Of a DNA stretch of 64,000 nucleotides, positions 1 through 64,000 are shown one piece after another (the stretch's first letter is position 1; each line of letters opens with the position of its first letter). The stretch is from Ignavibacteria bacterium. Its GTDB lineage: Bacteria > Bacteroidota > Ignavibacteria > Ignavibacteriales > Ignavibacteriaceae. The notes under the pieces were generated by a model. That model worked only from the letters and a program-made list of their open reading frames with translations, searched no databases and was not told the origin of the DNA. Both the position numbers and the translations under genes were made by a program. The DNA lies in contig JAJTBZ010000037.1 of NCBI GenBank assembly GCA_021286645.1, positions 1 through 64,000 of the forward strand, in the 5' to 3' direction.

Positions 1-165
1 TACAACCAGTTAGGTGAAAAAGTGGCGATATTGCTTAATGCTGAACAGGAAGCCGGTTACCATACCGTTTCCTGGAATGCTGTCAATATGGTCTCCGGTG
101 TTTATTTCTATGAACTCCGTACAGAAAAATTCACCGCAACCAAAAAATTGTTATTAATGAAATAA
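1..165 (+). CDS. 3' end of a T9SS-exported protein (C-terminal sorting domain)
   Basis: The reading frame is open from the first base and stops at TAA 163-165. The 54 visible residues (YNQLGEKVAILLNAEQEAGY..., ending in KKLLLMK) are the second half of a type IX secretion C-terminal sorting domain: the 'Y-N-x-L-G-x-x-V' strand, 'AGYHTVSWNA', 'SGVYFYEL' and the closing 'T-A-T-K-K-L-L-L-M-K'. This layout is the same as in the complete domains at the ends of the amylase, the M14 peptidase and the 689-residue protein in this window. The protein would be carried across the outer membrane and its tail removed. The catalytic or structural body lies outside the window, so its function cannot be told. 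Confidence 0.85.
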   Translation, partial: YNQLGEKVAILLNAEQEAGYHTVSWNAVNMVSGVYFYELRTEKFTATKKLLLMK

Positions 166-185
166 GTTCATTCACGTAAGATGTA

Positions 186-222
186 TAGGGTTGTAACCGG
201 ACGGTTGCAGCCCTATTTTATT
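186..222 (+). terminator. rho-independent terminator after the T9SS protein
   Basis: A 13-bp stem (186-198 with 203-215, two G-U pairs, four-base loop) is followed by TTTTATTTTG. It sits 20 bases after the stop codon and closes the transcript that enters from the left. Confidence 0.8.
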
Positions 223-274
223 TTGTATAACATGTTTTTGTATTGAACTTAACATTTACTTAACAATGCACTGC

Positions 275-282
275 TATTTTTG
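275..282 (+). promoter_or_regulatory. candidate -7 element for the soluble histidine kinase
   Basis: TATTTTTG fits the Bacteroidota -7 consensus TAnnTTTG and lies 29 bases before the kinase start codon. No convincing TTTG is found at the expected distance upstream, so this is a half match only. Confidence 0.3.
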
Positions 283-311
283 TACCTAAAAAAGGCCGCG
301 ATACCTGTTAT

Positions 312-1481
312 ATGCGATTAGAAAAAATAAGAACCGACGTAACCGTACTCGATACCGGGGAATCCATAGCGAGAGTATTCGATTGCTTTAAGGAAAAACC
401 TCATCTATGCGGTCTGTTGATATACCACGAAGGTCGGTTCTTAACATGTATATTCCGCAGAGAATTCCACGAAATTATGAGTCGGCCATTCAGCCTTGAA
501 ATCTTCATGAAGCGGACCATCGGGTATTTTGTAAATGCATATCCTATGGGTGACATGCTGGAGCTTAGCAGTGATACCAATATAGCACTGGCTGCTGAAA
601 GAGCTATTAAACGCTCCCCTGACAAACGCGATGACCCCATTGTTGTTCGCTATCCCGATGGTGAAGTCCGTCTTCTGGATGTTCATCAATTGCTCTTACA
701 GCAGATTCAATTGCATCTGGATGCAATTGCCGCCCTGAAGGAGGCAAATGAATTCCGGAGTGATATAGTATCAATCGCTTCGCATGATATCAAAAATCCG
801 CTGTTTACTATCCTGGGGTTATCCCAAATGTTGGGTGCCGGAGATAGCGGGCCGGACAGTATTGTGTCGTTAAGTCGAATTATTAATAACAGCGCGCAGC
901 GGATACAGGAATTGTTAAATGAGGTACTTGGGTTGGCTACCTCTGGTACAATAGAGATGCAGCTGAAGAAGGAACTATACCCCGCGGGAAGAATTCTTGA
1001 AGAAGTTGCAAAACGCTTTATACATTTGGCGGAGCGTAAGCAGCAAAATCTGGTTATTGAAGTTGATTCTGATAATACCCTGATCAATGTAGATATTATT
1101 CATTTTCAGGAGGCCCTCGAAAACCTGATATCCAATGCGATTAAATACTCAGATAAGGGAAGTGAGATCATTTGTCGTGTTTATGCCGGGCAGGAGGGCG
1201 TTGTGTTTGAAATTATTGATCATGGGCCGGGATTTTCGGAAGAGGACAGAAAGTATATTTTCCAAAAATTTAAAAAACTTTCGGCGAAACCTACGGGCGG
1301 CGAAAGTTCCACCGGGCTGGGGTTATTTATTACCCGCAAGATAGTTGATTTGCACGGCGGGGCAATAGTGCTTGAATCCGAAATAGGAAAAGGCAGTAAA
1401 TTTACTGTTCGTTTACCACTCATGCCTCATAGTATGGGGCTTCCCGAGGTAGTAAAACTGGAAAAAGCAGGGACGCTGTGA
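312..1481 (+). CDS. soluble sensor histidine kinase with N-terminal CBS-like domain
   Basis: This is a 389-residue histidine kinase without any membrane segment. Residues 1-130 resemble the CBS-pair region that is found before some GGDEF domains and kinases (short hydrophobic strands such as LCGLLIYHEGRFL around 32-45); that reading is tentative. A short coiled linker leads into a HisKA domain with phospho-acceptor H158 in the motif SHDIKNP. The ATPase domain shows the N box (NLISNAIKYS), the G1 box (DHGPGFSEED) and the G2 box (TGLGLFI). It would autophosphorylate in the cytoplasm in response to an internal signal and pass the phosphate to a response regulator. No regulator gene is next to it, so it is an orphan kinase. 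The gene stands alone, with a terminator before it and the sdh operon after it. Confidence 0.85.
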   Translation: MRLEKIRTDVTVLDTGESIARVFDCFKEKPHLCGLLIYHEGRFLTCIFRREFHEIMSRPFSLEIFMKRTIGYFVNAYPMGDMLELSSDTNIALAAERAIKRSPDKRDDPIVVRYPDGEVRLLDVHQLLLQQIQLHLDAIAALKEANEFRSDIVSIASHDIKNPLFTILGLSQMLGAGDSGPDSIVSLSRIINNSAQRIQELLNEVLGLATSGTIEMQLKKELYPAGRILEEVAKRFIHLAERKQQNLVIEVDSDNTLINVDIIHFQEALENLISNAIKYSDKGSEIICRVYAGQEGVVFEIIDHGPGFSEEDRKYIFQKFKKLSAKPTGGESSTGLGLFITRKIVDLHGGAIVLESEIGKGSKFTVRLPLMPHSMGLPEVVKLEKAGTL

Positions 1482-1806
1482 CAAAATAATCTGCTCTTAT
1501 TCAATAGAGTAAAGAGTCTTGTCGGGTAAATACCATTGAAGTAAAAAATATCAGGCAATTCGCGATACCCCCCCCCTGTATTTAGTGTGCCAAAGTAACC
1601 CCGACCTGAGTGAATCTTACCCAAATAATTATGTATATCGAAAGAGTCAAGTAATTTATTTTCAAATAGTTAAGAAAAAAAATAATTAACAGTAATAAAT
1701 ACCAAATAACCGCTTTTAAATTGTTATGAGAAACCATAACTTATCAGTTGTCAATTCGTTTATTTAATCAACAAAACCATTCCTTACAATTTGAGGAGAT
1801 TCATTA
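1482..1806. other. intergenic region before sdhC, with a run of nine C
   Basis: This 325-base gap holds no open reading frame that looks like a gene. It is AT-rich except for a homopolymer of nine C at 1568-1576. No complete TTTG / TAnnTTTG promoter was found, although the sdhCAB promoter must lie here. The sdhC ribosome binding site (TTGAGGAGATT) is at the right-hand end. Confidence 0.6.
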
Positions 1807-2460
1807 ATGGGTTGGTTCATCAGAACATTTTATTCTTCAATTGGGAAAAAACTCATCATGGCGTTAACAGGATTATTCCTGTGCTCATTTCTCTCTGTAC
1901 ACCTGATGGGAAATTTTCAGCTGTTCAAGAATGATGGGGGTGCCGCTTTTAATCATTATTCTGAATTCATGTCAACGAATCCGCTTATCCGAATACTGGA
2001 AATCGGTATGGTTATTGGGTTCGCGTTACACATCTTTGATGGAATTCGGTTGTGGTTATTAAACCGGTCGGCCCGCCCAGTCGGCTATGCAAAGAACGAT
2101 GCTGCAGCAAACAGTACGTTTTTTTCCCGTACGATGATCTATTCCGGCGGAATTGTATTCGTGTTTCTTGCCGTTCATCTCAAATCCTTTTTTGTTGAAC
2201 ACAGGGTTCTGGGCAGTGAATTAACAATGTACCAGAGCGTGGTGCAGGCATTTCACGATCCGGTTTATTCTCTGTTTTATGTAGCTGCTCTGGTGTTGTT
2301 GGGTTTCCATTTAAATCATGGATTCCAGAGTGCATTTCAAACACTGGGCATGAATCATAAAAAATATACGCCGCTCATTAAGTTTTTAGGCTTAATGTTC
2401 TCTATACTTATACCATTGGGGTATGCAACCATGCCTCTGTATTTTTTATTAACTAAATAA
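1807..2460 (+). CDS. sdhC: succinate dehydrogenase / fumarate reductase cytochrome b subunit
   Basis: A 217-residue integral membrane protein of the single-subunit, di-haem cytochrome b558 type. Five hydrophobic helices can be seen (about 14-35, 58-86, 108-129, 150-173 and 190-214). Histidines inside or at the ends of helices, at positions 32, 75, 124, 168 and 171, are the expected haem b ligands. The protein anchors the flavoprotein and iron-sulfur subunits in the inner membrane and exchanges electrons with quinone. A clear GAGGAG-like site precedes the ATG. The order C-A-B with 21 and 12 base gaps is typical of the Bacteroidota-type complex II operon. Direction of the reaction (succinate oxidation or fumarate reduction) cannot be read from the sequence. 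Confidence 0.93.
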   Translation: MGWFIRTFYSSIGKKLIMALTGLFLCSFLSVHLMGNFQLFKNDGGAAFNHYSEFMSTNPLIRILEIGMVIGFALHIFDGIRLWLLNRSARPVGYAKNDAAANSTFFSRTMIYSGGIVFVFLAVHLKSFFVEHRVLGSELTMYQSVVQAFHDPVYSLFYVAALVLLGFHLNHGFQSAFQTLGMNHKKYTPLIKFLGLMFSILIPLGYATMPLYFLLTK

Positions 2461-2481
2461 TGAGCAGCGGAGGATAAGACT

Positions 2482-4395
2482 ATGACTTTAGACTCAAAAA
2501 TCCCTTCCGGTCCACTTGCAGAAAAATGGACCAAACACCGGGCGGAATTGAAATTAGTAAATGCTGCCAATAAAAGAAAATATCATGTAATTGTTGTTGG
2601 TACCGGTTTAGCCGGGGCCTCTGCCGCTGCCAGCCTGGGTGAGTTAGGTTATAATGTAACCGCATTTTGTTACCAGGATAGCGCGCGGCGTGCACATAGT
2701 ATCGCGGCTCAGGGCGGTATAAATGCAGCAAAAAATTACCAGAATGATGGCGATAGCGTGTACCGCTTATTTTATGATACCATTAAAGGCGGTGATTACC
2801 GTGCCCGTGAAGGAAACGTGTACCGCCTGGCAGAATTAAGTAATAATATTATTGATCAGAGTGTTGCTCTTGGTGTGCCTTTTGCCAGAGAGTACGGCGG
2901 ATATCTCGATAACCGGTCGTTTGGCGGTGCGCAGGTTTCGCGAACTTTTTACGCGCGCGGGCAAACAGGTCAGCAATTACTTCTGGGTGCTTACAGCGCT
3001 TTATCCCACCAGGTCGGACTTGGGCAGGTACAAATGAATTCACGCCATGAAATGGTTGAACTGGTTGTTATCAATGGCCGCGCGAGGGGCATTATTGCCC
3101 GGGATATGGTAACAGGAGAATTAAAAAGATTCATTGCCGATGCAGTATTGCTATGTACCGGCGGTTATGGTAATGTGTACTATCTTTCTACAAACGCAAA
3201 AGGTTGTAATACAACGGCAATTTGGCGGGCGCATAAAAAAGGTGCATTATTTGCCAACCCGTGTTATGTACAGATTCACCCCACCTGTATTCCGGTAAGT
3301 GGAGATCATCAGTCGAAATTAACCCTGATGAGCGAAAGCCTCAGGAATGATGGACGCGTGTGGGTACCGAAGAAAGCAGGCGATAACCGCCCGGCAGGCG
3401 ATATCCCTGAAGAAGAACGCGATTATTTCCTTGAAAGAAAGTATCCTTCATTCGGTAACCTGGTTCCACGGGATGTGGCTTCACGTAATTCCAAAATGGT
3501 TTGCGATGAAGGCCGTGGTGTCGGCTCATCCAGGCAAGCCGTGTACCTGGATTTCAGGGACAGTATTAACCGATTAGGAAAAGATAAAATAGAAGAGCGA
3601 TACGGTAACCTGTTCCAGATGTACGAGCAAATTACCGCGGAAAACCCCTATAGCGTACCGATGCGTATTTATCCGGCCATACATTATACTATGGGCGGTT
3701 TGTGGGTAGATTATAATCTTATGTCCACAATTCCCGGTTTATTTGTACTGGGTGAAGCGAACTTCTCCGATCACGGTGCAAACCGATTAGGCGCGAGTGC
3801 GCTTATGCAAGGTTTGGCTGACGGATATTTTGTAATACCCTATACACTTGGCGGGTATCTTGCCTCGGGTGGTATTGACAAAACAACAACAGAACATGAA
3901 GCTTTTGTTGAAGCCGAAAACAGCGTGAAGAGCCTGGTTGATAAACTTTTGAATATCAAGGGTAAGGAATCGGTTGATTATTACCATAAAAAACTTGGTA
4001 AAATAATGTGGAATAAAGTTGGTATGGCGCGAAATGAAAATGGCCTGAAAGAAGCAATTCAGGAAATTCGCGCGGTTCGTGATGAGTTCTGGCAGAACGT
4101 GAAGGTGCTTGGTTCGGCGGATGAATTGAACCAGTCACTGGAAAAAGCCGGACGAGTTGCCGACTTTATGGAATTAGCAGAGTTAATGACGGTTGATGCG
4201 TTGCATAGAAAAGAATCGTGCGGCGGCCATTTCCGTGAAGAGTATCAAACGGAAGAAGGCGAAGCACTGCGTGATGATGAGAACTACGCGTATGTAGCAG
4301 CATGGGAATTTGCAGGTGTTGGTAAAGAACCGGTAATGCATAAAGAAAATCTCATGTATGAAAACATTCAACTCTCTAAACGCAGTTACAAATAA
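2482..4395 (+). CDS. sdhA: succinate dehydrogenase / fumarate reductase flavoprotein subunit
   Basis: The 637-residue catalytic subunit of complex II, which converts succinate and fumarate at a covalently bound FAD. The dinucleotide-binding loop GTGLAG is at residues 40-45, and H72 in [11 protein letters not shown] is the residue that carries FAD covalently in this family. Further family landmarks are [19 protein letters not shown], the active-site stretch PRDVASRN and the FAD contact [10 protein letters not shown]. The length is normal for the Bacteroidota type (about 630-660 residues). It is encoded between the membrane anchor and the iron-sulfur subunit. The product sits on the cytoplasmic face of the inner membrane. 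Confidence 0.96.
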
Positions 4396-4407
4396 GGAGA
4401 AAAGAAT

Positions 4408-5148
4408 ATGAACTTAACATTGCATATTTGGCGACAGAAAGATGCCCGTACAAAAGGAAAATTTGTCATTTATAAAGTTGAAAATGTTCATGAAGAGATG
4501 TCGTTTCTCGAGATGCTCGATATCCTGAATGAGCAGCTCATAGCGAAAAATGAAGACCCGGTTGCTTTCGATCATGATTGCCGCGAGGGTATCTGCGGGT
4601 GCTGTAGTTTGTATATAAACGGCAGGGCGCATGGTCCTAAACGCGGTATTACTGTATGCCAGCTTCATATGCGGCACTTTAAAGATGGCGATAGCATCTG
4701 GATTGAACCCTGGCGGGCACGCCCGTTCCCGGTTCTCAAAGATCTCATTGTTGATCGGGCTCCGCTCGATCGGATTATGCAGGCGGGCGGTTACATATCC
4801 GCTCGTATTGGGTCGGCTCAGGATGCCAACACGATTCTCATCGATCATGATACTGCCGAATCCTCTATGGATGCGGCCGCTTGTATTGGTTGCGGAGCCT
4901 GTGTTGCTTCATGTAAAAACGCATCTGCAATGCTGTTTGTTGCTGCCAAAGTTTCTCACCTCGGTCAGTTACCTCAAGGTAAACTGGAACGCGAAAAGCG
5001 TGTCCTTGCCATGATAGCTCAAATGGATAAAGAAGGTTTTGGCGGATGTACGAATACAAAAGCTTGTGAAGCTGAATGCCCGAAAGAAATAAAAATAACT
5101 CATATTGCCCGATTGAATCGCGAATTTTTACGGGCCAGTGTGGTTTAG
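4408..5148 (+). CDS. sdhB: succinate dehydrogenase / fumarate reductase iron-sulfur subunit
   Basis: This 246-residue protein carries the three clusters that pass electrons between FAD and haem. The [2Fe-2S] ligands are in CREGICGCC with a later Cys at GITVCQ. The [4Fe-4S] ligands are in [11 protein letters not shown], and the [3Fe-4S] ligands in the region [14 protein letters not shown]. The ATG follows AAGGAG by a normal distance and lies 12 bases after the flavoprotein stop, so the two are translated from one transcript. The operon is closed by the hairpin at 5221-5256. Nothing is missing or truncated. Confidence 0.95.
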
Positions 5149-5220
5149 TTACAAATATTCCCAATAAAGCGGGGAGATGGAATTCTCCCGCTTTATGCAT
5201 ATCTTTGTAAGCGCGATTTT

Positions 5221-5256
5221 AAATCCCGATGTAATGTGTCGGGATTTTTTTATTTT
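5221..5256 (+). terminator. rho-independent terminator of sdhCAB
   Basis: A nine-base-pair stem AAATCCCGA / TCGGGATTT (5221-5229 with 5239-5247) is followed by TTTTATTTTG. A second, weaker inverted repeat without a T run lies just before it at 5166-5194. Confidence 0.85.
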
Positions 5257-5282
5257 GTGAAATAACAAATTGGCAACCTTGT

Positions 5283-7355
5283 ATGTTTGAGCGTGAAATT
5301 CGTTATATAACCGACTTCACACTGAATTCAATAAAGAAACTTGGCTCCTTTTTTACATTAGGGAGCTTGTCTTCAGCGAAGATCCACCCGGCTATTATGC
5401 AATACATCTCTGCCGAATTAGATTATTTAATCTTTTTAGACAGGCAGCGGTTGTTGCAAAAGTCGCTATTCGATTATTCCGGGCCGGAAATTTCCAGGCA
5501 TTTTAGTGCTATCGCCGGAGAAATTAAAAAGAACAAGTTGATTCCTTTCGAAGATGCGCGTCGGTTGGTGCAGCAGGCTGTAACATTTAACGTAAACTAT
5601 TTACTTCGTCCCCGGTGGTCTTTGAAACATTTTGTTTATGATGGTGAAGAATACCGCTCGGCCGAAGAAATGAGATTGCTTTTAAATTATTCATGGTTCT
5701 TTGACTATTATAAACATACATTTTTTCGCTATATCGAAAAGAAAAATTTCCCTTCGATGTCGATTAATGAATTTGTTGAAAAAGTAAATATTATTACTCA
5801 GGAACTACTCAACAATCAGTATGATGCTATTGTCGGGGCCAGTCTGGATGATATTGCCTCATTCTTTAATATGGGGGACGCGCAGAAAACCCGATTGCCA
5901 ATTGAAGTTATTGAAGTGTTCTTACGTGACAGGCATTTGGAAAATCTGATTCCAAAGGTTCGTCAGGCGCTTTCTGCCGATATGAAACAAAAATTTGAAT
6001 TGGATGAATACAAGAAAATAATACTTGGCGATGACCGGCAGCTGCGAATATTTGATTTTGATTCATACCCCGAACCTGAAGAGGATGAGGAAGAAACCAA
6101 AACAGAAGCGGCAGAAACAACAAAGCCCGAACCTGAAATTGAACTTTCGGTTGATATAGATAAATTCTTTCAGGATCTGCCTTCTGAGGATTATGTACCA
6201 GATTCCGAATCTGTTGCAGAGCAGATTGCAGAAGCAGCACCTGAAGCAGTGGCAGAATCTGTACCAACATTTACTGAACAAGTGGTACCGGCTGAGGAAC
6301 ATGCAGAGCCCGGGGATGCTGGTGAAGTGTATGCCGATATTTTGAGTCAGCCCCTGGTTATGCAGGATGAAATTTCTGGTGCGGCACTACCTGAACCCGT
6401 TGAGCCGGAAAATATGCCGATTGATGAAGTAGGCGATGGTGGAGAGATAGAAGGCACACTTGATACGATGCTGAGTGAGCGTTTGCTTGATGAGATTCGG
6501 ATGGCAAACGATACCCCCGATGATGCAGATGATGCGGCATCAGCTCCCGAAGAACAACCAGGGACTAAAACTGTTGATGAAAATCCACCGGCTGAGAAAT
6601 CTCCGTTGGGTATAAGTGATTACGATAAAAAGTTGGATGAATATAATCAGGAACTAAGCGAGTTTGAGGAAGAAATACTCTCGATATCTTTGCCGGATGA
6701 TTCTCCTGAACCCGAAGTTATAAGTGGCGGTGAAGATCTTTTGGCATCACTGGCAATACCCGCAGAGGATGTAGAGATTGAGATTGAAGACGAAGATGAA
6801 ATTGAAGATTTCGATAGCGATAAAGAGATAGATTTACAGGATATTGCAGAATTTCAGGAAACATCCGACGTGGCAGATAATGCTGAAGAGTTTATCTTAG
6901 AGGATGAACCGGAGTTGCCCGATTTGCCCGACGAAAGCGCGTTGTTTTCCGAAGCGAGAATTTTAGATGACGATGAAGAAATTGAAGAAGGGCCTGAAAT
7001 TGAATTGCCTGATGAAAAAGAACTCTTCGGTGACAAGTTACCAACGCAGCCGGAAGAACCCGCTGAAGTCGTGGTGAATGCCGGTGAAGAAGAAGTTGAA
7101 CAGGCTGATGAAGAAACAGAAACTGAGTTGTTTAACTTTTTCACTACCAAAGAAACGATGCGGATTGTAAGTACGGTATTCAAGAATGATAGTATTGATT
7201 TTGTTAATACCATTGAACGGCTTGCAACGTGTCCTTCACCGGAAGACGCGCAGTTGATATTAAAATCGGTATTTTTCGCTTACCATGTTGACCCGGTTAT
7301 TGATAAGGAAGCACGAATGCTGGAAGAGCGTGTGCAGATGTTTTTTTCAAGATAG
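5283..7355 (+). CDS. unrecognised protein with long acidic linker, coupled to obg
   Basis: This 690-residue protein was not recognised. Three parts can be seen. Residues 1-255 are a mixed-charge, aromatic-rich and probably helical domain. Residues about 265-620 are strongly acidic and low in complexity, full of Glu, Asp, Pro and Ala (for example EPEEDEEETKTEAAETT and EIEIEDEDEIEDFDSDKEID), and are likely disordered. Residues 625-690 form a short, ordered-looking C-terminal domain with balanced charge (ETMRIVSTVFKNDSIDFVNT). There is no signal peptide and no membrane segment, so a cytoplasmic location is likely. The stop codon is 22 bases before obg, which suggests one transcript. A tether joining two binding domains is one possible reading, but nothing here proves a function. 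Confidence 0.8.
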   Translation: MFEREIRYITDFTLNSIKKLGSFFTLGSLSSAKIHPAIMQYISAELDYLIFLDRQRLLQKSLFDYSGPEISRHFSAIAGEIKKNKLIPFEDARRLVQQAVTFNVNYLLRPRWSLKHFVYDGEEYRSAEEMRLLLNYSWFFDYYKHTFFRYIEKKNFPSMSINEFVEKVNIITQELLNNQYDAIVGASLDDIASFFNMGDAQKTRLPIEVIEVFLRDRHLENLIPKVRQALSADMKQKFELDEYKKIILGDDRQLRIFDFDSYPEPEEDEEETKTEAAETTKPEPEIELSVDIDKFFQDLPSEDYVPDSESVAEQIAEAAPEAVAESVPTFTEQVVPAEEHAEPGDAGEVYADILSQPLVMQDEISGAALPEPVEPENMPIDEVGDGGEIEGTLDTMLSERLLDEIRMANDTPDDADDAASAPEEQPGTKTVDENPPAEKSPLGISDYDKKLDEYNQELSEFEEEILSISLPDDSPEPEVISGGEDLLASLAIPAEDVEIEIEDEDEIEDFDSDKEIDLQDIAEFQETSDVADNAEEFILEDEPELPDLPDESALFSEARILDDDEEIEEGPEIELPDEKELFGDKLPTQPEEPAEVVVNAGEEEVEQADEETETELFNFFTTKETMRIVSTVFKNDSIDFVNTIERLATCPSPEDAQLILKSVFFAYHVDPVIDKEARMLEERVQMFFSR

Positions 7356-7377
7356 AAGTAATAAGTAATAGAGAATT

Positions 7378-8379
7378 ATGTTTATAGATTTAGTACAGAT
7401 TAAGGTGCGTTCGGGTAATGGCGGCGATGGTGCCGTTCAGTTCCGTAGAGAAAAGTATGTCCCCAAAGGAGGGCCATCGGGCGGTAATGGCGGTGATGGC
7501 GGCAGTGTGTGGTTTACTGCAAATGATAATTTAAATACATTGCTCGATTTTAAATATCAGCATATCTATATGGCGCAAAATGGCAAGCATGGCGGCGCTT
7601 CATTGTGCGATGGAAAAAAAGGCGAAGATATAAATATTCAGATTCCTGTCGGTACCCTGTTAAAGAATGCTGATACCGATGAAGTGATTTATGATTTTAC
7701 TCAAAAAGGTGAATCGTTCTGTATCGCCAAAGGCGGTCGTGGTGGTAAAGGCAACAGTAACTTTGCAACGCCTTCCAATCAAACACCCAGGTTCGCGGAA
7801 GATGGGAAGCCGGGTGAAGAATATAATGTGATTTTGGAATTGAAGCTTATTGCTGACGTTGGATTGGTTGGTTTTCCTAACGCGGGTAAATCAACGCTCA
7901 TCTCTACAATATCTGCTGCAAAGCCGAAAATAGCAGATTATCCGTTTACAACACTTGAACCAAATTTAGGTATTGTACGGTATAAAGATTTCAAAAGCCT
8001 TACAGTTGCCGATATTCCCGGTATAATTGAAGGCGCCTCGGAAGGCAAAGGCCTGGGGTTACAATTCCTGCGGCATATTGAACGTACAAAAATTCTATGT
8101 TTTCTCATTGACTGTTCTTCCGAGACTTTCCGGGAAGATATTGATATTTTAATGAATGAACTCCATCAGTATAGCGAAACACTGGCGGAAAAGGACAAAA
8201 TACTCGCGTTTTCGAAAAGCGATATTGCCAATCCGGAAATTATGAAAGAGTTGCTTGATTATACCGATGACCGGTTCTATGGCACTCCTATTATTTTTTC
8301 AGCTGTCGCTAAAAATAATCTGGATGAATTAATCCAGGTAATGTGGGATGTAATAAATATAAGCAGGGAAACAGAATAG
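7378..8379 (+). CDS. obgE: Obg family GTPase
   Basis: A 333-residue GTPase that in other bacteria binds the large ribosomal subunit and takes part in its assembly and in the stress response. Residues 1-158 form the glycine-rich Obg fold (GNGGDGAVQFRREK, GGNGGDGGSV, GGRGGKGNSNFA). The G domain follows: Walker A GFPNAGKST, switch II DIPGIIEGAS, and a G4 motif that reads SKSD in place of the usual NKxD, followed by SAVAKNN as G5. The C-terminal OCT domain found in some Obg proteins is absent, as is common in this phylum. The gene follows the acidic 690-residue protein by 22 bases. Confidence 0.95.
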   Translation: MFIDLVQIKVRSGNGGDGAVQFRREKYVPKGGPSGGNGGDGGSVWFTANDNLNTLLDFKYQHIYMAQNGKHGGASLCDGKKGEDINIQIPVGTLLKNADTDEVIYDFTQKGESFCIAKGGRGGKGNSNFATPSNQTPRFAEDGKPGEEYNVILELKLIADVGLVGFPNAGKSTLISTISAAKPKIADYPFTTLEPNLGIVRYKDFKSLTVADIPGIIEGASEGKGLGLQFLRHIERTKILCFLIDCSSETFREDIDILMNELHQYSETLAEKDKILAFSKSDIANPEIMKELLDYTDDRFYGTPIIFSAVAKNNLDELIQVMWDVINISRETE

Positions 8380-8420
8380 TTTTGTATAAACTGTTCCCGC
8401 TATAAAAATTCACCGAGTTT

Positions 8421-8457
8421 CATCCCGGGTGTTATATGCCCGGGATGTTTCATTTTT
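8421..8457 (+). terminator. rho-independent terminator after obgE
   Basis: A perfect nine-base-pair stem CATCCCGGG / CCCGGGATG (8421-8429 with 8439-8447, nine-base loop) is followed by TTTCATTTTT. Confidence 0.8.
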
Positions 8458-8504
8458 ACCCCGTTATTTACCACCGTATCTATGCAAATAATGAAAAAAT
8501 CCCG

Positions 8505-8512
8505 TAGTTTTG
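8505..8512 (+). promoter_or_regulatory. candidate -7 element for the duplicated-His protein
   Basis: TAGTTTTG fits TAnnTTTG and lies 31 bases before the start codon. No matching TTTG was found 19-21 bases upstream, so only half of the promoter is supported. Confidence 0.3.
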
Positions 8513-8543
8513 TATAGCATCATCAATAATATTAAGGATCCCC

Positions 8544-9260
8544 ATGAGAGCAGTACTATTACTCATTATGGCTGTGCTGTTTGTTCCTGTTTTTATATAT
8601 GCACAAAACGGGAAGAAAGAGCATGAAGCCGAAACATCCGTTCCTGCCCTGGCAGAATTTCATGATGTTATCTATCCTATCTGGCACACATACTATCCGG
8701 AAAAAGATTTTGCCGGGTTACGGACTATGACTAATGCAGTTAAAGCCGGCGCGGAGAAAATCTATCAGGTAACATTGCCGGGATTTTATCGTGAAAAACA
8801 AAAAGGCTGGGAACATGGTATCGAATTATTTAAGGTAAAGACTGATGCTTTCTTGAAGGCCTCGGCGGAAACTGATAATGAGAAATTATTACAGGCAGCT
8901 GAAGCCCTGCACTCGTCTTATGAAATGTTGGTACGTGTATTGCACCCTGTGCCCCGCAATGTGGAAGCGTTTCATAAAGTGCTCTATGTAGTTTACCATG
9001 ATTATTTGCCGAATAAAAACTATGAGAAAATTGCAGAAGTCAGCAGCGAGTTAAAAAACCGTGCAGATTCCATTACAACGGTTCGTTTGCGCAAGAATCT
9101 GGAAGCAAAAAAAGAAGAATTTCAGAATGCGGCTAAAGAACTTGTCGATGCCTGTGCTGCCTTGCAGGCAAGTGCCGCCGGAAAAGATTCGGCAGTGATG
9201 GAAAAGCTGGTTCTCGTGGTACATACAAAGTACCAGGCTTTGGAAAAAATATTTGATTAA
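8544..9260 (+). CDS. exported protein made of a tandem His-containing duplication
   Basis: A 238-residue protein with a clear signal peptide (hydrophobic residues 4-20, ending IYA-QNG), so it is probably periplasmic. The mature part is helical and consists of two copies of one unit. F39-H40...H48-x-Y-Y-P recurs as F143-H144...H152-x-Y-L-P, and H123-x-x-Y126 recurs as H227-x-x-Y230. All three histidines are shifted by exactly 104 residues, so the copies align without gaps at these positions. Six conserved histidines in two helical units suggest a metal or haem site, which is inference. No CXXCH motif is present. I do not recognise the family. The gene is alone, and converges on the NarL-type regulator. 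Confidence 0.85.
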   Translation: MRAVLLLIMAVLFVPVFIYAQNGKKEHEAETSVPALAEFHDVIYPIWHTYYPEKDFAGLRTMTNAVKAGAEKIYQVTLPGFYREKQKGWEHGIELFKVKTDAFLKASAETDNEKLLQAAEALHSSYEMLVRVLHPVPRNVEAFHKVLYVVYHDYLPNKNYEKIAEVSSELKNRADSITTVRLRKNLEAKKEEFQNAAKELVDACAALQASAAGKDSAVMEKLVLVVHTKYQALEKIFD

Positions 9261-9310
9261 ACGACGAAAAGGTCTAGCAGTGTGACGAGGACGGACCTGG
9301 TTTTATCGGC

Positions 9311-9350
9311 AGAATATGGCGGTTGCAATAGATGCAGCCGCCATTCTGTT
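9311..9350. terminator. hairpin between converging genes
   Basis: An 11-bp stem (9317-9327 with 9333-9343, one G-U pair), extended by AGAA / TTCT, is followed by GTTTT on the plus strand. It lies between the ends of two converging genes and probably serves both. Confidence 0.65.
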
Positions 9351-9977
9351 TTAAACCAAATTATTCTGAATTGCGAAATAGATTAGGTCGGCATTCGTTC
9401 GTAAACCCAATTTTTCCAGTAACCGGCTTCGATAAGTATTAATGGTATTCGGGCTTAGGAATAATTCATCCGCAATCTCAACCTGAGATTTCCCTTTAGC
9501 CATACCGATAAGCACTTCCATCTCCCTGTCAGAAAGGCTCTCGATGGAATTCTTCGGGGGAGTATTCAGGTCCTGGGCAAGGAATTCAGCGAGGGTTTCG
9601 CTAATGTATTTACCGCCGCCCGCAACTTTGCGTATAGCCTTCACCAATTCCTCGGCGGCGCTTTCTTTTGAGATATACCCTGAAGCCCCGGCCTGCAATG
9701 TTTTTTTCGCGAAACGGTCTTCGGGATTCATACTTAGAATTAGTACCTTTATCGCGGGTCGTTCACTCTTTAGCTCTTTCAGTATCTCAAGCCCGTTTTT
9801 ACCCGGAAAGTTCAAATCCAGAATGAGAATATCCGGATCTTCCTGTAAAACTAAAGGAACGATTTCCAGAGGGTTGCCGCTTTCACCGGCTAATTCAATA
9901 CCCGGTTCAGATTTAAGGATCTTTTTTAGGCCCTCGCGTATCAATAAATGGTCATCTGCAATAAATACTCTCAGCAT
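9351..9977 (-). CDS. NarL/FixJ-family response regulator
   Basis: A 208-residue regulator. The receiver domain (1-120) has the acidic pocket ADD at 7-9, the phospho-acceptor D54 in LILDLNFPG and the conserved Lys in GYISKESA. A LuxR-type helix-turn-helix follows at about 145-205 (LSDREMEVLIGMAKGKSQVEIADEL and TINTYRSRLLEKL are the typical stretches). It would bind DNA as a dimer after phosphorylation. Its partner is almost certainly the kinase encoded just upstream at 10078-12906, which has the matching HisKA_3 type of dimerisation domain. The two genes are separated by 100 bases and are likely on one transcript. Target genes cannot be named. Confidence 0.93.
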   Translation of the reverse strand: MLRVFIADDHLLIREGLKKILKSEPGIELAGESGNPLEIVPLVLQEDPDILILDLNFPGKNGLEILKELKSERPAIKVLILSMNPEDRFAKKTLQAGASGYISKESAAEELVKAIRKVAGGGKYISETLAEFLAQDLNTPPKNSIESLSDREMEVLIGMAKGKSQVEIADELFLSPNTINTYRSRLLEKLGLRTNADLIYFAIQNNLV

Positions 9978-10077
9978 ATCATTTCCCTGCTGTCACAAAG
10001 TGGTGTGAAAAAGTAATTGTATAAAAGCACTGAAAAATATTCAACATCAAAAACGTAAGATACAGGTACGGTTTGAT

Positions 10078-12906
10078 TTAGGCAATAACTTTCATTTGCA
10101 TGGGTATAGTAATAATCAGCGAAGTACCATCTTTGGGTGCCGAGTGAATTTTCATGTTGCCACCAAGAATACTTAACCGTTCATGCATACCCATAATTCC
10201 AAATGATTTACGCCTGTCTACAGTATCGGGGTTAAGGCCAATTCCGTTATCGGCTATAGATACCACGAGTTGATCATCGTTTACTTCTACTTTAACCTTT
10301 AGGAAAGTGGCTTTTGAATGCCTGATAACATTTGTTAATGCTTCCTGGAAAATTCTGAAAACCGTAACCTCAACTGATTTATCGAGTGAAATTTCATCGA
10401 TAGCGCAATTAAAATCATACGGTATGCAGGAGGCTTTCTTGAAATCCTGCAACTGCCAATCCATTGCAGCAAGCAATCCGAGATTTTCCAAAACCTGGGG
10501 ACGCAAATCGGTAATAACCTTTCGCAAACCTTTTACTGATTTATCAATAGTTCCCGAAATGTATTGCAGCTCGTCAAGTATATATTGATAAGCAGCCGTG
10601 ATTTCGTATTTATTAACTTCTTTTGAAAGCAACGTAACATTCATTTTGATAGATGTTAGTAATTGTCCCAATTCGTCATGTAATTCGCGGGCAACGGCAG
10701 CGCGCTCTTCTTCACGGATGGAAATAAGATGCGCGGCAAGTAATTTCAGTTGTTCGCGCGAGTATACAACTTCTTCCTCTGCTACAACGCGTTCGGTCAG
10801 ATTCGCGATAAAGCCCACATGTCCGCGGATTACGCCATCGGAAATGATGAGTGATGTAGAGGCATCCCACCAGACAACGGAGGAATCTTTCCGAATGCAC
10901 CTGCCCGAACAATGAAAGCTCTTTTTTTGTTGCAGTGCATTAAGCCCCATGCTGATTATATCATCACGGTCTTCGGGATGCAGCGAAGCAACCCATGTGC
11001 CTTCTTTTATATCATTTAATGAAATATCGGCTAGTTGTAAGGCTGCGTCATTAATATAACTTAAGGCTCCCTGCCCGTTAAGCAAAAAGATACCAATCGG
11101 CGAGTTCTCTACCATGGAACGGAATTTTACTTCGCTTTCATACAACGCCTGTTCGGTAATTTTCCGTTCGGTAATGTCACGACCAAGTCCGATAATTGAA
11201 TCGATAGCCCCGCTGTTATCAAAGAGGACCGAATGATTCCACGCTATCCAGATATTACCTTCGGGCAATTCCACCTGCTGCTCAAAATAGCATTTGTATG
11301 GCGGGAAAAGAAGCCGTTTCAGCAACGATTGAAACTCCTGTTGTTCGCCGTCAAATAAACCCGGCAAAAAGCGTGTACCAAGAAGTTCCTGCTCAGTTTT
11401 CCCAAAGGTGCGGCAATATGAAGGACTGATATATAGCAGCCTGCCGCCTGCATCGAATTTTACGACAAGGTCACTTGAGTTCTCTACTATCAGGCGATAT
11501 TTTTCTTCACTTTCCTGTTTTTCGCGTTCAGAAAGTTTTTTCTCGGTAATATCGCGAATAATGGTATGGTAATAGTTCCTGCCTTCGATCTTAATCCAGC
11601 GGGCACTGATTTCGACCGGGAAGGCGATATTATCGGCGCGGGAATGCACTGTTTCTGCTTCCGCGCTGCCACGGCTGCGCGCGGCGAAAAACAGTTTTGG
11701 TATAACCCGGTCTTCCGCGCTAAAACAAAGATCATCGAGATTCATTTTACACAGGTCATCTGCGGAATAATAATAGGTTTCAACCGCCTGCTCATTAGCC
11801 TGTAGTATATTCCCCTGATCATCAATGAGCAGCACGATATCTTTCGCATATCGGGTAAGGTAGTCAAAATGTGTTACGAGAGCTTTTTGTTGTACTTCTG
11901 CCTGTTGCAGGGCCGTTTCATATGTATAATTTTGTTTTTTCCAGAAGATATACAGTACGAGTGTAAAAATTATGATAAACGCGCATGCAAGAACAAGGAA
12001 GAACAGGGAATATTCAAATGCATCGGCGAGTAGTTCATGTTTGTCAATTTTATAAACCAATACCCATTGGTATTCCGGTATCTCGAAAGCATAACCATAG
12101 CAGGTTTCGCCCCGGTAATCCTGTGCCTCATACAGTTCGTTGGAGCCGTAATTTAATGGCGTATTAAAAATTCCTGCACCATTTACCGGGTAAGAGAGAT
12201 ACAGAGGCGCGCTATTACTGAATAAAAGCGGGCTGAGGATCTTTACCGAATCATTTTCACGGTGGGTAATAACAAGTTCGGTGCTCGGGTAAGCAACCGC
12301 GTGGGTGCCCAGTAATTTAAATAGCGATTCCTCCGGAGCCATTCTGAAACAAAGTATCGCGGCAGCTTGTGCGTCTTGCTTATTTCTATGTTTTTTTACA
12401 ACATAGAAATAATCCATGTACAGCCTTCCGGTGGCTGAATCAAGCATAATGTCAGAAAGAGTGCTATTGCCGTTAGTTAATATTTTAGCCAGCCGCTCTC
12501 TGTGCATGGTGAAATATGAGTACGAGGCGCTGGTAAGAAGATTGTATGAAGTGAAGTCGTTGGTAATGAGGTAAATGGACTTGAGCTCAGCAGTAAGTTT
12601 TTTATCCTTAATATACTTTTGTAATTCAGAAAATAATATCGGTGACCGATTTTCGATGAATTGCTGCAGCCCGGGCTGAAAAGCATAATTTTCGGCAATT
12701 GCATCGCACTTACGTTTTGTATCGTTGGCCCATTCACGTATAACTTGTTGTTTTAAGCGTGACTGTTCAACGAAATGCATTGCAATAGCATTGCGCGTAT
12801 TGGAAGCCGCGGAATAATAATAGGCAAATATTCCAACAACCACGCACAGAATGCACAGTGCTCCAAAAGTTACTATAAACCGGTATTTACTTATATTAAG
12901 ACTCAT
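10078..12906 (-). CDS. membrane sensor histidine kinase with three PAS domains (NarX-like core)
   Basis: A 942-residue sensor. Transmembrane helices at about 9-31 and 298-321 enclose an extracytoplasmic domain of some 265 residues, probably a Cache-type ligand pocket. Three PAS domains follow in the cytoplasm, at about 345-455 (ends RDITEKKLSE), 468-582 (ends RDITERKITE) and 590-708 (ends ANLTERVVAE), each with its PAC tail. The HisKA_3 domain carries H743 in ARELHDELGQLL, and the ATPase domain shows DNGIGL and the FGIMGMHERL box. HisKA_3 kinases pair with NarL-type regulators, and one is encoded immediately downstream. The signal is unknown; the PAS domains could add redox or small-molecule sensing inside the cell. 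Confidence 0.92.
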   Translation of the reverse strand: MSLNISKYRFIVTFGALCILCVVVGIFAYYYSAASNTRNAIAMHFVEQSRLKQQVIREWANDTKRKCDAIAENYAFQPGLQQFIENRSPILFSELQKYIKDKKLTAELKSIYLITNDFTSYNLLTSASYSYFTMHRERLAKILTNGNSTLSDIMLDSATGRLYMDYFYVVKKHRNKQDAQAAAILCFRMAPEESLFKLLGTHAVAYPSTELVITHRENDSVKILSPLLFSNSAPLYLSYPVNGAGIFNTPLNYGSNELYEAQDYRGETCYGYAFEIPEYQWVLVYKIDKHELLADAFEYSLFFLVLACAFIIIFTLVLYIFWKKQNYTYETALQQAEVQQKALVTHFDYLTRYAKDIVLLIDDQGNILQANEQAVETYYYSADDLCKMNLDDLCFSAEDRVIPKLFFAARSRGSAEAETVHSRADNIAFPVEISARWIKIEGRNYYHTIIRDITEKKLSEREKQESEEKYRLIVENSSDLVVKFDAGGRLLYISPSYCRTFGKTEQELLGTRFLPGLFDGEQQEFQSLLKRLLFPPYKCYFEQQVELPEGNIWIAWNHSVLFDNSGAIDSIIGLGRDITERKITEQALYESEVKFRSMVENSPIGIFLLNGQGALSYINDAALQLADISLNDIKEGTWVASLHPEDRDDIISMGLNALQQKKSFHCSGRCIRKDSSVVWWDASTSLIISDGVIRGHVGFIANLTERVVAEEEVVYSREQLKLLAAHLISIREEERAAVARELHDELGQLLTSIKMNVTLLSKEVNKYEITAAYQYILDELQYISGTIDKSVKGLRKVITDLRPQVLENLGLLAAMDWQLQDFKKASCIPYDFNCAIDEISLDKSVEVTVFRIFQEALTNVIRHSKATFLKVKVEVNDDQLVVSIADNGIGLNPDTVDRRKSFGIMGMHERLSILGGNMKIHSAPKDGTSLIITIPMQMKVIA

Positions 12907-13298
12907 TTCGAAAAGATACCATTATTCACAATTGCAATGTAAGACATATACACTTTCCGAAAAAGTAGCGGAATTAACTCGCCCATAGAAAAAGAAATAT
13001 GGCTGGCTTCTGGAAATTCGCAGGGCAAAACAGGATATCGTGATGACGATGTATACCCGCCCGGAAGAATGGTGCAAAATATTTTCCTGTATGCAAGCTG
13101 CCAAGATAGCTGAATAATTAAACTACTGATTCAATTATGTCGTTTTTATTGTTCCTAATAGGTATTGGTTCGGGTGAAAAACTTATTCTCTGTACCATTT
13201 ATCACACTCAAATACTACAGTTAATAATGTGCTTTTTACTAAATTATTTAGTTGGATTTAAAATTATTGGCAAAGAAACAAATTAATTATTAACAGGA
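12907..13298. other. divergent intergenic region between sensor kinase and amylase
   Basis: This 392-base gap must hold the promoters of both flanking genes. I looked for TTTG / TAnnTTTG pairs on both strands and found no convincing one. No small gene with a ribosome binding site, no RNA gene and no strong hairpin was seen. Confidence 0.5.
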
Positions 13299-16200
13299 AT
13301 GAAAAATATTAATATGAAAACACAACTGAGAAGAATAGTAAGTATTCTGGGTATTGTGCTTCTGTGGGGCAATGTAACATACGGACAGTTCCGGTCTGAT
13401 GTGTACATGCAGGGTTTCTACTGGAATTCGTACCCGGGTGGCGTGTGGTATGATTCGCTGGCAAAGCTTGCCCCGCGTCTTGCTTCAGCAGGGTTCGGCG
13501 CCATCTGGTTCCCCTCACCGGTTAAAGGTGCTGCCGGTGCTCTTTCCATGGGTTATGATCCCTACGATCATTATGATTTCGGTGACTATAACCAGAAGGG
13601 AAGCATTAAAACCAGGTTTGGCAGTAAGGCTGAACTGGTGAATGCAATTAAAACTTTTCATTCCATGAATATGCAGGTATATGCCGACGCTGTAACGAAC
13701 CACATGAGTGGTGGAGAAATGAGCATTCCGTATACTTGTAAACCGTACCCAACCTATGCTGATTCAGCTTTTATGTTGTTTTCCTATCCCAATGGTTCCG
13801 GACGTTTTAAAAAAGATGCTTCATTCTTTTATCCCAATTCAATTCATTGTGATGTTACGCCGCCGTATCATGGTGCGAGCGATCCTATTTTTGCGTTTGG
13901 TATGTGGCTGGATAAAGATCAGACGAAAATTAAGGACAGTCTTATTGTATGGGGTAAATACCTGAAAGAGGTTTTAGGTTATGACGGCTTCCGGCTTGAC
14001 GCGGTGAAATCAATCGATCCGAAGTTTATGGGTCCCTGGTTACAGGGAGCCAATGGTTCCTCGTATTCAGTTGCCGAGTATTATGGCGGTACCGACGAAA
14101 TTAAAGGGTGGTATTACAGTACCACGCAAACCTATGGCGGCAAGACTGCCATGTTCGATTTCCCGCTTCGGTTTACACTGAGAGATATGTGTAATAATAC
14201 CAGTGGCTCGTTTGATATGAACGGTCTTGATAATGCGGGTCTGGTGAATGCCGGTATTTCCGGGTATGATGTTTCAACATTTGTAGAGAATCATGATGTT
14301 GATCGTATTGGCTGGGATGGATCGATAGATAATGGACATGATCCTATTATTACCAATAAAGATATGGCATACGCGTATATTTTATTTTCTGAAGGCCGTC
14401 CCTGTGTATTCTTCAAAGATTATTTCATGTATGGTTTTGCCGGAAAGATTGATACGCTAATCTGGATCCGGAATCAATATCTGGGTGGCGGAACAACTAA
14501 ACGCGGCGGACTGAACCCGTACTACAGCAGGCAGGATGGCAACACCGATCAGTCGGCGTTATCAAAAAATATTTATGTAGCACGCCGTAATGGTTATAAT
14601 AGCCAGATTGGCGGTTACCTGGTAATTAATAACGATCCTTCGAAATGGATTGATGTATGGGTAGATACCGATGCACCTCAGGGTACAAAATATAAGGACT
14701 TTACCGGTAAGGATAATATAAAAACTGTACAGCCACCAGCCGGTGGCGGCGGTAAGAATCGTTTGCAATTATGGTGCCCGCCACGGACGTATACTGTTTA
14801 TATTGCAGATACAACACATTCAATTGGTAACGCGCCGGTGCTCTCGCCTGTCCCCGATGTTAAGGCTTATACGAATTCAAAGTTCAACTATCAGCTTATT
14901 GCTTCGGATGCAAATAACCAAACACTAACCTATACATTAACCAATAACCCGGCGTGGTTAAGCGTTACATCTTCAGGCATGTTACAGGGTATACCTGCTA
15001 TGACTGATACCGGAAAGAAAGCGGTAATTATTACTGTAACCGATCCGACCAATCTTACGGCTAAAGATACTTTCTTCGTGACAGTAGAAAAGAATTTTTC
15101 ACCAAAGCTGACAGCGATAAAAGATACGTTAATCCGTGCTACAAAGCGGTACGAGTATCAGGTAAAAGCTACCGATGCGGATAATGATACACTGGTATAT
15201 GGCTTCATGAATGCCCCCTCATTCCTGAGCATTGGGGCCTTAAGCGGTGTTATCAGCGGAACCCCTGCAATTACCGATACCGGTAATTATTCAGTTAAAC
15301 TGTATGTAACCGACCGCAAGGGAGCGTTTGATTCGCTTATGTATTTATTGCAGGTTCGTAAAGCTGCCGATAGTGTTATTCACACGTACGGTAAACCGAA
15401 AATTGACGGCAAAGTAAATGTTGGGAAAGAAGACTGGCTTGCACAGTGGCAGATATGCGCTGATCCTGACACCGATAGCAAATGGAATCCGAGAGATACT
15501 ATGAATAATGAATTGCTCGGTATTTATGCTACCTGGGATGCTGACTCATTATACGTGGGTGTAAACTATGTAATTAACGATAAATATAACACAATGATGT
15601 TGTACCTTGATGCCGGGATACCGGGAGGTATAACGAATTTTAATTCCAATTTTGGTTATAATGGCGATTACGCGAAGAATTTCCGTTTCCGTCAATCCGA
15701 CGGCATTGATTTCTTCCTTGCTGATTATTATCATGATAAGCCGAGCTTTTTCCGCTGTGATACAAATACCAGTACGAATATTACTGACAGTATTAATGGC
15801 AAGCGGGGGCCGGGTGGTTACGATCTGGAAATAGCTGTGGCCTGGAATAACCTGTATCATATGGGTGCCGGTAAAATACCGCCGCATGTAAAATTGAAAA
15901 TGGTTGCCCTTGTTGCCGGCGGTTTTAATTATGGCGCGGGAGATTCCGCCCCTGATAACCCGGATGTAGATGGCAACGCGGGGCCGGATAGCCTGATCAA
16001 TCTTGCATCAATTTCTCCCGATGAAAATGGTGACGGTTTCCCCGATCCGACAATAACATTAAGCAGTGTTCACAACCCTGTATCGAATATTATACCCGGT
16101 CAGTTCGCGTTACGGCAGAACTATCCGAATCCGTTTAACCCGGTTACCATGATTTCTTATGATATACCGGCAACGTCTCAGGTTTCGGTTAAAATATTTG

Positions 16201-16361
16201 ATGTTCTGGGTCGTGAAGTAACCACGCTGGTTAATGAAATGCAAAAACCGGGTACATACCAGGTGCGGTTCAATGCGGCTTCATTAGCCTCGGGAGTATA
16301 TATTTATAAACTTACCGCGGGCAGTTATACAATCAGTAAAAAGCTGATGCTGCTGAAGTAA
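13299..16361 (+). CDS. secreted GH13 alpha-amylase with Ig-like, CBM9/DOMON-like and T9SS sorting domains
   Basis: A 1020-residue secreted glycoside hydrolase, expected to cut alpha-1,4-glucans outside the cell. After a signal peptide (about 1-30), the GH13 barrel shows region I (DAVTNH, 130-135), the nucleophile D234 in GFRLDAVKS, the acid/base E260 in VAEYYGG and the transition-state D333 in VENHDVDR; all three catalytic acids are present. Two putative Ig (He_PIG) domains occupy about 515-690 and share the motif of 'G-x-P-A-x-T-D-T-G'. Residues about 695-895 look like a CBM9 or DOMON-type sugar- or haem-binding sandwich. The T9SS tail begins at about 943 (FALRQNYPNPFNP). The start may be M6 at 13314, since AGGA directly abuts the first ATG. 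A strong terminator follows. Confidence 0.93.
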   Translation: MKNINMKTQLRRIVSILGIVLLWGNVTYGQFRSDVYMQGFYWNSYPGGVWYDSLAKLAPRLASAGFGAIWFPSPVKGAAGALSMGYDPYDHYDFGDYNQKGSIKTRFGSKAELVNAIKTFHSMNMQVYADAVTNHMSGGEMSIPYTCKPYPTYADSAFMLFSYPNGSGRFKKDASFFYPNSIHCDVTPPYHGASDPIFAFGMWLDKDQTKIKDSLIVWGKYLKEVLGYDGFRLDAVKSIDPKFMGPWLQGANGSSYSVAEYYGGTDEIKGWYYSTTQTYGGKTAMFDFPLRFTLRDMCNNTSGSFDMNGLDNAGLVNAGISGYDVSTFVENHDVDRIGWDGSIDNGHDPIITNKDMAYAYILFSEGRPCVFFKDYFMYGFAGKIDTLIWIRNQYLGGGTTKRGGLNPYYSRQDGNTDQSALSKNIYVARRNGYNSQIGGYLVINNDPSKWIDVWVDTDAPQGTKYKDFTGKDNIKTVQPPAGGGGKNRLQLWCPPRTYTVYIADTTHSIGNAPVLSPVPDVKAYTNSKFNYQLIASDANNQTLTYTLTNNPAWLSVTSSGMLQGIPAMTDTGKKAVIITVTDPTNLTAKDTFFVTVEKNFSPKLTAIKDTLIRATKRYEYQVKATDADNDTLVYGFMNAPSFLSIGALSGVISGTPAITDTGNYSVKLYVTDRKGAFDSLMYLLQVRKAADSVIHTYGKPKIDGKVNVGKEDWLAQWQICADPDTDSKWNPRDTMNNELLGIYATWDADSLYVGVNYVINDKYNTMMLYLDAGIPGGITNFNSNFGYNGDYAKNFRFRQSDGIDFFLADYYHDKPSFFRCDTNTSTNITDSINGKRGPGGYDLEIAVAWNNLYHMGAGKIPPHVKLKMVALVAGGFNYGAGDSAPDNPDVDGNAGPDSLINLASISPDENGDGFPDPTITLSSVHNPVSNIIPGQFALRQNYPNPFNPVTMISYDIPATSQVSVKIFDVLGREVTTLVNEMQKPGTYQVRFNAASLASGVYIYKLTAGSYTISKKLMLLK

Positions 16362-16387
16362 GCAGGAATATATAACCTTTGCTTTTA

Positions 16388-16433
16388 CCGCCCGGTTCTT
16401 TTGTTTCGAAAGAGCCGGGCGGCTTTGTTTTAA
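16388..16433 (+). terminator. rho-independent terminator after the amylase
   Basis: A 14-bp stem CCGCCCGGTTCTTT / AAAGAGCCGGGCGG (16388-16401 with 16409-16422, one G-U pair) is followed by CTTTGTTTT. Confidence 0.88.
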
Positions 16434-16508
16434 AGCAATGAGTCTGCACTATGGGGCATGCTGTTTTATAACTTTTAACTTAGAGGAAACGTGTATATTA
16501 CATTCAGA

Positions 16509-16516
16509 TATTTTTG
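16509..16516 (+). promoter_or_regulatory. candidate -7 element for the DMT transporter operon
   Basis: TATTTTTG fits TAnnTTTG and lies 27 bases before the first possible start and 66 before the second. No clear -33 TTTG is present. Confidence 0.3.
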
Positions 16517-16543
16517 AATTATGAATAGTGAGTCTAAAGTATA

Positions 16544-17431
16544 ATGGAGTTGCTTACCCGCCTGGGGAAGAAATTATACAAAATGTGGATGCCCCTTGCG
16601 GCAGTTATCTTTTGGGGCCTTTCGTTCATAGCCACGAAAATTGCATTACAGCAAACCAAACCGGAAATGATTATTCTTATACGGTTAATTATTTCAATTC
16701 CCCTGCTTATTATCTATCTACAATTTACCGGCAAAACATTTAGTATTACCGGTAAGCAGGCGCTCATGGTAAGCCTGCTGGCAATTATTTCAATTATTCA
16801 CCTGCTCATTCAATTAGTGGGATTACAATACACAACTGCTGCCAACAGTGGCTGGATCATTGGAACGATACCGGTGTTTATGGCAATAGTGGGAAGAATT
16901 TTTCTGAAAGAAAAAGTACCCCTGAAAAAAATCATCGGCATAGGGATCTCCATTTTTGGACTGTTATTGCTGGTAAGCAAGGGGCATTTTACCGTTCTTT
17001 CTATGATACAGAGCAAGGGAGATTTACTTGTGCTGGCAAGTTGTATTACCTGGAGCATCTATTCGCTTATTAATAGAAATATTGCCCGCGAGTTCTCGCC
17101 GGTTGCGGGCATACTGTATCTGTTTATATTCATGCTGATCTTTTTAGTGCCATATAGTTATTATTCTAACGGCTATACTTCCGTGACTAATTTCTCCTGG
17201 CAAGTTTGGGGTTCGCTGATTTTTCTGGGTGTGTTTTGCTCTTTCGCCGGATACATTCTTTGGGCCAAAGCATTACAGACAACAGATATGGTAAACGTAG
17301 CTTCGGTTTTATATATAGAATCGTTCGTAACATTTCTCGGGTCATGCCTGATATTGCATGAGCCGATAACCGCGGTTTCGCTGCTTAGTGGTGCTGTTAT
17401 CATGTCCGGTGTAGCGTTAGTCTATAAATAA
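16544..17431 (+). CDS. EamA/DMT-family transporter
   Basis: A 295-residue inner-membrane protein with ten predicted helices arranged as two EamA repeats; the first starts at PLAAVIFWGLSFIATKIAL and the second at LVLASCITWSIYSLINRNIA. The family exports or imports small metabolites such as amino acids, nucleosides or sugars; the substrate cannot be predicted here. The start is uncertain. The ATG at 16544 has no good ribosome binding site, and an internal ATG at 16583, just before the first helix, follows GAAGAAATT and would give a more usual N terminus. A methyltransferase, a deacetylase and an AlkD-like gene follow on the same strand, the first after 79 bases. Confidence 0.85.
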   Translation: MELLTRLGKKLYKMWMPLAAVIFWGLSFIATKIALQQTKPEMIILIRLIISIPLLIIYLQFTGKTFSITGKQALMVSLLAIISIIHLLIQLVGLQYTTAANSGWIIGTIPVFMAIVGRIFLKEKVPLKKIIGIGISIFGLLLLVSKGHFTVLSMIQSKGDLLVLASCITWSIYSLINRNIAREFSPVAGILYLFIFMLIFLVPYSYYSNGYTSVTNFSWQVWGSLIFLGVFCSFAGYILWAKALQTTDMVNVASVLYIESFVTFLGSCLILHEPITAVSLLSGAVIMSGVALVYK

Positions 17432-17510
17432 TAACCATTCATGGAAATATTGAAGAATTTTCCCGAAACATCATGTAAATTCTTTAATTAATTAAGATTG
17501 AGAAGGAATA

Positions 17511-18137
17511 ATGGTACAACAGGATTATAATACATGGTCGGCAACATACGATACAGATCAAAATTTAACACGCGATCTGGATAAAGAGGTTTTGGCGCAG
17601 CTTTTTTCCGGTAAGAAATACGGGAAGATATTGGAATTTGGATGTGGAACGGGTAAAAATACTGCCATGTTACGCTCGCATGCCGAAGAATTAATCGCGA
17701 TTGATTTTTCAGAAGGCATGCTCGAACGTGCGAAGGAAAAAATTAACGATCCGGCTGTGCAATTTCTGGTTGGAGATATTACGAAAGCCTGGGCATTTGC
17801 TGAATCTTCATTTAATGCGGTTACCTGTGATCTGATTCTTGAACATATTGAAGATCTGAAGCATGTGTTTTTTGAAGCCGCCCGATGCCTGCAGCCCGGG
17901 GGCAGGTTTTATGTATGTGAGTATCATCCATTCAGGCAGTATCAGGGAAAGAAGGCTGTTTATTTTCGGGGTGAAGAAAAGAATGAAATAACGGCATTTA
18001 TTCATAATACAACGGATTTTACCCGGGCAGCTACACAGGCCGGTTTACTTATTGACCACATAGGTGAATGGTGGCATGAGCAGGATGATACTAATGGTGT
18101 ACCGCGTTTAATTACGTTTATTTTCAGGAAAGTTTAA
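17511..18137 (+). CDS. class I SAM-dependent methyltransferase
   Basis: A 208-residue methyltransferase. Motif I (ILEFGCGTGKNT, about 41-52) binds S-adenosylmethionine. Next come the acidic end of strand 2 (LIAIDFSEGMLERA), motif II (VQFLVGDIT), and the motif IV/V region VTCDLILEHIEDL with the family's 'LEHI' signature, then LQPGGRFYVCEYHP. This is the Methyltransf_11 type, acting on a small molecule or on a quinone-like substrate. The substrate cannot be inferred. GAAGGAAT precedes the ATG. The stop is six bases before the polysaccharide deacetylase, so the genes are probably co-translated. Confidence 0.88.
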   Translation: MVQQDYNTWSATYDTDQNLTRDLDKEVLAQLFSGKKYGKILEFGCGTGKNTAMLRSHAEELIAIDFSEGMLERAKEKINDPAVQFLVGDITKAWAFAESSFNAVTCDLILEHIEDLKHVFFEAARCLQPGGRFYVCEYHPFRQYQGKKAVYFRGEEKNEITAFIHNTTDFTRAATQAGLLIDHIGEWWHEQDDTNGVPRLITFIFRKV

Positions 18138-18143
18138 TAGAAA

Positions 18144-19100
18144 ATGTTTAAAAGTACCATACGGTTTTATGCTTCGCTCTTATGTATTGTATTGGCGGTA
18201 TTTCAGGGATTCGCTCAACAAAAAACAATGTGCATTACCATTGATGATTTGCCGACAATTTCGAAAAACAGCACATGGACTCAGCGGAAAGAAATTACCA
18301 GCAAGCTGCTTGTAACATTACAAAAGCACGGTGTGCAGGCAGTGGGTTTTGTTAATGAAGATAAATTATATCATGGCAATGTGCCTGATACGAATGAAGT
18401 TTCGTTGTTGAAACAGTGGCTATCTGCCGGCATGGAATTAGGTAACCATACTTTTTCGCACCCCGATTATCATAAGATATCATTACAAAGTTTTGTGTCG
18501 GACATAGTGAAAGGTGAAAAGGTTTTACGGCCTCTTCTTCATGCGCGGAAGAAGGAATTACTGTGGTTCAGGCACCCGTTTTTGCATATCGGTCAAACTA
18601 ATGAACGTGCCGACTCTTTGTCTAATTGGCTTGGTGAACATGGCTATATGGTGGCCCCGGTAACCATTGAAAATTATGATTACCTGTTCGCTGCTGCTTA
18701 TGATAATGCCCTAAGTCTTTCGGATGAAACCCTGAAAAACAAGATCGGCGCTGAATACCTTTCCCACACTGCAAAGGCTCTGGCATATTATGAAGAAGTA
18801 TCAAACACCTCTGCCGGGCGCGCTATTCCGCAGGTTATGCTGATACACGCGAATACAGTAAATGCTGATTACCTGGATTCTTTACTTACAAATTTCGAGG
18901 CAGCAGGATATAAGTTTATACCATTAGCAGAAGCACTTCAGGATTCTATGTACACAACAAAGCTTACCAAATATGGGAATTATGGTATCCCCTGGAATGA
19001 GCGTTGGATAATATCTTCGGGGCAGCATAAAGAAATACTAAAGAAATCGCCGCAACCGGCTGAATATATTTATAAGATTGCAGGGGTAGATTATGAGTAA
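18144..19100 (+). CDS. exported polysaccharide deacetylase (NodB homology domain)
   Basis: A 318-residue protein with a signal peptide (hydrophobic 9-24, cleavage near FAQQ). The NodB fold is visible from the start of the mature part: the catalytic/metal pair D34-D35 in CITIDDLP, the zinc histidines H102 and H106 in NHTFSH, and the later stretch WFRHPFLH, which supplies the Arg and aromatic residues of motif 3. The enzyme would remove acetyl groups from an amino sugar polymer such as peptidoglycan, chitin or an exopolysaccharide in the periplasm or outside. Its 3' end overlaps the AlkD-like gene by eight bases, so translation is coupled although the functions look unrelated. Confidence 0.88.
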   Translation: MFKSTIRFYASLLCIVLAVFQGFAQQKTMCITIDDLPTISKNSTWTQRKEITSKLLVTLQKHGVQAVGFVNEDKLYHGNVPDTNEVSLLKQWLSAGMELGNHTFSHPDYHKISLQSFVSDIVKGEKVLRPLLHARKKELLWFRHPFLHIGQTNERADSLSNWLGEHGYMVAPVTIENYDYLFAAAYDNALSLSDETLKNKIGAEYLSHTAKALAYYEEVSNTSAGRAIPQVMLIHANTVNADYLDSLLTNFEAAGYKFIPLAEALQDSMYTTKLTKYGNYGIPWNERWIISSGQHKEILKKSPQPAEYIYKIAGVDYE

Positions 19101-19815
19101 GAAAATGTATAAACATATTGTTGATTCCATCCGTACTCAATTATCTGATGCGGCGGATGAGGAAACGAGAAAAGCGGCTGAGCGATATTTTCGTGAGCCG
19201 ATATTATGTTATGGCCTGAAGAATGCTGAAGTTCATAAAATTGGCAGAGAGCATTGGGCAGAAGTAAAAAAGTTGGAACCGGATGTGTTTTACCTGCTAT
19301 GTGAAGATTTGTTTCAATCCAATTACACAGAAGAGGCATTTATAGCAGCTGACTGGCTGGCGAAATCTTCGAAGAAATTCAGGAGAGAGGATCTGCCGTT
19401 ATTCAGGAGGTGGATAGATCAGTATATTAATAATTGGGCGAAGTGCGATAGCTTATGCAACCACGCTATGGGAGATTTTATCGATCGTTATCCTGATGCA
19501 GTTGCCGAATTGAAACTTTGGGCGCGTTCGGCAAACCGATGGATGAGAAGAGCAGCAGCTGTAACCTTGATACTTCCCGCGCGCAGGGGTGACTTTCTAC
19601 AAGATGCTTTTGAACTGGCCGATATATTGCTTACTGATGCAGATGATATGGTGCAGAAAGGATATGGCTGGTTATTGAAAGAAGCTTCAAAGAAACACCA
19701 GGAAGAAGTATTTAATTTTGTCGTGGAAAGAAAGTCAGAAATGCCCAGAACCGCTTTGCGCTACGCGATAGAAAAAATGCCGCAAAATTTGAGGATTATC
19801 GCCATGAGCCATTAA
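19093..19815 (+). CDS. DNA alkylation repair protein, AlkD-like HEAT repeat
   Basis: A 240-residue all-helical protein resembling AlkD glycosylases, which remove N3- and N7-alkylated purines. Family landmarks are the N-terminal YFREPILCYGLKNAEVHKIG, a central NNWAKCDSLCNHAMGDF and the following RSANRWMRRAAAVTLI, where the aromatic and Arg residues line the DNA-binding groove. Several members of this superfamily are not active on alkylated bases, so the exact role stays open. The start overlaps the deacetylase end by eight bases, and the hairpin at 19820-19856 ends the transcript. Confidence 0.88.
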   Translation: MSKKMYKHIVDSIRTQLSDAADEETRKAAERYFREPILCYGLKNAEVHKIGREHWAEVKKLEPDVFYLLCEDLFQSNYTEEAFIAADWLAKSSKKFRREDLPLFRRWIDQYINNWAKCDSLCNHAMGDFIDRYPDAVAELKLWARSANRWMRRAAAVTLILPARRGDFLQDAFELADILLTDADDMVQKGYGWLLKEASKKHQEEVFNFVVERKSEMPRTALRYAIEKMPQNLRIIAMSH

Positions 19816-19819
19816 GTAT

Positions 19820-19856
19820 ATTCGCGCCGGCTTCAGAGACCACTGCCGGCGCGAAT
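19820..19856. terminator. hairpin between converging genes
   Basis: A perfect 12-bp stem ATTCGCGCCGGC / GCCGGCGCGAAT (19820-19831 with 19845-19856) lies between the AlkD-like gene and the M14 peptidase, which converge. T runs are short on both sides. Confidence 0.6.
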
Positions 19857-19872
19857 ACTCATTAACCAAAAG

Positions 19873-22800
19873 CTATTTAAGAACCACCATTTTTTTTGTT
19901 GCTGTATATGTACCCGCTTTAATGGTATAGAAATATACACCGCTATTCAGGCCGCTTACCGTAACATCTACTGTATAGTCTCCGGCTTCTTTTGTCTCAT
20001 CAACCGGGGTTTTAATTAACTCACCCAGTATATTATATAGTTGCAATGTTACATGAGCAGAGGTCGGTATCTGGTAACGGATTCTGGTAACCGGGTTAAA
20101 AGGGTTCGGGTAATTTTGTTCCAGGGCAAATTTATCCGGCACCAATGCCGAAGATACCAGTAATGAACTGACCTGATCATTCAACAGTTGAGACTGTTCT
20201 CCTTTTCGTATTGTAGCAGTGAAAAGATGTCCATTTGTAGCTGCGTCTCTGAGAGTAACGGCGCAGTTTTCTGCTGCAATGGTTACGGGGTAGCGCGCGC
20301 TGTTCAGGGTAATCTTCAGGTTTGTACCGGAAAAACCTTCTGCATAGTTGCCTGTAGAGAATCGCGCGTCAAAAATGCCCGTGGGTGGCAGGGGAGGTAA
20401 TGCCGGATTTTGTTGTGCCTCGAGAAGCAGTCGTGAACTGCAACCATCTGCCGATGTAATTATTAGTGATCGTGGAACGGCATTCTCATAACTTAATACT
20501 CTCGCCCGTGTTTCAGTTTGGGGAAGATTTAATGTGCCGGCCTGTGTTGCACGTACCCAATAACCTTTTCCTTTTTCCATTGTAGCAGCAACACTGTACC
20601 CGTTGTTGTATTCAAAAAATGATGAATTGATAATATTTGCCGGTATTGTTGTAACTAAATTGGTACTGCAATTTTTACCGTATGGTGCAATAAGATTCCA
20701 GCCGGATTTTAATTCTACCGTATTAGCACTGAGCGGTAAACCGCAGACAGAGAGAGTTGCTCCCTGAGGATAGCGTACCCAATAACCTTTCCCGTTTTGA
20801 AGTACCGACATAGTTGTATATCCATTATCAAACCCAAACGCGCTGGAAGTTGCCTGGGGAAACAAACCGGTGGGAGCCATATTTGCTGCCTGTACCGGTA
20901 CCGAAACAAGGTTCCAACCCTGGTTCATTCCAATACTGCCGCATGTTTCTTTCTTATATTCAATTTGCAGTTTTGTTAATTCCGGGTTTGTAATAGTTAC
21001 CTGATTTTGTGTTCTCATATCAATATTTACAACAGTGCCGGTAATAATATCTTTCAGAATGAACTTACCGACAGGCAATACAGCCGGATCCCATGTGAAT
21101 TTAACAGGGCGGGTTGAAGATGAAGGCAGAAAGCTCATTAACCAGGTTATTGAGGTCAGGCTGTCATTCCTGAAATCCTTTAGCGCGCTGATATTTGAAC
21201 TGCCGGGGTACGTAAAGTATGCAAATAGAACTCCGGTTGGCGGCGTAGCCGCTTTCGGGGGTAATGGAATTTCGCCCAGGGCTGTATCTAAACCATCAGT
21301 AGCGGAAGAACTTGTTCCAAAGACAAGAGGCACCTGGAAACTGCCTGTATCACTAACAGTTATGGGGCATGACCAGGTAAGTGCCGGAGGTGCAGGCAGA
21401 GTATAAACAACAACAGCGATGTCATCGACATACCAGCCATCGAAGTTATCGGCATTATCAGACATGAGTTGAAAGCGCAATTTTATCTGCTGATTCGCGT
21501 AGGGAGAAAGGTCAATTTCTTCATTCAGCCAACCACCCGAATTGCCATCGTAGCACGGGGTGCCCGCTGGTTTCTGTGTACCTGAGCCGGAAGCGGCAAT
21601 GGTATATTTACCGGGGAGAGACGTCCAGGATACGCCCCCGGTGGTAGATATCTGAACCATCCCGCAATCCCATTTCTTTTCAAGGTCATACCTGGTTGCG
21701 AAATTTAATTTTGCCACACTATAGCCGGTAAGGTTAATCGGGTTGGTGGTAGTCATAGTTACTGTTGAACTGGAGATATAATTCCCGTTCTTGCTGTCTG
21801 TGTAGCAGGAAAAAGGAGAATTATAGGTAGCAGTAGTTGTTTCCCATTTCGGGGCGGAAGAAGGAGTTGCTGTTACAGTCCAGTTCGTAGCAATAGAATT
21901 TCCCGAATCTCTAAAAAGATAGGTGGGGATTCCTACAGTGAGTGCAATCGTATCGAGTGATGTAGTAGCCTGCCCCAGTGCTGTTTTTACGGCAATCTTT
22001 AAAACGGTATTTGCCGGTATTCCCGATTGAATAATGAACTTTACCGATGATGCCGGCGAATAGGTTGAGAGAGCCGGGATGGAATCGGTAACCCGGAATG
22101 TTGTTGAGGTTAGCATCTGGATCCCCGGCGATACCGGCATAATGGAAACATCGGTATTCTTGCCCGAAGAAAGTCCGGAGTTTTTAAGAACCACCTTCAT
22201 AGTGATAGTATCATTAGGGATGAAATAACTTCTGTTGTACGATGCAGAATTGAAGGTAGTATAGGCACCCGCAATCCATGACTGAAACAAATTAGGCCGG
22301 ATATTGCCTTCGGCAAGAGGCAGAATGCGTGTCTGCGGAGGCCAGAAATCATCGGAAGCGCCGCCAACTTCAAATGTGTAAGAAATAGTTTTCCCTTTCT
22401 GAGTCTGCTCGCCGTAACCCCAGTCACGGGCTGTTCCGTTGGAGCAATACCCTAAAGTTGTATAACTATTTCCAACGGTGTAGCCGTTATATTTTGCCAT
22501 ATAGGCAGCATAGCCATTGTACAGTGCTGAATCAGGCGTGAGTCCGTTAATATAACCCCAGGGATATATAATAGAGTTGTTGTATGAATGATAATTGATA
22601 TACGTCTTAAAATTTTTGCTGAGGAAAAGATCTCGGATATGTTGTGTTTCCGGCTCGGAGAACGCGGATGGGCCGCGATATGTTTCATCGCCTGCAATAG
22701 AGCTTGAACCAATATCATCGTACCCCCATTTATAGCCAAAATTACGATTAAGATCTACACCGTACGTATTATTACCATTATTGCGCCTGTTAAGCCGCCA

Positions 22801-23523
22801 GAGCCCGCCTCCGGAAGGATTTGTCTGATGATTGTATTCGTACCCATCGGGATTAAAACATGGTACGAAGTAAAATTCCCTGTTATTCACCAGGTATGTT
22901 ACTTCGGCGTTAGTGCCGTAATTTTCAATCAGGTACCACATGTAATATAACACGCAAGCCATAGACTCGGGCTCGCGAGCATGAATGAGTCCGTCGAAAA
23001 ACACTTGTGGTTTATTCTGGTTAATACCAGGGTTATCGGAAATTCGTACAGCCCAAAGCGGCCTGCCTTCGGTAGAGTTACCGATTGAAAATTTTTCTGA
23101 AACAAGGTTAGGGTATTTTGCGTGCATGCTATCGAGGTTGGCAACCATTTCGGCGAATGTATAAAAGCCTCCCATAGAGCCATAACCAAAACCGGTTACA
23201 CCGTAGGAAGATTTACTTTCAATTAGACTAATTTCGCGATCCGCCGCAGATTTTGCTGAGCGCTCGCGGTAGTAAGCCTCCAGGTCGTCAATAACTACCG
23301 AGTATGGAATTGCCAGGTTGACAAACTGTTTATAGCTTTCCGGTGAGAGAATGAATTCGAATGACCCGTCTTTATTCCGGGTGGAACCTTCAAGATCAAT
23401 ACCGGCCTTTAGCAGTGTAGGTATAGTGCCGGGAGTAAAATTCTGCACGCGAATTTTTTTATATGTTTGAGAGAATACCAAAACGGATAAGCATAAGCAT
23501 ACCACAATTATGCGACGCATCAT
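19873..23523 (-). CDS. secreted M14 zinc carboxypeptidase with T9SS sorting domain
   Basis: A 1216-residue secreted metallopeptidase. After the signal peptide (1-19) and a prodomain-like region (20-105), the carboxypeptidase T-type catalytic domain spans about 115-425. Zinc ligands H181 and E184 are in GLIHAREPES and the third, H312, in NYHSYNN. Substrate-binding residues lie in GVDLNRNFGYKW, and the catalytic E385 is in SYTFEVGG. A CARDB-like stretch (about 435-540) and a jelly-roll domain (about 560-720, with FDGWYVDDIAV) follow. The last ~500 residues are a scaffold with two 'GWNL...GKGYWVR' repeats and the tail FALEQNYPNPFNP. This scaffold is shared with the protein at 35331-37400. The gene is a single transcription unit. 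Confidence 0.94.
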   Translation of the reverse strand: MMRRIIVVCLCLSVLVFSQTYKKIRVQNFTPGTIPTLLKAGIDLEGSTRNKDGSFEFILSPESYKQFVNLAIPYSVVIDDLEAYYRERSAKSAADREISLIESKSSYGVTGFGYGSMGGFYTFAEMVANLDSMHAKYPNLVSEKFSIGNSTEGRPLWAVRISDNPGINQNKPQVFFDGLIHAREPESMACVLYYMWYLIENYGTNAEVTYLVNNREFYFVPCFNPDGYEYNHQTNPSGGGLWRLNRRNNGNNTYGVDLNRNFGYKWGYDDIGSSSIAGDETYRGPSAFSEPETQHIRDLFLSKNFKTYINYHSYNNSIIYPWGYINGLTPDSALYNGYAAYMAKYNGYTVGNSYTTLGYCSNGTARDWGYGEQTQKGKTISYTFEVGGASDDFWPPQTRILPLAEGNIRPNLFQSWIAGAYTTFNSASYNRSYFIPNDTITMKVVLKNSGLSSGKNTDVSIMPVSPGIQMLTSTTFRVTDSIPALSTYSPASSVKFIIQSGIPANTVLKIAVKTALGQATTSLDTIALTVGIPTYLFRDSGNSIATNWTVTATPSSAPKWETTTATYNSPFSCYTDSKNGNYISSSTVTMTTTNPINLTGYSVAKLNFATRYDLEKKWDCGMVQISTTGGVSWTSLPGKYTIAASGSGTQKPAGTPCYDGNSGGWLNEEIDLSPYANQQIKLRFQLMSDNADNFDGWYVDDIAVVVYTLPAPPALTWSCPITVSDTGSFQVPLVFGTSSSATDGLDTALGEIPLPPKAATPPTGVLFAYFTYPGSSNISALKDFRNDSLTSITWLMSFLPSSSTRPVKFTWDPAVLPVGKFILKDIITGTVVNIDMRTQNQVTITNPELTKLQIEYKKETCGSIGMNQGWNLVSVPVQAANMAPTGLFPQATSSAFGFDNGYTTMSVLQNGKGYWVRYPQGATLSVCGLPLSANTVELKSGWNLIAPYGKNCSTNLVTTIPANIINSSFFEYNNGYSVAATMEKGKGYWVRATQAGTLNLPQTETRARVLSYENAVPRSLIITSADGCSSRLLLEAQQNPALPPLPPTGIFDARFSTGNYAEGFSGTNLKITLNSARYPVTIAAENCAVTLRDAATNGHLFTATIRKGEQSQLLNDQVSSLLVSSALVPDKFALEQNYPNPFNPVTRIRYQIPTSAHVTLQLYNILGELIKTPVDETKEAGDYTVDVTVSGLNSGVYFYTIKAGTYTATKKMVVLK

Positions 23524-23696
23524 ATATATCTCTTGCTATTACTGATAAGGGAAGTGAAACTTTGCTCCGTTTAGAAAATAGAGAAAAAAATACAGAAAGT
23601 AAAGAGCATACCGGAATTTTTCGGATGTTGTTTTGAGCACCAGAAAATTATTCAATATATTGTATTATTAAGAATGAGAAAACCAGATTTCGAAGA

Positions 23697-24839
23697 ATGT
23701 TGAGACAAATAATATTATTAATCCTATTGGTATCGGCCTGTAGTTTAACACGGGCTGCAAAATTTAATGCCGACAGCACAATTAATTTGGGAATACGGCA
23801 GATATATTCATTGCAATTTGATAAAGCCGAGGAGTCATTCCGCCGATTGATAGCAGAGGAACCGACGCATCCGGCGGGCAGATTTTTTCTGGCTATGATC
23901 GACTGGTGGCGAATTCTTGTAGACCTGAATAATGAACAATATGATGATTTATTTTTTCAAAAACTTGAAGATGTAATTTACCAGTGCGATAAGATTTTGG
24001 ATGAGCACCCGGATAACGTAGAAGCGCTATTCTTTAAAGGAGGGGCTATCGGGTTCCGTGGAAGGCTGCACGCGGTTCGTGAAAGCTGGCTGAAAGCTGC
24101 CGATGACGGCAGGGCGGCATTGCCCATTGTAGAAAAAGCCTCGAAGCTGGATCCGAATAATAAAGACGTGTTACTGGGCTTTGGTTTGTATAATTATTAT
24201 GCTGCTGTAATTCCCGAAGATTTCCCGTTGGTAAAACCACTGATGATATTTTTCCCGAAGGGCGATAAAGAGCAGGGTATACAGCAATTGACGGAAGTGG
24301 CACAAAACGGGCGGTACGCGCGTGTTGAGGCCCGGTATTTTTTAATGACGTTGTATTCCAATTATGAGCATAATAGCTGGAAGGCAAAGCAGTATGCTGA
24401 GATGCTGACCGATGAATTTCCGGATAATTCAGTTTTTAAACGCTGGCGCGGACGGGTTCACGTGCAGCTTGGCGAAACGGATAAATATGTAAGTACATAC
24501 CGGGAAATATATCAGGACTGTCTTAAGAAAAAAAACGGTTATGAAATTTCGGCCCAACGTGAAGCTGTTTACTATCTGGGAGTTTATTATAAGAGTAAAC
24601 ATGATATCGATTCAGCAAAAATGTATCTGGCCGAATGCCTGAAGCTTTCGGAAAAGTATGATAAATCAGAGGAAAGTGGTTTTATTGTAAATTCGACATT
24701 GTTTTTGGGAATGCTGCATGATGCAGCGAATGAGCGCGAGGCAGCATTGGCCTGTTATAAGAGGGTCACTGATATGAAAGATTTTCAGAATTCCCAAAAA
24801 ATTGCAAAATCCTATATTGATAATCCATATAAGTGGTAA
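23697..24839 (+). CDS. exported tetratricopeptide-repeat protein
   Basis: A 380-residue protein with a short signal-like N terminus (LRQIILLILLVSACSLTRA; a Cys near residue 15 might make it a lipoprotein, though the context is not a strong lipobox). The rest is helical with TPR-like repeats, for example FDKAEESFRRLIAEEPTHPAGRF at about 44-66, CDKILDEHPDNVEALFFKGG and SAKMYLAECLKLSEKYDKSEESG. TPR units mediate protein contacts. The gene leads a tight operon: the universal-stress gene starts one base after its stop, followed by the antiporter. This suggests a shared envelope-stress or ion-balance role, which is inference. Confidence 0.82.
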   Translation: MLRQIILLILLVSACSLTRAAKFNADSTINLGIRQIYSLQFDKAEESFRRLIAEEPTHPAGRFFLAMIDWWRILVDLNNEQYDDLFFQKLEDVIYQCDKILDEHPDNVEALFFKGGAIGFRGRLHAVRESWLKAADDGRAALPIVEKASKLDPNNKDVLLGFGLYNYYAAVIPEDFPLVKPLMIFFPKGDKEQGIQQLTEVAQNGRYARVEARYFLMTLYSNYEHNSWKAKQYAEMLTDEFPDNSVFKRWRGRVHVQLGETDKYVSTYREIYQDCLKKKNGYEISAQREAVYYLGVYYKSKHDIDSAKMYLAECLKLSEKYDKSEESGFIVNSTLFLGMLHDAANEREAALACYKRVTDMKDFQNSQKIAKSYIDNPYKW

Positions 24840-24840
24840 T

Positions 24841-25689
24841 ATGAGCAAAATGTTTAAAACAATTGCCATTGCACTGGCATATTCACCAACCAGCCATTTG
24901 CTTTTTCGTGAGGCGAAAAATCTTCTTGATTCGGGAGCAACAAAGTTGGTAATAATACATGCCGGGCAGGCAGCAGAAACCCAAAAGAAGATGCTGCCGG
25001 AACTTACCGCTCAGTACGGAATTGATGATGCTCTGGTTACATATATCGAAAGCAGCGATGATCCTGAACAGGTTATGAAGAAAAGCTGCAAAACCCATGA
25101 TGTTGATGTACTGCTGATGGGTGCGCAGGTAAAAGAAGGCGTGCTCTCGTATTACAGCGGCTCTATGGCTCGAAATATTATGCGCGATTCTCCCTGCTCA
25201 CTTTTTATTTTGGTGCCGGATATCCGTGCCGGGCAACAGACTTTTGAAAAAATATGTGTTAGTGTTGAGTTCTCGCCGGAAGGCGAGGATATTGTACGTA
25301 AGGCCTACCAGCTTGCCCTGCAACATGGCAGCCGCGAACTCGTTCTGCTGCGTGAATTGATGGTGCCAGGATTGGCAATTACTGTTCATGATGGCGGAAG
25401 TAACGAAACAGAGGAACTGCGTTTACAATGGGAAGATACGGAGAATAAAAAATTAGAAATGTTGGCCCGGGAGCTTAAGCTTACAGACGTGCGTGTTCGT
25501 TTCCGGATAATCTATGGCAAAAAGGGATTTGAGGCTAACCGGTTTGCTCGCGAAGAAGGGGTGAACCTGTTAATTGTCCAGGCACAGAAACGAAAATTTA
25601 AATTAATGGACAGGATATTCCAGCACGATCAGGAATTTTTATATAAGGAATTACCCTGCTCGCTTTTATGTGTAAAAGAAAAACCGTAG
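24841..25689 (+). CDS. tandem universal stress protein (two UspA domains)
   Basis: A 282-residue cytoplasmic protein with two UspA folds (about 1-140 and 145-282). The first begins FKTIAIALAYSPTS and contains LLMGAQVKEGVLSYYSGSMA, an approximate form of the nucleotide loop G-2x-G-9x-G(S/T). The second begins FEKICVSVEFSPEGE and lacks a clear loop, so only the first domain may bind ATP. The ATG at 24841 was chosen because it starts one base after the TPR stop and gives the standard Usp N terminus; an in-frame start at 24802 would lie inside the TPR gene. Three bases separate it from the antiporter, a pairing that suggests control of that transporter. Confidence 0.88.
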   Translation: MSKMFKTIAIALAYSPTSHLLFREAKNLLDSGATKLVIIHAGQAAETQKKMLPELTAQYGIDDALVTYIESSDDPEQVMKKSCKTHDVDVLLMGAQVKEGVLSYYSGSMARNIMRDSPCSLFILVPDIRAGQQTFEKICVSVEFSPEGEDIVRKAYQLALQHGSRELVLLRELMVPGLAITVHDGGSNETEELRLQWEDTENKKLEMLARELKLTDVRVRFRIIYGKKGFEANRFAREEGVNLLIVQAQKRKFKLMDRIFQHDQEFLYKELPCSLLCVKEKP

Positions 25690-25692
25690 TAA

Positions 25693-27384
25693 ATGAAATT
25701 AAGCTCGCATGACATAACTCACCTGTTAATACTGATCGCCCTGCTTCTCAGCGTAGCACGGGCAAGCGGTGAATTGTTCCGGTTGATTAAGCAGCCGGTG
25801 ATAATTGGTGAGATAATCGCGGGAATAATTTTAGGGCCAAGTGTTCTGGGGCATTTATATCCCGGTTGGTATGCTGATTTATTTGTGAAATCTCCAACAG
25901 TATCTGTAGCCCTTGATGGTCTTGTTCAAATTGCACTCGTAATGCTGCTGCTGATATACGGGCTGGAAGTCGATCTTTCGATGGTAATGAAGCAGGGAAA
26001 AACAGCTTTCCTTACCAGTATTATGAGTTTTGCAGTTCCGTTTATCTGTGGTTTCGCCGGCGGCTTCTTTGCCCCTGGTTTACTTGGCGCGGGCCCCAAT
26101 GTAAATCCACTGGTCTTTGGGTTGTTTTTGGGCGTGGCGTTTAGTATTACGGCTTTACCCGTTGTTGCGCGTACTTTAATGGATCTGGGACTTTTTAAAT
26201 CGAATATCGGCAGTACCATAATTGCTTCGGCAATGGGAATTGATTTTATTGGCTGGCTGATTTTTTCGGTAATCTTAGGATTGCTTGGTAAAGAAATTAC
26301 ACCGTTCGGGTTTACCGGTACTTTTCTGGTTACTATTGTATTTGTTGTTTTCCTTTTAGTATTTGGACGTAAGTTAATCAACAGGCTGCTGCCATTTATT
26401 CAGAGTAAATTTTCGTTTCCCGGCGGGGTTTTAAACTTTGTTCTGATTTTGGGTTTTTTCGGTGCTGCGTTTACAGAATATATTGGTATTCATGCAATTT
26501 TTGGCGCGTTCATTATTGGTATGGCAATTGGCGATTCACCCCATTTGCGCGAACAGACCCGTGAAATTATCCAACAATTTGTAACAAATATTTTCGCTCC
26601 GTTATTTTTTATATCTATCGGACTGAAAGCGGATTTTATCGGGAATTTTAATTTGTTTTATGTAGTGCTGTTTATCGGGGTCGCGTTTGTTACGAAAATT
26701 GCGGGCAGTATGGCCGGGGCAATCTGGGGCGGGTTAAGAAAAAATGATGCTCTGATAGTAGGGTTTGGAATGAACTCTCGCGGGGCTATGGAAATTATTT
26801 TGGGTCTGCTTGCTTTGCAATACAAAGTTATTGGCGAAGAGGTGTTTGTAACGCTTGTACTTATGGCATTAGTAACATCGCTGAGCAGCGCGCCCCTGAT
26901 GAGTTATTTTATGAATCGTTCTTCTGTTCTAATAAAAGCTGCCGGGTTATTAAAGCCCCGGCATGTTATAGTTTCGCGCGCAGTTTCTGTGCAGGGAGTA
27001 ATTGAAGAACTTGCCACGGTAGCCGCCCGAAGCGTTAAGTTATCGAAAGATTTAATTTATCAGCAGGTATATGCCCGTGAAGTTGATTTGCCTACCGGGC
27101 TGGCGAATGGCATAGCAATACCACATGCCCGGGTGCAGGTTAATGCCCCCTATATGGCCTTGGCATACGTGCCAGACGGGCTCGATTTCGGGGCGCTTGA
27201 TCAAATTCCCGCCCGATGGGTTTTTCTGCTGTTAACACCAAATAATGAAAACGAAACGCAGCTTGAACTACTTGCATCAGTCGCGCGCCTTGCAGAAGAA
27301 ATTGGTACGGTCCGGTTGGCCCCGGTGCCCGAAAGCAAAGATATTCATCACGCCGTAACAGCACTTTTGGCAAAAAATGCATAA
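25693..27384 (+). CDS. CPA2 cation:proton antiporter fused to a PTS EIIA-like domain
   Basis: A 563-residue fusion. Residues 1-408 are a monovalent cation:proton antiporter of the CPA2/Kef type with about 12 helices. Signs are QPVIIGEIIAGIILGPS at 34-50, ASAMGIDFIGWL with the ion-path acid D184, and GIHAIFGAFIIGMAI followed by FFISIGLKADF. The C-terminal domain (about 425-563) is a PTS type-2 EIIA fold with H478 in GIAIPHARV, the position that is phosphorylated in true EIIA proteins. The TrkA/KTN domain of Kef channels is absent. A His-phosphorylated or nucleotide-sensing regulatory tail is a reasonable guess. The gene is the third in the TPR-Usp-antiporter operon. Confidence 0.9.
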   Translation: MKLSSHDITHLLILIALLLSVARASGELFRLIKQPVIIGEIIAGIILGPSVLGHLYPGWYADLFVKSPTVSVALDGLVQIALVMLLLIYGLEVDLSMVMKQGKTAFLTSIMSFAVPFICGFAGGFFAPGLLGAGPNVNPLVFGLFLGVAFSITALPVVARTLMDLGLFKSNIGSTIIASAMGIDFIGWLIFSVILGLLGKEITPFGFTGTFLVTIVFVVFLLVFGRKLINRLLPFIQSKFSFPGGVLNFVLILGFFGAAFTEYIGIHAIFGAFIIGMAIGDSPHLREQTREIIQQFVTNIFAPLFFISIGLKADFIGNFNLFYVVLFIGVAFVTKIAGSMAGAIWGGLRKNDALIVGFGMNSRGAMEIILGLLALQYKVIGEEVFVTLVLMALVTSLSSAPLMSYFMNRSSVLIKAAGLLKPRHVIVSRAVSVQGVIEELATVAARSVKLSKDLIYQQVYAREVDLPTGLANGIAIPHARVQVNAPYMALAYVPDGLDFGALDQIPARWVFLLLTPNNENETQLELLASVARLAEEIGTVRLAPVPESKDIHHAVTALLAKNA

Positions 27385-27419
27385 TGGAATTTTAATTATT
27401 ACTAAATACGTGAGGTTTT

Positions 27420-28613
27420 ATGAGTAAAGAGTTGGTACTTGAGAAAATTAATCAGGCAGTTCATATACTAAATGAATTGAATATTGACTTATGGCTGATC
27501 TTTGTGCGTGAAAGCCATACAATTCCCGATCCCTGTTTACCCGTAGTTGTTGGGACTAATTGTACGTGGCAGTCAGCATTTTTAATCCACCGGAGCGGGA
27601 ACACCACTGCTTTGGTTGGCTCGTTGGAAGTGCCTCACATGGAATCGGTGGGAACATACCGCCATGTTGTCGGATATGTTAATTCAGTTCAGGAACCACT
27701 ACGTGAATACCTTGAAAGTTATAATCCTCAGAAAATAGCTGTTAATTACTCAATAGATTCAAATTTGGCCGATGGTTTAACTCATGGTATGTATCTTACA
27801 TTAATGCAATATTTACAAGGTACTCCGTTTGCTGAAAGACTGGTTTCCTCAGAGAAAATTATTACAATGCTTCGCGGCAAGAAATCGGCCATTGAAACCG
27901 GTTATATGAAAGAAGCAATTCGCCATACTCTCGAGATGTATGATATGGTGACAGACTATATGAAACCCGGTATGACGGAGAAACAAATTGCAGCTTTCGT
28001 ACTTAATGAGGTGCAACGGCGCGGACTCGAGCTCGCCTGGGATGAAGAGCATTGTCCATCCGTATTTGCCGGCCCTGATACCGCGGGTGCACATTCCGGC
28101 CCTACTGATCGCGTTATAGAAAAGGGGCAGATTGTTAATATGGACTTTGGTGTAAAGGTGAACGGGTATTGTTCTGATTTGCAGCGTGTATGGTACGTGC
28201 TGCAGGATGGTGAAACAGCCCCGCCGCCCGAAGTTCAAAGAGGATTCGATGTTATCAGCGAGGCAATAACACGTGCTTCTAAGAAAATTTCTCCCGGTGT
28301 ACAGGGGGTTGAGGTAGATACAGAAGCGCGGAGTTATATTGTGGAAAATGGATATGAAGAATATCAGCATGGACTTGGACATCAGGTCGGCCGTGTTGTT
28401 CATGATGGCGGCGCTGGCCTGTTCCCCGCCTGGGAACGATATGGTAATTTACCTTTTCTGCCCATAGAGAAAGGACAGATATTTACAATTGAGCCACGGT
28501 TGCCGGTAAAAAAACACGGGGTAGTTACCATGGAAGAAATGATTCAGGTAACGGACTACGGTTGTATATGGCTTTCTGAAAGACAAAAAGAGTTATTCCT
28601 GATTAGGGGATAA
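27420..28613 (+). CDS. M24-family aminopeptidase (Xaa-Pro type)
   Basis: A 397-residue cytoplasmic metallopeptidase with the creatinase/prolidase layout: an N-terminal domain (1-155) and a pita-bread catalytic domain (160-397). The five metal ligands can be assigned as D242 (NMDFGVKV), D253 (YCSDLQRVW), H321 (GLGHQVGR), E358 (TIEPRL) and E372 (VTMEEMI). The accessory histidine is in VVHDGG. Such enzymes release the residue before proline, or act on dipeptides. A GTGAGG site precedes the ATG, 35 bases after the antiporter stop, so it may be read from the same transcript. A terminator follows. Confidence 0.92.
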   Translation: MSKELVLEKINQAVHILNELNIDLWLIFVRESHTIPDPCLPVVVGTNCTWQSAFLIHRSGNTTALVGSLEVPHMESVGTYRHVVGYVNSVQEPLREYLESYNPQKIAVNYSIDSNLADGLTHGMYLTLMQYLQGTPFAERLVSSEKIITMLRGKKSAIETGYMKEAIRHTLEMYDMVTDYMKPGMTEKQIAAFVLNEVQRRGLELAWDEEHCPSVFAGPDTAGAHSGPTDRVIEKGQIVNMDFGVKVNGYCSDLQRVWYVLQDGETAPPPEVQRGFDVISEAITRASKKISPGVQGVEVDTEARSYIVENGYEEYQHGLGHQVGRVVHDGGAGLFPAWERYGNLPFLPIEKGQIFTIEPRLPVKKHGVVTMEEMIQVTDYGCIWLSERQKELFLIRG

Positions 28614-28634
28614 TGCTCGTCCTAAAATTTTAGT

Positions 28635-28672
28635 AAACTCTTCCTGCAGCCTGTGGGAAGAGTTTTTTATTT
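28635..28672. terminator. bidirectional hairpin between M24 peptidase and pabC
   Basis: A ten-base-pair stem AAACTCTTCC / GGAAGAGTTT (28635-28644 with 28656-28665) is followed by TTTATTTTATG on the plus strand. It overlaps the last codons of the converging pabC gene. Confidence 0.8.
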
Positions 28673-29263
28673 TATGATATCTGCAACAGATATTTCCGGC
28701 GCATCCCCAATTGGCATCATCGCGTTAATAAGCTTGCAGTGGGTATAGCTTTTTAAATCAGTAAATTCAATTCGGCATTCGGAAATTTCTCCTGCCTGTA
28801 ACAGATATTCACGCTGTGTGCCTCGAAGCAGTGGGGTAGCCGGTGTAAACCAACCGGAAGAATTCTTAAATATTATATTACTATAACTCGTATCGGTTAT
28901 CAGCCCGTCCCGGATGATTATTATATCATCGGCATTGCTTTGGGCAGCAAGCTTTTCCAATGATGACCGGTTAGTAAATTTGTACGAATAATCTATTGAC
29001 TCTGTAAATACTGCCTGAAGGCTGTGTATTGAGCGCGGCACATAGCTGGTAATATGAGCCGTATCAAATTTTTCGCCATACGCAACCCGTATTTTAAATA
29101 AACCTTTGCATGGCATCTCATATTTTTCGAGATGCTCTTTCAGGTTGAGTAATGTTCCGAGTTGTAAGATCTGTAATCGGGAGCGATTTATTCTTTCCTG
29201 ATGGAATGGAATATTGTACAGTTTACCGTCTTGAAGACGAATTGATTCAAATAACGGGTACAT
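28667..29263 (-). CDS. pabC: aminotransferase class IV, probable 4-amino-4-deoxychorismate lyase
   Basis: At 198 residues this PLP enzyme is short against the usual ~270 of the family but retains its landmarks: ESIRLQDGKLYNIPFHQERI at the N terminus, a likely PLP Lys in YSYKFTNR, and the phosphate- and substrate-loop stretches DDIIIIRDGLITDTSYSNI and LLRGTQREYLL. In this pathway the enzyme removes pyruvate from aminodeoxychorismate to give p-aminobenzoate for folate. The assignment as PabC rests on the 17-base overlap with pabB. Short relatives of this kind are known in Bacteroidota. Both genes run leftward as a unit. Confidence 0.85.
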   Translation of the reverse strand: MYPLFESIRLQDGKLYNIPFHQERINRSRLQILQLGTLLNLKEHLEKYEMPCKGLFKIRVAYGEKFDTAHITSYVPRSIHSLQAVFTESIDYSYKFTNRSSLEKLAAQSNADDIIIIRDGLITDTSYSNIIFKNSSGWFTPATPLLRGTQREYLLQAGEISECRIEFTDLKSYTHCKLINAMMPIGDAPEISVADIIK

Positions 29264-30230
29264 AGACTTTCCTTAGCATTTCTGCATATTCGCTTTCGGC
29301 CCTGCTGTTAATAGTAATGCCTCCGCCGCTTTTGAAAATAAGTTGGTTGCCAGCGTGTTCAATATATCGGATGATTACAGTGCTATCAAGGTTTTTTCCA
29401 TCGAAAATGCCCGCTACGCCCGTATAGAAGCCGCGGCTATACTGCTCAACAGATTGAATAATCTCGACTGTTTTCTGCTTCGGGGCACCGGTCACTGAAC
29501 CGGCGGGGAGTAGCGTGAACAGAATGTCTCCGAGGGTGTGATGATAATCTGCTGCCATCGTTCCCTGTATTTCGGAACTGGTTTGTAATAATTCTCCCTG
29601 ATTCGTTTGAATAATTTCCTGAAAACGAAATTTCTCTACATGAACATTCGTGGCGACCTGACTTAAATCATTACGTAATAAGTCAACAACAGTGTATTGC
29701 TCGGCAATCTCTTTCGGATCCGTCATCAGGTTTTCAACCTGTCCATCACAGTTTGGTTCTGCGGTACCTTTCATAGGAAAGGTTGTTATTATTCCGTTTT
29801 GAATGCTGATAAAAGGTTCCGGTGAAAAGAATAGGAATTTATCGCGCCAATAAAATTTATATTTCGCCGTGGCAGAAAGAAATATTTCCTCTACGCCCGC
29901 ATTAGGTTGAATTCTTGTTGGGCATGTAAGGTTAAGCAGGTAAGTATTACCTGTCTGAAGGTGGTGCATAACCTGATTAAACTGTAATTGATAGGCCTCG
30001 AAGGGAATAGGTTCTTTTGTAATCAGTACATGAGTTACCGGCGCACCTTGTTCAGAGTAATTTGTAATCCCGTTGAAGTTGAAGCGGATAACGCCCGGGT
30101 CGACGTCTTTCAGTGACTGCACCAGGCAATGTTCGCCGGTAAAGTCAATCACGAAAAGGCAGGGCTCCTGGCTTTTGCCAAAGCGGTTAAGCAGGTTTCG
30201 TGCCTGGTTTTTATTTATAAGAGTATACAC
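29247..30230 (-). CDS. pabB: aminodeoxychorismate synthase component I
   Basis: A 327-residue chorismate-binding enzyme, shorter than the ~450 residues of enteric PabB because the N-terminal lobe is reduced. Landmarks are GNTYLLNLT, the motif FPMKGTAE with K154, and PAGSVTGAPKQKTVEII. A lysine at position 154 (PxKGT) is the residue that marks aminodeoxychorismate synthases, where anthranilate synthases have Ala, so PabB is preferred over TrpE. It uses ammonia from the glutaminase PabA, encoded divergently 61 bases away. The start at 30230 fits the conserved beginning of the domain. Confidence 0.9.
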   Translation of the reverse strand: MYTLINKNQARNLLNRFGKSQEPCLFVIDFTGEHCLVQSLKDVDPGVIRFNFNGITNYSEQGAPVTHVLITKEPIPFEAYQLQFNQVMHHLQTGNTYLLNLTCPTRIQPNAGVEEIFLSATAKYKFYWRDKFLFFSPEPFISIQNGIITTFPMKGTAEPNCDGQVENLMTDPKEIAEQYTVVDLLRNDLSQVATNVHVEKFRFQEIIQTNQGELLQTSSEIQGTMAADYHHTLGDILFTLLPAGSVTGAPKQKTVEIIQSVEQYSRGFYTGVAGIFDGKNLDSTVIIRYIEHAGNQLIFKSGGGITINSRAESEYAEMLRKVYVPVI

Positions 30231-30291
30231 TATTCAATCAGGAATTATTAACTTCGCTGATAAAATACAGAATGTTCCGAAAAAATTACCT

Positions 30292-30882
30292 ATGCAAATA
30301 CAACACATTTTATTAATCGATAATAATGATTCGTTTACCTATAATCTCGTGCAGATATTCAGGGAGAACTGCGGGTGTAAAGTAGATGTTATCAGTCAAG
30401 CTGGAGAGTATCCGGGAGTCACATCCACCACAGGTATAGTATTTTCCCCGGGCCCCGGGCTTCCTCATGAGTATCCACTCATGAGTCAGATATTGGATAG
30501 GTATAAAGAAAGTAATCCCATTTTGGGAATTTGCCTTGGGCACCAGGCAATAGCCGGCTATTTCGGGTGGAAGTTATACAATACGGTTAATCCCCTGCAT
30601 GGTTACACAGAACGGATTACGGTTCAGTATAAAGATTATCTTTTCAATAATCTGCCTGCGGAACAGAATGTAGGGCTATACCATTCATGGGCTGTGGAAC
30701 CTGATGAAAATGCTGGTGATTTGTATGTTACTTCATTTTCGGAGAAGGGGGTAATTATGTCGCTCGCGCATAGAAGTCTGGATATTCGGGGAGTGCAATT
30801 TCACCCCGAATCCTATATGACTGAATTCGGGGTGGAAATATTGCAAAATTGGGTTGCCGGAATAACTAACGGCGGCCGCTGA
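30292..30882 (+). CDS. pabA: glutamine amidotransferase, PabA/TrpG type
   Basis: A 196-residue class I glutaminase that supplies ammonia to aminodeoxychorismate synthase, and possibly also to anthranilate synthase. The N terminus HILLIDNNDSFTYNLVQ is diagnostic of the PabA/TrpG family. The nucleophile Cys is in GICLGHQAIAG, the oxyanion loop is FSPGPGLP, and the His-Glu pair lies in VQFHPESYMTEFG. The ATG at 30292 is chosen because it begins the conserved domain; a longer open frame starting at 30073 would run through pabB on the opposite strand. The 3' end overlaps the end of lptD, which is read from the other strand, by 17 bases. Confidence 0.93.
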   Translation: MQIQHILLIDNNDSFTYNLVQIFRENCGCKVDVISQAGEYPGVTSTTGIVFSPGPGLPHEYPLMSQILDRYKESNPILGICLGHQAIAGYFGWKLYNTVNPLHGYTERITVQYKDYLFNNLPAEQNVGLYHSWAVEPDENAGDLYVTSFSEKGVIMSLAHRSLDIRGVQFHPESYMTEFGVEILQNWVAGITNGGR

Positions 30883-33508
30883 AGAAATTATCAGTTTTTG
30901 TTAACTTCAGATCCTGAAGTTGTGGGGCCTTCACTCTAATTTCCAGGCTATAGCCGTGATAATAGCCGAATGGGTTCCAGCGGAAGTTCATTTCCCAGCA
31001 ATGGAGGTCGCGGGTAACAACGATACTCGTTCCCAGAAGTTGTTTGTCTTTAAAACTATAACTGGTCGAAGTCATTATTTTCCAGGCCTGGGTAAGGTTG
31101 AAGCTAAATGTGCCACTCATTGCCGGTGAATACTCGGTTGAGTACGGGTTGGCGCGAGACATGCGATAGCTATATGAAAGGCTAAGCTGCCAGGGAATTG
31201 AAAAATCGGCAGGCTGATCGGCGTAATAGGCGCCATAAATTCTGTTTTCAGGCGATACGTACGATTGCATGTTTTGTACCGCGGCAGGGGTTTGTGACTG
31301 ATTCTGCTGATTGTCCCGGCTGCCGGTTTCTTTCCTGTCGCCCGATAAATTCAGGTCGCATGAAAGGCCAAGTGAACGAAGCCAGGCAATTTGTTTCCTG
31401 TTTGTCCAGAGCATGCGGTCAATAGGATTCCCTTTTTCATCGTAGTCGTAAAGCGAATATTGGGCATCACCACGAAAAGTAAATATACCCGCTGCATTCG
31501 TACTGCCGGAAATGGAGAGATCGGAGAACCTGAAATGGCTGGCTGCGAAATTATAATTGATGCTCGCGTCAAGGTTCATTAATTGTATCTTCTTTTCCTT
31601 CGAAGTCGTATCGGTCGGGTCAACCATGGTTTTTATTTCGAACAAGTTTCCAAGCCTGAAACCCAAAGCCTGGGTTTCACCTTCGCCTGGTCCGCCGAAA
31701 ATTTGTTGAGAATACTTATTGTATTTTTTTACATTCCCGAGGGAATCGGTATATGTACCAAAATAGCCCCAGCCTGACTTTGAAAAATCGGGTGTATAAC
31801 TATAACTGACAGAAGGTGTAATGGTATGACGTATTGCAGCAATACCAAGCATTTGCGGCTGAGCAATACCGTAAATGCGTGTATTTACACTAACGCCGGT
31901 ACTAAATGTGCGAACCATGCCGATTTTGTTAATTTCATTCAAATACCATGATTTGGTCTTTGATGTATCATATTGCTGGCCGTACACCATTTCCGACTGT
32001 TTATTATACCATAATTCCGTATAGCTAAAAGAGGGTGAAATATTAAAATGACCGGTTTTAAGGGATATACTCGGTGAAAGCTGATGCCTGATACCACCAT
32101 GAATCTTCAATCCGGTAGTATCTGAATTGCGGTCATTCCGGAATTCGCCATCGTAAGATATTCCGAAGCTTTCGTACCATTTATCATTTGCCGAGGCATT
32201 AGAGCCCTTGAAGGGATAGAACTGCGATTTCATGAAACGAAGATCGGGTAATACTTCAGCGATATTTCCATTATTCAGATCCTGTGTGCGGCTATAGTTT
32301 ATACTCATGCTGGTACCCGATTCTTCCCAGGTTTTCGAATATGCAGCGTTAGACGTTATCTGGTTTTGAGTAATTGCCGTGTAATTCGTGGAAATTTGGC
32401 GTAAATAGTCGCTGGACATAAATTGCAGCCGGGCATCAAAACGCGAAGTAGGAGTGAGCGTTTGACTATGATCCCAGGAGATGCGCCAGTTTGTGGCTTT
32501 CGAATAATCCGGGTCCGTTGTAAGGCCATACGGTAAACTCGAGTAACTACCGCTCAGGCTTCCGGTAAAATCATATCGTTTGGCGTAATTAAAACGGCTG
32601 TCAAGTGTATAGCCGCCACGGGTGTATAGATCGGTGGTCGCCACCCAGTCAGTATAATCACTAATAGCCCAATAATATCCGAGATGGGAGAAGTATTTGC
32701 CATAATCACCCCGTTCGCCGTACGCGGGAACAATAATACCGGAACGGCGCCCCGATTGAAGGGCTATAACGGCAAAAGGAGCTGGAATAGGGAACGGAAC
32801 ATTCTCAAAAGTTAGCCAAATCCATTTACCCACCAGTTGTTCTTTTTGTACTACTTTCATTTCGCGGCCGTAAAATCCGAAATGCGGATGCGGGGCATCG
32901 CAAGTGGTGTAAAACCCGTTTTGAACAAAAAATGTTCTTGAATCAACTTTGTTGATTCGCGCGCCTGAATATGCCGTAGCATCGGATTTTGTAGAGGCAA
33001 AAGTGATATAACCGCGGGTAGATTTGAAATTATAGGTCATGCGTGTACCTTTATACTCTTCGCCTTTGTCAATCATAACCGGGGTCTCATCAATCCGTGT
33101 CTGTACGGTATCATTGGGCTTCCCTTCAGCGAGGACGTTTGAAGTACCGAAATCGACGTCAATTTTACCACTTTTCAGGCGGGTAGCCTTGTAACGCAGG
33201 TCGCCGCCGCCATAAACTTTCAATCGTTTTTGTGTGATAAAAAATACAAGGGAATCCCTGCCGTCGGCGTATATAACGGAATCGATATCTGATTTTTTTT
33301 GCAGGGTATCACGATGTGCAAGGGCTGTATCGGCAATAGAACTTTTGGTACTGACAGAATCCGGATTAATTGCCCCCCGCGCATCAGTAACTGATACGAA
33401 AAAAAACAGGGAAAAAAGTATAAAAATGTAAAAGGAACGCAATATTTTCTTGTTTATATAAATGTGAACCGGAAATTTACGCATTAATCGAAAATTATGG
33501 TAATTCAA
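30866..33508 (-). CDS. lptD: LptD-like lipopolysaccharide assembly outer-membrane protein
   Basis: An 880-residue outer-membrane protein. An N-terminal hydrophobic segment (24-43) serves as a signal peptide. An OstA-like beta-jelly-roll region (about 75-200) contains the stretches LKVYGGGDLRYKATRLKSGK and GEEYKGTRMTYNFKSTRG, and about 600 residues of beta-barrel follow, rich in alternating aromatic strands. LPFEN..PFPIPAPF-like and RRSGIIVPAYGERGDYG-like segments match the conserved plug-to-barrel region of LptD. It would place lipopolysaccharide in the outer leaflet, together with an LptE-type partner that is not nearby. The heptose epimerase at 34108-35085 supports a heptose-containing core. 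The divergent neighbour is the hyperacidic small protein. Confidence 0.88.
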   Translation of the reverse strand: MNYHNFRLMRKFPVHIYINKKILRSFYIFILFSLFFFVSVTDARGAINPDSVSTKSSIADTALAHRDTLQKKSDIDSVIYADGRDSLVFFITQKRLKVYGGGDLRYKATRLKSGKIDVDFGTSNVLAEGKPNDTVQTRIDETPVMIDKGEEYKGTRMTYNFKSTRGYITFASTKSDATAYSGARINKVDSRTFFVQNGFYTTCDAPHPHFGFYGREMKVVQKEQLVGKWIWLTFENVPFPIPAPFAVIALQSGRRSGIIVPAYGERGDYGKYFSHLGYYWAISDYTDWVATTDLYTRGGYTLDSRFNYAKRYDFTGSLSGSYSSLPYGLTTDPDYSKATNWRISWDHSQTLTPTSRFDARLQFMSSDYLRQISTNYTAITQNQITSNAAYSKTWEESGTSMSINYSRTQDLNNGNIAEVLPDLRFMKSQFYPFKGSNASANDKWYESFGISYDGEFRNDRNSDTTGLKIHGGIRHQLSPSISLKTGHFNISPSFSYTELWYNKQSEMVYGQQYDTSKTKSWYLNEINKIGMVRTFSTGVSVNTRIYGIAQPQMLGIAAIRHTITPSVSYSYTPDFSKSGWGYFGTYTDSLGNVKKYNKYSQQIFGGPGEGETQALGFRLGNLFEIKTMVDPTDTTSKEKKIQLMNLDASINYNFAASHFRFSDLSISGSTNAAGIFTFRGDAQYSLYDYDEKGNPIDRMLWTNRKQIAWLRSLGLSCDLNLSGDRKETGSRDNQQNQSQTPAAVQNMQSYVSPENRIYGAYYADQPADFSIPWQLSLSYSYRMSRANPYSTEYSPAMSGTFSFNLTQAWKIMTSTSYSFKDKQLLGTSIVVTRDLHCWEMNFRWNPFGYYHGYSLEIRVKAPQLQDLKLTKTDNFFSGRR

Positions 33509-33631
33509 AATACTGAAACAAATAAATATTTTGGCGGGTAAAAAAGTTTACCACGTTTGTGGCAAACAGTTTTTTTATTACATTAGCATCATAGATTTTT
33601 ACCATCTTATTATAACAGGAACAGATTTATT

Positions 33632-34018
33632 ATGATACAATTTGATGAAATTAAAGAAGAGTTGCCGGAACTTCTTGAAGTTTCTGAGCTGGTTGAAGTG
33701 GCCACGACTGAATTTGACAAGTACAATAACGGCACGTCGGATATTCGTATGGCTCGTTCGTCGAAAAGCGATGATTTTGACGATGACGAAGATTTCGATG
33801 ATGATGAAGATTTTGACGATGATGATGAAGATTATGATGAAGACGAAGATTTTGACGATGATGATGAAGATTTCGATGACGATGATGATGATTTTGATGA
33901 AGATGACTTTGACGAAGATTTTGATGATGACGATTTAGATGAAGATCAGTTTTACGAAGAAGATTTCGATTTCGATGACGAAGAAGATGATCTTGGTGAT
34001 ACCGACGATGAATTTTAA
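33632..34018 (+). CDS. hyperacidic small protein with periodic aromatic residues
   Basis: A 128-residue protein in two parts. Residues 1-46 (IQFDEIKEELPELLEVSELV...) could form one amphipathic helix followed by a small basic patch (RMARSSKS). Residues 47-128 contain 63 Asp or Glu out of 82, with phenylalanine or tyrosine at 49, 55, 61, 68, 74, 81 and 88, a spacing of six to seven. The coding DNA is correspondingly repetitive (GATGATGAAGATTTT-like units). No signal peptide is present. I do not recognise the protein. An RNA-polymerase-delta-like, histone- or DNA-mimic, or metal-binding tail are possibilities without proof. A purine-rich site (AACAGGAACAG) precedes the ATG, and a strong terminator follows, so it is very likely expressed. 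Confidence 0.75.
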   Translation: MIQFDEIKEELPELLEVSELVEVATTEFDKYNNGTSDIRMARSSKSDDFDDDEDFDDDEDFDDDDEDYDEDEDFDDDDEDFDDDDDDFDEDDFDEDFDDDDLDEDQFYEEDFDFDDEEDDLGDTDDEF

Positions 34019-34071
34019 TCTATAGTAAGGTATTAAGCGTTTACTATCGTAAAAAAAATAACGACAGATAT

Positions 34072-34101
34072 AAAAAAAAGCGGGCTTAACCCGCTTTTTT
34101 T
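34072..34101. terminator. bidirectional rho-independent terminator
   Basis: A stem GCGGG / CCCGC (34080-34084 with 34090-34094) is flanked by eight A on the left and seven T on the right. It works in either direction and separates the hyperacidic gene from the converging heptose epimerase. Confidence 0.88.
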
Positions 34102-34107
34102 ATGCAA

Positions 34108-35085
34108 TTACTTCTTATCCAGATGTTTGCCCGGCAATAAATAATTTTTAACATAATCATCAACTGCCGCTTCCAGCGACAAAGCAGGTTTCGAGTATCC
34201 GGCTTTTTGCAGCTTTGAAATATTTGCTTCGGTATAGTATTGGTATTTTGAGCGCAAATATTCAGGCATATCTATATATTCAATTACCGGTTTCTTGCCC
34301 ATGGCTGTAAATATTGCATTGGCTAAATCATTCCATGTGCGGGAAGTACCGGTACCTACATTATATAAACCATTTTTTTCGGGGTGTTGGAGGAAAAATA
34401 GGGTCATATCGACTGCATCTTTAACATAGATGAAATCCCGTTTTTGTTCGCCATCTTTATAATCAGGGTGGTATGACTTGAATAACGTGATTTTGCCTTC
34501 CGATTGAATTTGCTGAAAAGCTTTATGTACCACACTGCGCATATCGCCCTTGTGATATTCGTTAGGTCCAAACACGTTAAAAAACTTAATGCCTACAATT
34601 TTGGTCAGCAGAGCCTTTTTAAAGGCCCTGATATCGAAAAGGCTTTTTGAATATCCATACATATTTAACGGGCGAAGATCGGTGCACTGGTCATCAACAT
34701 CATTAAATCCTTTTGAGCCATCGCCATAAGTAGCAGCAGAAGACGCGTAGATAAAACGAATACCGCGGTTTACCGCGTAAGCAGCCAATTTTTTTGTGTA
34801 CTCGTAGTTGTTGCTCATTAAATGGTCGGCATCTTTTTCTGTCGTAGCAGAATTGGCGCCCATGTGGATTATGGCCTCGATATTAAAAGCAATGGAATCC
34901 TTTTCAATTTTTTCGAGGAACGTGTGCTTGTTATAGTAATCGAGATAGTTTAAACCGGTAAGATTTTTCCATTTTTCATCCTTACCCAATTCGTCAACAA
35001 TAACAATATTATCTTTGCCGGCCTGGTTTAAGCGCCATACTAAAGCACTGCCAATAAACCCGGCACCTCCGGTTATTACGATCAT
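34108..35085 (-). CDS. hldD: ADP-L-glycero-D-manno-heptose 6-epimerase
   Basis: A 325-residue short-chain dehydrogenase/epimerase that makes the heptose donor for the lipopolysaccharide core. The NAD(P)-binding loop GGAGFIG is at residues 6-12, the catalytic YxxxK pair is Y143-K147 in MYGYSKS, and the family's KFFNVFGPNEYHKGDMRSVV and GDGEQKRDFIYVKD-like segments (here YKDGEQKRDFIYVKD) identify HldD rather than a general epimerase. The length is normal. The gene stands alone and runs leftward to the shared terminator. Its presence near lptD suits a cluster for envelope building. Confidence 0.93.
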   Translation of the reverse strand: MIVITGGAGFIGSALVWRLNQAGKDNIVIVDELGKDEKWKNLTGLNYLDYYNKHTFLEKIEKDSIAFNIEAIIHMGANSATTEKDADHLMSNNYEYTKKLAAYAVNRGIRFIYASSAATYGDGSKGFNDVDDQCTDLRPLNMYGYSKSLFDIRAFKKALLTKIVGIKFFNVFGPNEYHKGDMRSVVHKAFQQIQSEGKITLFKSYHPDYKDGEQKRDFIYVKDAVDMTLFFLQHPEKNGLYNVGTGTSRTWNDLANAIFTAMGKKPVIEYIDMPEYLRSKYQYYTEANISKLQKAGYSKPALSLEAAVDDYVKNYLLPGKHLDKK

Positions 35086-35330
35086 ACATTTATCCGTTAA
35101 AAATCTTGGAATTTGAAAAAACTAATATATAATGTACCACAGAAAATCAGTACAAAAAATTTCTTTGTTTTTCTATTTGAAAAATGCGTATATTTCCTCA
35201 CAAAGCCAAAATATGGTTGTAAAAAGGCAGTTTCCGGCATTTTTCTGTGGCTGCGAATTAACTATCTGCCATCAATTCATACCGACAGCGGCTGGACGAG
35301 AAAGAATTAATTATTTTTTTGGAGAAATTT

Positions 35331-37400
35331 ATGAGAAGAGTCCTTACGGCTTTTTTGCTGATACTATTATTTAGTACGGCTCATCTGGTAGCCCAAACAC
35401 TTCCGACCACAACATTGAGCATAGTTGGTGTTGGGCGCCCGGCCCCGAATCAACTAACGTTCAGTGTATTTTTACGCAACACTAGTCAGGATACGATTGA
35501 GCTATCGGGCGGCGCCTACAATTTTGATTATACGACAACAATTATTAATGGTGGAACTGCAACATTAGCTATTGTGGGATCTGCCCTCCCGACTGCATTG
35601 CAGCCAAGGAATCCGGTTGCCAACGCATACTTGCGTTTTGGCGGAAACGTTCCTCCCGGCGCCGGTAACGGTTTGAAGATTTTTCCCGGTGACAGCCTGC
35701 TCGTTTTTAAAGCATTGTTAACAACCAGTGCCGCAAGTTTATCTGCCGATAGTAGTAACATTCGTTGGAGAACGCCATCTATGGCCTCACCAAATACTAC
35801 ATTAGGTATTTACATAGGCAGTGTAAATACGACGATTATTTCAAAAACAACCTTCTACAACCCGGCTCCGGCAGCATTACCGGTTGTGCCTACATGGTTA
35901 TCTCAGGTTGTTGTAAAAGATAATGGTGCCGGAACTGGTACGATTACTTTAGGGCAGGGCCCAACGGCAACAAATGGTCTGGATACTGCTTATGGTGAGG
36001 CGGCTCTCAGCGCCCCTACAGCAGGTTCTTTTGATGCCCGCTTTGTATTGCCGGTAACTCCTGCTGTTGCCAGCTTAAAAGATTTTAGAAATGATACTCT
36101 GAAAAATATTACCTGGGTAATGAATGTACAGCCAGGTGCAGGCGGATACCCCCTGACAGTTAAATGGAATAAAGCCACCCTGCCACAGGGCGTTTTCTTC
36201 CTGAAGGATATGAATGGCGGGCTGAACATAAATATGAAAGTCGATTCACAATATGTTGTAACATCTTCGGCCATTACCGCGTTAAAAATCGAAATGATGC
36301 GCGATTATTGTAAACCGGTTGCGGTAGATAAAGGTTGGAATTTACTTTCTGTTCCTTTAGCTGCGACTAATATGAGTACCAGTGCCCTGTTCCCAATGGC
36401 AAGTTCTTCTGTATTTGCTTATGCTAACGGATATAATGTTGTAACGACTCTGGAAAATGGTAAAGGTTACTGGGCTCGTTTCGATACTTCAATAAGTGTG
36501 CAGGTCTGTGGTAATCCTATTGTAGGAAATACTATTGCCGTTCAGGCTGGCTGGAATCTCATTGCCTCTTTAGGCACGTCAGTGCCGGTGGCTTCGATTA
36601 CTACCAACCCGGCAGGAATTATTAACTCCAATATTTTTGATTTCGCTTTCGCTACCGGTTATAACCATGCGGTTTCACTTGAACCTGGTAAAGGATATTG
36701 GGTTCGTACCAGTCAGGCCGGAACAGTAGTGTTATCAACTGCACCGGCTAAATCGGTTATAGCAACCCCTGAAATTAAAAAAGAATGGTTAACTGTTACC
36801 ATCCGCGACAACTCCGGTTACTCGAAAGTTGTTTATCTGGCAAAAGATAAAATATCTGCCGCGATGTATGAATTGCCGCCGGTGCCACCGGCAGGATGTT
36901 CAGACGTTCGTTTTGGCAATAATGCCAATGTTGCCAACCTGAATGCAGTAAATTCACTTTCGCTGCAGAGCCTTAATTATCCTGTTACCATTCAGGTTAA
37001 TGGTGGCGATATCTTAGTTCAGGATAAGATTAATGGAAAAATAGTAAATCAGACTTTGCGTAACGGGCAGGCCTTTGTATTGGTAAGCAAAGAAATTAAC
37101 CAACTTACCGTTAAAAACGCACAGTTGCCAACAGCTTTCGGTTTGGAACAAAATTATCCGAATCCGTTTAACCCCAGTACGGTTATTACCTATCAGTTAC
37201 CTAAAAACTGTACGGTTCACTTAGCAGTTTATGATGTACTTGGAAGAAAAGTTGCTGATTTAGTTAACCTGGAACAGGAAGCCGGTAACTATTCGGTTAC
37301 CTTTGCTACCGACCAGTATCATCTTGCCAGCGGAATGTATATTTACCGTCTTGAAGCCGGTAACTTTACTTCAGTAAAGAAAATGATGTTAATTAGATAA
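35331..37400 (+). CDS. T9SS-exported protein with paired 'GWNL...GKGYWVR' modules
   Basis: A 689-residue exported protein without a recognised catalytic domain. The signal peptide is residues 1-23 (ending HLVAQ). Residues about 25-165 form a beta-sandwich that resembles a cohesin-like or invasin-like fold (LSIVGVGRPAPNQLTFSVFLRN), tentatively. From about 193 to the end it matches the C-terminal part of the M14 peptidase at 19873-23523 nearly end to end: SLKDFRNDTLKNITWVM, GWNLLSVPL, NGKGYWARF, GWNLIASL, PGKGYWVRT, LPPVPPAGC and the T9SS tail FGLEQNYPNPFNPSTVI. The ATG at 35331 is preferred over TTG at 35319 because GGAG sits 10 bases before it. A terminator follows. Confidence 0.9.
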   Translation: MRRVLTAFLLILLFSTAHLVAQTLPTTTLSIVGVGRPAPNQLTFSVFLRNTSQDTIELSGGAYNFDYTTTIINGGTATLAIVGSALPTALQPRNPVANAYLRFGGNVPPGAGNGLKIFPGDSLLVFKALLTTSAASLSADSSNIRWRTPSMASPNTTLGIYIGSVNTTIISKTTFYNPAPAALPVVPTWLSQVVVKDNGAGTGTITLGQGPTATNGLDTAYGEAALSAPTAGSFDARFVLPVTPAVASLKDFRNDTLKNITWVMNVQPGAGGYPLTVKWNKATLPQGVFFLKDMNGGLNINMKVDSQYVVTSSAITALKIEMMRDYCKPVAVDKGWNLLSVPLAATNMSTSALFPMASSSVFAYANGYNVVTTLENGKGYWARFDTSISVQVCGNPIVGNTIAVQAGWNLIASLGTSVPVASITTNPAGIINSNIFDFAFATGYNHAVSLEPGKGYWVRTSQAGTVVLSTAPAKSVIATPEIKKEWLTVTIRDNSGYSKVVYLAKDKISAAMYELPPVPPAGCSDVRFGNNANVANLNAVNSLSLQSLNYPVTIQVNGGDILVQDKINGKIVNQTLRNGQAFVLVSKEINQLTVKNAQLPTAFGLEQNYPNPFNPSTVITYQLPKNCTVHLAVYDVLGRKVADLVNLEQEAGNYSVTFATDQYHLASGMYIYRLEAGNFTSVKKMMLIR

Positions 37401-37423
37401 TATCGAAAGAATATTCTATTTTA

Positions 37424-37456
37424 AGGCCGCCCATTTTTGGGCGGCTTTTTTTTTGT
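37424..37456 (+). terminator. rho-independent terminator after the T9SS protein
   Basis: A seven-base-pair GC stem GCCGCCC / GGGCGGC (37426-37432 with 37439-37445) is followed by nine T. Confidence 0.88.
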
Positions 37457-37483
37457 ATTTTTACGTGAATAATTACTGGTTTC

Positions 37484-39082
37484 ATGAAAACATCTATACT
37501 TAGCCGGTTAAGCGTTAAGCTTATTCTCGTTATCTCGGCAGTTTTGCTGATAAACCTGCTCGTGTACACAATTATTACTGTACGCGATCTGAAGCAGCAA
37601 ATTACCAGTGCCTGTGTTTTAAACGCGTATAATATGAGCGATATCGTAAAGAAATCTGCCCGGTACAGTATGATGTTAAACCGCAGCGATGATATTCACC
37701 AGATAGTTAAAACAGTTGGAACAGAAAAGGGCGTGTACAAACTGCGTGTTTACAACAAAATAGGCAGTGTTAAATATTCATCCGATTCTACCGAGCTTGG
37801 CCGCTCAATTGATATGAACTCAGAATCATGTAATGCCTGTCATTCGGGCGGTAAAGTCCTGAAAAACCTGCCATTCGAGAAAATGATTCGTTTTTATGAA
37901 AATGAAGAGGGCAAGAGGGTACTGGGTTTTATTAATCCGATTTATAATGAACCGGACTGCTCTAATGCCGATTGTCATTACCACCCGCCGGAAAAGGCAA
38001 TTTTAGGCGTGTTGGATTTGATTATCTTTACGAATAAAATAGATGCAATTACGGATACAAACGTAAGAAATTTTATTGCCGGTTCTATATTAATTACTTT
38101 ACTGATTGCAATATCAACGGCAATAGCAATCGGTTTGGTAGTGAATTCACCGTTGCGCAAAATACGGGAAGGAATACATCAGCTCGCGGCGGGAAATTTA
38201 ACATATAAAATTGATGTTGAGTCAAATGATGAACTGGGTGATACAGCTCATCTGTTTAATAATATGGCCGAGCAGCTGGATAAAGCATATACGGAAATAA
38301 AAAATTGGAACGAAACGCTTCATATTAAGGTGCGCGAGAAGAATGAAGAATTAAAGAAAATTTATGATCAGATAGTGCATGTTGAAAAACTTGCCTCGTT
38401 AGGTAAACTATCAGCCACAGTTGCGCACGAGTTGAATAACCCTCTGGAAGGAATTTTAACTTATAGCAAGCTGATAGCGAAAATGCTCCAAAAACAGAAT
38501 CAGGCCGGGAAACATGATAACCTGATAAAATACCTTACATTAATATCTGATGAAAGTGCCCGTTGCGGCAGAATTGTTAAGGATCTGCTGTTATTCTCGC
38601 ATACCGGCGGGAACCCGTATCAGTTACAGGACTTGCGGGTTATTATCGATAAGGCTTTGACTCTTATTAACCATCACCTGGAAATACATAAAATCAGGCT
38701 GGTGAAAGTTATGGATCATGGACAAATAAGTGTTAACTGCGATGTGCAGAAGATTGAACAGGCTCTGCTGACAATAATTATGAACGCGATAGAAGCTATG
38801 CCCGATGGCGGTAAGTTGACGGTAATTGCTTCCAAGGCAGATAATACAGCCATGGTACTGGTAAAAGATGAAGGCCCGGGTATTTGCGAAAAAGATTTAC
38901 CAAACATTTTCGATCCTTTTTATTCAACAAAAAAAGATAAAAAGGGAACAGGCTTAGGGCTTTCTGTTTGCTATGGTATTATTATGCAGCATAAAGGAAG
39001 TGTTTCTGTTGAAGAAACTTCCGAAAAAGGTACAACATTTAAGGTTTTATTACCACTCCACGAAAAAGCAAAGGACGCGTAA
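37484..39082 (+). CDS. membrane histidine kinase with periplasmic c-type haem motifs
   Basis: A 532-residue sensor kinase. Helices at about 13-33 and 196-220 enclose a periplasmic domain with a canonical haem c site C116-N-A-C-H120 (SESCNACHSGG) and a second site C159-S-N-A-D-C-H165 of the CX4CH form known from cytochromes c3. The cytoplasmic part has a HAMP domain (221-275), a short coiled coil, HisKA with H315 in ATVAHELNNPLEG and an ATPase domain with NAIEAMPDGG, DEGPGI and GTGLGL boxes. It could sense redox state or a haem ligand such as NO, CO or oxygen. The stop overlaps the start of its sigma-54 activator by one base (TAATG), so the two form a two-component pair. Confidence 0.92.
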   Translation: MKTSILSRLSVKLILVISAVLLINLLVYTIITVRDLKQQITSACVLNAYNMSDIVKKSARYSMMLNRSDDIHQIVKTVGTEKGVYKLRVYNKIGSVKYSSDSTELGRSIDMNSESCNACHSGGKVLKNLPFEKMIRFYENEEGKRVLGFINPIYNEPDCSNADCHYHPPEKAILGVLDLIIFTNKIDAITDTNVRNFIAGSILITLLIAISTAIAIGLVVNSPLRKIREGIHQLAAGNLTYKIDVESNDELGDTAHLFNNMAEQLDKAYTEIKNWNETLHIKVREKNEELKKIYDQIVHVEKLASLGKLSATVAHELNNPLEGILTYSKLIAKMLQKQNQAGKHDNLIKYLTLISDESARCGRIVKDLLLFSHTGGNPYQLQDLRVIIDKALTLINHHLEIHKIRLVKVMDHGQISVNCDVQKIEQALLTIIMNAIEAMPDGGKLTVIASKADNTAMVLVKDEGPGICEKDLPNIFDPFYSTKKDKKGTGLGLSVCYGIIMQHKGSVSVEETSEKGTTFKVLLPLHEKAKDA

Positions 39083-40437
39083 TGAGTGATAAAATGAATT
39101 CAAAAGGTTCAATTTTAATTGTAGATGATGAAGAGATAGTACGGGAGTCATTATTCCACTGGTTCCGTGAAGATAATTATTCGGTTGATGCTGCTGAAGA
39201 TGCTGAAATTGCATTAAGGATGTACAGCAAGTCCAAATACGATGTATTACTGGTGGATATGAAAATGCCCGGTATGAGCGGTTTGGATTTTTTGAACAAA
39301 ATTAAACAGATTGACGCTGAAGCAATTGTCATTATCATTACCGCGTTCGCATCTGTTCCAACTGCCATTAAAGCACTGAAAGATGGTGCGTTTGATTATA
39401 TTACCAAACCGGTTGATCCGGATGAATTGAGTCACCTGGTTGACAGGGCATTCCAGCAAATTAAGCTGAAAAAAGAGAACACACAGCTTAAGGCAAACAT
39501 TGAAGAAACAATTCGTCCCGATAACCTGATTGGCGAGAGCCCGCAAATGCAAAAGATCCTTTCGCTAATTCAAACAGTTGCGCCTACGGATACAACCGTT
39601 ATGATCCGGGGTGAAAGCGGTACCGGAAAGGAAATTGTTGCTAAGGGAATTCATATAAACAGTAACCGAAGATATTTCCCGATAGTTACCGTTAACTGCG
39701 GTGCTTTGCCTGAGACTTTATTGGAAAGTGAATTGTTTGGCCATGAAAAGGGCTCGTTTACCGGGGCTCATTACCGGAGAAAAGGTAAGTTCGAAATGGC
39801 TAATGGCGGAAGCATTTTCCTCGATGAAATCGGTACTATTTCGCAAAAGGTTCAGATTGAATTGCTGCGCGTACTGGATACCAAGCAATTTACCAGACTT
39901 GGCGGCAATGATGTAATAAGCAGCGATTTCAGAATAATTGCCGCAACCAATGAAAATCTTGAAGAGCTGGTAAAGGAAGGTAAATTCCGCGAAGATTTGT
40001 ATTATCGGCTAAATGTATTTAGTATCTTTATACCGCCGCTTCGTGAAAGGAAAGATGATATACCGCTTTTGGCATACTATTTCCTGAAGCAGTTTACCCT
40101 CGCGATGAATAAAAAGATTACTGACTTTTCACCGGAGGCTATGGACTTTCTGGTTAATTACCATTGGCACGGGAATGTGCGTGAGCTGGAAAATGCTATT
40201 GAAAGAGCTGTGGTAGTTTGCAAAGACGGACAAATTGTACCTGAGGATTTGCCATTTCAACAGCAGCAGATATACCGCCTCGGTCCAGAAGACCAGTCGC
40301 TTTCTGCCATCGAAAAAGTACATATTCATAAGGTATTGCTGGAAAACCAATGGAATATTACACGCAGCGCAGAAACGTTAGGCATAGACCGCGTAACGTT
40401 GTATAATAAAATAAACAAATATGGTTTGCAGCGCTGA
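39082..40437 (+). CDS. NtrC-family sigma-54-dependent response regulator
   Basis: A 451-residue activator with all three expected domains. The receiver (1-125) has D59 as phospho-acceptor in LLVDMKMPG and K109. The AAA+ domain has Walker A GESGTGKE (177-184), Walker B SIFLDEIG, and a loop that reads GSFTGA (224-229) where GAFTGA is the rule. The Fis-type helix-turn-helix is at the C terminus (TRSAETLGIDRVTLYNKINKYGL region). It would open promoters bound by sigma-54 RNA polymerase after phosphorylation by the haem-motif kinase just upstream. The stop codon overlaps the likely start of the archaemetzincin gene. Confidence 0.94.
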   Translation: MSDKMNSKGSILIVDDEEIVRESLFHWFREDNYSVDAAEDAEIALRMYSKSKYDVLLVDMKMPGMSGLDFLNKIKQIDAEAIVIIITAFASVPTAIKALKDGAFDYITKPVDPDELSHLVDRAFQQIKLKKENTQLKANIEETIRPDNLIGESPQMQKILSLIQTVAPTDTTVMIRGESGTGKEIVAKGIHINSNRRYFPIVTVNCGALPETLLESELFGHEKGSFTGAHYRRKGKFEMANGGSIFLDEIGTISQKVQIELLRVLDTKQFTRLGGNDVISSDFRIIAATNENLEELVKEGKFREDLYYRLNVFSIFIPPLRERKDDIPLLAYYFLKQFTLAMNKKITDFSPEAMDFLVNYHWHGNVRELENAIERAVVVCKDGQIVPEDLPFQQQQIYRLGPEDQSLSAIEKVHIHKVLLENQWNITRSAETLGIDRVTLYNKINKYGLQR

Positions 40438-40982
40438 GTTTACCAGGTAACATATTTCTCGCACCCTGTAGTTTTTCTAATACAGCGGTGCTAGGTGAAA
40501 TTCAGGCGCGGCTTGAAAATTTTTACCCCGGCAAGGTGAAAACCATAAATTTGCCTTTAGATATTGATGCGGTCTTTTCGGCGGAAAGATCGCAATACTA
40601 TTCAACGAAACTGCTGGCGCAGGCATTACCTTTCTCTACGCAATACCCCGGCTATATTATTATTCTCGTAGATTTCGATCTCTACATACCCGTGCTGACC
40701 TATGTATTCGGCGAAGCTATGTTGAGGGGGAATATTTCAATTGTATCGCTTTGCCGGCTGCATGAAGAATTTTATACAGGCAGTACCGATGATTCCCTCT
40801 TACTTAAAAGGGCAATGAAGGAAGTGCTTCATGAGCTTGGTCATAACTTTGGCTTGTATCACTGCCAGAATTGGGAATGTGTTATGCATTCCTCAAGCGG
40901 GATAGAAGAAGTTGATATTAAAGGGGACTATTTTTGCGCGTCCTGTCAAAAACTCATTAACGAGCCCACGGAAAACAACTAA
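40434..40982 (+). CDS. archaemetzincin-family zinc metallopeptidase
   Basis: The protein carries the archaemetzincin signature HELGHNFGLYHC...C-V-M, then, 16 residues on, a CASC pair; these are the zinc ligands and the four structural cysteines. The upstream segment DFDLYIPVLTYVFGEA is also typical. A GTG start at 40488 would give 164 residues, but conserved-looking sequence continues upstream in frame (NIFLAPCSFSNTA), with no ATG, GTG or TTG before the stop at 40407. I therefore propose CTG at 40434, overlapping the regulator's TGA as CTGA, giving 182 residues; ATA at 40452 after AGGT is an alternative. No signal peptide is visible, so it is cytoplasmic. The coupling to a two-component operon is unexpected. 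Confidence 0.82.
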   Translation: MSLPGNIFLAPCSFSNTAVLGEIQARLENFYPGKVKTINLPLDIDAVFSAERSQYYSTKLLAQALPFSTQYPGYIIILVDFDLYIPVLTYVFGEAMLRGNISIVSLCRLHEEFYTGSTDDSLLLKRAMKEVLHELGHNFGLYHCQNWECVMHSSSGIEEVDIKGDYFCASCQKLINEPTENN

Positions 40983-41105
40983 CCCGGGCTAACCTAAAAC
41001 ATTCCCGCGCTATTTCATTTTCAGTCGGTATTTGCGTGCCAAATCATTCAGTATAAAGAAAGCATAAAGAAACTGAGCAACAATTTTTTCCGAATGATGA
41101 ATCTG

Positions 41106-41138
41106 TTTGCTTATCCTCATAACTTCATAGTAATTTTG
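41106..41138 (+). promoter_or_regulatory. Bacteroidota-type promoter of the exported hydrolase
   Basis: TTTG at 41106-41109 and TAATTTTG at 41131-41138 are 21 bases apart, a full match to the TTTG / TAnnTTTG promoter known from Bacteroidota. Transcription would start near 41145, about 60 bases before the ATG at 41206. Confidence 0.6.
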
Positions 41139-41205
41139 CACTATTAAATCGGGTAGCCCGGGACTCCTGATGATAATAGATTGGATTAATAATTTGAAGG
41201 TTTAT

Positions 41206-42624
41206 ATGAAGACGATTCGTTCTCTGGTTGTTTTGTTCTCGATTTTACTCATGGGTATTGCATTTCCTCAACATGCGAAGGCCAAACATTTAGCGGGCGA
41301 TTATTTGGGTAAATTATCGTTTAATGGTACATCGCTTCGAATAGTTTTTCATTTTACGCATAGTGATAGTGCAGGGTGGCAGGCCACCTTGGACAGCCCT
41401 GATCAAAAGGTGTTCGGTTTGAAGGGCGAAAATTTTTCTGTTAAGGGTGATAGTTTTTCTGCGGGTTTTAAAATGGTAGGTGGCAGCCTTACAGGAAAGA
41501 TTATAACTGATTCGCTTCTGAAATGCGTTTGGTCTCAGAATTCAATGAAATTCCAGATTGAATTGAAAAAAACACAATACGTGCCCGAAAAACCTGCGCG
41601 TCCCCAGACACCGAAAAAACCATACCCATACACAGAGCAGGGAATAAGCTTTGAGAATAAAGAAGCCGGAGTTAAGCTTGCCGGTACTTTAACCTATCCG
41701 AAGGAAGGGACTAATATTCCGGTAGTCGTTCTCGTTACCGGGTCGGGGCCACAGAACCGGGACGAGGAGATATTTGGGCATCAACCATTTTGGGTAATTG
41801 CGGACTATCTTTCCCGGAACGGAATAGCGGTACTTCGATATGATGACCGTGGAGTTGGCGCTTCTACGGGTGACTTCTCGACTTCTACAACATTAGATTT
41901 TGCCGAGGATGCAGCCGCAGCAATTGCTTTTGCGAGGGAGCAGACGTACTTTAAACCGGGCAAAGTAGGTATAATAGGTCATAGCGAAGGCGGCTTAATT
42001 GCCGAGTTGCTTGCCTCAAGGAATGTGTGCGATTTTGCAGTGTTATTGGCGGCTCCGGGTGTGTCGGGCGATAGAATTCTGCTACAGCAGGGTGCTCTAA
42101 TGGGCAAGGCAACAGGTGCTTCAGCAGAGAATCTCGCGAAGGCTACAGAAATATCCAGAGAAATTTATACTGCTATTAAAACCGAAAAAGATATTGCAAA
42201 GCTTTCAACTTTGATTGAATCAAAAATTCGTGCTCAATCTCCTAAATTGAGCGATACCACTTCGGCAGCGTATCAGCAGGTTGCAGCATCAATAAAAGCG
42301 CAGATAGCGCAACTTACCAGCCCGTGGTATAGATTTTTCATTAATTTCGACCCCGAACAGGCATTGAAAAATATTACCGTGCCCGTGCTCGCGCTTGGCG
42401 GTTCGAAGGATTTGCAAGTCCCGGCGGATAGTAATTTAACAGTCATTCAGAAATATCTCGAACTGGCGGGGAATAAGCACTTTGAAGTGAAAAAAATTGA
42501 AGGAGTAAATCACTTATTCCAATCAGCAATTACCGGTTATCTGAATGAATACGCGCAAATAGAGGAAACTATAAAACCGGAGGTGTTAATGCTAATGAAA
42601 GATTTTATTATAAGATATAAATAG
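41206..42624 (+). CDS. exported alpha/beta hydrolase
   Basis: A 472-residue protein with a signal peptide (MKTIRSLVVLFSILLMGIAF, cleavage near AKA). Residues about 27-125 form a small beta-rich domain (LAGDYLGKLSFNGTSLRIVFHF) that is often found before this hydrolase type. The alpha/beta hydrolase fold starts at about 150: oxyanion region VLVTGSGPQNRDE, nucleophile elbow GIIGHSEGG, and the acid and His in SKDLQVPAD and GVNHLFQ. The substrate is an ester or peptide in the periplasm; no more can be said. The ATG at 41206 is preferred over 41170 because it gives the signal peptide and follows GAAGG. A terminator comes right after the stop. Confidence 0.88.
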   Translation: MKTIRSLVVLFSILLMGIAFPQHAKAKHLAGDYLGKLSFNGTSLRIVFHFTHSDSAGWQATLDSPDQKVFGLKGENFSVKGDSFSAGFKMVGGSLTGKIITDSLLKCVWSQNSMKFQIELKKTQYVPEKPARPQTPKKPYPYTEQGISFENKEAGVKLAGTLTYPKEGTNIPVVVLVTGSGPQNRDEEIFGHQPFWVIADYLSRNGIAVLRYDDRGVGASTGDFSTSTTLDFAEDAAAAIAFAREQTYFKPGKVGIIGHSEGGLIAELLASRNVCDFAVLLAAPGVSGDRILLQQGALMGKATGASAENLAKATEISREIYTAIKTEKDIAKLSTLIESKIRAQSPKLSDTTSAAYQQVAASIKAQIAQLTSPWYRFFINFDPEQALKNITVPVLALGGSKDLQVPADSNLTVIQKYLELAGNKHFEVKKIEGVNHLFQSAITGYLNEYAQIEETIKPEVLMLMKDFIIRYK

Positions 42625-42635
42625 TCGGTTACCGG

Positions 42636-42669
42636 TGCCCCTTTGTGAAAATGAAGGGGCATTTTTTTT
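42636..42669 (+). terminator. rho-independent terminator after the hydrolase
   Basis: An eight-base-pair stem TGCCCCTT / AAGGGGCA (42636-42643 with 42654-42661) is followed by eight T. Confidence 0.9.
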
Positions 42670-42721
42670 GTATATTACGGATAACTATTACAGTGGCTTG
42701 AAGAACAAACAGAAGGGAATT

Positions 42722-43423
42722 ATGCAGGATCCGGTTGTTGGCGCGCTTTGGTTTATAATCTTTATTATTTCAACTACATTTCATGAAGCGGCCCATGCTT
42801 TTGCCGCATATAAAATGGGTGACGATACCGCATTTAGGGGCGGGCAGGTATCGCTAAATCCTATGCCGCATATTCGACGAGAACCGATTGGCATGGTTGT
42901 TTTACCGCTGATATCGTTCTTCCTTGGCGGCTGGATGATAGGCTGGGCGAGTACACCGTATAATGCTGCCTGGGGTGAGCGGTATCCGAAAAAAGCTGCC
43001 GCGATGGCCGCGGCCGGACCGATAGGAAATTTTTTGCTTATTATTGTTTCAGTTATATGCATCAGGGTGTTAATAGCCATCGGCTATTTTGTTGTTCCGG
43101 AAACTGTTATGGTTGGTGGTATTGTAACCTGCGCGAATCATTCATGGTACGGGGCTTTGTTGGCACAGGCTCTAAGTATCATGTTTTCGCTAAATGTGCT
43201 GCTTATGCTATTCAACCTGCTTCCTGTTCCGCCACTTGATGGCAGCGGACTGATTCCGATGTACCTGAGCGATGAAGCAGCGCAGAAATATTTACATTTA
43301 ATTCAAATGCCGCAATTCCGATTCGGGGGACTCATGCTGGCATGGTATGCATTCGATAAAATATTCCCGCCGGTACATCTCGCGTGTATTAATCTATTAT
43401 ATCCCGGGTATAACTTTTTTTAG
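42722..43423 (+). CDS. M50-family site-2-type membrane metalloprotease
   Basis: A 233-residue integral membrane protease. The zinc motif HEAAH is at 21-25 inside the first helix (FIISTTFHEAAHAF), and the second metal-binding motif is in LLPVPPLDGSGL in a later helix, where the Asp is the third ligand. A central AAGPIGNFLLI segment is conserved in M50 proteins. There is no PDZ domain, so this resembles the small YwhC/FtsH-like group rather than RseP. It would cut a membrane protein within the bilayer. ATG 42722 follows GAAGGGAATT; a GTG at 42635 lies inside the terminator of the previous gene and is rejected. Confidence 0.88.
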   Translation: MQDPVVGALWFIIFIISTTFHEAAHAFAAYKMGDDTAFRGGQVSLNPMPHIRREPIGMVVLPLISFFLGGWMIGWASTPYNAAWGERYPKKAAAMAAAGPIGNFLLIIVSVICIRVLIAIGYFVVPETVMVGGIVTCANHSWYGALLAQALSIMFSLNVLLMLFNLLPVPPLDGSGLIPMYLSDEAAQKYLHLIQMPQFRFGGLMLAWYAFDKIFPPVHLACINLLYPGYNFF

Positions 43424-43442
43424 ACGGCGAGATTTAAAATGG

Positions 43443-43520
43443 CGAGGCTGTCTCGCAAGTCTGATCCGGATACAAAGCATGCATTGCTTTAGATAAATAC
43501 TGACTTACGAGACAGCCTCG
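43443..43520. repeat. 19-bp nested inverted repeat, possible MITE-like element
   Basis: The arms 43443-43461 and 43502-43520 are complementary at 18 of 19 positions (arm begins CGAGGCTGTCTCG). The 40-base interior contains its own hairpin, AAAGCA / TGCTTT around TGCAT. Eleven A follow on the plus strand, so this is not a standard terminator for either neighbouring gene. No clear target-site duplication was seen. Confidence 0.6.
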
Positions 43521-43534
43521 AAAAAAAAAAAGTG

Positions 43535-44791
43535 TTATTCAGAAAACTTTTTGAATATCACCGATGTATTGTGACCACCGAAACCGAAAACATTACTCAA
43601 ACCATAATTTACGGTGCGCTTTTGTGGCGCGTTAAAAGTATAATTGAGATCGCATTCAGGATCAGGGTTGACGAAGTTAATTGTTGGAGGAACGAGATCT
43701 TCCTGAAGAGCGAAGATAGTTGCAATTGCTTCAACCGCGCCTGCAGCACCCAGAAGATGCCCTGTCATACTTTTCGTAGAAGAAACGTTCATTTTATATG
43801 CATGCTCACCAAAAACCATTTTAATGGATTTTGTTTCGGCGATATCGCCTAAACCGGTGGAAGTGCCATGCATGTTAATATAATCGATATCGGAAGTTTG
43901 CAAGCCGGCGCTTTCGAGTGCACGTCTCATAGCAAGGGCAGCGCCTATTCCTTCGGGATGGGGAGCTGTGATATGATGCGCGTCAGCAGAAAGGCCTGCG
44001 CCAATCATTTCGGCATAAATTTTTGCACCACGGCGAACGGCATGTTCGTATTCTTCCAAAATAAGGCACCCTGCTCCTTCACCCATAACAAACCCGTCAC
44101 GTGTAGAGTCGAAAGGCCGGCTCGCGGTTTCAGGTTCGTCGTTTCTGGTTGAAAGTGCGCGGGCAGAATTAAAGCCGCCAATGCCCAATTCGCAAATACT
44201 TGCTTCCATACCACCGGAAAGAATCATATTAGCCATGCCGGCTTTAATAAGCAGGTACGCGTCAATGATATTATTATTCGCGGTAGCACATGCTGATACT
44301 GCGCAATAATTCGGCCCGTGGAAACCAAATTCAATGGAAATCTGGCCCGCACCAATATCGGGAATCAGCATAGGAATGAAGAAAGGCGAAATACGATTAG
44401 GCCCCTGGGTATAGTTGGTAACAGCCTGTTGGCTGAATGTTTGGATGCCACCAATACCACTACCCATTATAACACCAATGCCTTCTTTCTCTTCCTGAGA
44501 AAGCGAAGCGGGATCAATATTAGCATCTTTCAATGCTTCTTTTGCAGCTGCAAAAGCATATTGAGCAAATGGGTCGAGTCTGCGGGCAGTTTTTCTATCC
44601 ATGAAGTTACCGGCATCGTAACCTTTTAATTCGCAGGCAAACTTCGTCTCGACGCGTGAAGTGTCAAACGATTGAATAGGGGCAGAACCACTTTTCCCGG
44701 CAAATAAATTGCTGTGGAATTCGGGTACTGATAAACCCAGTGGTGTAAGTGCTCCTAATCCGGTAACAACAACACGTTTTTCATTATGCAT
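43535..44791 (-). CDS. fabF: beta-ketoacyl-ACP synthase II
   Basis: A 418-residue condensing enzyme of fatty acid elongation. The catalytic triad is C168 in AVSACATANN, H308 in NMHGTSTGLGD and H345 in STKSMTGHLLGAAG, with K340 also conserved. The N terminus KRVVVTGLGALTPLG is standard. The ATG at 44791 was chosen over an upstream in-frame start at 44833 because it begins the conserved domain and is preceded by AAAAGGAT. The length matches FabF. The gene is not in the usual acpP-fabF cluster; it is alone and divergent from the PLP decarboxylase, with the inverted repeat at its 3' end. Confidence 0.95.
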   Translation of the reverse strand: MHNEKRVVVTGLGALTPLGLSVPEFHSNLFAGKSGSAPIQSFDTSRVETKFACELKGYDAGNFMDRKTARRLDPFAQYAFAAAKEALKDANIDPASLSQEEKEGIGVIMGSGIGGIQTFSQQAVTNYTQGPNRISPFFIPMLIPDIGAGQISIEFGFHGPNYCAVSACATANNNIIDAYLLIKAGMANMILSGGMEASICELGIGGFNSARALSTRNDEPETASRPFDSTRDGFVMGEGAGCLILEEYEHAVRRGAKIYAEMIGAGLSADAHHITAPHPEGIGAALAMRRALESAGLQTSDIDYINMHGTSTGLGDIAETKSIKMVFGEHAYKMNVSSTKSMTGHLLGAAGAVEAIATIFALQEDLVPPTINFVNPDPECDLNYTFNAPQKRTVNYGLSNVFGFGGHNTSVIFKKFSE

Positions 44792-44897
44792 TCTTTGTAT
44801 CCTTTTATCTATTTTAAGATATTCACAATACAATCTACTAAATTTTCAGAAAAATACTGATATTGGTAGGCAGATTAAACATATTAAGGAGCGAAAC

Positions 44898-46379
44898 GTG
44901 AATCGGAATTCATTTTATAGTTTTATCGGTCCCCGCGGCGAAAACATCCCGGTTTTACAGGAGTATATGAACAAATTACTTAATGTTCATAAAGGATGGA
45001 GAGAAAAGAGTTTTCCCGAGGATGCAGTGGAACTGGATTTTTCGCACTGGGATGATTCGCTTCTTAATAAATATTTTACTGAATTGATGCAAAAAAGCAT
45101 TAGTGGAATACCCGCCTTCCATCCTCGTTATGTTGCACAAATGTTAAAAGATCCATCGCTGCCGGCAGTTTTAGGCTACTTTGCATTCATCCTGAGCAAT
45201 CCGAATAACCACGCCTACGAGGGCGGGCCACAGACAACAGAAATGGAAATGGAAGTTACGGATATGTTGCTTGCAATGTGTGGTATAAAGGGCGGCTGGG
45301 GGCATTTAACAAGCGGCGGATCGCTGGCAAATACTGAAGCGTTGTGGGCAATACGAGATTATAAAAATAACAAAGGGAAAGTATATTTTTCTGAAGCCTC
45401 TCATTACTCGTGGAAAAGAATTTGCTCGATATTGCAAATCAACAGCTATTCGGAAGTGCCCTATGATAATGATTTTCATATGGATTTGAACATACTTGAA
45501 GAATGTCTGAAAAAAGAGCCCGCGATGGCGGTAATAGTAAACATGGGCTCTACGGGAACAGGAAGTGTTGATAATCTTGAAGGGGTGCTCGCGCTACGGG
45601 AAAAATATGGTTTTCATATTCATGTTGATGCAGCTTATGGCGGTTTCTTTCGAACAACTATACTTAATGACGCAGGCGAGCTGTTACCGTATTCTGTCGA
45701 GATGGGTTTGTCTGAATATACTTACAGGCAATATGCGGCGTTAAAAGATGTCGATTCTATAACTATAGATCCGCATAAACAGGGGCAAATGCCATACGGA
45801 GCCGGCGCTGTATTATATAAAGATGAAGCGTTGAGGACGGCAATCTTAAATTCGGCTCCGTACACGTATCATATGCTGGATAAACCGAATATAGGGATGT
45901 GGAGTCTCGAAGGCTCTCGCCCGGGCGCGATGGCAGCCGCTTGTTGGTTAACATATAAAACTATGCCTTTGAATCGATCCGGCATAGGTTCGCTGTTGAC
46001 GGAAACATTAATGACAGCACAAAAATTTACCGAACTATGCGCCGATGCAAACAACTTTATTTTGGCTCATAAACCCGATCTCGATATTACCTGTTTTTAC
46101 CTTCCTGCGCCAGAACCGACAGTCAGGTCGATAAACAAACAGACTGTGAAGATATATCAAACATTGTCGGTTGAAAATCCGGAAGCGGATTTTATCTTAT
46201 CAAAATTTGTACTTCATCCGGAAAGTGCCTCCCGCATATTACCAGGGTATTCTAATTCTGAAAATGAAGACCTTATCCTGTTACGAACGGTTTTTATGAA
46301 GCACTGGTATGGGGCAAACGATTTTTATTATGTACGGGAACTCATAGCCCGAATGACCGAAATTACCCGGAATAGCTAA
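44898..46379 (+). CDS. PLP-dependent group II decarboxylase
   Basis: A 493-residue pyridoxal-phosphate enzyme of the glutamate/aromatic amino acid decarboxylase group. K294 in TIDPHKQGQ forms the aldimine, H170 in SEASHYSW stacks on the cofactor, and D244 in HIHVDAAYGGFF binds its ring nitrogen. The segment LTSGGSLANTEALWAIRD binds the phosphate. The amino acid substrate (tyrosine, tryptophan, glutamate, aspartate or other) cannot be decided from the residues seen. The GTG at 44898 follows AAGGAG at an ideal distance and is preferred over an in-frame start at 44709 that would lie within fabF on the other strand. No partner transporter is adjacent, so an acid-resistance role is not supported. 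Confidence 0.9.
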   Translation: MNRNSFYSFIGPRGENIPVLQEYMNKLLNVHKGWREKSFPEDAVELDFSHWDDSLLNKYFTELMQKSISGIPAFHPRYVAQMLKDPSLPAVLGYFAFILSNPNNHAYEGGPQTTEMEMEVTDMLLAMCGIKGGWGHLTSGGSLANTEALWAIRDYKNNKGKVYFSEASHYSWKRICSILQINSYSEVPYDNDFHMDLNILEECLKKEPAMAVIVNMGSTGTGSVDNLEGVLALREKYGFHIHVDAAYGGFFRTTILNDAGELLPYSVEMGLSEYTYRQYAALKDVDSITIDPHKQGQMPYGAGAVLYKDEALRTAILNSAPYTYHMLDKPNIGMWSLEGSRPGAMAAACWLTYKTMPLNRSGIGSLLTETLMTAQKFTELCADANNFILAHKPDLDITCFYLPAPEPTVRSINKQTVKIYQTLSVENPEADFILSKFVLHPESASRILPGYSNSENEDLILLRTVFMKHWYGANDFYYVRELIARMTEITRNS

Positions 46380-46589
46380 ATTTCGGGTTTTGTTTTAGCG
46401 CAATCAAAAGAAATATCTTACTCCGGAGGCTTGCTTTAGTCAAAAATGCTTTCTATTTTATAGTTACATAAAAAAGGGCGTACCTTTTTCTACCGAAGCT
46501 GAGCAGAATTTTTGTCTGGTGATATAGTTGTAGCAAATATACTTTTTTTTCTTTCTTCGTTTTGTGCACTGTACGAGGAGCGCGAAGCC

Positions 46590-46605
46590 TATAAGCTTAT
46601 AAGCT
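46590..46605. promoter_or_regulatory. tandem TATAAGCT repeat and palindrome upstream of giant gene
   Basis: TATAAGCT occurs twice in direct tandem (46590-46605). The same bases contain the perfect 12-base palindrome AGCTTATAAGCT (46594-46605). It lies 54 bases before the start of the 2368-residue gene and could be an operator; this is only a candidate. Confidence 0.3.
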
Positions 46606-46659
46606 CTGTTTATTAATTATGTTTTTGAACTTACTCTTTAATTAAATGACAGGATTTGT

Positions 46660-49600
46660 ATGAAACATAGAATACCCTTTCTTCTTGGGATCTTGTTTAG
46701 CCTGGGGGGATTGCTGTTTCCCCAAAATGTTATCCTCCAGCCGCCTGCAGCAACAAACAACAAAGTCAAACTTTTCTATTCCAAAGACAGCACTATTTAC
46801 CTGAACTGGAGCCCGGCAATAGCGGGGAGCCGGTACTTCATTTATGGTAAAACGACGGGTAATTATACGCTGCCTTCTATTCAGATGGTTAATGACAGTT
46901 ATGGTTCGTTTATACCAGCGAATAATGGAATTTCTACCGGGCGCTATTACGCGATGGTAACAAATTCAGCAGACCGAACTCTCTCTGCAATACAGGCGGG
47001 TTCGGGAAATAAGTACTCGAACGAGATTCAATTTATTGTTGAATCGCCAACGGCGCCCACTGCACAGGCTCCCAAGGGGTCCATAACTACAGCAACACCC
47101 ACATTCCAATGGACTTCAGTTCCGGGCGTGCCCGCGTATTGGATTATCGTTTCCAGTACTCCGTTTGTAGTAAGGACAAACTCACACGGTGATCCTGAAG
47201 TGCAGGGAGCAAATATTGTATGGGATTATTTAACTACCGATGTATCGGCAGTATACGGGCAAATTAGTCCTTATTCACCATTTACCCAGACAGCAATACC
47301 TTTATTTCCGGGCAATACGTATTATTATACTATCTTAAACTTATATGACAGCAAAGATGTATCGTACGCGAGCTCGGTTTTTGGCGGTGTTGTAGCATTT
47401 AAATATGAAAGCCAACAGACAATAGCTATTCCGAATTTGATTGCACCTGCAACCAATTCTACTTTTCAAGTTACTCCAACTATTCGTTTTCAGTGGGATC
47501 AGGTAGCGAACGCGAACAGCTACTCGTTATATCTTTTTAACAGGGTAACCACTTTCGCGGGTAGTAACCAGGAAATTGATATACCAATATGGAACACTAC
47601 CACGACGAATACCCAAATCGATTTTCCGGCGCAACAGTTCCTGTTAAAAGGTAAATACGCGTGGTTCGTTGTGCCAAATACCGTAACGGGCGCCGGTGTG
47701 GCGAGTGAAACACGTGTTTTCAATTACCAGGTAACGATGAGCAAATTTAAATTTGAATTGCGAACAACATTTGATCAGAGTAACCTGATAAACTATAATG
47801 TATATATCGCTTCAACTACCGGAGGATATTCTCCATCGGTACCGTTTATCGCATCGAACAGCCAGACAGTTACCGATAGCCTTCCGAGCGATATTTACCG
47901 GTGTACGGTAACAAAGCAAGGGTACTATGATTCTACCTTTACTTTTGCAATTAATTCCACTTCATCATACCCCGTCAATTTTGTATTATGGGCCAAACCG
48001 TATCCGGCCGCTGTAAGTGGAAAAATGGTTGATCAGGCCGGGGCCGCGCTTGGCGGCGGGCTCGCGCAATTTGTTAATGTAGTTACCAATGATAATTACA
48101 GTGTTGTAGCCGGTGCTACCGGTGAATTTAGTACGAACTTACCACAAGGGACGTACCGTGCAACAGTAAGTAAACCAGGATATCTTTCTCCTGCTGTACA
48201 AACTGTTACTGTTCCTCTCGGGCAGTTGCTTATCAGCACACCGTTTGTGCTAACACTGGATAAAGTAATTTATTCGGGTAAAACGGTTAACGACGCCGGT
48301 AGCCCCGTGCAACTGGCTTCAGTAAAAGCGACGAAAGGCGCCGTTGTTCAGGAAGCGACATCAAATGAATCGGGTTCATATTCTTTCGAGCTTTCCAGCG
48401 GTCAATGGATAATTGAAGCTGCTAAAAATGGCTTTATCAGTCCACAGCCACTTGTTCAAAATCTGGTTACTGGTACAAATATTCAGAACCAGGCACTTAT
48501 ATTAATACCTCGTGCAAATCAGGTGAGTGGCACGATATATAAGGGTGTTGTCACAGAAAGTAATATCAATTACGTGCCGGTTTCGGGCGTTACAGTTACC
48601 GCAACACCTGCAACAGGAGTTCCTGTTACCGCGGTTACCGGTGCAGGCGGTCAGTATCAATTAAGCCTTAAAGGCGGATCGTATATTATTTCTGCCTCGC
48701 TTCAGGGATATACAGCCAATGTTTCACCGCAATTAACAGTAGGCGTTGCACAAACAATATCGGGAATTGATATTAATTTAGCTCCGAATCCCTGTTCCGT
48801 TACCGGTACAGTTACCGATCCATCAGGTAGTACACTGGGTGATGTAGTGGTTTCGAATGGCTCTGTAACAAGTTCAACACTACCCACCGGAAATTATACA
48901 CTTAGCCTTCCGGCGGGTACACATAATATTACAGTTACAAAATCCAGTTATGTATCTCCCCAGCCACTTACCGTAAGTTTAACTCCCGGGCAGGCATTAA
49001 GCGGTATTAACTTTACCATGAACCCAAATGCCGGTGTTATTTCGGGAAGTGTTAGCAGTCTCGGTCAACCATTGGCAAATGCAACTGTTACCGTACGCCA
49101 GGGTACTGCGCAGCCTTATACGGTACTTACGAATAATCTTGGCAGCTATCAGGCTTCAGTACAGCCGGGTACATGGAAAGTATTTGCATCGAAATCGGGA
49201 TTTATTAACTCTGATACAGTAAGCTTTTATGTAGGCGCGGGGCAATCCAGCGCGGGACATGATCTTTCGCTTACCGAGAATATTGCTACTATTAAAGGCG
49301 TTGTTAGTACACCACTCGGGCAGCCATTAAATGGCGTTGAAATTCTTGTGCGGGAAAAGAACAACACCTCGGTTACATATACATCGAGTACAGATATTAA
49401 CGGAGAGTATGCATTAAGTATACCGGCAGGGATTACCTATACCAGAATAGCCTCCTTAACCGGTTATACAACCCATACGGTTGATATTGCATCTTCTGTT
49501 CTTGCTCCAAAATCAGTGCGAATTGAAAATGCTACATTATCTCCCGTACCCGCGAGTATCTCCGGTAAAGTTGCAGACAACCAATCGCAAAATGTAAGCG

Positions 49601-52600
49601 GCGCTAAGATATACTTAATTAACAATACTTCAGGAGCGTATCTTGATAGTACGACTACAACAGCTACCGGAAGCTACACGCTGGGTACCTATGCAGGTAC
49701 ATTTAAGATTAAAGCGGTTCTTCCGGGATACACAACTGACTCAACTATAGTTACCATTAGTCTTGGTCAAACCGTAAACAGTGTTAACCTGAAGATTAAT
49801 CCAAACTATGCACTCTTGTTCGGTAGTATCACTTCAGGTTCAACACCAGTTGTATCTGCATTGTTAACACTTACAGGTAGTTATATGAATGCATCTGCCA
49901 CCAGTGCTTCAGATGGAAAGTACCAGGTGTTGCAATTGATAGGTGATACCTACAAAATTAAAGTAACCTGTCAGGGATTTGGTGATACAACCTATACTGT
50001 TACCATTAAAGATGGCGAAAGTAAGAATTTTGCTATAAATATGTCCTCGCTCAATGGTAGTATTTCCGGAACGGTAATGACTGATAATTCATCAATACTC
50101 ACCGATGCTACGGTTGTAGCGACAGCGGTTTCAACCGGTCAATCGTATTCTGCAATTTCAGGTACCGGTGGAATATATACGTTGAAAAACTTACCCAAGG
50201 ATTCGTACACGGTTTCGGCTTCAAAGAATGGTTATACAACACCCGCCGGTGTTAATGTAATAATCAATTCTTCAAACCTTTCGGTAACTGCAAATATATC
50301 CGGATTGAAGTTAAAGAATTCGGTTATCTCGGGAACAGTAACTGATTTATCCGTTCCCCCGGTAAGCTTAGCCGCTGCAGATGTAACTGTTTCGGGTACT
50401 GCAGGTTCAGGAAATACCGTTACAAATTTGACGGGTTATTTCGAAATTACCGGATTGGCAGATGGTACATATCAATTAAAAATACAGAAACAGGGATATG
50501 TAGCCCGCAATGAAACAATTGTTTTATCCGGAACCAATAACGCTACTTATGCTCTTTCGGCTGCCAATACAACGGTTAGCGGTAAGGTTGTGAATCAGAA
50601 AAATGTAGCAATAACAACACCAATTACCGTTCAGATTGTTGGTGCAGGTGTTACGCAATCAACCACTACCGACGGGCAGGGGACTTTTACATTTAAGAAT
50701 CTCAGTTCCAATGCACAGTACACCATTACAACGCAAATATTTCAGGAAGGTTACGCGAATGACGATTCGACTTTTACAATCGCATCTGGTGTACCGTCTG
50801 TCACCGGTATCGTGTTAAATGTAAAAGTATCAAAGTCAGTAATCTATGGAACAACGGGTGTTGGCGGTGCAACAGTAACGATTCAGAATAAATCTACATT
50901 GGAAACATTCACTGTATCATCCTCATCAAATGGACGCTTCTCTTATAATACACTACCCGATGGTATGTATTCAGTAACTCCGAATAAATCCGGATTTACA
51001 TTCCTGCCGGTTTCGGTTGATAGAACTTTGGATGTCAGTGCCGTTTCTGATTCATTAATATTTGCTGCCACTGAAAATGTTGGTGCTATTAGCATTACCT
51101 GTAAAGATAATACCAATGCCGTGCTAAGCGGTGTAACAGTTACAGCAGTCAGTCGGGATAATAACTATCAGTATTCAGCAGTATCCGATAATAGTGGTGC
51201 CGCGCTATTTCAAACTGTTGCATCGGGACGTGATTATTCAGTTCGTTCATTACTTAGTGGTTATACAACGCTGGCACCTGATTCACTGGTGTTGACGGTT
51301 AGTAACAAACAGACTGCGAGCGGAAATTTTACGTTACGGAAAAACACATCGAAAGTCGCCGGAACGATTCGTTCAAAGGCTACCAGTTCGGGTATTCCGA
51401 ATGTTACAGTGAATTATAAGAATAATGCATCCGGGCAGTCAATGAGTGTTGTTGCAAACGGGTACGGCGATTATTCTTTCGATGCCCTTCCTGCCGGGAA
51501 CGGTACAATCAGTGTAAGCAAGGATGGATATAAATCTACTCCGCAAACATTTGACCTCGCTTTGGGCGAAACGAAAACCGTGAATATGGACCTGACTCCG
51601 GCCTTTATAAATCTTACCGGTAAAGTAGTGTATCAGGGTAAGGGCGTGGCAGGTGTATCAGTGAAAGCTACATCATCGAATGTATATACAGCAACCACCG
51701 ATACAACAGGGTTCGTGTTTACGAATCTGCCGGCTTCTCCGGGACCCGATACTACCGTATATAAAGTACAGATAAGCGGTACCGACATTCCCAATCAACT
51801 ATTAAGCGTAGTTGTTACTCCAAACAAAGTTGGCGGGTCAATTGATACGATCCGGTTTGAATTACCTGCTGCGCAGTTGGCTGTTACCGTTAACGATGGC
51901 ACCGGTAAAGGAATAGAGGGCGTTAGTGTTACCGTGGTAAAACCAGACGGTTCGGCCTCGGTACTGGTAACAGATAAAACGGGTGGTATTTCTACTCTCA
52001 CCCGTTTGATTGCAGGTAAATACTCGCTTGATTTTGCAAAAGATGAATATTTAGAACCTGATACGAATATTACTTTAGTAAGGTTACAAAAAGATGAAGT
52101 ACGAAACTATCCGGTTTCTATTCGCTATCGTTATACACCGATCACATCGATGAGCGCGTCAGATACAACGCTGTTCAAGGTAACGCAAACACAATCATTA
52201 AGCAATGTAACAGGTACATTATATTATAAGCAGGGTAATGCTGCAAGTTATCAGACGTATCCGTTTGATAATTCGCTGGTATGCAAATTACCGCCACTGA
52301 ATAAGACAGATAATGTAATGTATTATATTACCATCCGTGAAGTGAATGCGGGAATAACCTACACATCTGCTACGTATTCCTTGAAGCCGGAGGCTAAGGG
52401 CATTCTTAGTTCGGTAACCTATGACCCGGCAATAAGCAATTTAACATTGCGTAAGGAAGATGTGTATGCTACAGCATTAAAAATATATGATGGTAAAAAC
52501 AACGTGCTGAATACAAATTTCGTGGGCTCCGCCGCGGCAGGAACAGTGTCGTGGGAAGTTAGCGATCAGAGCGTTATTACGATTACAAAACCGAATGCAA

Positions 52601-53766
52601 GCGATCCTACAGCAATTCAATTTGTAGTCAGCAAAACCGCTCCCGAAGGTAAATATTCTATTACTGCGGTTGTTACCTATAAGGGAACAATCATCAGGCA
52701 GCCTGCCGAATTTTCGGTGAAGGCATCAGTATTAAAGAGTATCTCGGTTAGCAGCACGGAAAACGAAGTAAGCAACCGGTCAACGGGTGTGAAATTTTCA
52801 TATACGGGGCTTGATACTTCAGCTACAGCAATAACGTTGGGCCAAACTTTGGCATGGAAGGTATTACCGGAAAAAGTTGCAGGCACAATTGATTCAACCG
52901 GATATTATACCCCGCCGGATTCATTGTTCTTTGGAACAGTAACAATAATTGCAACTGATAAGATTACCGGTAAGCAGGGTTCGAAAGATATTGATGTCTA
53001 TGCAGAAGTGAGCCCGGCTTCGAGTCTTACATTAACAGACAGGCAGGGCATGTTCTTAACATTGCCGGCTAACTCCGTACCGTTTACAATTAAGTTACAT
53101 CTGGATAAACAGCAATTCGGACCCGGAAAAAAATACTATGTTCCAACCGATAATTCGCCATCATATATTGTCGGGTACAAACAATACCCGATATCGTACA
53201 CATCAGATCAGGCAATACCGAAGGATTCACTCCTGCATACCGGTACACTGATCTTGCCGATGGATAATTCGTTGTCGTTGTATGAAACTGCCAAAGCAGT
53301 AGGGTACTATGATGCGGACAATAACCAATGGTCATTCAGGGATTCAACGCAGTTAGTAAACGGCTCGTATCAAACGACCATGAACAAATTTGGCGAATAT
53401 GCTTTAATGGCCCAGAATGAGCCATTGGGCATTACTAATTTGGCAGTACTGCCGACTCCATTTTCTCCAAAAGTTGCTGATCTGAAAATTGGTTTCCAAT
53501 TAACAACGCAACAACGGAACGCGAGTGTTTCTATACAAGTATATAATATGCGTGGTGAACTTGTTCGCCGTATATGGCAGGATGAACAGGTAGGTCCGGG
53601 CGTTTATGGCACTTCGCGGGATGGCTCCGAAAAGAAGAGTATCTTATGGAATGGCAGAACCGAAGCAGGGAATGAAGCCTTGAATGGAAGGTATATTATA
53701 CAGGTTACCGCGAAGGATCCTTCCGGAACGGTAAGCAAATTAATTCCTGTCGTTTTAGTAAAGTAG
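46660..53766 (+). CDS. giant secreted protein with ~16 carboxypeptidase-regulatory-like repeats
   Basis: A 2368-residue exported protein. A signal peptide (1-23) precedes three fibronectin-like domains (about 25-360). From about 450 to 1825 some 16 carboxypeptidase regulatory-like Ig domains follow, each opening with a form of 'x-I-S-G-x-V-x-D-x-x-G-x-x-L-x-x-V-x-V' and containing 'G-x-Y-x-I-x-x-x-x-x-G-Y'. Residues about 1890-2190 hold further beta domains, one like a bacterial Ig group 2 domain (LAWKVLPEKVAGTID). The C terminus resembles FlgD-type Ig and T9SS tails, but with LPTPFSPKVADLKIGFQL in place of NYPNPFNP. It would form a long, rod-like surface protein. No enzyme domain is visible. 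PorV-like and barrel-like genes follow after 23 and 12 bases. Confidence 0.88.
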   Translation: MKHRIPFLLGILFSLGGLLFPQNVILQPPAATNNKVKLFYSKDSTIYLNWSPAIAGSRYFIYGKTTGNYTLPSIQMVNDSYGSFIPANNGISTGRYYAMVTNSADRTLSAIQAGSGNKYSNEIQFIVESPTAPTAQAPKGSITTATPTFQWTSVPGVPAYWIIVSSTPFVVRTNSHGDPEVQGANIVWDYLTTDVSAVYGQISPYSPFTQTAIPLFPGNTYYYTILNLYDSKDVSYASSVFGGVVAFKYESQQTIAIPNLIAPATNSTFQVTPTIRFQWDQVANANSYSLYLFNRVTTFAGSNQEIDIPIWNTTTTNTQIDFPAQQFLLKGKYAWFVVPNTVTGAGVASETRVFNYQVTMSKFKFELRTTFDQSNLINYNVYIASTTGGYSPSVPFIASNSQTVTDSLPSDIYRCTVTKQGYYDSTFTFAINSTSSYPVNFVLWAKPYPAAVSGKMVDQAGAALGGGLAQFVNVVTNDNYSVVAGATGEFSTNLPQGTYRATVSKPGYLSPAVQTVTVPLGQLLISTPFVLTLDKVIYSGKTVNDAGSPVQLASVKATKGAVVQEATSNESGSYSFELSSGQWIIEAAKNGFISPQPLVQNLVTGTNIQNQALILIPRANQVSGTIYKGVVTESNINYVPVSGVTVTATPATGVPVTAVTGAGGQYQLSLKGGSYIISASLQGYTANVSPQLTVGVAQTISGIDINLAPNPCSVTGTVTDPSGSTLGDVVVSNGSVTSSTLPTGNYTLSLPAGTHNITVTKSSYVSPQPLTVSLTPGQALSGINFTMNPNAGVISGSVSSLGQPLANATVTVRQGTAQPYTVLTNNLGSYQASVQPGTWKVFASKSGFINSDTVSFYVGAGQSSAGHDLSLTENIATIKGVVSTPLGQPLNGVEILVREKNNTSVTYTSSTDINGEYALSIPAGITYTRIASLTGYTTHTVDIASSVLAPKSVRIENATLSPVPASISGKVADNQSQNVSGAKIYLINNTSGAYLDSTTTTATGSYTLGTYAGTFKIKAVLPGYTTDSTIVTISLGQTVNSVNLKINPNYALLFGSITSGSTPVVSALLTLTGSYMNASATSASDGKYQVLQLIGDTYKIKVTCQGFGDTTYTVTIKDGESKNFAINMSSLNGSISGTVMTDNSSILTDATVVATAVSTGQSYSAISGTGGIYTLKNLPKDSYTVSASKNGYTTPAGVNVIINSSNLSVTANISGLKLKNSVISGTVTDLSVPPVSLAAADVTVSGTAGSGNTVTNLTGYFEITGLADGTYQLKIQKQGYVARNETIVLSGTNNATYALSAANTTVSGKVVNQKNVAITTPITVQIVGAGVTQSTTTDGQGTFTFKNLSSNAQYTITTQIFQEGYANDDSTFTIASGVPSVTGIVLNVKVSKSVIYGTTGVGGATVTIQNKSTLETFTVSSSSNGRFSYNTLPDGMYSVTPNKSGFTFLPVSVDRTLDVSAVSDSLIFAATENVGAISITCKDNTNAVLSGVTVTAVSRDNNYQYSAVSDNSGAALFQTVASGRDYSVRSLLSGYTTLAPDSLVLTVSNKQTASGNFTLRKNTSKVAGTIRSKATSSGIPNVTVNYKNNASGQSMSVVANGYGDYSFDALPAGNGTISVSKDGYKSTPQTFDLALGETKTVNMDLTPAFINLTGKVVYQGKGVAGVSVKATSSNVYTATTDTTGFVFTNLPASPGPDTTVYKVQISGTDIPNQLLSVVVTPNKVGGSIDTIRFELPAAQLAVTVNDGTGKGIEGVSVTVVKPDGSASVLVTDKTGGISTLTRLIAGKYSLDFAKDEYLEPDTNITLVRLQKDEVRNYPVSIRYRYTPITSMSASDTTLFKVTQTQSLSNVTGTLYYKQGNAASYQTYPFDNSLVCKLPPLNKTDNVMYYITIREVNAGITYTSATYSLKPEAKGILSSVTYDPAISNLTLRKEDVYATALKIYDGKNNVLNTNFVGSAAAGTVSWEVSDQSVITITKPNASDPTAIQFVVSKTAPEGKYSITAVVTYKGTIIRQPAEFSVKASVLKSISVSSTENEVSNRSTGVKFSYTGLDTSATAITLGQTLAWKVLPEKVAGTIDSTGYYTPPDSLFFGTVTIIATDKITGKQGSKDIDVYAEVSPASSLTLTDRQGMFLTLPANSVPFTIKLHLDKQQFGPGKKYYVPTDNSPSYIVGYKQYPISYTSDQAIPKDSLLHTGTLILPMDNSLSLYETAKAVGYYDADNNQWSFRDSTQLVNGSYQTTMNKFGEYALMAQNEPLGITNLAVLPTPFSPKVADLKIGFQLTTQQRNASVSIQVYNMRGELVRRIWQDEQVGPGVYGTSRDGSEKKSILWNGRTEAGNEALNGRYIIQVTAKDPSGTVSKLIPVVLVK

Positions 53767-53789
53767 TTAGGATTTGAAAGGTAAACAAC

Positions 53790-54764
53790 ATGAAAATGAA
53801 AAAGATCATCTTGTTCGTTCTGCTGGCAGTCACCGGAGTATATGCGCAGCTATCTTCAATTCCGGCTGCTTTTGTCGATGTAGGTATTGGTGCGCGCCCC
53901 GCTGCAATGGGGGGCGCGTATACCGGTCTGGCAGATGACATAAACGGGCTGCTCTGGAACCCTGCCGGTTTGACAGATTTACAGGAGAAACAGGCTTCGT
54001 TTAGCTACGCGAAAGTTTTTGGACTTATTGGTTACAATATGGTTTCTTTCGGCATGCCTGCTAAGTTTGATGCCGCGCAACAGGGAATAGGCGCTGCGCT
54101 GCTTTCCTCGGGGGATGAGGCGCTACGCGAACTAACAATTATCGTTGGTTATGCCCGATATGTAGGACCGGTTTCGGTTGGTATAAACCTGAAATTCCGG
54201 CACGCGTCATTTGGCAATAATACCTTAGACAGAGAAGATTACAAAATATTCACCGATGATGAGTTTAATCTCGGATTATTAAATCAGGTAACAGGATCTG
54301 CCAATGGTTTCGGAGTCGATTTTGGCGCTATGTACGCTATTGATGAACGTATTAAAATTGGCGTTTTATTACGCGATTGTGTAGCCCCGGTAAGTTGGGA
54401 TTCCAAAGTGCAGAACCCTGATGCCCATACGAAAGGGCAATACACGGAAAATCTTCCACTTGAATTGTTAATCGGTACTTCCTTTAAGGCAAGTAAAGAA
54501 TTTACTGTTACTGCCGATTATCAGCCTTCGCTCGATAAGGAAGTGTATAACACGATTCGAGGCGGGGCCGAATTAAAGCTCTGGAATTTCCTGCTCGTTA
54601 GAGCCGGGTTGCAGAATGTTATTAATGATTTAGACGACGAAAAATATACTTTCGGTTTTGGGTTTAAGGTAAAACTTGGCAACTCATTCGTTTTGTTCGA
54701 TTATACTCACTTAGTTGAAAAACTTGATAATTCCAACCGCATAGCCGTTGGCATTAACTTTTAA
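53790..54764 (+). CDS. PorV/PorQ-like (UPF0164) outer-membrane protein
   Basis: A 324-residue protein with a signal peptide (1-19, ending VYAQ) and the typical PorV-family opening FVDVGIGARPAAMGGAYTGLADDINGLLWNPAGL. The rest is made of alternating beta strands ending in an aromatic-rich terminus (FVLFDYTHLVEKLDNSNRIAVGINF), in line with a FadL-like 14-strand barrel. In Bacteroidota, PorV shuttles T9SS cargo from the translocon to the attachment complex. Its place directly after the giant surface protein, and 12 bases before another envelope gene, suggests a dedicated partner, which is inference. Whether this is the main PorV of the cell or a paralogue cannot be decided from one window. Confidence 0.87.
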   Translation: MKMKKIILFVLLAVTGVYAQLSSIPAAFVDVGIGARPAAMGGAYTGLADDINGLLWNPAGLTDLQEKQASFSYAKVFGLIGYNMVSFGMPAKFDAAQQGIGAALLSSGDEALRELTIIVGYARYVGPVSVGINLKFRHASFGNNTLDREDYKIFTDDEFNLGLLNQVTGSANGFGVDFGAMYAIDERIKIGVLLRDCVAPVSWDSKVQNPDAHTKGQYTENLPLELLIGTSFKASKEFTVTADYQPSLDKEVYNTIRGGAELKLWNFLLVRAGLQNVINDLDDEKYTFGFGFKVKLGNSFVLFDYTHLVEKLDNSNRIAVGINF

Positions 54765-54776
54765 GGAGATGAAACG

Positions 54777-56432
54777 ATGAAAAGACTATTACAATTTGTA
54801 CTTGTTTTCCTGCTTTCTGTTTCATCCCTGTTTGGACAGAAAAAAGATTTACCCGATATGTCACTTTGGTATGGCGGGCAAATAAATTTTGATCTTCGTT
54901 CAAGTATCAATACTATGGGCGGGGGCCAGGGTGCGGGCGGTTTCGGCAGAGTAATTGCTCCCGGTGTCAGCACCGGTGCGGCAAGTATTTTCAGCAACCC
55001 TTCAGAATTGGGTATGATCAAAAAGCCAATTATTTATTTTGATTCCAAATTGTCTGTCACTACCGATGCATTCGGCTATGATGCGACAAAAGAATTGAAT
55101 AAAAGCGTTTCGACTGCCACGAAGGATTTTTTGAAAGATACTTCTTCCTTCCGGTTTAACGGGCAGAGAACTGATTCGAAATTTACCGATTTTAACTTCG
55201 GGCAGGCTTCGCAAATAGGTTCTTTCGCTCTGGCATTGCCAATTAATGACCGTTTGGTGCTCGGGTTTGGTGTTACTTACCCGATAGATATCTCATCGAA
55301 TTTTCTACTGGCTGGTTTGCAAACGAAGATTACTTCCCAGAAAAAGGTTTCCGATCAAACCATCTCAATTGATTTACCGCTCAGTGTTAATTTTGCCACG
55401 GATTTTCACTTTACTGTAAACATGATCTCGATGGGCGCAGCCGGAAAATTATTTGAATCGAAATATGGTGAAACATACGGCGGGTTTTCTATTAACCGGT
55501 ATAGTATAGCAGAGTATATTAATATTAATCTGCAAATAGATGGTATGCTGGTAATTAAAAAGAAACTCGAATATCATTTCAATGATCCAAGCGACCCGAA
55601 TATTGACTGGGCAGCCGGTGAATCGAATAAATTCTACTGGCGTGCACGTGGTAACTACAAATCAGATGGCTGGGGTTACCGAATGGGCATTACGCATAAA
55701 GGTAATGGATTTAATGCAGTAATAGCGTTGGATATTGTTCCCAAATTTACCATGAGCGATCCTAATTTTATTAATGAAAGTTATCAGCCAAAATTCATTA
55801 AGGGGCGTCCTCTGGGCAAAAAGGATGAAGCTATCGATATAGTAATTGATTCCTTAAAGCTGGATAAACCAAATTTAACAGTTGCTACGCAGAACCCGTT
55901 TTCTTCAACTGCCGAGACGAGCTATCCAAGTTCTTTAACTGTAGGCGGTGACGTTAAATGGGGCGCTTTTACTTTTGGGTTGAACTATGTAAAATACCTA
56001 AGCGAATTCTCATTTCTGTTTTCGGATTACAAAATGGGTAAGAAACTGGATGGAGCAGTTAAATTCTCATCCGATGTGCAGCTCGCGGATACCCTGCGCG
56101 GATGGGGATATCTTCTGCTTATCCCGCGCGCGCTGTTTTTGGATATCGATGGATTATTGTTTCAATTCATGCAGCAAGGCCTGAAGCTTAAAGTAGCGTA
56201 TAAGAATCCCCGCTACCGTATTGAAGGCGGCGTGTTATTTGGTGATCCGATTGTAGAAGGGTTCACGGATCCGGATCAGGCAAAAGGTTTACACGATGCC
56301 TTAAAAATGCCTTTACCCACGGGATTCGCGATCTCGCGTGAATATTCGGTATTCGAAAAACTGAATGTTAGTGTAATGGTGTTCGGATTCCCTGACTTTG
56401 CCCTTCGGTTCGGCTTCGGTTACAATCTGTAA
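54777..56432 (+). CDS. predicted outer-membrane beta-barrel protein
   Basis: A 551-residue exported protein (signal peptide 1-20, ending SLFGQ). The N-terminal part has the GASSIFSNPSELG-like motif seen here as GAASIFSNPSELGMI, which resembles FadL/PorV-type proteins, and the remainder alternates polar and hydrophobic residues as in a beta barrel, ending in VMVFGFPDFALRFGFGYNL. It may be a distant relative of the PorV family or of the DUF5723-like Bacteroidota proteins; I cannot name the family with certainty. It is the third gene of the giant-protein operon. The terminator at 56455-56493 closes the operon. Confidence 0.8.
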   Translation: MKRLLQFVLVFLLSVSSLFGQKKDLPDMSLWYGGQINFDLRSSINTMGGGQGAGGFGRVIAPGVSTGAASIFSNPSELGMIKKPIIYFDSKLSVTTDAFGYDATKELNKSVSTATKDFLKDTSSFRFNGQRTDSKFTDFNFGQASQIGSFALALPINDRLVLGFGVTYPIDISSNFLLAGLQTKITSQKKVSDQTISIDLPLSVNFATDFHFTVNMISMGAAGKLFESKYGETYGGFSINRYSIAEYININLQIDGMLVIKKKLEYHFNDPSDPNIDWAAGESNKFYWRARGNYKSDGWGYRMGITHKGNGFNAVIALDIVPKFTMSDPNFINESYQPKFIKGRPLGKKDEAIDIVIDSLKLDKPNLTVATQNPFSSTAETSYPSSLTVGGDVKWGAFTFGLNYVKYLSEFSFLFSDYKMGKKLDGAVKFSSDVQLADTLRGWGYLLLIPRALFLDIDGLLFQFMQQGLKLKVAYKNPRYRIEGGVLFGDPIVEGFTDPDQAKGLHDALKMPLPTGFAISREYSVFEKLNVSVMVFGFPDFALRFGFGYNL

Positions 56433-56454
56433 AGGTTGGCGATTTGAATGTAGT

Positions 56455-56493
56455 AAACGCCTGTTGCAGCAATGCGGCAGGCGTTTTTTTTTT
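56455..56493. terminator. rho-independent terminator of the surface operon
   Basis: A nine-base-pair stem AAACGCCTG / CAGGCGTTT (56455-56463 with 56478-56486) is followed by a run of T to 56493. It also abuts the end of the converging permease gene. Confidence 0.88.
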
Positions 56494-57835
56494 AATCTCC
56501 GGATGTAAATCCTGCCCTCTTCCTGATATAATAAACCAGACTGCCAAGAATAATTGCTGCGCAGCCATAGAGCATAAATTGAAAACCTGTTGATAAGAAA
56601 ATGCATCCCCAGAAGACCATCGAAATAATTGCCGGCAATGGAAACAAAGGCATAGTATAAGGGAACGATTCATTCCTTTTTTTTCTTCGGTAGAGAATAA
56701 GTCCGATTGTCTGGCCAATGAATTGGACAATTATTCGCATTACCACAATGGCTGTTATAACTTCTTTCAACTTAAAAAGGAGACTAAAACAGAAGGCGAT
56801 AGCACCAAGTGTAAGAAGCGAGATGTGCGGAAAATGTTTGGTCGGGTGTATTTTACTGAACACGCGAAAGAAATTGCCATCGAGAGCCGCGGCGTACGGA
56901 ACCCTGGAATAGCCGAGCATTACCGCGAAGAGGGAGGCGAAGGCGATCCACAGAATAAGAATCGTTGCGAAATAAGCCGCCTGTTTACCATAGATAAATT
57001 CAATGAATGTGCTAACGATAAATTGTGAGCCGCGGATAGTGCTCGCGGGCAGAACTCCTGAAATGCCTGAAGCCATGGCGAGATAAATGAAGGTAATGCC
57101 CGCAATGGAGAGAAACATACTGCGTGGAATTACTCGCTTTGGTTGTTGTACTTCGCCTCCTATATGGCAAACATTATAGTAACCGAGATAGCAGTATATT
57201 GTTTGTACGGTTGACATACCTAAAACACCAAAGAATGCGAAAGACAATTCATGGGGTAATATATTATTTGCCATGAACACCGAAGACCGGAAGTGTGTGG
57301 CCGCTCCAAAAATGATCCATGCGAGTGTACACATAACACCGCCCCACAGTATAAGTGATATCTTACCAACGCTGCCAATTTTTCTGTACAATAGCGCGGT
57401 AAGTGCAATGACCAAAGTACCACTTACAATTTTTTGTTGTATTGGCGTAAGAGGATATAAGTATGAGGCGTACTGGGCGAAGCCAATACTTCCGGAAGCA
57501 ATAACCAGCGGGGCTTGTATAATTGTTTGCCAAATAAAAAGAAACGAGAAAAATCCACCGAGGCGGAAAGGTTTATACGTCTCCCTTAGGAAATTATAGC
57601 TGCCTCCGGCAAAAGGAAATTTTGTGCCAAGCTCAGACCACGTAAATGCATCAATGCAGGCGACGGCTGCTCCAAGCAGCCAGGGAAGAATAGCACTGCT
57701 GCCCGCCATATTCAGAAATACAAGGGGCAGAACAACAAATGGTCCTATTCCTACCATATCAATCATATTAATGGCGGTTGCCTGCGTGAGATTTATTTCC
57801 CTCGTTAGCTTTTCGCCACTGTTGTTATTGCTCAT
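56492..57835 (-). CDS. APC-family amino acid permease
   Basis: A 447-residue inner-membrane transporter with about 12 helices. The first helix region carries the APC signature NMIDMVGIGPFVVLPLVFLNMAG (broken substrate-binding helix), followed by FTWSELGTKFPFAGGSYNFL, which is the conserved 'E-L-x-x-x-x-P-x-x-G-G-x-Y' motif. It would import amino acids or exchange them for amines. The 5' end overlaps the PIG-L gene by 11 bases, so it is translated from the hemW-PIG-L transcript. The substrate is not predictable. Confidence 0.9.
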   Translation of the reverse strand: MSNNNSGEKLTREINLTQATAINMIDMVGIGPFVVLPLVFLNMAGSSAILPWLLGAAVACIDAFTWSELGTKFPFAGGSYNFLRETYKPFRLGGFFSFLFIWQTIIQAPLVIASGSIGFAQYASYLYPLTPIQQKIVSGTLVIALTALLYRKIGSVGKISLILWGGVMCTLAWIIFGAATHFRSSVFMANNILPHELSFAFFGVLGMSTVQTIYCYLGYYNVCHIGGEVQQPKRVIPRSMFLSIAGITFIYLAMASGISGVLPASTIRGSQFIVSTFIEFIYGKQAAYFATILILWIAFASLFAVMLGYSRVPYAAALDGNFFRVFSKIHPTKHFPHISLLTLGAIAFCFSLLFKLKEVITAIVVMRIIVQFIGQTIGLILYRRKKRNESFPYTMPLFPLPAIISMVFWGCIFLSTGFQFMLYGCAAIILGSLVYYIRKRAGFTSGD

Positions 57836-58718
57836 TATATTCCTTTACCGGATAAGGTGCAGTAATGAAATTAGAGAATAATTGCTCCGCCTTTTTATGC
57901 GCGCTTGCCGCGTTAATATCGAAGAGATAAAAATCTTCTACATCGCCGCCGTTCATGTATAGCTGCATGGTGCCTTGCGATTTATGCTCGGCAATGACCC
58001 AGTTAGCAATTACCTTGTAATTGAGTTTATTCTTAAAACCGAACGGGATAGTTCTGTCGGTATGATAAACACGGGGAGCCCCGGTTATTTGCGTATTTGG
58101 TTCATCTGGCAGTCCCGTATAAGTAAAACGCGATGTATCGGGTTTTGACGAGACTGAATAGCCAAGAATAACGGGACGGCTACTCTCCGGGCAATTTTTC
58201 ACCGCTTCCAAAGCGAGCAATGAAGCCATTTTATGGTGCCCGTGTGTTTCGGGTACAGGCAGCAGGCAGAAAACAAAATCATAATGGTTTGTACCAATTA
58301 ATTCCGCGAGTCTGGCTTTTATCATGGTGATATTCCAGGCCCCGTGTGTTACATCATTTTTATCAAGCGTATATCGGGTGTCTTTTTGATCCATAAAATA
58401 ATAATTATGAATACCCATTATCTTTCCCCCGTTCATTAGCTCGGTTTTTCTAATCGATGGCAGAAATTTACGACCGCTTTGTTCATCGGTAAGCGGCAGG
58501 CCGTAGTATGCTTCAGCGAGAGTCGAATACTTATACCCTCCTTCGCCATTGGTCACGAGAAATAAATCAACCGTGCCTTTCAGGTCGTGGGTGATACGGT
58601 AAATTGTAATAGCAGCACCTGTTTCATCATCGGGGTGAGCCGTAACCAGAAGTACCCTGGGTCCTTCAGCTAAAATAAGGCATGAAAATAGGAGTAACAG
58701 TGAGAATATTTTTTTCAT
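57825..58718 (-). CDS. exported PIG-L family deacetylase
   Basis: A 297-residue zinc-dependent LmbE/PIG-L deacetylase with a signal peptide (MKKIFSLLLLFSCLILAEG). The metal and catalytic motif is VTAHPDDETG (His, Asp, Asp), and the second ligand group is in PETHGHHKMASLLALEA. It would remove an N-acetyl group from an amino sugar in the periplasm; a substrate such as a glycan or antibiotic precursor cannot be named. The ATG at 58718 follows AAGGATTATT and gives the signal peptide, so it is preferred over TTG at 58733. It is the middle gene between hemW and the permease. Confidence 0.88.
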   Translation of the reverse strand: MKKIFSLLLLFSCLILAEGPRVLLVTAHPDDETGAAITIYRITHDLKGTVDLFLVTNGEGGYKYSTLAEAYYGLPLTDEQSGRKFLPSIRKTELMNGGKIMGIHNYYFMDQKDTRYTLDKNDVTHGAWNITMIKARLAELIGTNHYDFVFCLLPVPETHGHHKMASLLALEAVKNCPESSRPVILGYSVSSKPDTSRFTYTGLPDEPNTQITGAPRVYHTDRTIPFGFKNKLNYKVIANWVIAEHKSQGTMQLYMNGGDVEDFYLFDINAASAHKKAEQLFSNFITAPYPVKEYNEQ

Positions 58719-58733
58719 AATAATCCTTCGCAA

Positions 58734-59864
58734 TTATTGCAATCGTTCTAAAATTTCATCGCATACAGCATAACCCTTTGGGGTTAACCGCAGTATATCG
58801 CCCTGTTTCGAGATGAATCCTTCATGAAGCAATTGGCTGAAAAGGGCTTTGTTGGTATTCAGTAATTCAGCGCCAAATTTTTGGGAAAAGATATGAGTAT
58901 CTAACCCGTTGCTCCGAAGGGCGAGCATAATATATTCTTCCGCGGCCATAGCGGGAGTAATTTTTTCGGAGCCAGCCTGTGCATGTCCCACGCGCAAAAT
59001 GGCCGCGTGATATTGTGATAATGCAGTATAATTATGCCATCGGGTATTGTGCACAAATGAATGTGCCGAAGGCCCGAACGATAAATAATCATCGTAATGC
59101 CAATAATGATTATTGTGCTTACATTCGAAGCCGGGTTTGCAAAAATTGGAAACTTCGTATTGTGTATACCCGTGGCGGGCAAGATATTCTATGGTGATTT
59201 CATACAGGTCGGCATCGTAATCCGTATCCTGCATAGTAACTTTTCCATCCAGAACCAATTTATTGAGTATGGTGCCATGCTCGAGTATCAGGCTGTACGC
59301 AGATATATGGTTGACCGGCAGGTTTACCGCTGTCTCCAGGTTCTCGAGCCATAGATCGGAAGTTTGTCCCGGCAGGTTGAAAATAAGATCGATATTTATA
59401 TTATCAAAACCGGCGCGGGTAGCTTCAAGCACAGCAGTTCCGGCCTGCTCAGCGGAATGGATTCGGGTAAGAAACTCTAAGTCTCTTTCCTGAAAAGATT
59501 GTATCCCGATACTTAACCGGTTAACTCCCGCTGCACGAAAACCACGCAATTTTTCGTTGGAAAGAGTGCCGGGGTTCGATTCGAGCGTTATCTCGGGTTG
59601 AGAAGAAATAGAGAAGGCGGAATGTAATGAAGTTAATATCCGTTCAATTTGTGCAGGCGTCAATAATGAAGGGGTGCCGCCGCCGAAAAAAATGGTATCA
59701 AAATGATGAGACTTGCCATACAATACCGAGTAATATTGTATCTCCTGCTCAAGGACAGCAATAAAATCATTTTCTTTGCCGGGTGTTATTATTGAATAAA
59801 AATCACAATAAATACACTTATGGGCACAAAATGGAACATGAATATATAACGCCGAATTTTGCAA
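58734..59864 (-). CDS. hemW: HemW-type radical SAM protein
   Basis: A 376-residue radical SAM protein of the HemN/HemW family. The [4Fe-4S] motif is in HVPFCAHKCIYCDFYS (C-x3-C-x2-C), followed by FFGGGTPSLLTP, ESNPGTL and GVNRLSIGIQSF, and the C-terminal winged-helix HemN domain ends at DEILERL. HemW proteins lack coproporphyrinogen oxidase activity and are thought to insert haem into enzymes; the extra Cys of true HemN after the third cluster ligand is absent here (Phe in CDFYS). It starts the leftward operon with PIG-L and the permease and is divergent from the GNAT gene. Confidence 0.92.
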   Translation of the reverse strand: MQNSALYIHVPFCAHKCIYCDFYSIITPGKENDFIAVLEQEIQYYSVLYGKSHHFDTIFFGGGTPSLLTPAQIERILTSLHSAFSISSQPEITLESNPGTLSNEKLRGFRAAGVNRLSIGIQSFQERDLEFLTRIHSAEQAGTAVLEATRAGFDNINIDLIFNLPGQTSDLWLENLETAVNLPVNHISAYSLILEHGTILNKLVLDGKVTMQDTDYDADLYEITIEYLARHGYTQYEVSNFCKPGFECKHNNHYWHYDDYLSFGPSAHSFVHNTRWHNYTALSQYHAAILRVGHAQAGSEKITPAMAAEEYIMLALRSNGLDTHIFSQKFGAELLNTNKALFSQLLHEGFISKQGDILRLTPKGYAVCDEILERLQ

Positions 59865-59934
59865 AATTCTATCTTTTCAAATCTTGAATAGTTATATTGA
59901 TAACAAGAAGTAAAATAAGGTAATTCCCTAAAAT

Positions 59935-60378
59935 ATGAATGAAGCATGCCAAATTGCCATAGTACCGTTTACCGGGGTATACTACAGCGATGAAGTTGCC
60001 CTGCGGACGAGGGTTTTGCGTAAACCCCTGGGCATGCAATATACCAGGGAACAATTGCAAGAGGATGACAGTGATGTGCACTTGCATGCCATGATTGGAG
60101 ATCAACTGGCGGGCTGCCTTTTACTGCGACGAATTGACAGCCATTTGTTTCAGATAAGGCAGGTAGCTGTTAAACCGGAAGTGCAAAGGAAAGGCATTGG
60201 AACGCAATTAGTTTTGAAAGCGGAAACGCTGGTACGTGAGCAGGGCGGAAGCAATATACTACTCCATTCCCGAAAGACTGCAATACCATTTTACCAGACA
60301 CTGGGCTACTCGGTAATAAGTGAAGAGTACATTGAAGTGAGTCTGCCGCACCGGACCATGCAAAAGATTCTTGAATAG
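59935..60378 (+). CDS. GNAT family N-acetyltransferase
   Basis: A 147-residue acetyltransferase. The acetyl-CoA-binding motif A is FQIRQVAVKPEVQRKGIGTQLV, containing the R/Q-x-x-G-x-G/A loop as RKGIGT. The C-terminal part (SRKTAIPFYQTLGYSVISEEYIE) is the usual motif B with 'F-Y-x-x-x-G-Y'. The N terminus RTRVLRKPLGM resembles the ElaA-type group. Substrate unknown. The gene is a single unit between the hemW operon and a hairpin terminator. Confidence 0.9.
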   Translation: MNEACQIAIVPFTGVYYSDEVALRTRVLRKPLGMQYTREQLQEDDSDVHLHAMIGDQLAGCLLLRRIDSHLFQIRQVAVKPEVQRKGIGTQLVLKAETLVREQGGSNILLHSRKTAIPFYQTLGYSVISEEYIEVSLPHRTMQKILE

Positions 60379-60379
60379 A

Positions 60380-60414
60380 CTACCGGCTGCATTAATCTAT
60401 GCAGCCGGCAGTAG
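60380..60414. terminator. bidirectional hairpin between GNAT and alpha/beta hydrolase
   Basis: A perfect ten-base-pair stem CCGGCTGCAT / ATGCAGCCGG (60383-60392 with 60399-60408), extended by CTA / TAG-type pairs, lies between two converging genes. T runs are absent, so it may work with Rho or only protect the 3' ends. Confidence 0.6.
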
Positions 60415-60418
60415 AGAA

Positions 60419-61207
60419 TTATTTACAAAGGGGAAGAAAATCTCGTATTGCAGAGTTAGCCAACTCGGGTTGTTCAAAAGGGGCAAGGTGTCCTGCTTCC
60501 GGAATAATAATACAGGTTGACTGCGGTAATAACCCTGCCATTTCCTGCATAATCGCGGGAGAACTAAAAGAATCATGCTCGCCGCAAACTAACAGTACGG
60601 GTACCTGAATATGGGGTAAGGCGCGGGTCGTATCGGTACGTGCAGCCATAGCGAGCAGACAGCCCTTTATGCCAATCGCGCCATTTTTCAGGCAATCGTT
60701 CAGCAATGTGGTATATTTACCACCAAGACGCTCAATTGAAGGCTGGTAAACCGTTGTGGGCAGAAAATCGCGCACATAGTGTTCGGGCCCACTGCTATTT
60801 ACTTTTTTAATACCTGCAGCACGATTAATTTTACCCGCGTTCGTATCGGCCTCTGCTTTAGTATCACAAAGAATCGCGCCCGAAAACCTTTCCGGGTTGC
60901 GCTCAAGGGCGCGGAGTGTTATATACCCGCCCATTGAAAGGCCGCAAATAACTGCTTTTTCAATTCCTTCAGCATCTAATATCATGAGAGCATCATCTAC
61001 CATCTGCTCAACGGTGTATTGCCCGTCGCCTACGGTGGACTCGCCTAAACCACGCAGATCATACGTTATACAGTAATACTTATCCTGCAAAGCAGCGATT
61101 TGCTCGCTCCACATTGCTGCGGTAAGCGGGAAACCGTGCACGAACAGGATTGCCGGATGAGAACTTTTACCATGACAGTAAACAGCAAGGTTGTTAATTA
61201 ATTTCAT
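60419..61207 (-). CDS. cytoplasmic alpha/beta hydrolase
   Basis: A 262-residue hydrolase of the classic single-domain type. The oxyanion segment is LFVHGFPLTAAMW, the nucleophile elbow is VICGLSMGGYI, the acid is in LLVCGEHDSFSSP and the His is in IPEAGHLAPFEQPE. These residues resemble those of 3-oxoadipate enol-lactonase and pimeloyl-ester hydrolases, but the specificity cannot be fixed. There is no signal peptide. It lies four bases downstream of the PEGA/thioredoxin-like gene on the same strand and is likely co-transcribed with it. Confidence 0.9.
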   Translation of the reverse strand: MKLINNLAVYCHGKSSHPAILFVHGFPLTAAMWSEQIAALQDKYYCITYDLRGLGESTVGDGQYTVEQMVDDALMILDAEGIEKAVICGLSMGGYITLRALERNPERFSGAILCDTKAEADTNAGKINRAAGIKKVNSSGPEHYVRDFLPTTVYQPSIERLGGKYTTLLNDCLKNGAIGIKGCLLAMAARTDTTRALPHIQVPVLLVCGEHDSFSSPAIMQEMAGLLPQSTCIIIPEAGHLAPFEQPELANSAIRDFLPLCK

Positions 61208-61211
61208 ATAC

Positions 61212-62246
61212 CTAATCCGAAGATGCTGCCTGAAATACAGGGTTCCAGATCATGCCATCTTTATTAAATGAACGATCCTGTGACTGCAAGTAAACAATGG
61301 CAGCAAGTTTAGTTTTATCCCAATCGGCGCTGATCGGGACGGAAAATGTAGCAGAAACTCTTGCGCCGGCTTTCATAGGGCTTATCCCAATGCCATTTTC
61401 ATCACCAAACATGGCACGGGTAACATTGTAAAATTCTTTTTCACCATTTGACCCGGGGGCACTTGGATACGTGACAACTTTTTGAATAAGTGGCATATAC
61501 ATTTTCAGACGGGAGAAATTTACCCCTGTAGGATTGATGCATTTTATTGTAACTAAAATATCGAAGTTATTCCCGTTCACCTGGCCGGTTACTCCAAGCT
61601 TAAACGCCGGTGGCAAGGGCAATTGATTACGGATTTGAGTATTAATCTCCCCGGAATCGGTGGCAATGGATATCTGATAACCATCCACAAATAAGCTGGG
61701 GCATCCCATAGTAGGATCGTAGAAATTTAACCTGTTTTCAACAATATTTTTCGCTGCAAGATACATTGGATCTTTTGGAGAGGGTACTTTCGAGGGGTAT
61801 TTTACCGCTATTACTTTGGTACGGGGATAAACGTTTTTCAGTAAATCCTCGATTATCGCGTTTGAATTTACGCATGGTTTGCAATCGACATTCGCGAAAT
61901 CCTCTAATAGTACTGTCTTTACCGTTGAGAAGAGGAATGTGAGTGAATACGAAGAATCTGCCTGAACGAGTACTGTTTGGCTTTGATATGAATAGCCTGG
62001 CGCGATAATGATTATGGTATGCCTCCCGCTCGGGAGAGATAATACAGAATCAGCAGGTGTGAATACTTGTTGGTTATCTACTTTTACCACCGCGTTATCG
62101 GCATCGGTATAGATATGAACAGTGCCAGAACCTGTCACAGGAGTAAGGGGCTGTGAGGGTGGTTGAGTTTTACAGCCAAAATGGGCTGCGGCCAAAAGAA
62201 CGAATAAAACGCTACGTAATACGGCCATTTGTTTCGTTAATTTCAT
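61212..62246 (-). CDS. exported PEGA plus thioredoxin-like (Omp28-type) protein
   Basis: A 344-residue exported protein. The signal segment (about 8-24) ends in HFGC; the Cys could be lipidated, though His and Phe before it make a poor lipobox. A PEGA domain follows (about 40-110: GTVHIYTDADNAVVKVDNQQ, SLPSGRHTIIIIAPGY). The remainder starts VLLEDFANVDCKPCVNSNAI and resembles Omp28-related proteins, which have a thioredoxin fold; the CKPC pair could be redox active. ATG 62246 follows GGAAAGAAC and is preferred over an in-frame start at 62297, since it begins the signal peptide. The gene leads the hydrolase on the same strand and is divergent from the nuclease. Confidence 0.8.
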   Translation of the reverse strand: MKLTKQMAVLRSVLFVLLAAAHFGCKTQPPSQPLTPVTGSGTVHIYTDADNAVVKVDNQQVFTPADSVLSLPSGRHTIIIIAPGYSYQSQTVLVQADSSYSLTFLFSTVKTVLLEDFANVDCKPCVNSNAIIEDLLKNVYPRTKVIAVKYPSKVPSPKDPMYLAAKNIVENRLNFYDPTMGCPSLFVDGYQISIATDSGEINTQIRNQLPLPPAFKLGVTGQVNGNNFDILVTIKCINPTGVNFSRLKMYMPLIQKVVTYPSAPGSNGEKEFYNVTRAMFGDENGIGISPMKAGARVSATFSVPISADWDKTKLAAIVYLQSQDRSFNKDGMIWNPVFQAASSD

Positions 62247-62443
62247 GTTCTTTCCGGATATATGAAGAGTTGGGAATTTATACAGGTAAAAATACAATCT
62301 GCCCGCAGTATTACCAAACCGTTTACCACGAAATTATCGGGGCGGTACTGCCGCCTTTGTAGAGAGTGGAGGGGGTAAATTTTACGTGGATTTTTTACGA
62401 TAATATAAGATATATTATACAGTTCCTTGAAGGCAAAAAATTG

Positions 62444-62473
62444 TTTGCTGTAAAGGGGAATAGTCTTATTTTG
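62444..62473 (+). promoter_or_regulatory. candidate promoter of the secreted endonuclease
   Basis: TTTG at 62444-62447 and TATTTTG at 62467-62473 are 19 bases apart, close to the Bacteroidota pattern TTTG / TAnnTTTG but one base short in the second box. The ATG follows at 62515. Confidence 0.4.
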
Positions 62474-62514
62474 TTTCCCCTGTTTTGTAGAGAAATATTT
62501 AATTAAAGGATACT

Positions 62515-64000
62515 ATGCAACATCGATACACAGTACAAATATTTACGAAGATTCAGCTCGTAGTTCTCGCGCTGATCGTAATGACTTCTATCGGGTTAGC
62601 GCAGGATGATACGTATTATTCTGCCATTAATCCCGCCAGTGTTAACTTTATTTCTGATCTCAAAGGCCGCATCAGGGCACCATACACCAAAATAGCGTAT
62701 GCGAGCTATGACGAAACAAACGTGGCTAATTTTTCATCGTATGTTTATAACGGAACCCAGAGAGCAGTGAACTGCGTTTACTCAGGATATGTGTACGTAT
62801 ATACTCCTCCATTCGCCTGGGGAACAATGAGTCGCGAGCATACCTGGTGTCATAGCTGGATGCCGACATATTCTTCAACCAGCGGTGATGAATATGCAGA
62901 TCAGCATCACTTGTTTCCTACTGAACAGAACCATGCCAATGGTGTACGAAGCAATCACCCGCTTGGTATAGTTACCCAGGTGCAATCTACATTTCTGGAA
63001 TGTAAATATGGTAAAGATGCAAACGGGAATACGGTTTTTGAACCACGAGACAGGCATAAAGGAGATGCTGCCCGTGCACTATTATATATGGCCATGAAGT
63101 ATGACGGTGTAAATAATAACGCATGGACATTCAACTGGTTAAATGGAACCCGCCTGCCATCGACTTCCGAAGGCCCGATGGATCTAAATTTGCTTATTCA
63201 GTGGCACAAGCAGGACCCGCCGGATAAATGGGAAGTAGACCGTAATAATTATGTACAGAGTATTCAGAGCAATCGTAATCCATTCGTAGATCATCCTGAA
63301 TATGTTAATTATATTAACTTTAATGATATTTCTTTGCTTTCGCCAACGTATGCGGCAGAACCCGAAAACTTTATAACCAATTTGACGGCTACTACCGGCA
63401 GCGGTAAAGTTACTCTTAACTGGACTGATGCGGCAGCCGGCGCACAGGCCCCAAGCGGATACCTGATTGAAGCATATAGCACGAATAATTACTTTATTCC
63501 AATTGATGGATCGACATATACAGATGACACAAATCTAAGTGATGGCGTTGCGCGTGTTAATGTCGCGCACGGCTCGGGACACACCTACACTTTTAACGGG
63601 CTCTCATCCGGAACTACGTATTATTTTCGGGTATACTCGTACAATGGTACAGGAACCAGTGTTAACTATAAGATAGTAGGAACAATTCCTTCGGTATCTG
63701 CAACGGTTACAACGGCAGATCCCGCGGTAGAACCAACAAATTATCCTACCGGATTGGCAGCGGGTACAATAACTTACAACAGCATCGCGCTAACATGGAC
63801 TGATGCCGCCGCCGGAACCCAGGCCCCTTCAGGTTATTTACTGATGGCAAATACAACCAACTCATTCACCGCCCCGGTTGACGGTACCGTTTATTCCGAC
63901 GATATACTGTTAAGTGATGGCAGTGCCGTTGTTAATATCAGCAATCCAAGCACCGGAACGTATACGTTTAATACTCTTAATCCTAACACCACGTACTATT
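62515..64000 (+). CDS. secreted endonuclease I with fibronectin type III domains (5' part)
   Basis: The frame is open from ATG 62515 (after AAAGGATACT) to the end of the window, giving at least 495 residues. A signal peptide (11-29, ending IGLAQ) precedes an EndA/NucM-type nuclease at about 33-280. The family's catalytic 'R-E-H-x-W' appears as SREHTWCHSWM with H109. The Mg-binding 'D-x-H-x-L-x-P' is DQHHLFP, followed by NHANGVRSNHPLG, and the closing DRHKGDAARALLYMAMKYD. Two fibronectin type III-like repeats follow, each containing WTDAAAGxQAPSGYL. A T9SS tail may lie beyond the edge. The likely role is digestion of extracellular DNA. The protein is truncated only by the window edge. Confidence 0.9.
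   Translation, partial: MQHRYTVQIFTKIQLVVLALIVMTSIGLAQDDTYYSAINPASVNFISDLKGRIRAPYTKIAYASYDETNVANFSSYVYNGTQRAVNCVYSGYVYVYTPPFAWGTMSREHTWCHSWMPTYSSTSGDEYADQHHLFPTEQNHANGVRSNHPLGIVTQVQSTFLECKYGKDANGNTVFEPRDRHKGDAARALLYMAMKYDGVNNNAWTFNWLNGTRLPSTSEGPMDLNLLIQWHKQDPPDKWEVDRNNYVQSIQSNRNPFVDHPEYVNYINFNDISLLSPTYAAEPENFITNLTATTGSGKVTLNWTDAAAGAQAPSGYLIEAYSTNNYFIPIDGSTYTDDTNLSDGVARVNVAHGSGHTYTFNGLSSGTTYYFRVYSYNGTGTSVNYKIVGTIPSVSATVTTADPAVEPTNYPTGLAAGTITYNSIALTWTDAAAGTQAPSGYLLMANTTNSFTAPVDGTVYSDDILLSDGSAVVNISNPSTGTYTFNTLNPNTTYY

Follow-up and report, generated by a model that had tools for sequence, protein, structure and literature searches.

An exported tandem four-helix protein of Ignavibacteria with paired conserved histidines and a probable role in envelope metal handling

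The tandem protein and its locus

The window, that is, the whole stretch of 64,000 nucleotides analysed from a contig of an Ignavibacteria bacterium, contains an open reading frame for a protein of 238 residues, which starts with a hydrophobic signal peptide and is followed downstream by a convergent regulatory gene. The features of the locus are as follows.

7378-8379, + strand: obgE, 164 bp upstream of the tandem-protein reading frame
8544-9260, + strand: open reading frame with ATG start, 238-residue protein, predicted to be exported, with two four-helix units in tandem (AlphaFold pLDDT 89)
8544..8603, + strand: predicted Sec signal peptide, residues 1-20, cleavage near IYA/Q (assigned by eye from the sequence; residues 21-29 of low pLDDT)
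8643..8948, + strand: unit 1, residues 34-135, with helices 34-50, 56-74, 80-108 and 112-133 (AlphaFold; BLASTP of unit against unit)
8955..9257, + strand: unit 2, residues 138-238, with helices 138-154, 160-177, 184-212 and 216-237 (AlphaFold; VIA; BLASTP of unit against unit)
9351-9977, - strand: LuxR-type response regulator, convergent with the tandem-protein reading frame

A TAnnTTTG sequence upstream of the reading frame (8505-8512) is no commoner than chance in the window. The internal duplication, which the first-pass annotation had described as gapless and 104 residues long, is borne out by comparison of the protein with itself: the best ungapped self-diagonal lies at an offset of 104 with a score of 90, whereas 1000 shuffles gave a mean of 27 (sd 4.4) and never exceeded 50. 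BLASTP aligns unit 1 with unit 2 at E=2e-8, and the two units share 20% identity over 101 gap-free columns. The protein has histidines at positions 27, 40, 48, 91, 123, 134, 144, 152 and 227, of which the pairs 40/144, 48/152 and 123/227 are each exactly 104 residues apart, as had been noted earlier.

Conservation and distribution of the domain

A simple protein-level search in 59 related genomes yielded 16 matches, including the window itself, and the six paired histidines are kept in all 14 full-length homologues (36-51% identity), which were gathered without requiring any histidine. A scan of GTDB genomes yielded 80 tandem loci in Ignavibacteria, Aminicenantes, Acidobacteria, Bacteroidales and a few other groups. 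Across the alignment of homologues, where the first-pass annotation had expected its reading to stand or fall, H40, H48, H123, H144, H152 and H227 are histidine in 79 of 79 tandem sequences whose overall identity to the window protein is mostly 33-50%; the scan patterns included H48 or H144, so that these two were partly selected and only H40, H123, H152 and H227 are free of selection. The codons concerned are listed below.

8661..8663, + strand: H40 codon, His in 79/79
8685..8687, + strand: H48 codon, His in 79/79, part of a search pattern
8910..8912, + strand: H123 codon, His in 79/79
8922..8924, + strand: E127 codon, Glu in 79/79, His in single-unit relatives
8973..8975, + strand: H144 codon, His in 79/79, part of a search pattern
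8997..8999, + strand: H152 codon, His in 79/79
9222..9224, + strand: H227 codon, His in 79/79

The same 79 sequences are also invariant at W47, E120, E127, R131, P135, Y148, L200, Y230 and F237. H27, H91 and H134 are not conserved among homologues, and the position of unit 2 equivalent to E127 is occupied by Q231, a variable site without a conserved acid.

Relatives carrying a single unit were reached through two weak partial matches in a phylum-wide search, and a profile search subsequently located the unit in about 11% of the sampled Bacteroidia (44 of 395), as an exported protein of approximately 130 residues, as the C-terminal domain of a superoxide dismutase (SOD) or as the C-terminal domain of a DJ-1 protein. 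The single-unit and tandem profiles align over 96 columns with the histidines in register (hhalign probability 96.4, E=1.2e-9); by this profile comparison, the single units, the SOD fusions and the tandem form are one unnamed domain family. In a tree of the units, units 1, units 2 and single units each form one clade (support 0.989, 0.869 and 0.997), so that the tandem form most likely goes back to a single duplication event.

The single units carry four histidines, H14 and H22 on helix A (i, i+8) and H95 and H99 on helix D (j, j+4), with H99 in the place taken by E127 in unit 1 and by Q231 in unit 2. The full set occurs in 41 single-unit sequences, whose selection script demanded the four-histidine pattern. 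Four matches of the profile search, from three families (G384/G670, G497 and G441), have lost all four histidines and kept W7, P52 and other core residues; such all-or-none loss indicates that the four residues, including the equivalent of H48, form one functional set. Additionally, 12 of the 41 single-unit proteins end in a His-rich C-terminal tail.

In Bacteroidia, the unit is fused C-terminally to Fe/Mn SODs that bear a signal peptide and both standard domains (Sod_Fe_N and Sod_Fe_C); the window protein has no SOD domain. Thirteen such fusions hold the full histidine set, and one more (L126) has the extension with the histidines lost, the whole spanning four taxonomic families. The fusion loci are the following.

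L107/L128, L115/L134, L117, L119, L120, L177, L181, L185, L189 and L192-L195: exported Fe/Mn SOD with the C-terminal His domain
L197:6088-7233, - strand: DJ-1/PfpI-unit fusion, with MbnP, MbnH-like and DUF2911 genes directly after

Searches of Pfam, NCBIfam and PDB sequences with the window protein or its unit returned chance-level matches only, and the earlier remark that the pattern belongs to no named family holds for these collections. The cytochrome b562 profile (PF07361) has no match in the window protein with E of 10 or less and matches 1 of 16 single units at the chance level of E=0.028, and the cytochrome c' profile (PF01322) reaches only E=1.5 with the window protein; membership of the cytochrome c' family was rejected, the protein having no CxxCH motif and C204 as its only cysteine. 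Neither the Metal_resist family (PF13801, the CnrX/ZraP type) nor the di-iron profiles of ferritin-like proteins, rubrerythrins and hemerythrins appear among the Pfam matches of the window protein or its relatives; the one rubrerythrin observed is encoded beside the double-unit gene of locus L199. A tblastn search of plasmids found no relative of the unit, and the literature search turned up no description of this protein or of a SOD extended in this way.

Gene neighbourhoods of tandem and single-unit members

Genes related to metal handling recur near the single units. Across 45 Bacteroidia genomes, SCO1 lies within 6 kb of a single unit in 5 genomes, where 0.33 would be expected (Poisson P=2.5e-5), and MbnP does so in 3, where 0.39 would be expected (P=0.008); these values are optimistic because some of the genomes share ancestry. 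MbnH-like di-haem enzymes and YHS lipoproteins are also among the neighbours. The copper-handling pair MbnP/MbnH (PF20243/TIGR04039) shares neighbourhoods with single-unit relatives in three genomes, although the unit is not homologous to either; one such locus (L144) has the order MbnP, MbnH, single unit, DUF2911. Upstream of the SOD fusion at L128, genes for CusA/CzcA, HlyD, VIT1 and DUF2231 proteins lie on the same strand, and the fusion at L134 is flanked by SCO1 and a YHS lipoprotein.

Two further groups of exported proteins were observed at these loci. Small proteins that have a CxGxC motif but belong to no Pfam family lie beside SCO1 or MbnP (L134:7943-8311, - strand; L144:3599-3970, + strand). 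An unnamed family marked by C-x-x-C-G and LGILPQFKxHFIG adjoins the single unit (L144:7038-7955, L176:6360-7268 and L178:6444-7355, all + strand) and has no Pfam match where scanned, namely in the L176 protein and the start of the L144 protein.

A conserved operon was sought for the double-unit genes and not found, and the window gene likewise has no constant neighbour. No same-strand neighbour lies within 150 bp for 29 of 67 double-unit genes, the neighbours that do repeat are lineage-specific, and MbnP is absent from 20 of the 21 double-unit genomes tested, including that of the window. At one double-unit locus (L199), a single strand carries genes for a DUF2231 protein, a response regulator, a sensor kinase closest to the heavy-metal type, an exported rubrerythrin and the double-unit protein itself, then a heavy-metal P-type ATPase in which SPC and HEGST motifs are present, and a Zn-ribbon protein. 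As double-unit genes mostly have no conserved neighbours, the metal context comes mainly from the single-unit relatives and this one operon. One of these lineage-specific neighbours, a cation-efflux family gene, is convergent with the tandem gene at 9 loci (for example L064:10361-11086, - strand), its Pfam assignment having been checked for one.

Taken as a whole, the SOD fusions and the copper and heavy-metal gene neighbours in other bacteria suggest that the domain probably binds metal outside the cytoplasm. The neighbourhoods point to differing metals, namely copper, zinc or cobalt, and iron.

Fold, candidate site and proposed function

An AlphaFold2 model based on the 14-sequence alignment consists of two confident four-helix bundles (mean pLDDT 89), and a single-unit relative is modelled as one bundle (pLDDT 90.8). 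In VIA, the units score Z 10-14 against bundles of the PsbQ-like, cytochrome c' and cytochrome b562 types, which is a common range for helical bundles. The unit has no significant match in a Foldseek search of the PDB (best E 0.05-0.11) and none in a viral library.

In a helical-wheel analysis, the angle from the hydrophobic face is 64-73 degrees for H40/H144, 86-100 degrees for H123/H227, 136 degrees for E127 and approximately 160 degrees for H48/H152. Cytochrome b562/c' bundles are right-turning, and this handedness was used for placing the helices; the wheel combined with the cytochrome b562 topology suggests that all these residues are turned towards the A/D groove, where H40, H123 and E127 would converge. 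In the ideal-helix model, the CB atoms of H40 and H123 are 5-9 Å apart in the plausible registers 162-168, those of H40 and E127 are 7-10 Å apart, and H40 and H48, two turns apart on one helix, are separated by approximately 13 Å, all of these being coarse distances derived from ideal helices and the assumed handedness. The first-pass annotation had suggested a site made by the three histidines of each copy; the proximity of H40 and H123 agrees with that proposal, and the distance of H48 from H40 in this coarse model does not. The model supports, as a better fit than a three-histidine site, one putative site formed by H40, H123 and the residue at position 127 (Glu in unit 1, His in single units), and sets H48 apart from it.

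The units are predicted to be exported up-down-up-down four-helix bundles of about 105 residues, of a fold class like that of cytochromes b562 and c' (VIA Z 10.5-12, rmsd 2.1-3.9 Å, in a range below Z of about 13 that is common among unrelated helical bundles; Z 11.4-11.7 for b562 alone, inside the same range). This likeness invites a reading as a b-type haem protein, a doubled cytochrome b562-like form with one haem per bundle and two conserved histidines as axial ligands, acting as an electron carrier or as a peroxidase with SOD, rubrerythrin or MbnH; helix A and helix D histidines could in principle serve as such ligands, and redox partners adjoin some relatives. In contrast to these cytochromes, however, the unit has neither a sequence-family match nor CxxCH, the haem-ligand positions do not appear to be conserved, and the window protein has other conserved histidines, probably in a lateral groove, together with a tandem duplication. 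By the VIA ranges, the helix-D histidine falls near b562 residue 95, seven residues ahead of the ligand His102. Mapping inferred from the range ends places N11/V102 of single units, and H144/E234 of unit 2 in the window protein, near b562 Met7/His102, with no conserved ligand at the His102 place. The conserved histidines point 64-167 degrees away from the hydrophobic face, outside the core where haem sits, and the His-rich tails and metal transporter neighbours speak for metal. Haem binding is considered unlikely, and metal is the preferred cofactor, as the positions that carry the haem ligands in b562 and c' do not appear to be conserved.

If the groove does bind a metal, it could be catalytic, with H40, H123 and E127 as a 2-His-1-carboxylate mononuclear non-haem site that scavenges superoxide or peroxide downstream of SOD. 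The invariance of these residues and of R131, the SOD fusion and the exported rubrerythrin adjoining a double-unit member would agree with catalysis, but unit 2 has no conserved carboxylate, single units have histidine at that position, and the neighbours are not all oxidative-stress genes, which makes such a site improbable. It is also conceivable that the histidines are not ligands and that the conserved A/D groove is where another protein docks, perhaps one of the envelope; the conserved polar residues do lie on the bundle flank and not in the core, and E120, R131, Y148 and Y230 are invariant too. Docking alone would nevertheless sit poorly with the H-x7-H plus H spacing repeated in both units, the H-x3-H on single-unit helix D, the joint loss of four histidines, the His-rich tails and the metal neighbours, and it is likewise judged quite improbable.

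It is rather likely that the window gene encodes an exported, probably periplasmic, two-copy four-helix metal-binding protein with sites in the A/D groove and a role as a metal buffer or donor. The idea of a metal or haem site in each copy thus survives as far as a cofactor role is concerned, backed by histidine invariance, loss of the histidines as a set, His-rich tails, and fusions and neighbours related to metals and oxidative stress; one three-histidine site per copy is only partly supported. H40/H144 on helix A and H123/H227 on helix D would face the common groove and bind a transition-metal ion, with E127 as a likely extra ligand in unit 1; H48/H152 would belong to the same functional set, probably in a second or outer site. 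The protein would most likely serve to buffer or pass on metal, perhaps copper, or iron or zinc, in the envelope, working alongside superoxide and peroxide defence. CnrX and ZraP (PF13801) are small exported helical periplasmic metal sensors or chaperones with histidine ligands on more than one helix, sometimes encoded near heavy-metal efflux genes. The window protein is similarly small, exported and helical, with conserved histidines on more than one helix, but its spacing of i, i+8 with j, j+4 or j, E+4 and the lack of a Pfam match set it apart.

A more specific possibility, proposed tentatively, is that an outer A/D-groove metal site on a b562-like bundle serves superoxide and peroxide defence as a dedicated donor or buffer of metal in the envelope, present as an extra SOD domain in some members and duplicated and free-standing in Ignavibacteria and Aminicenantes. 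Neither Pfam nor NCBIfam nor the PDB sequences contain the domain, although about one tenth of the sampled Bacteroidia have it and it occurs in several further groups. Should its role be that of a metal donor or buffer, it would show how exported SODs and other envelope enzymes of these bacteria obtain their metal or keep it safe.
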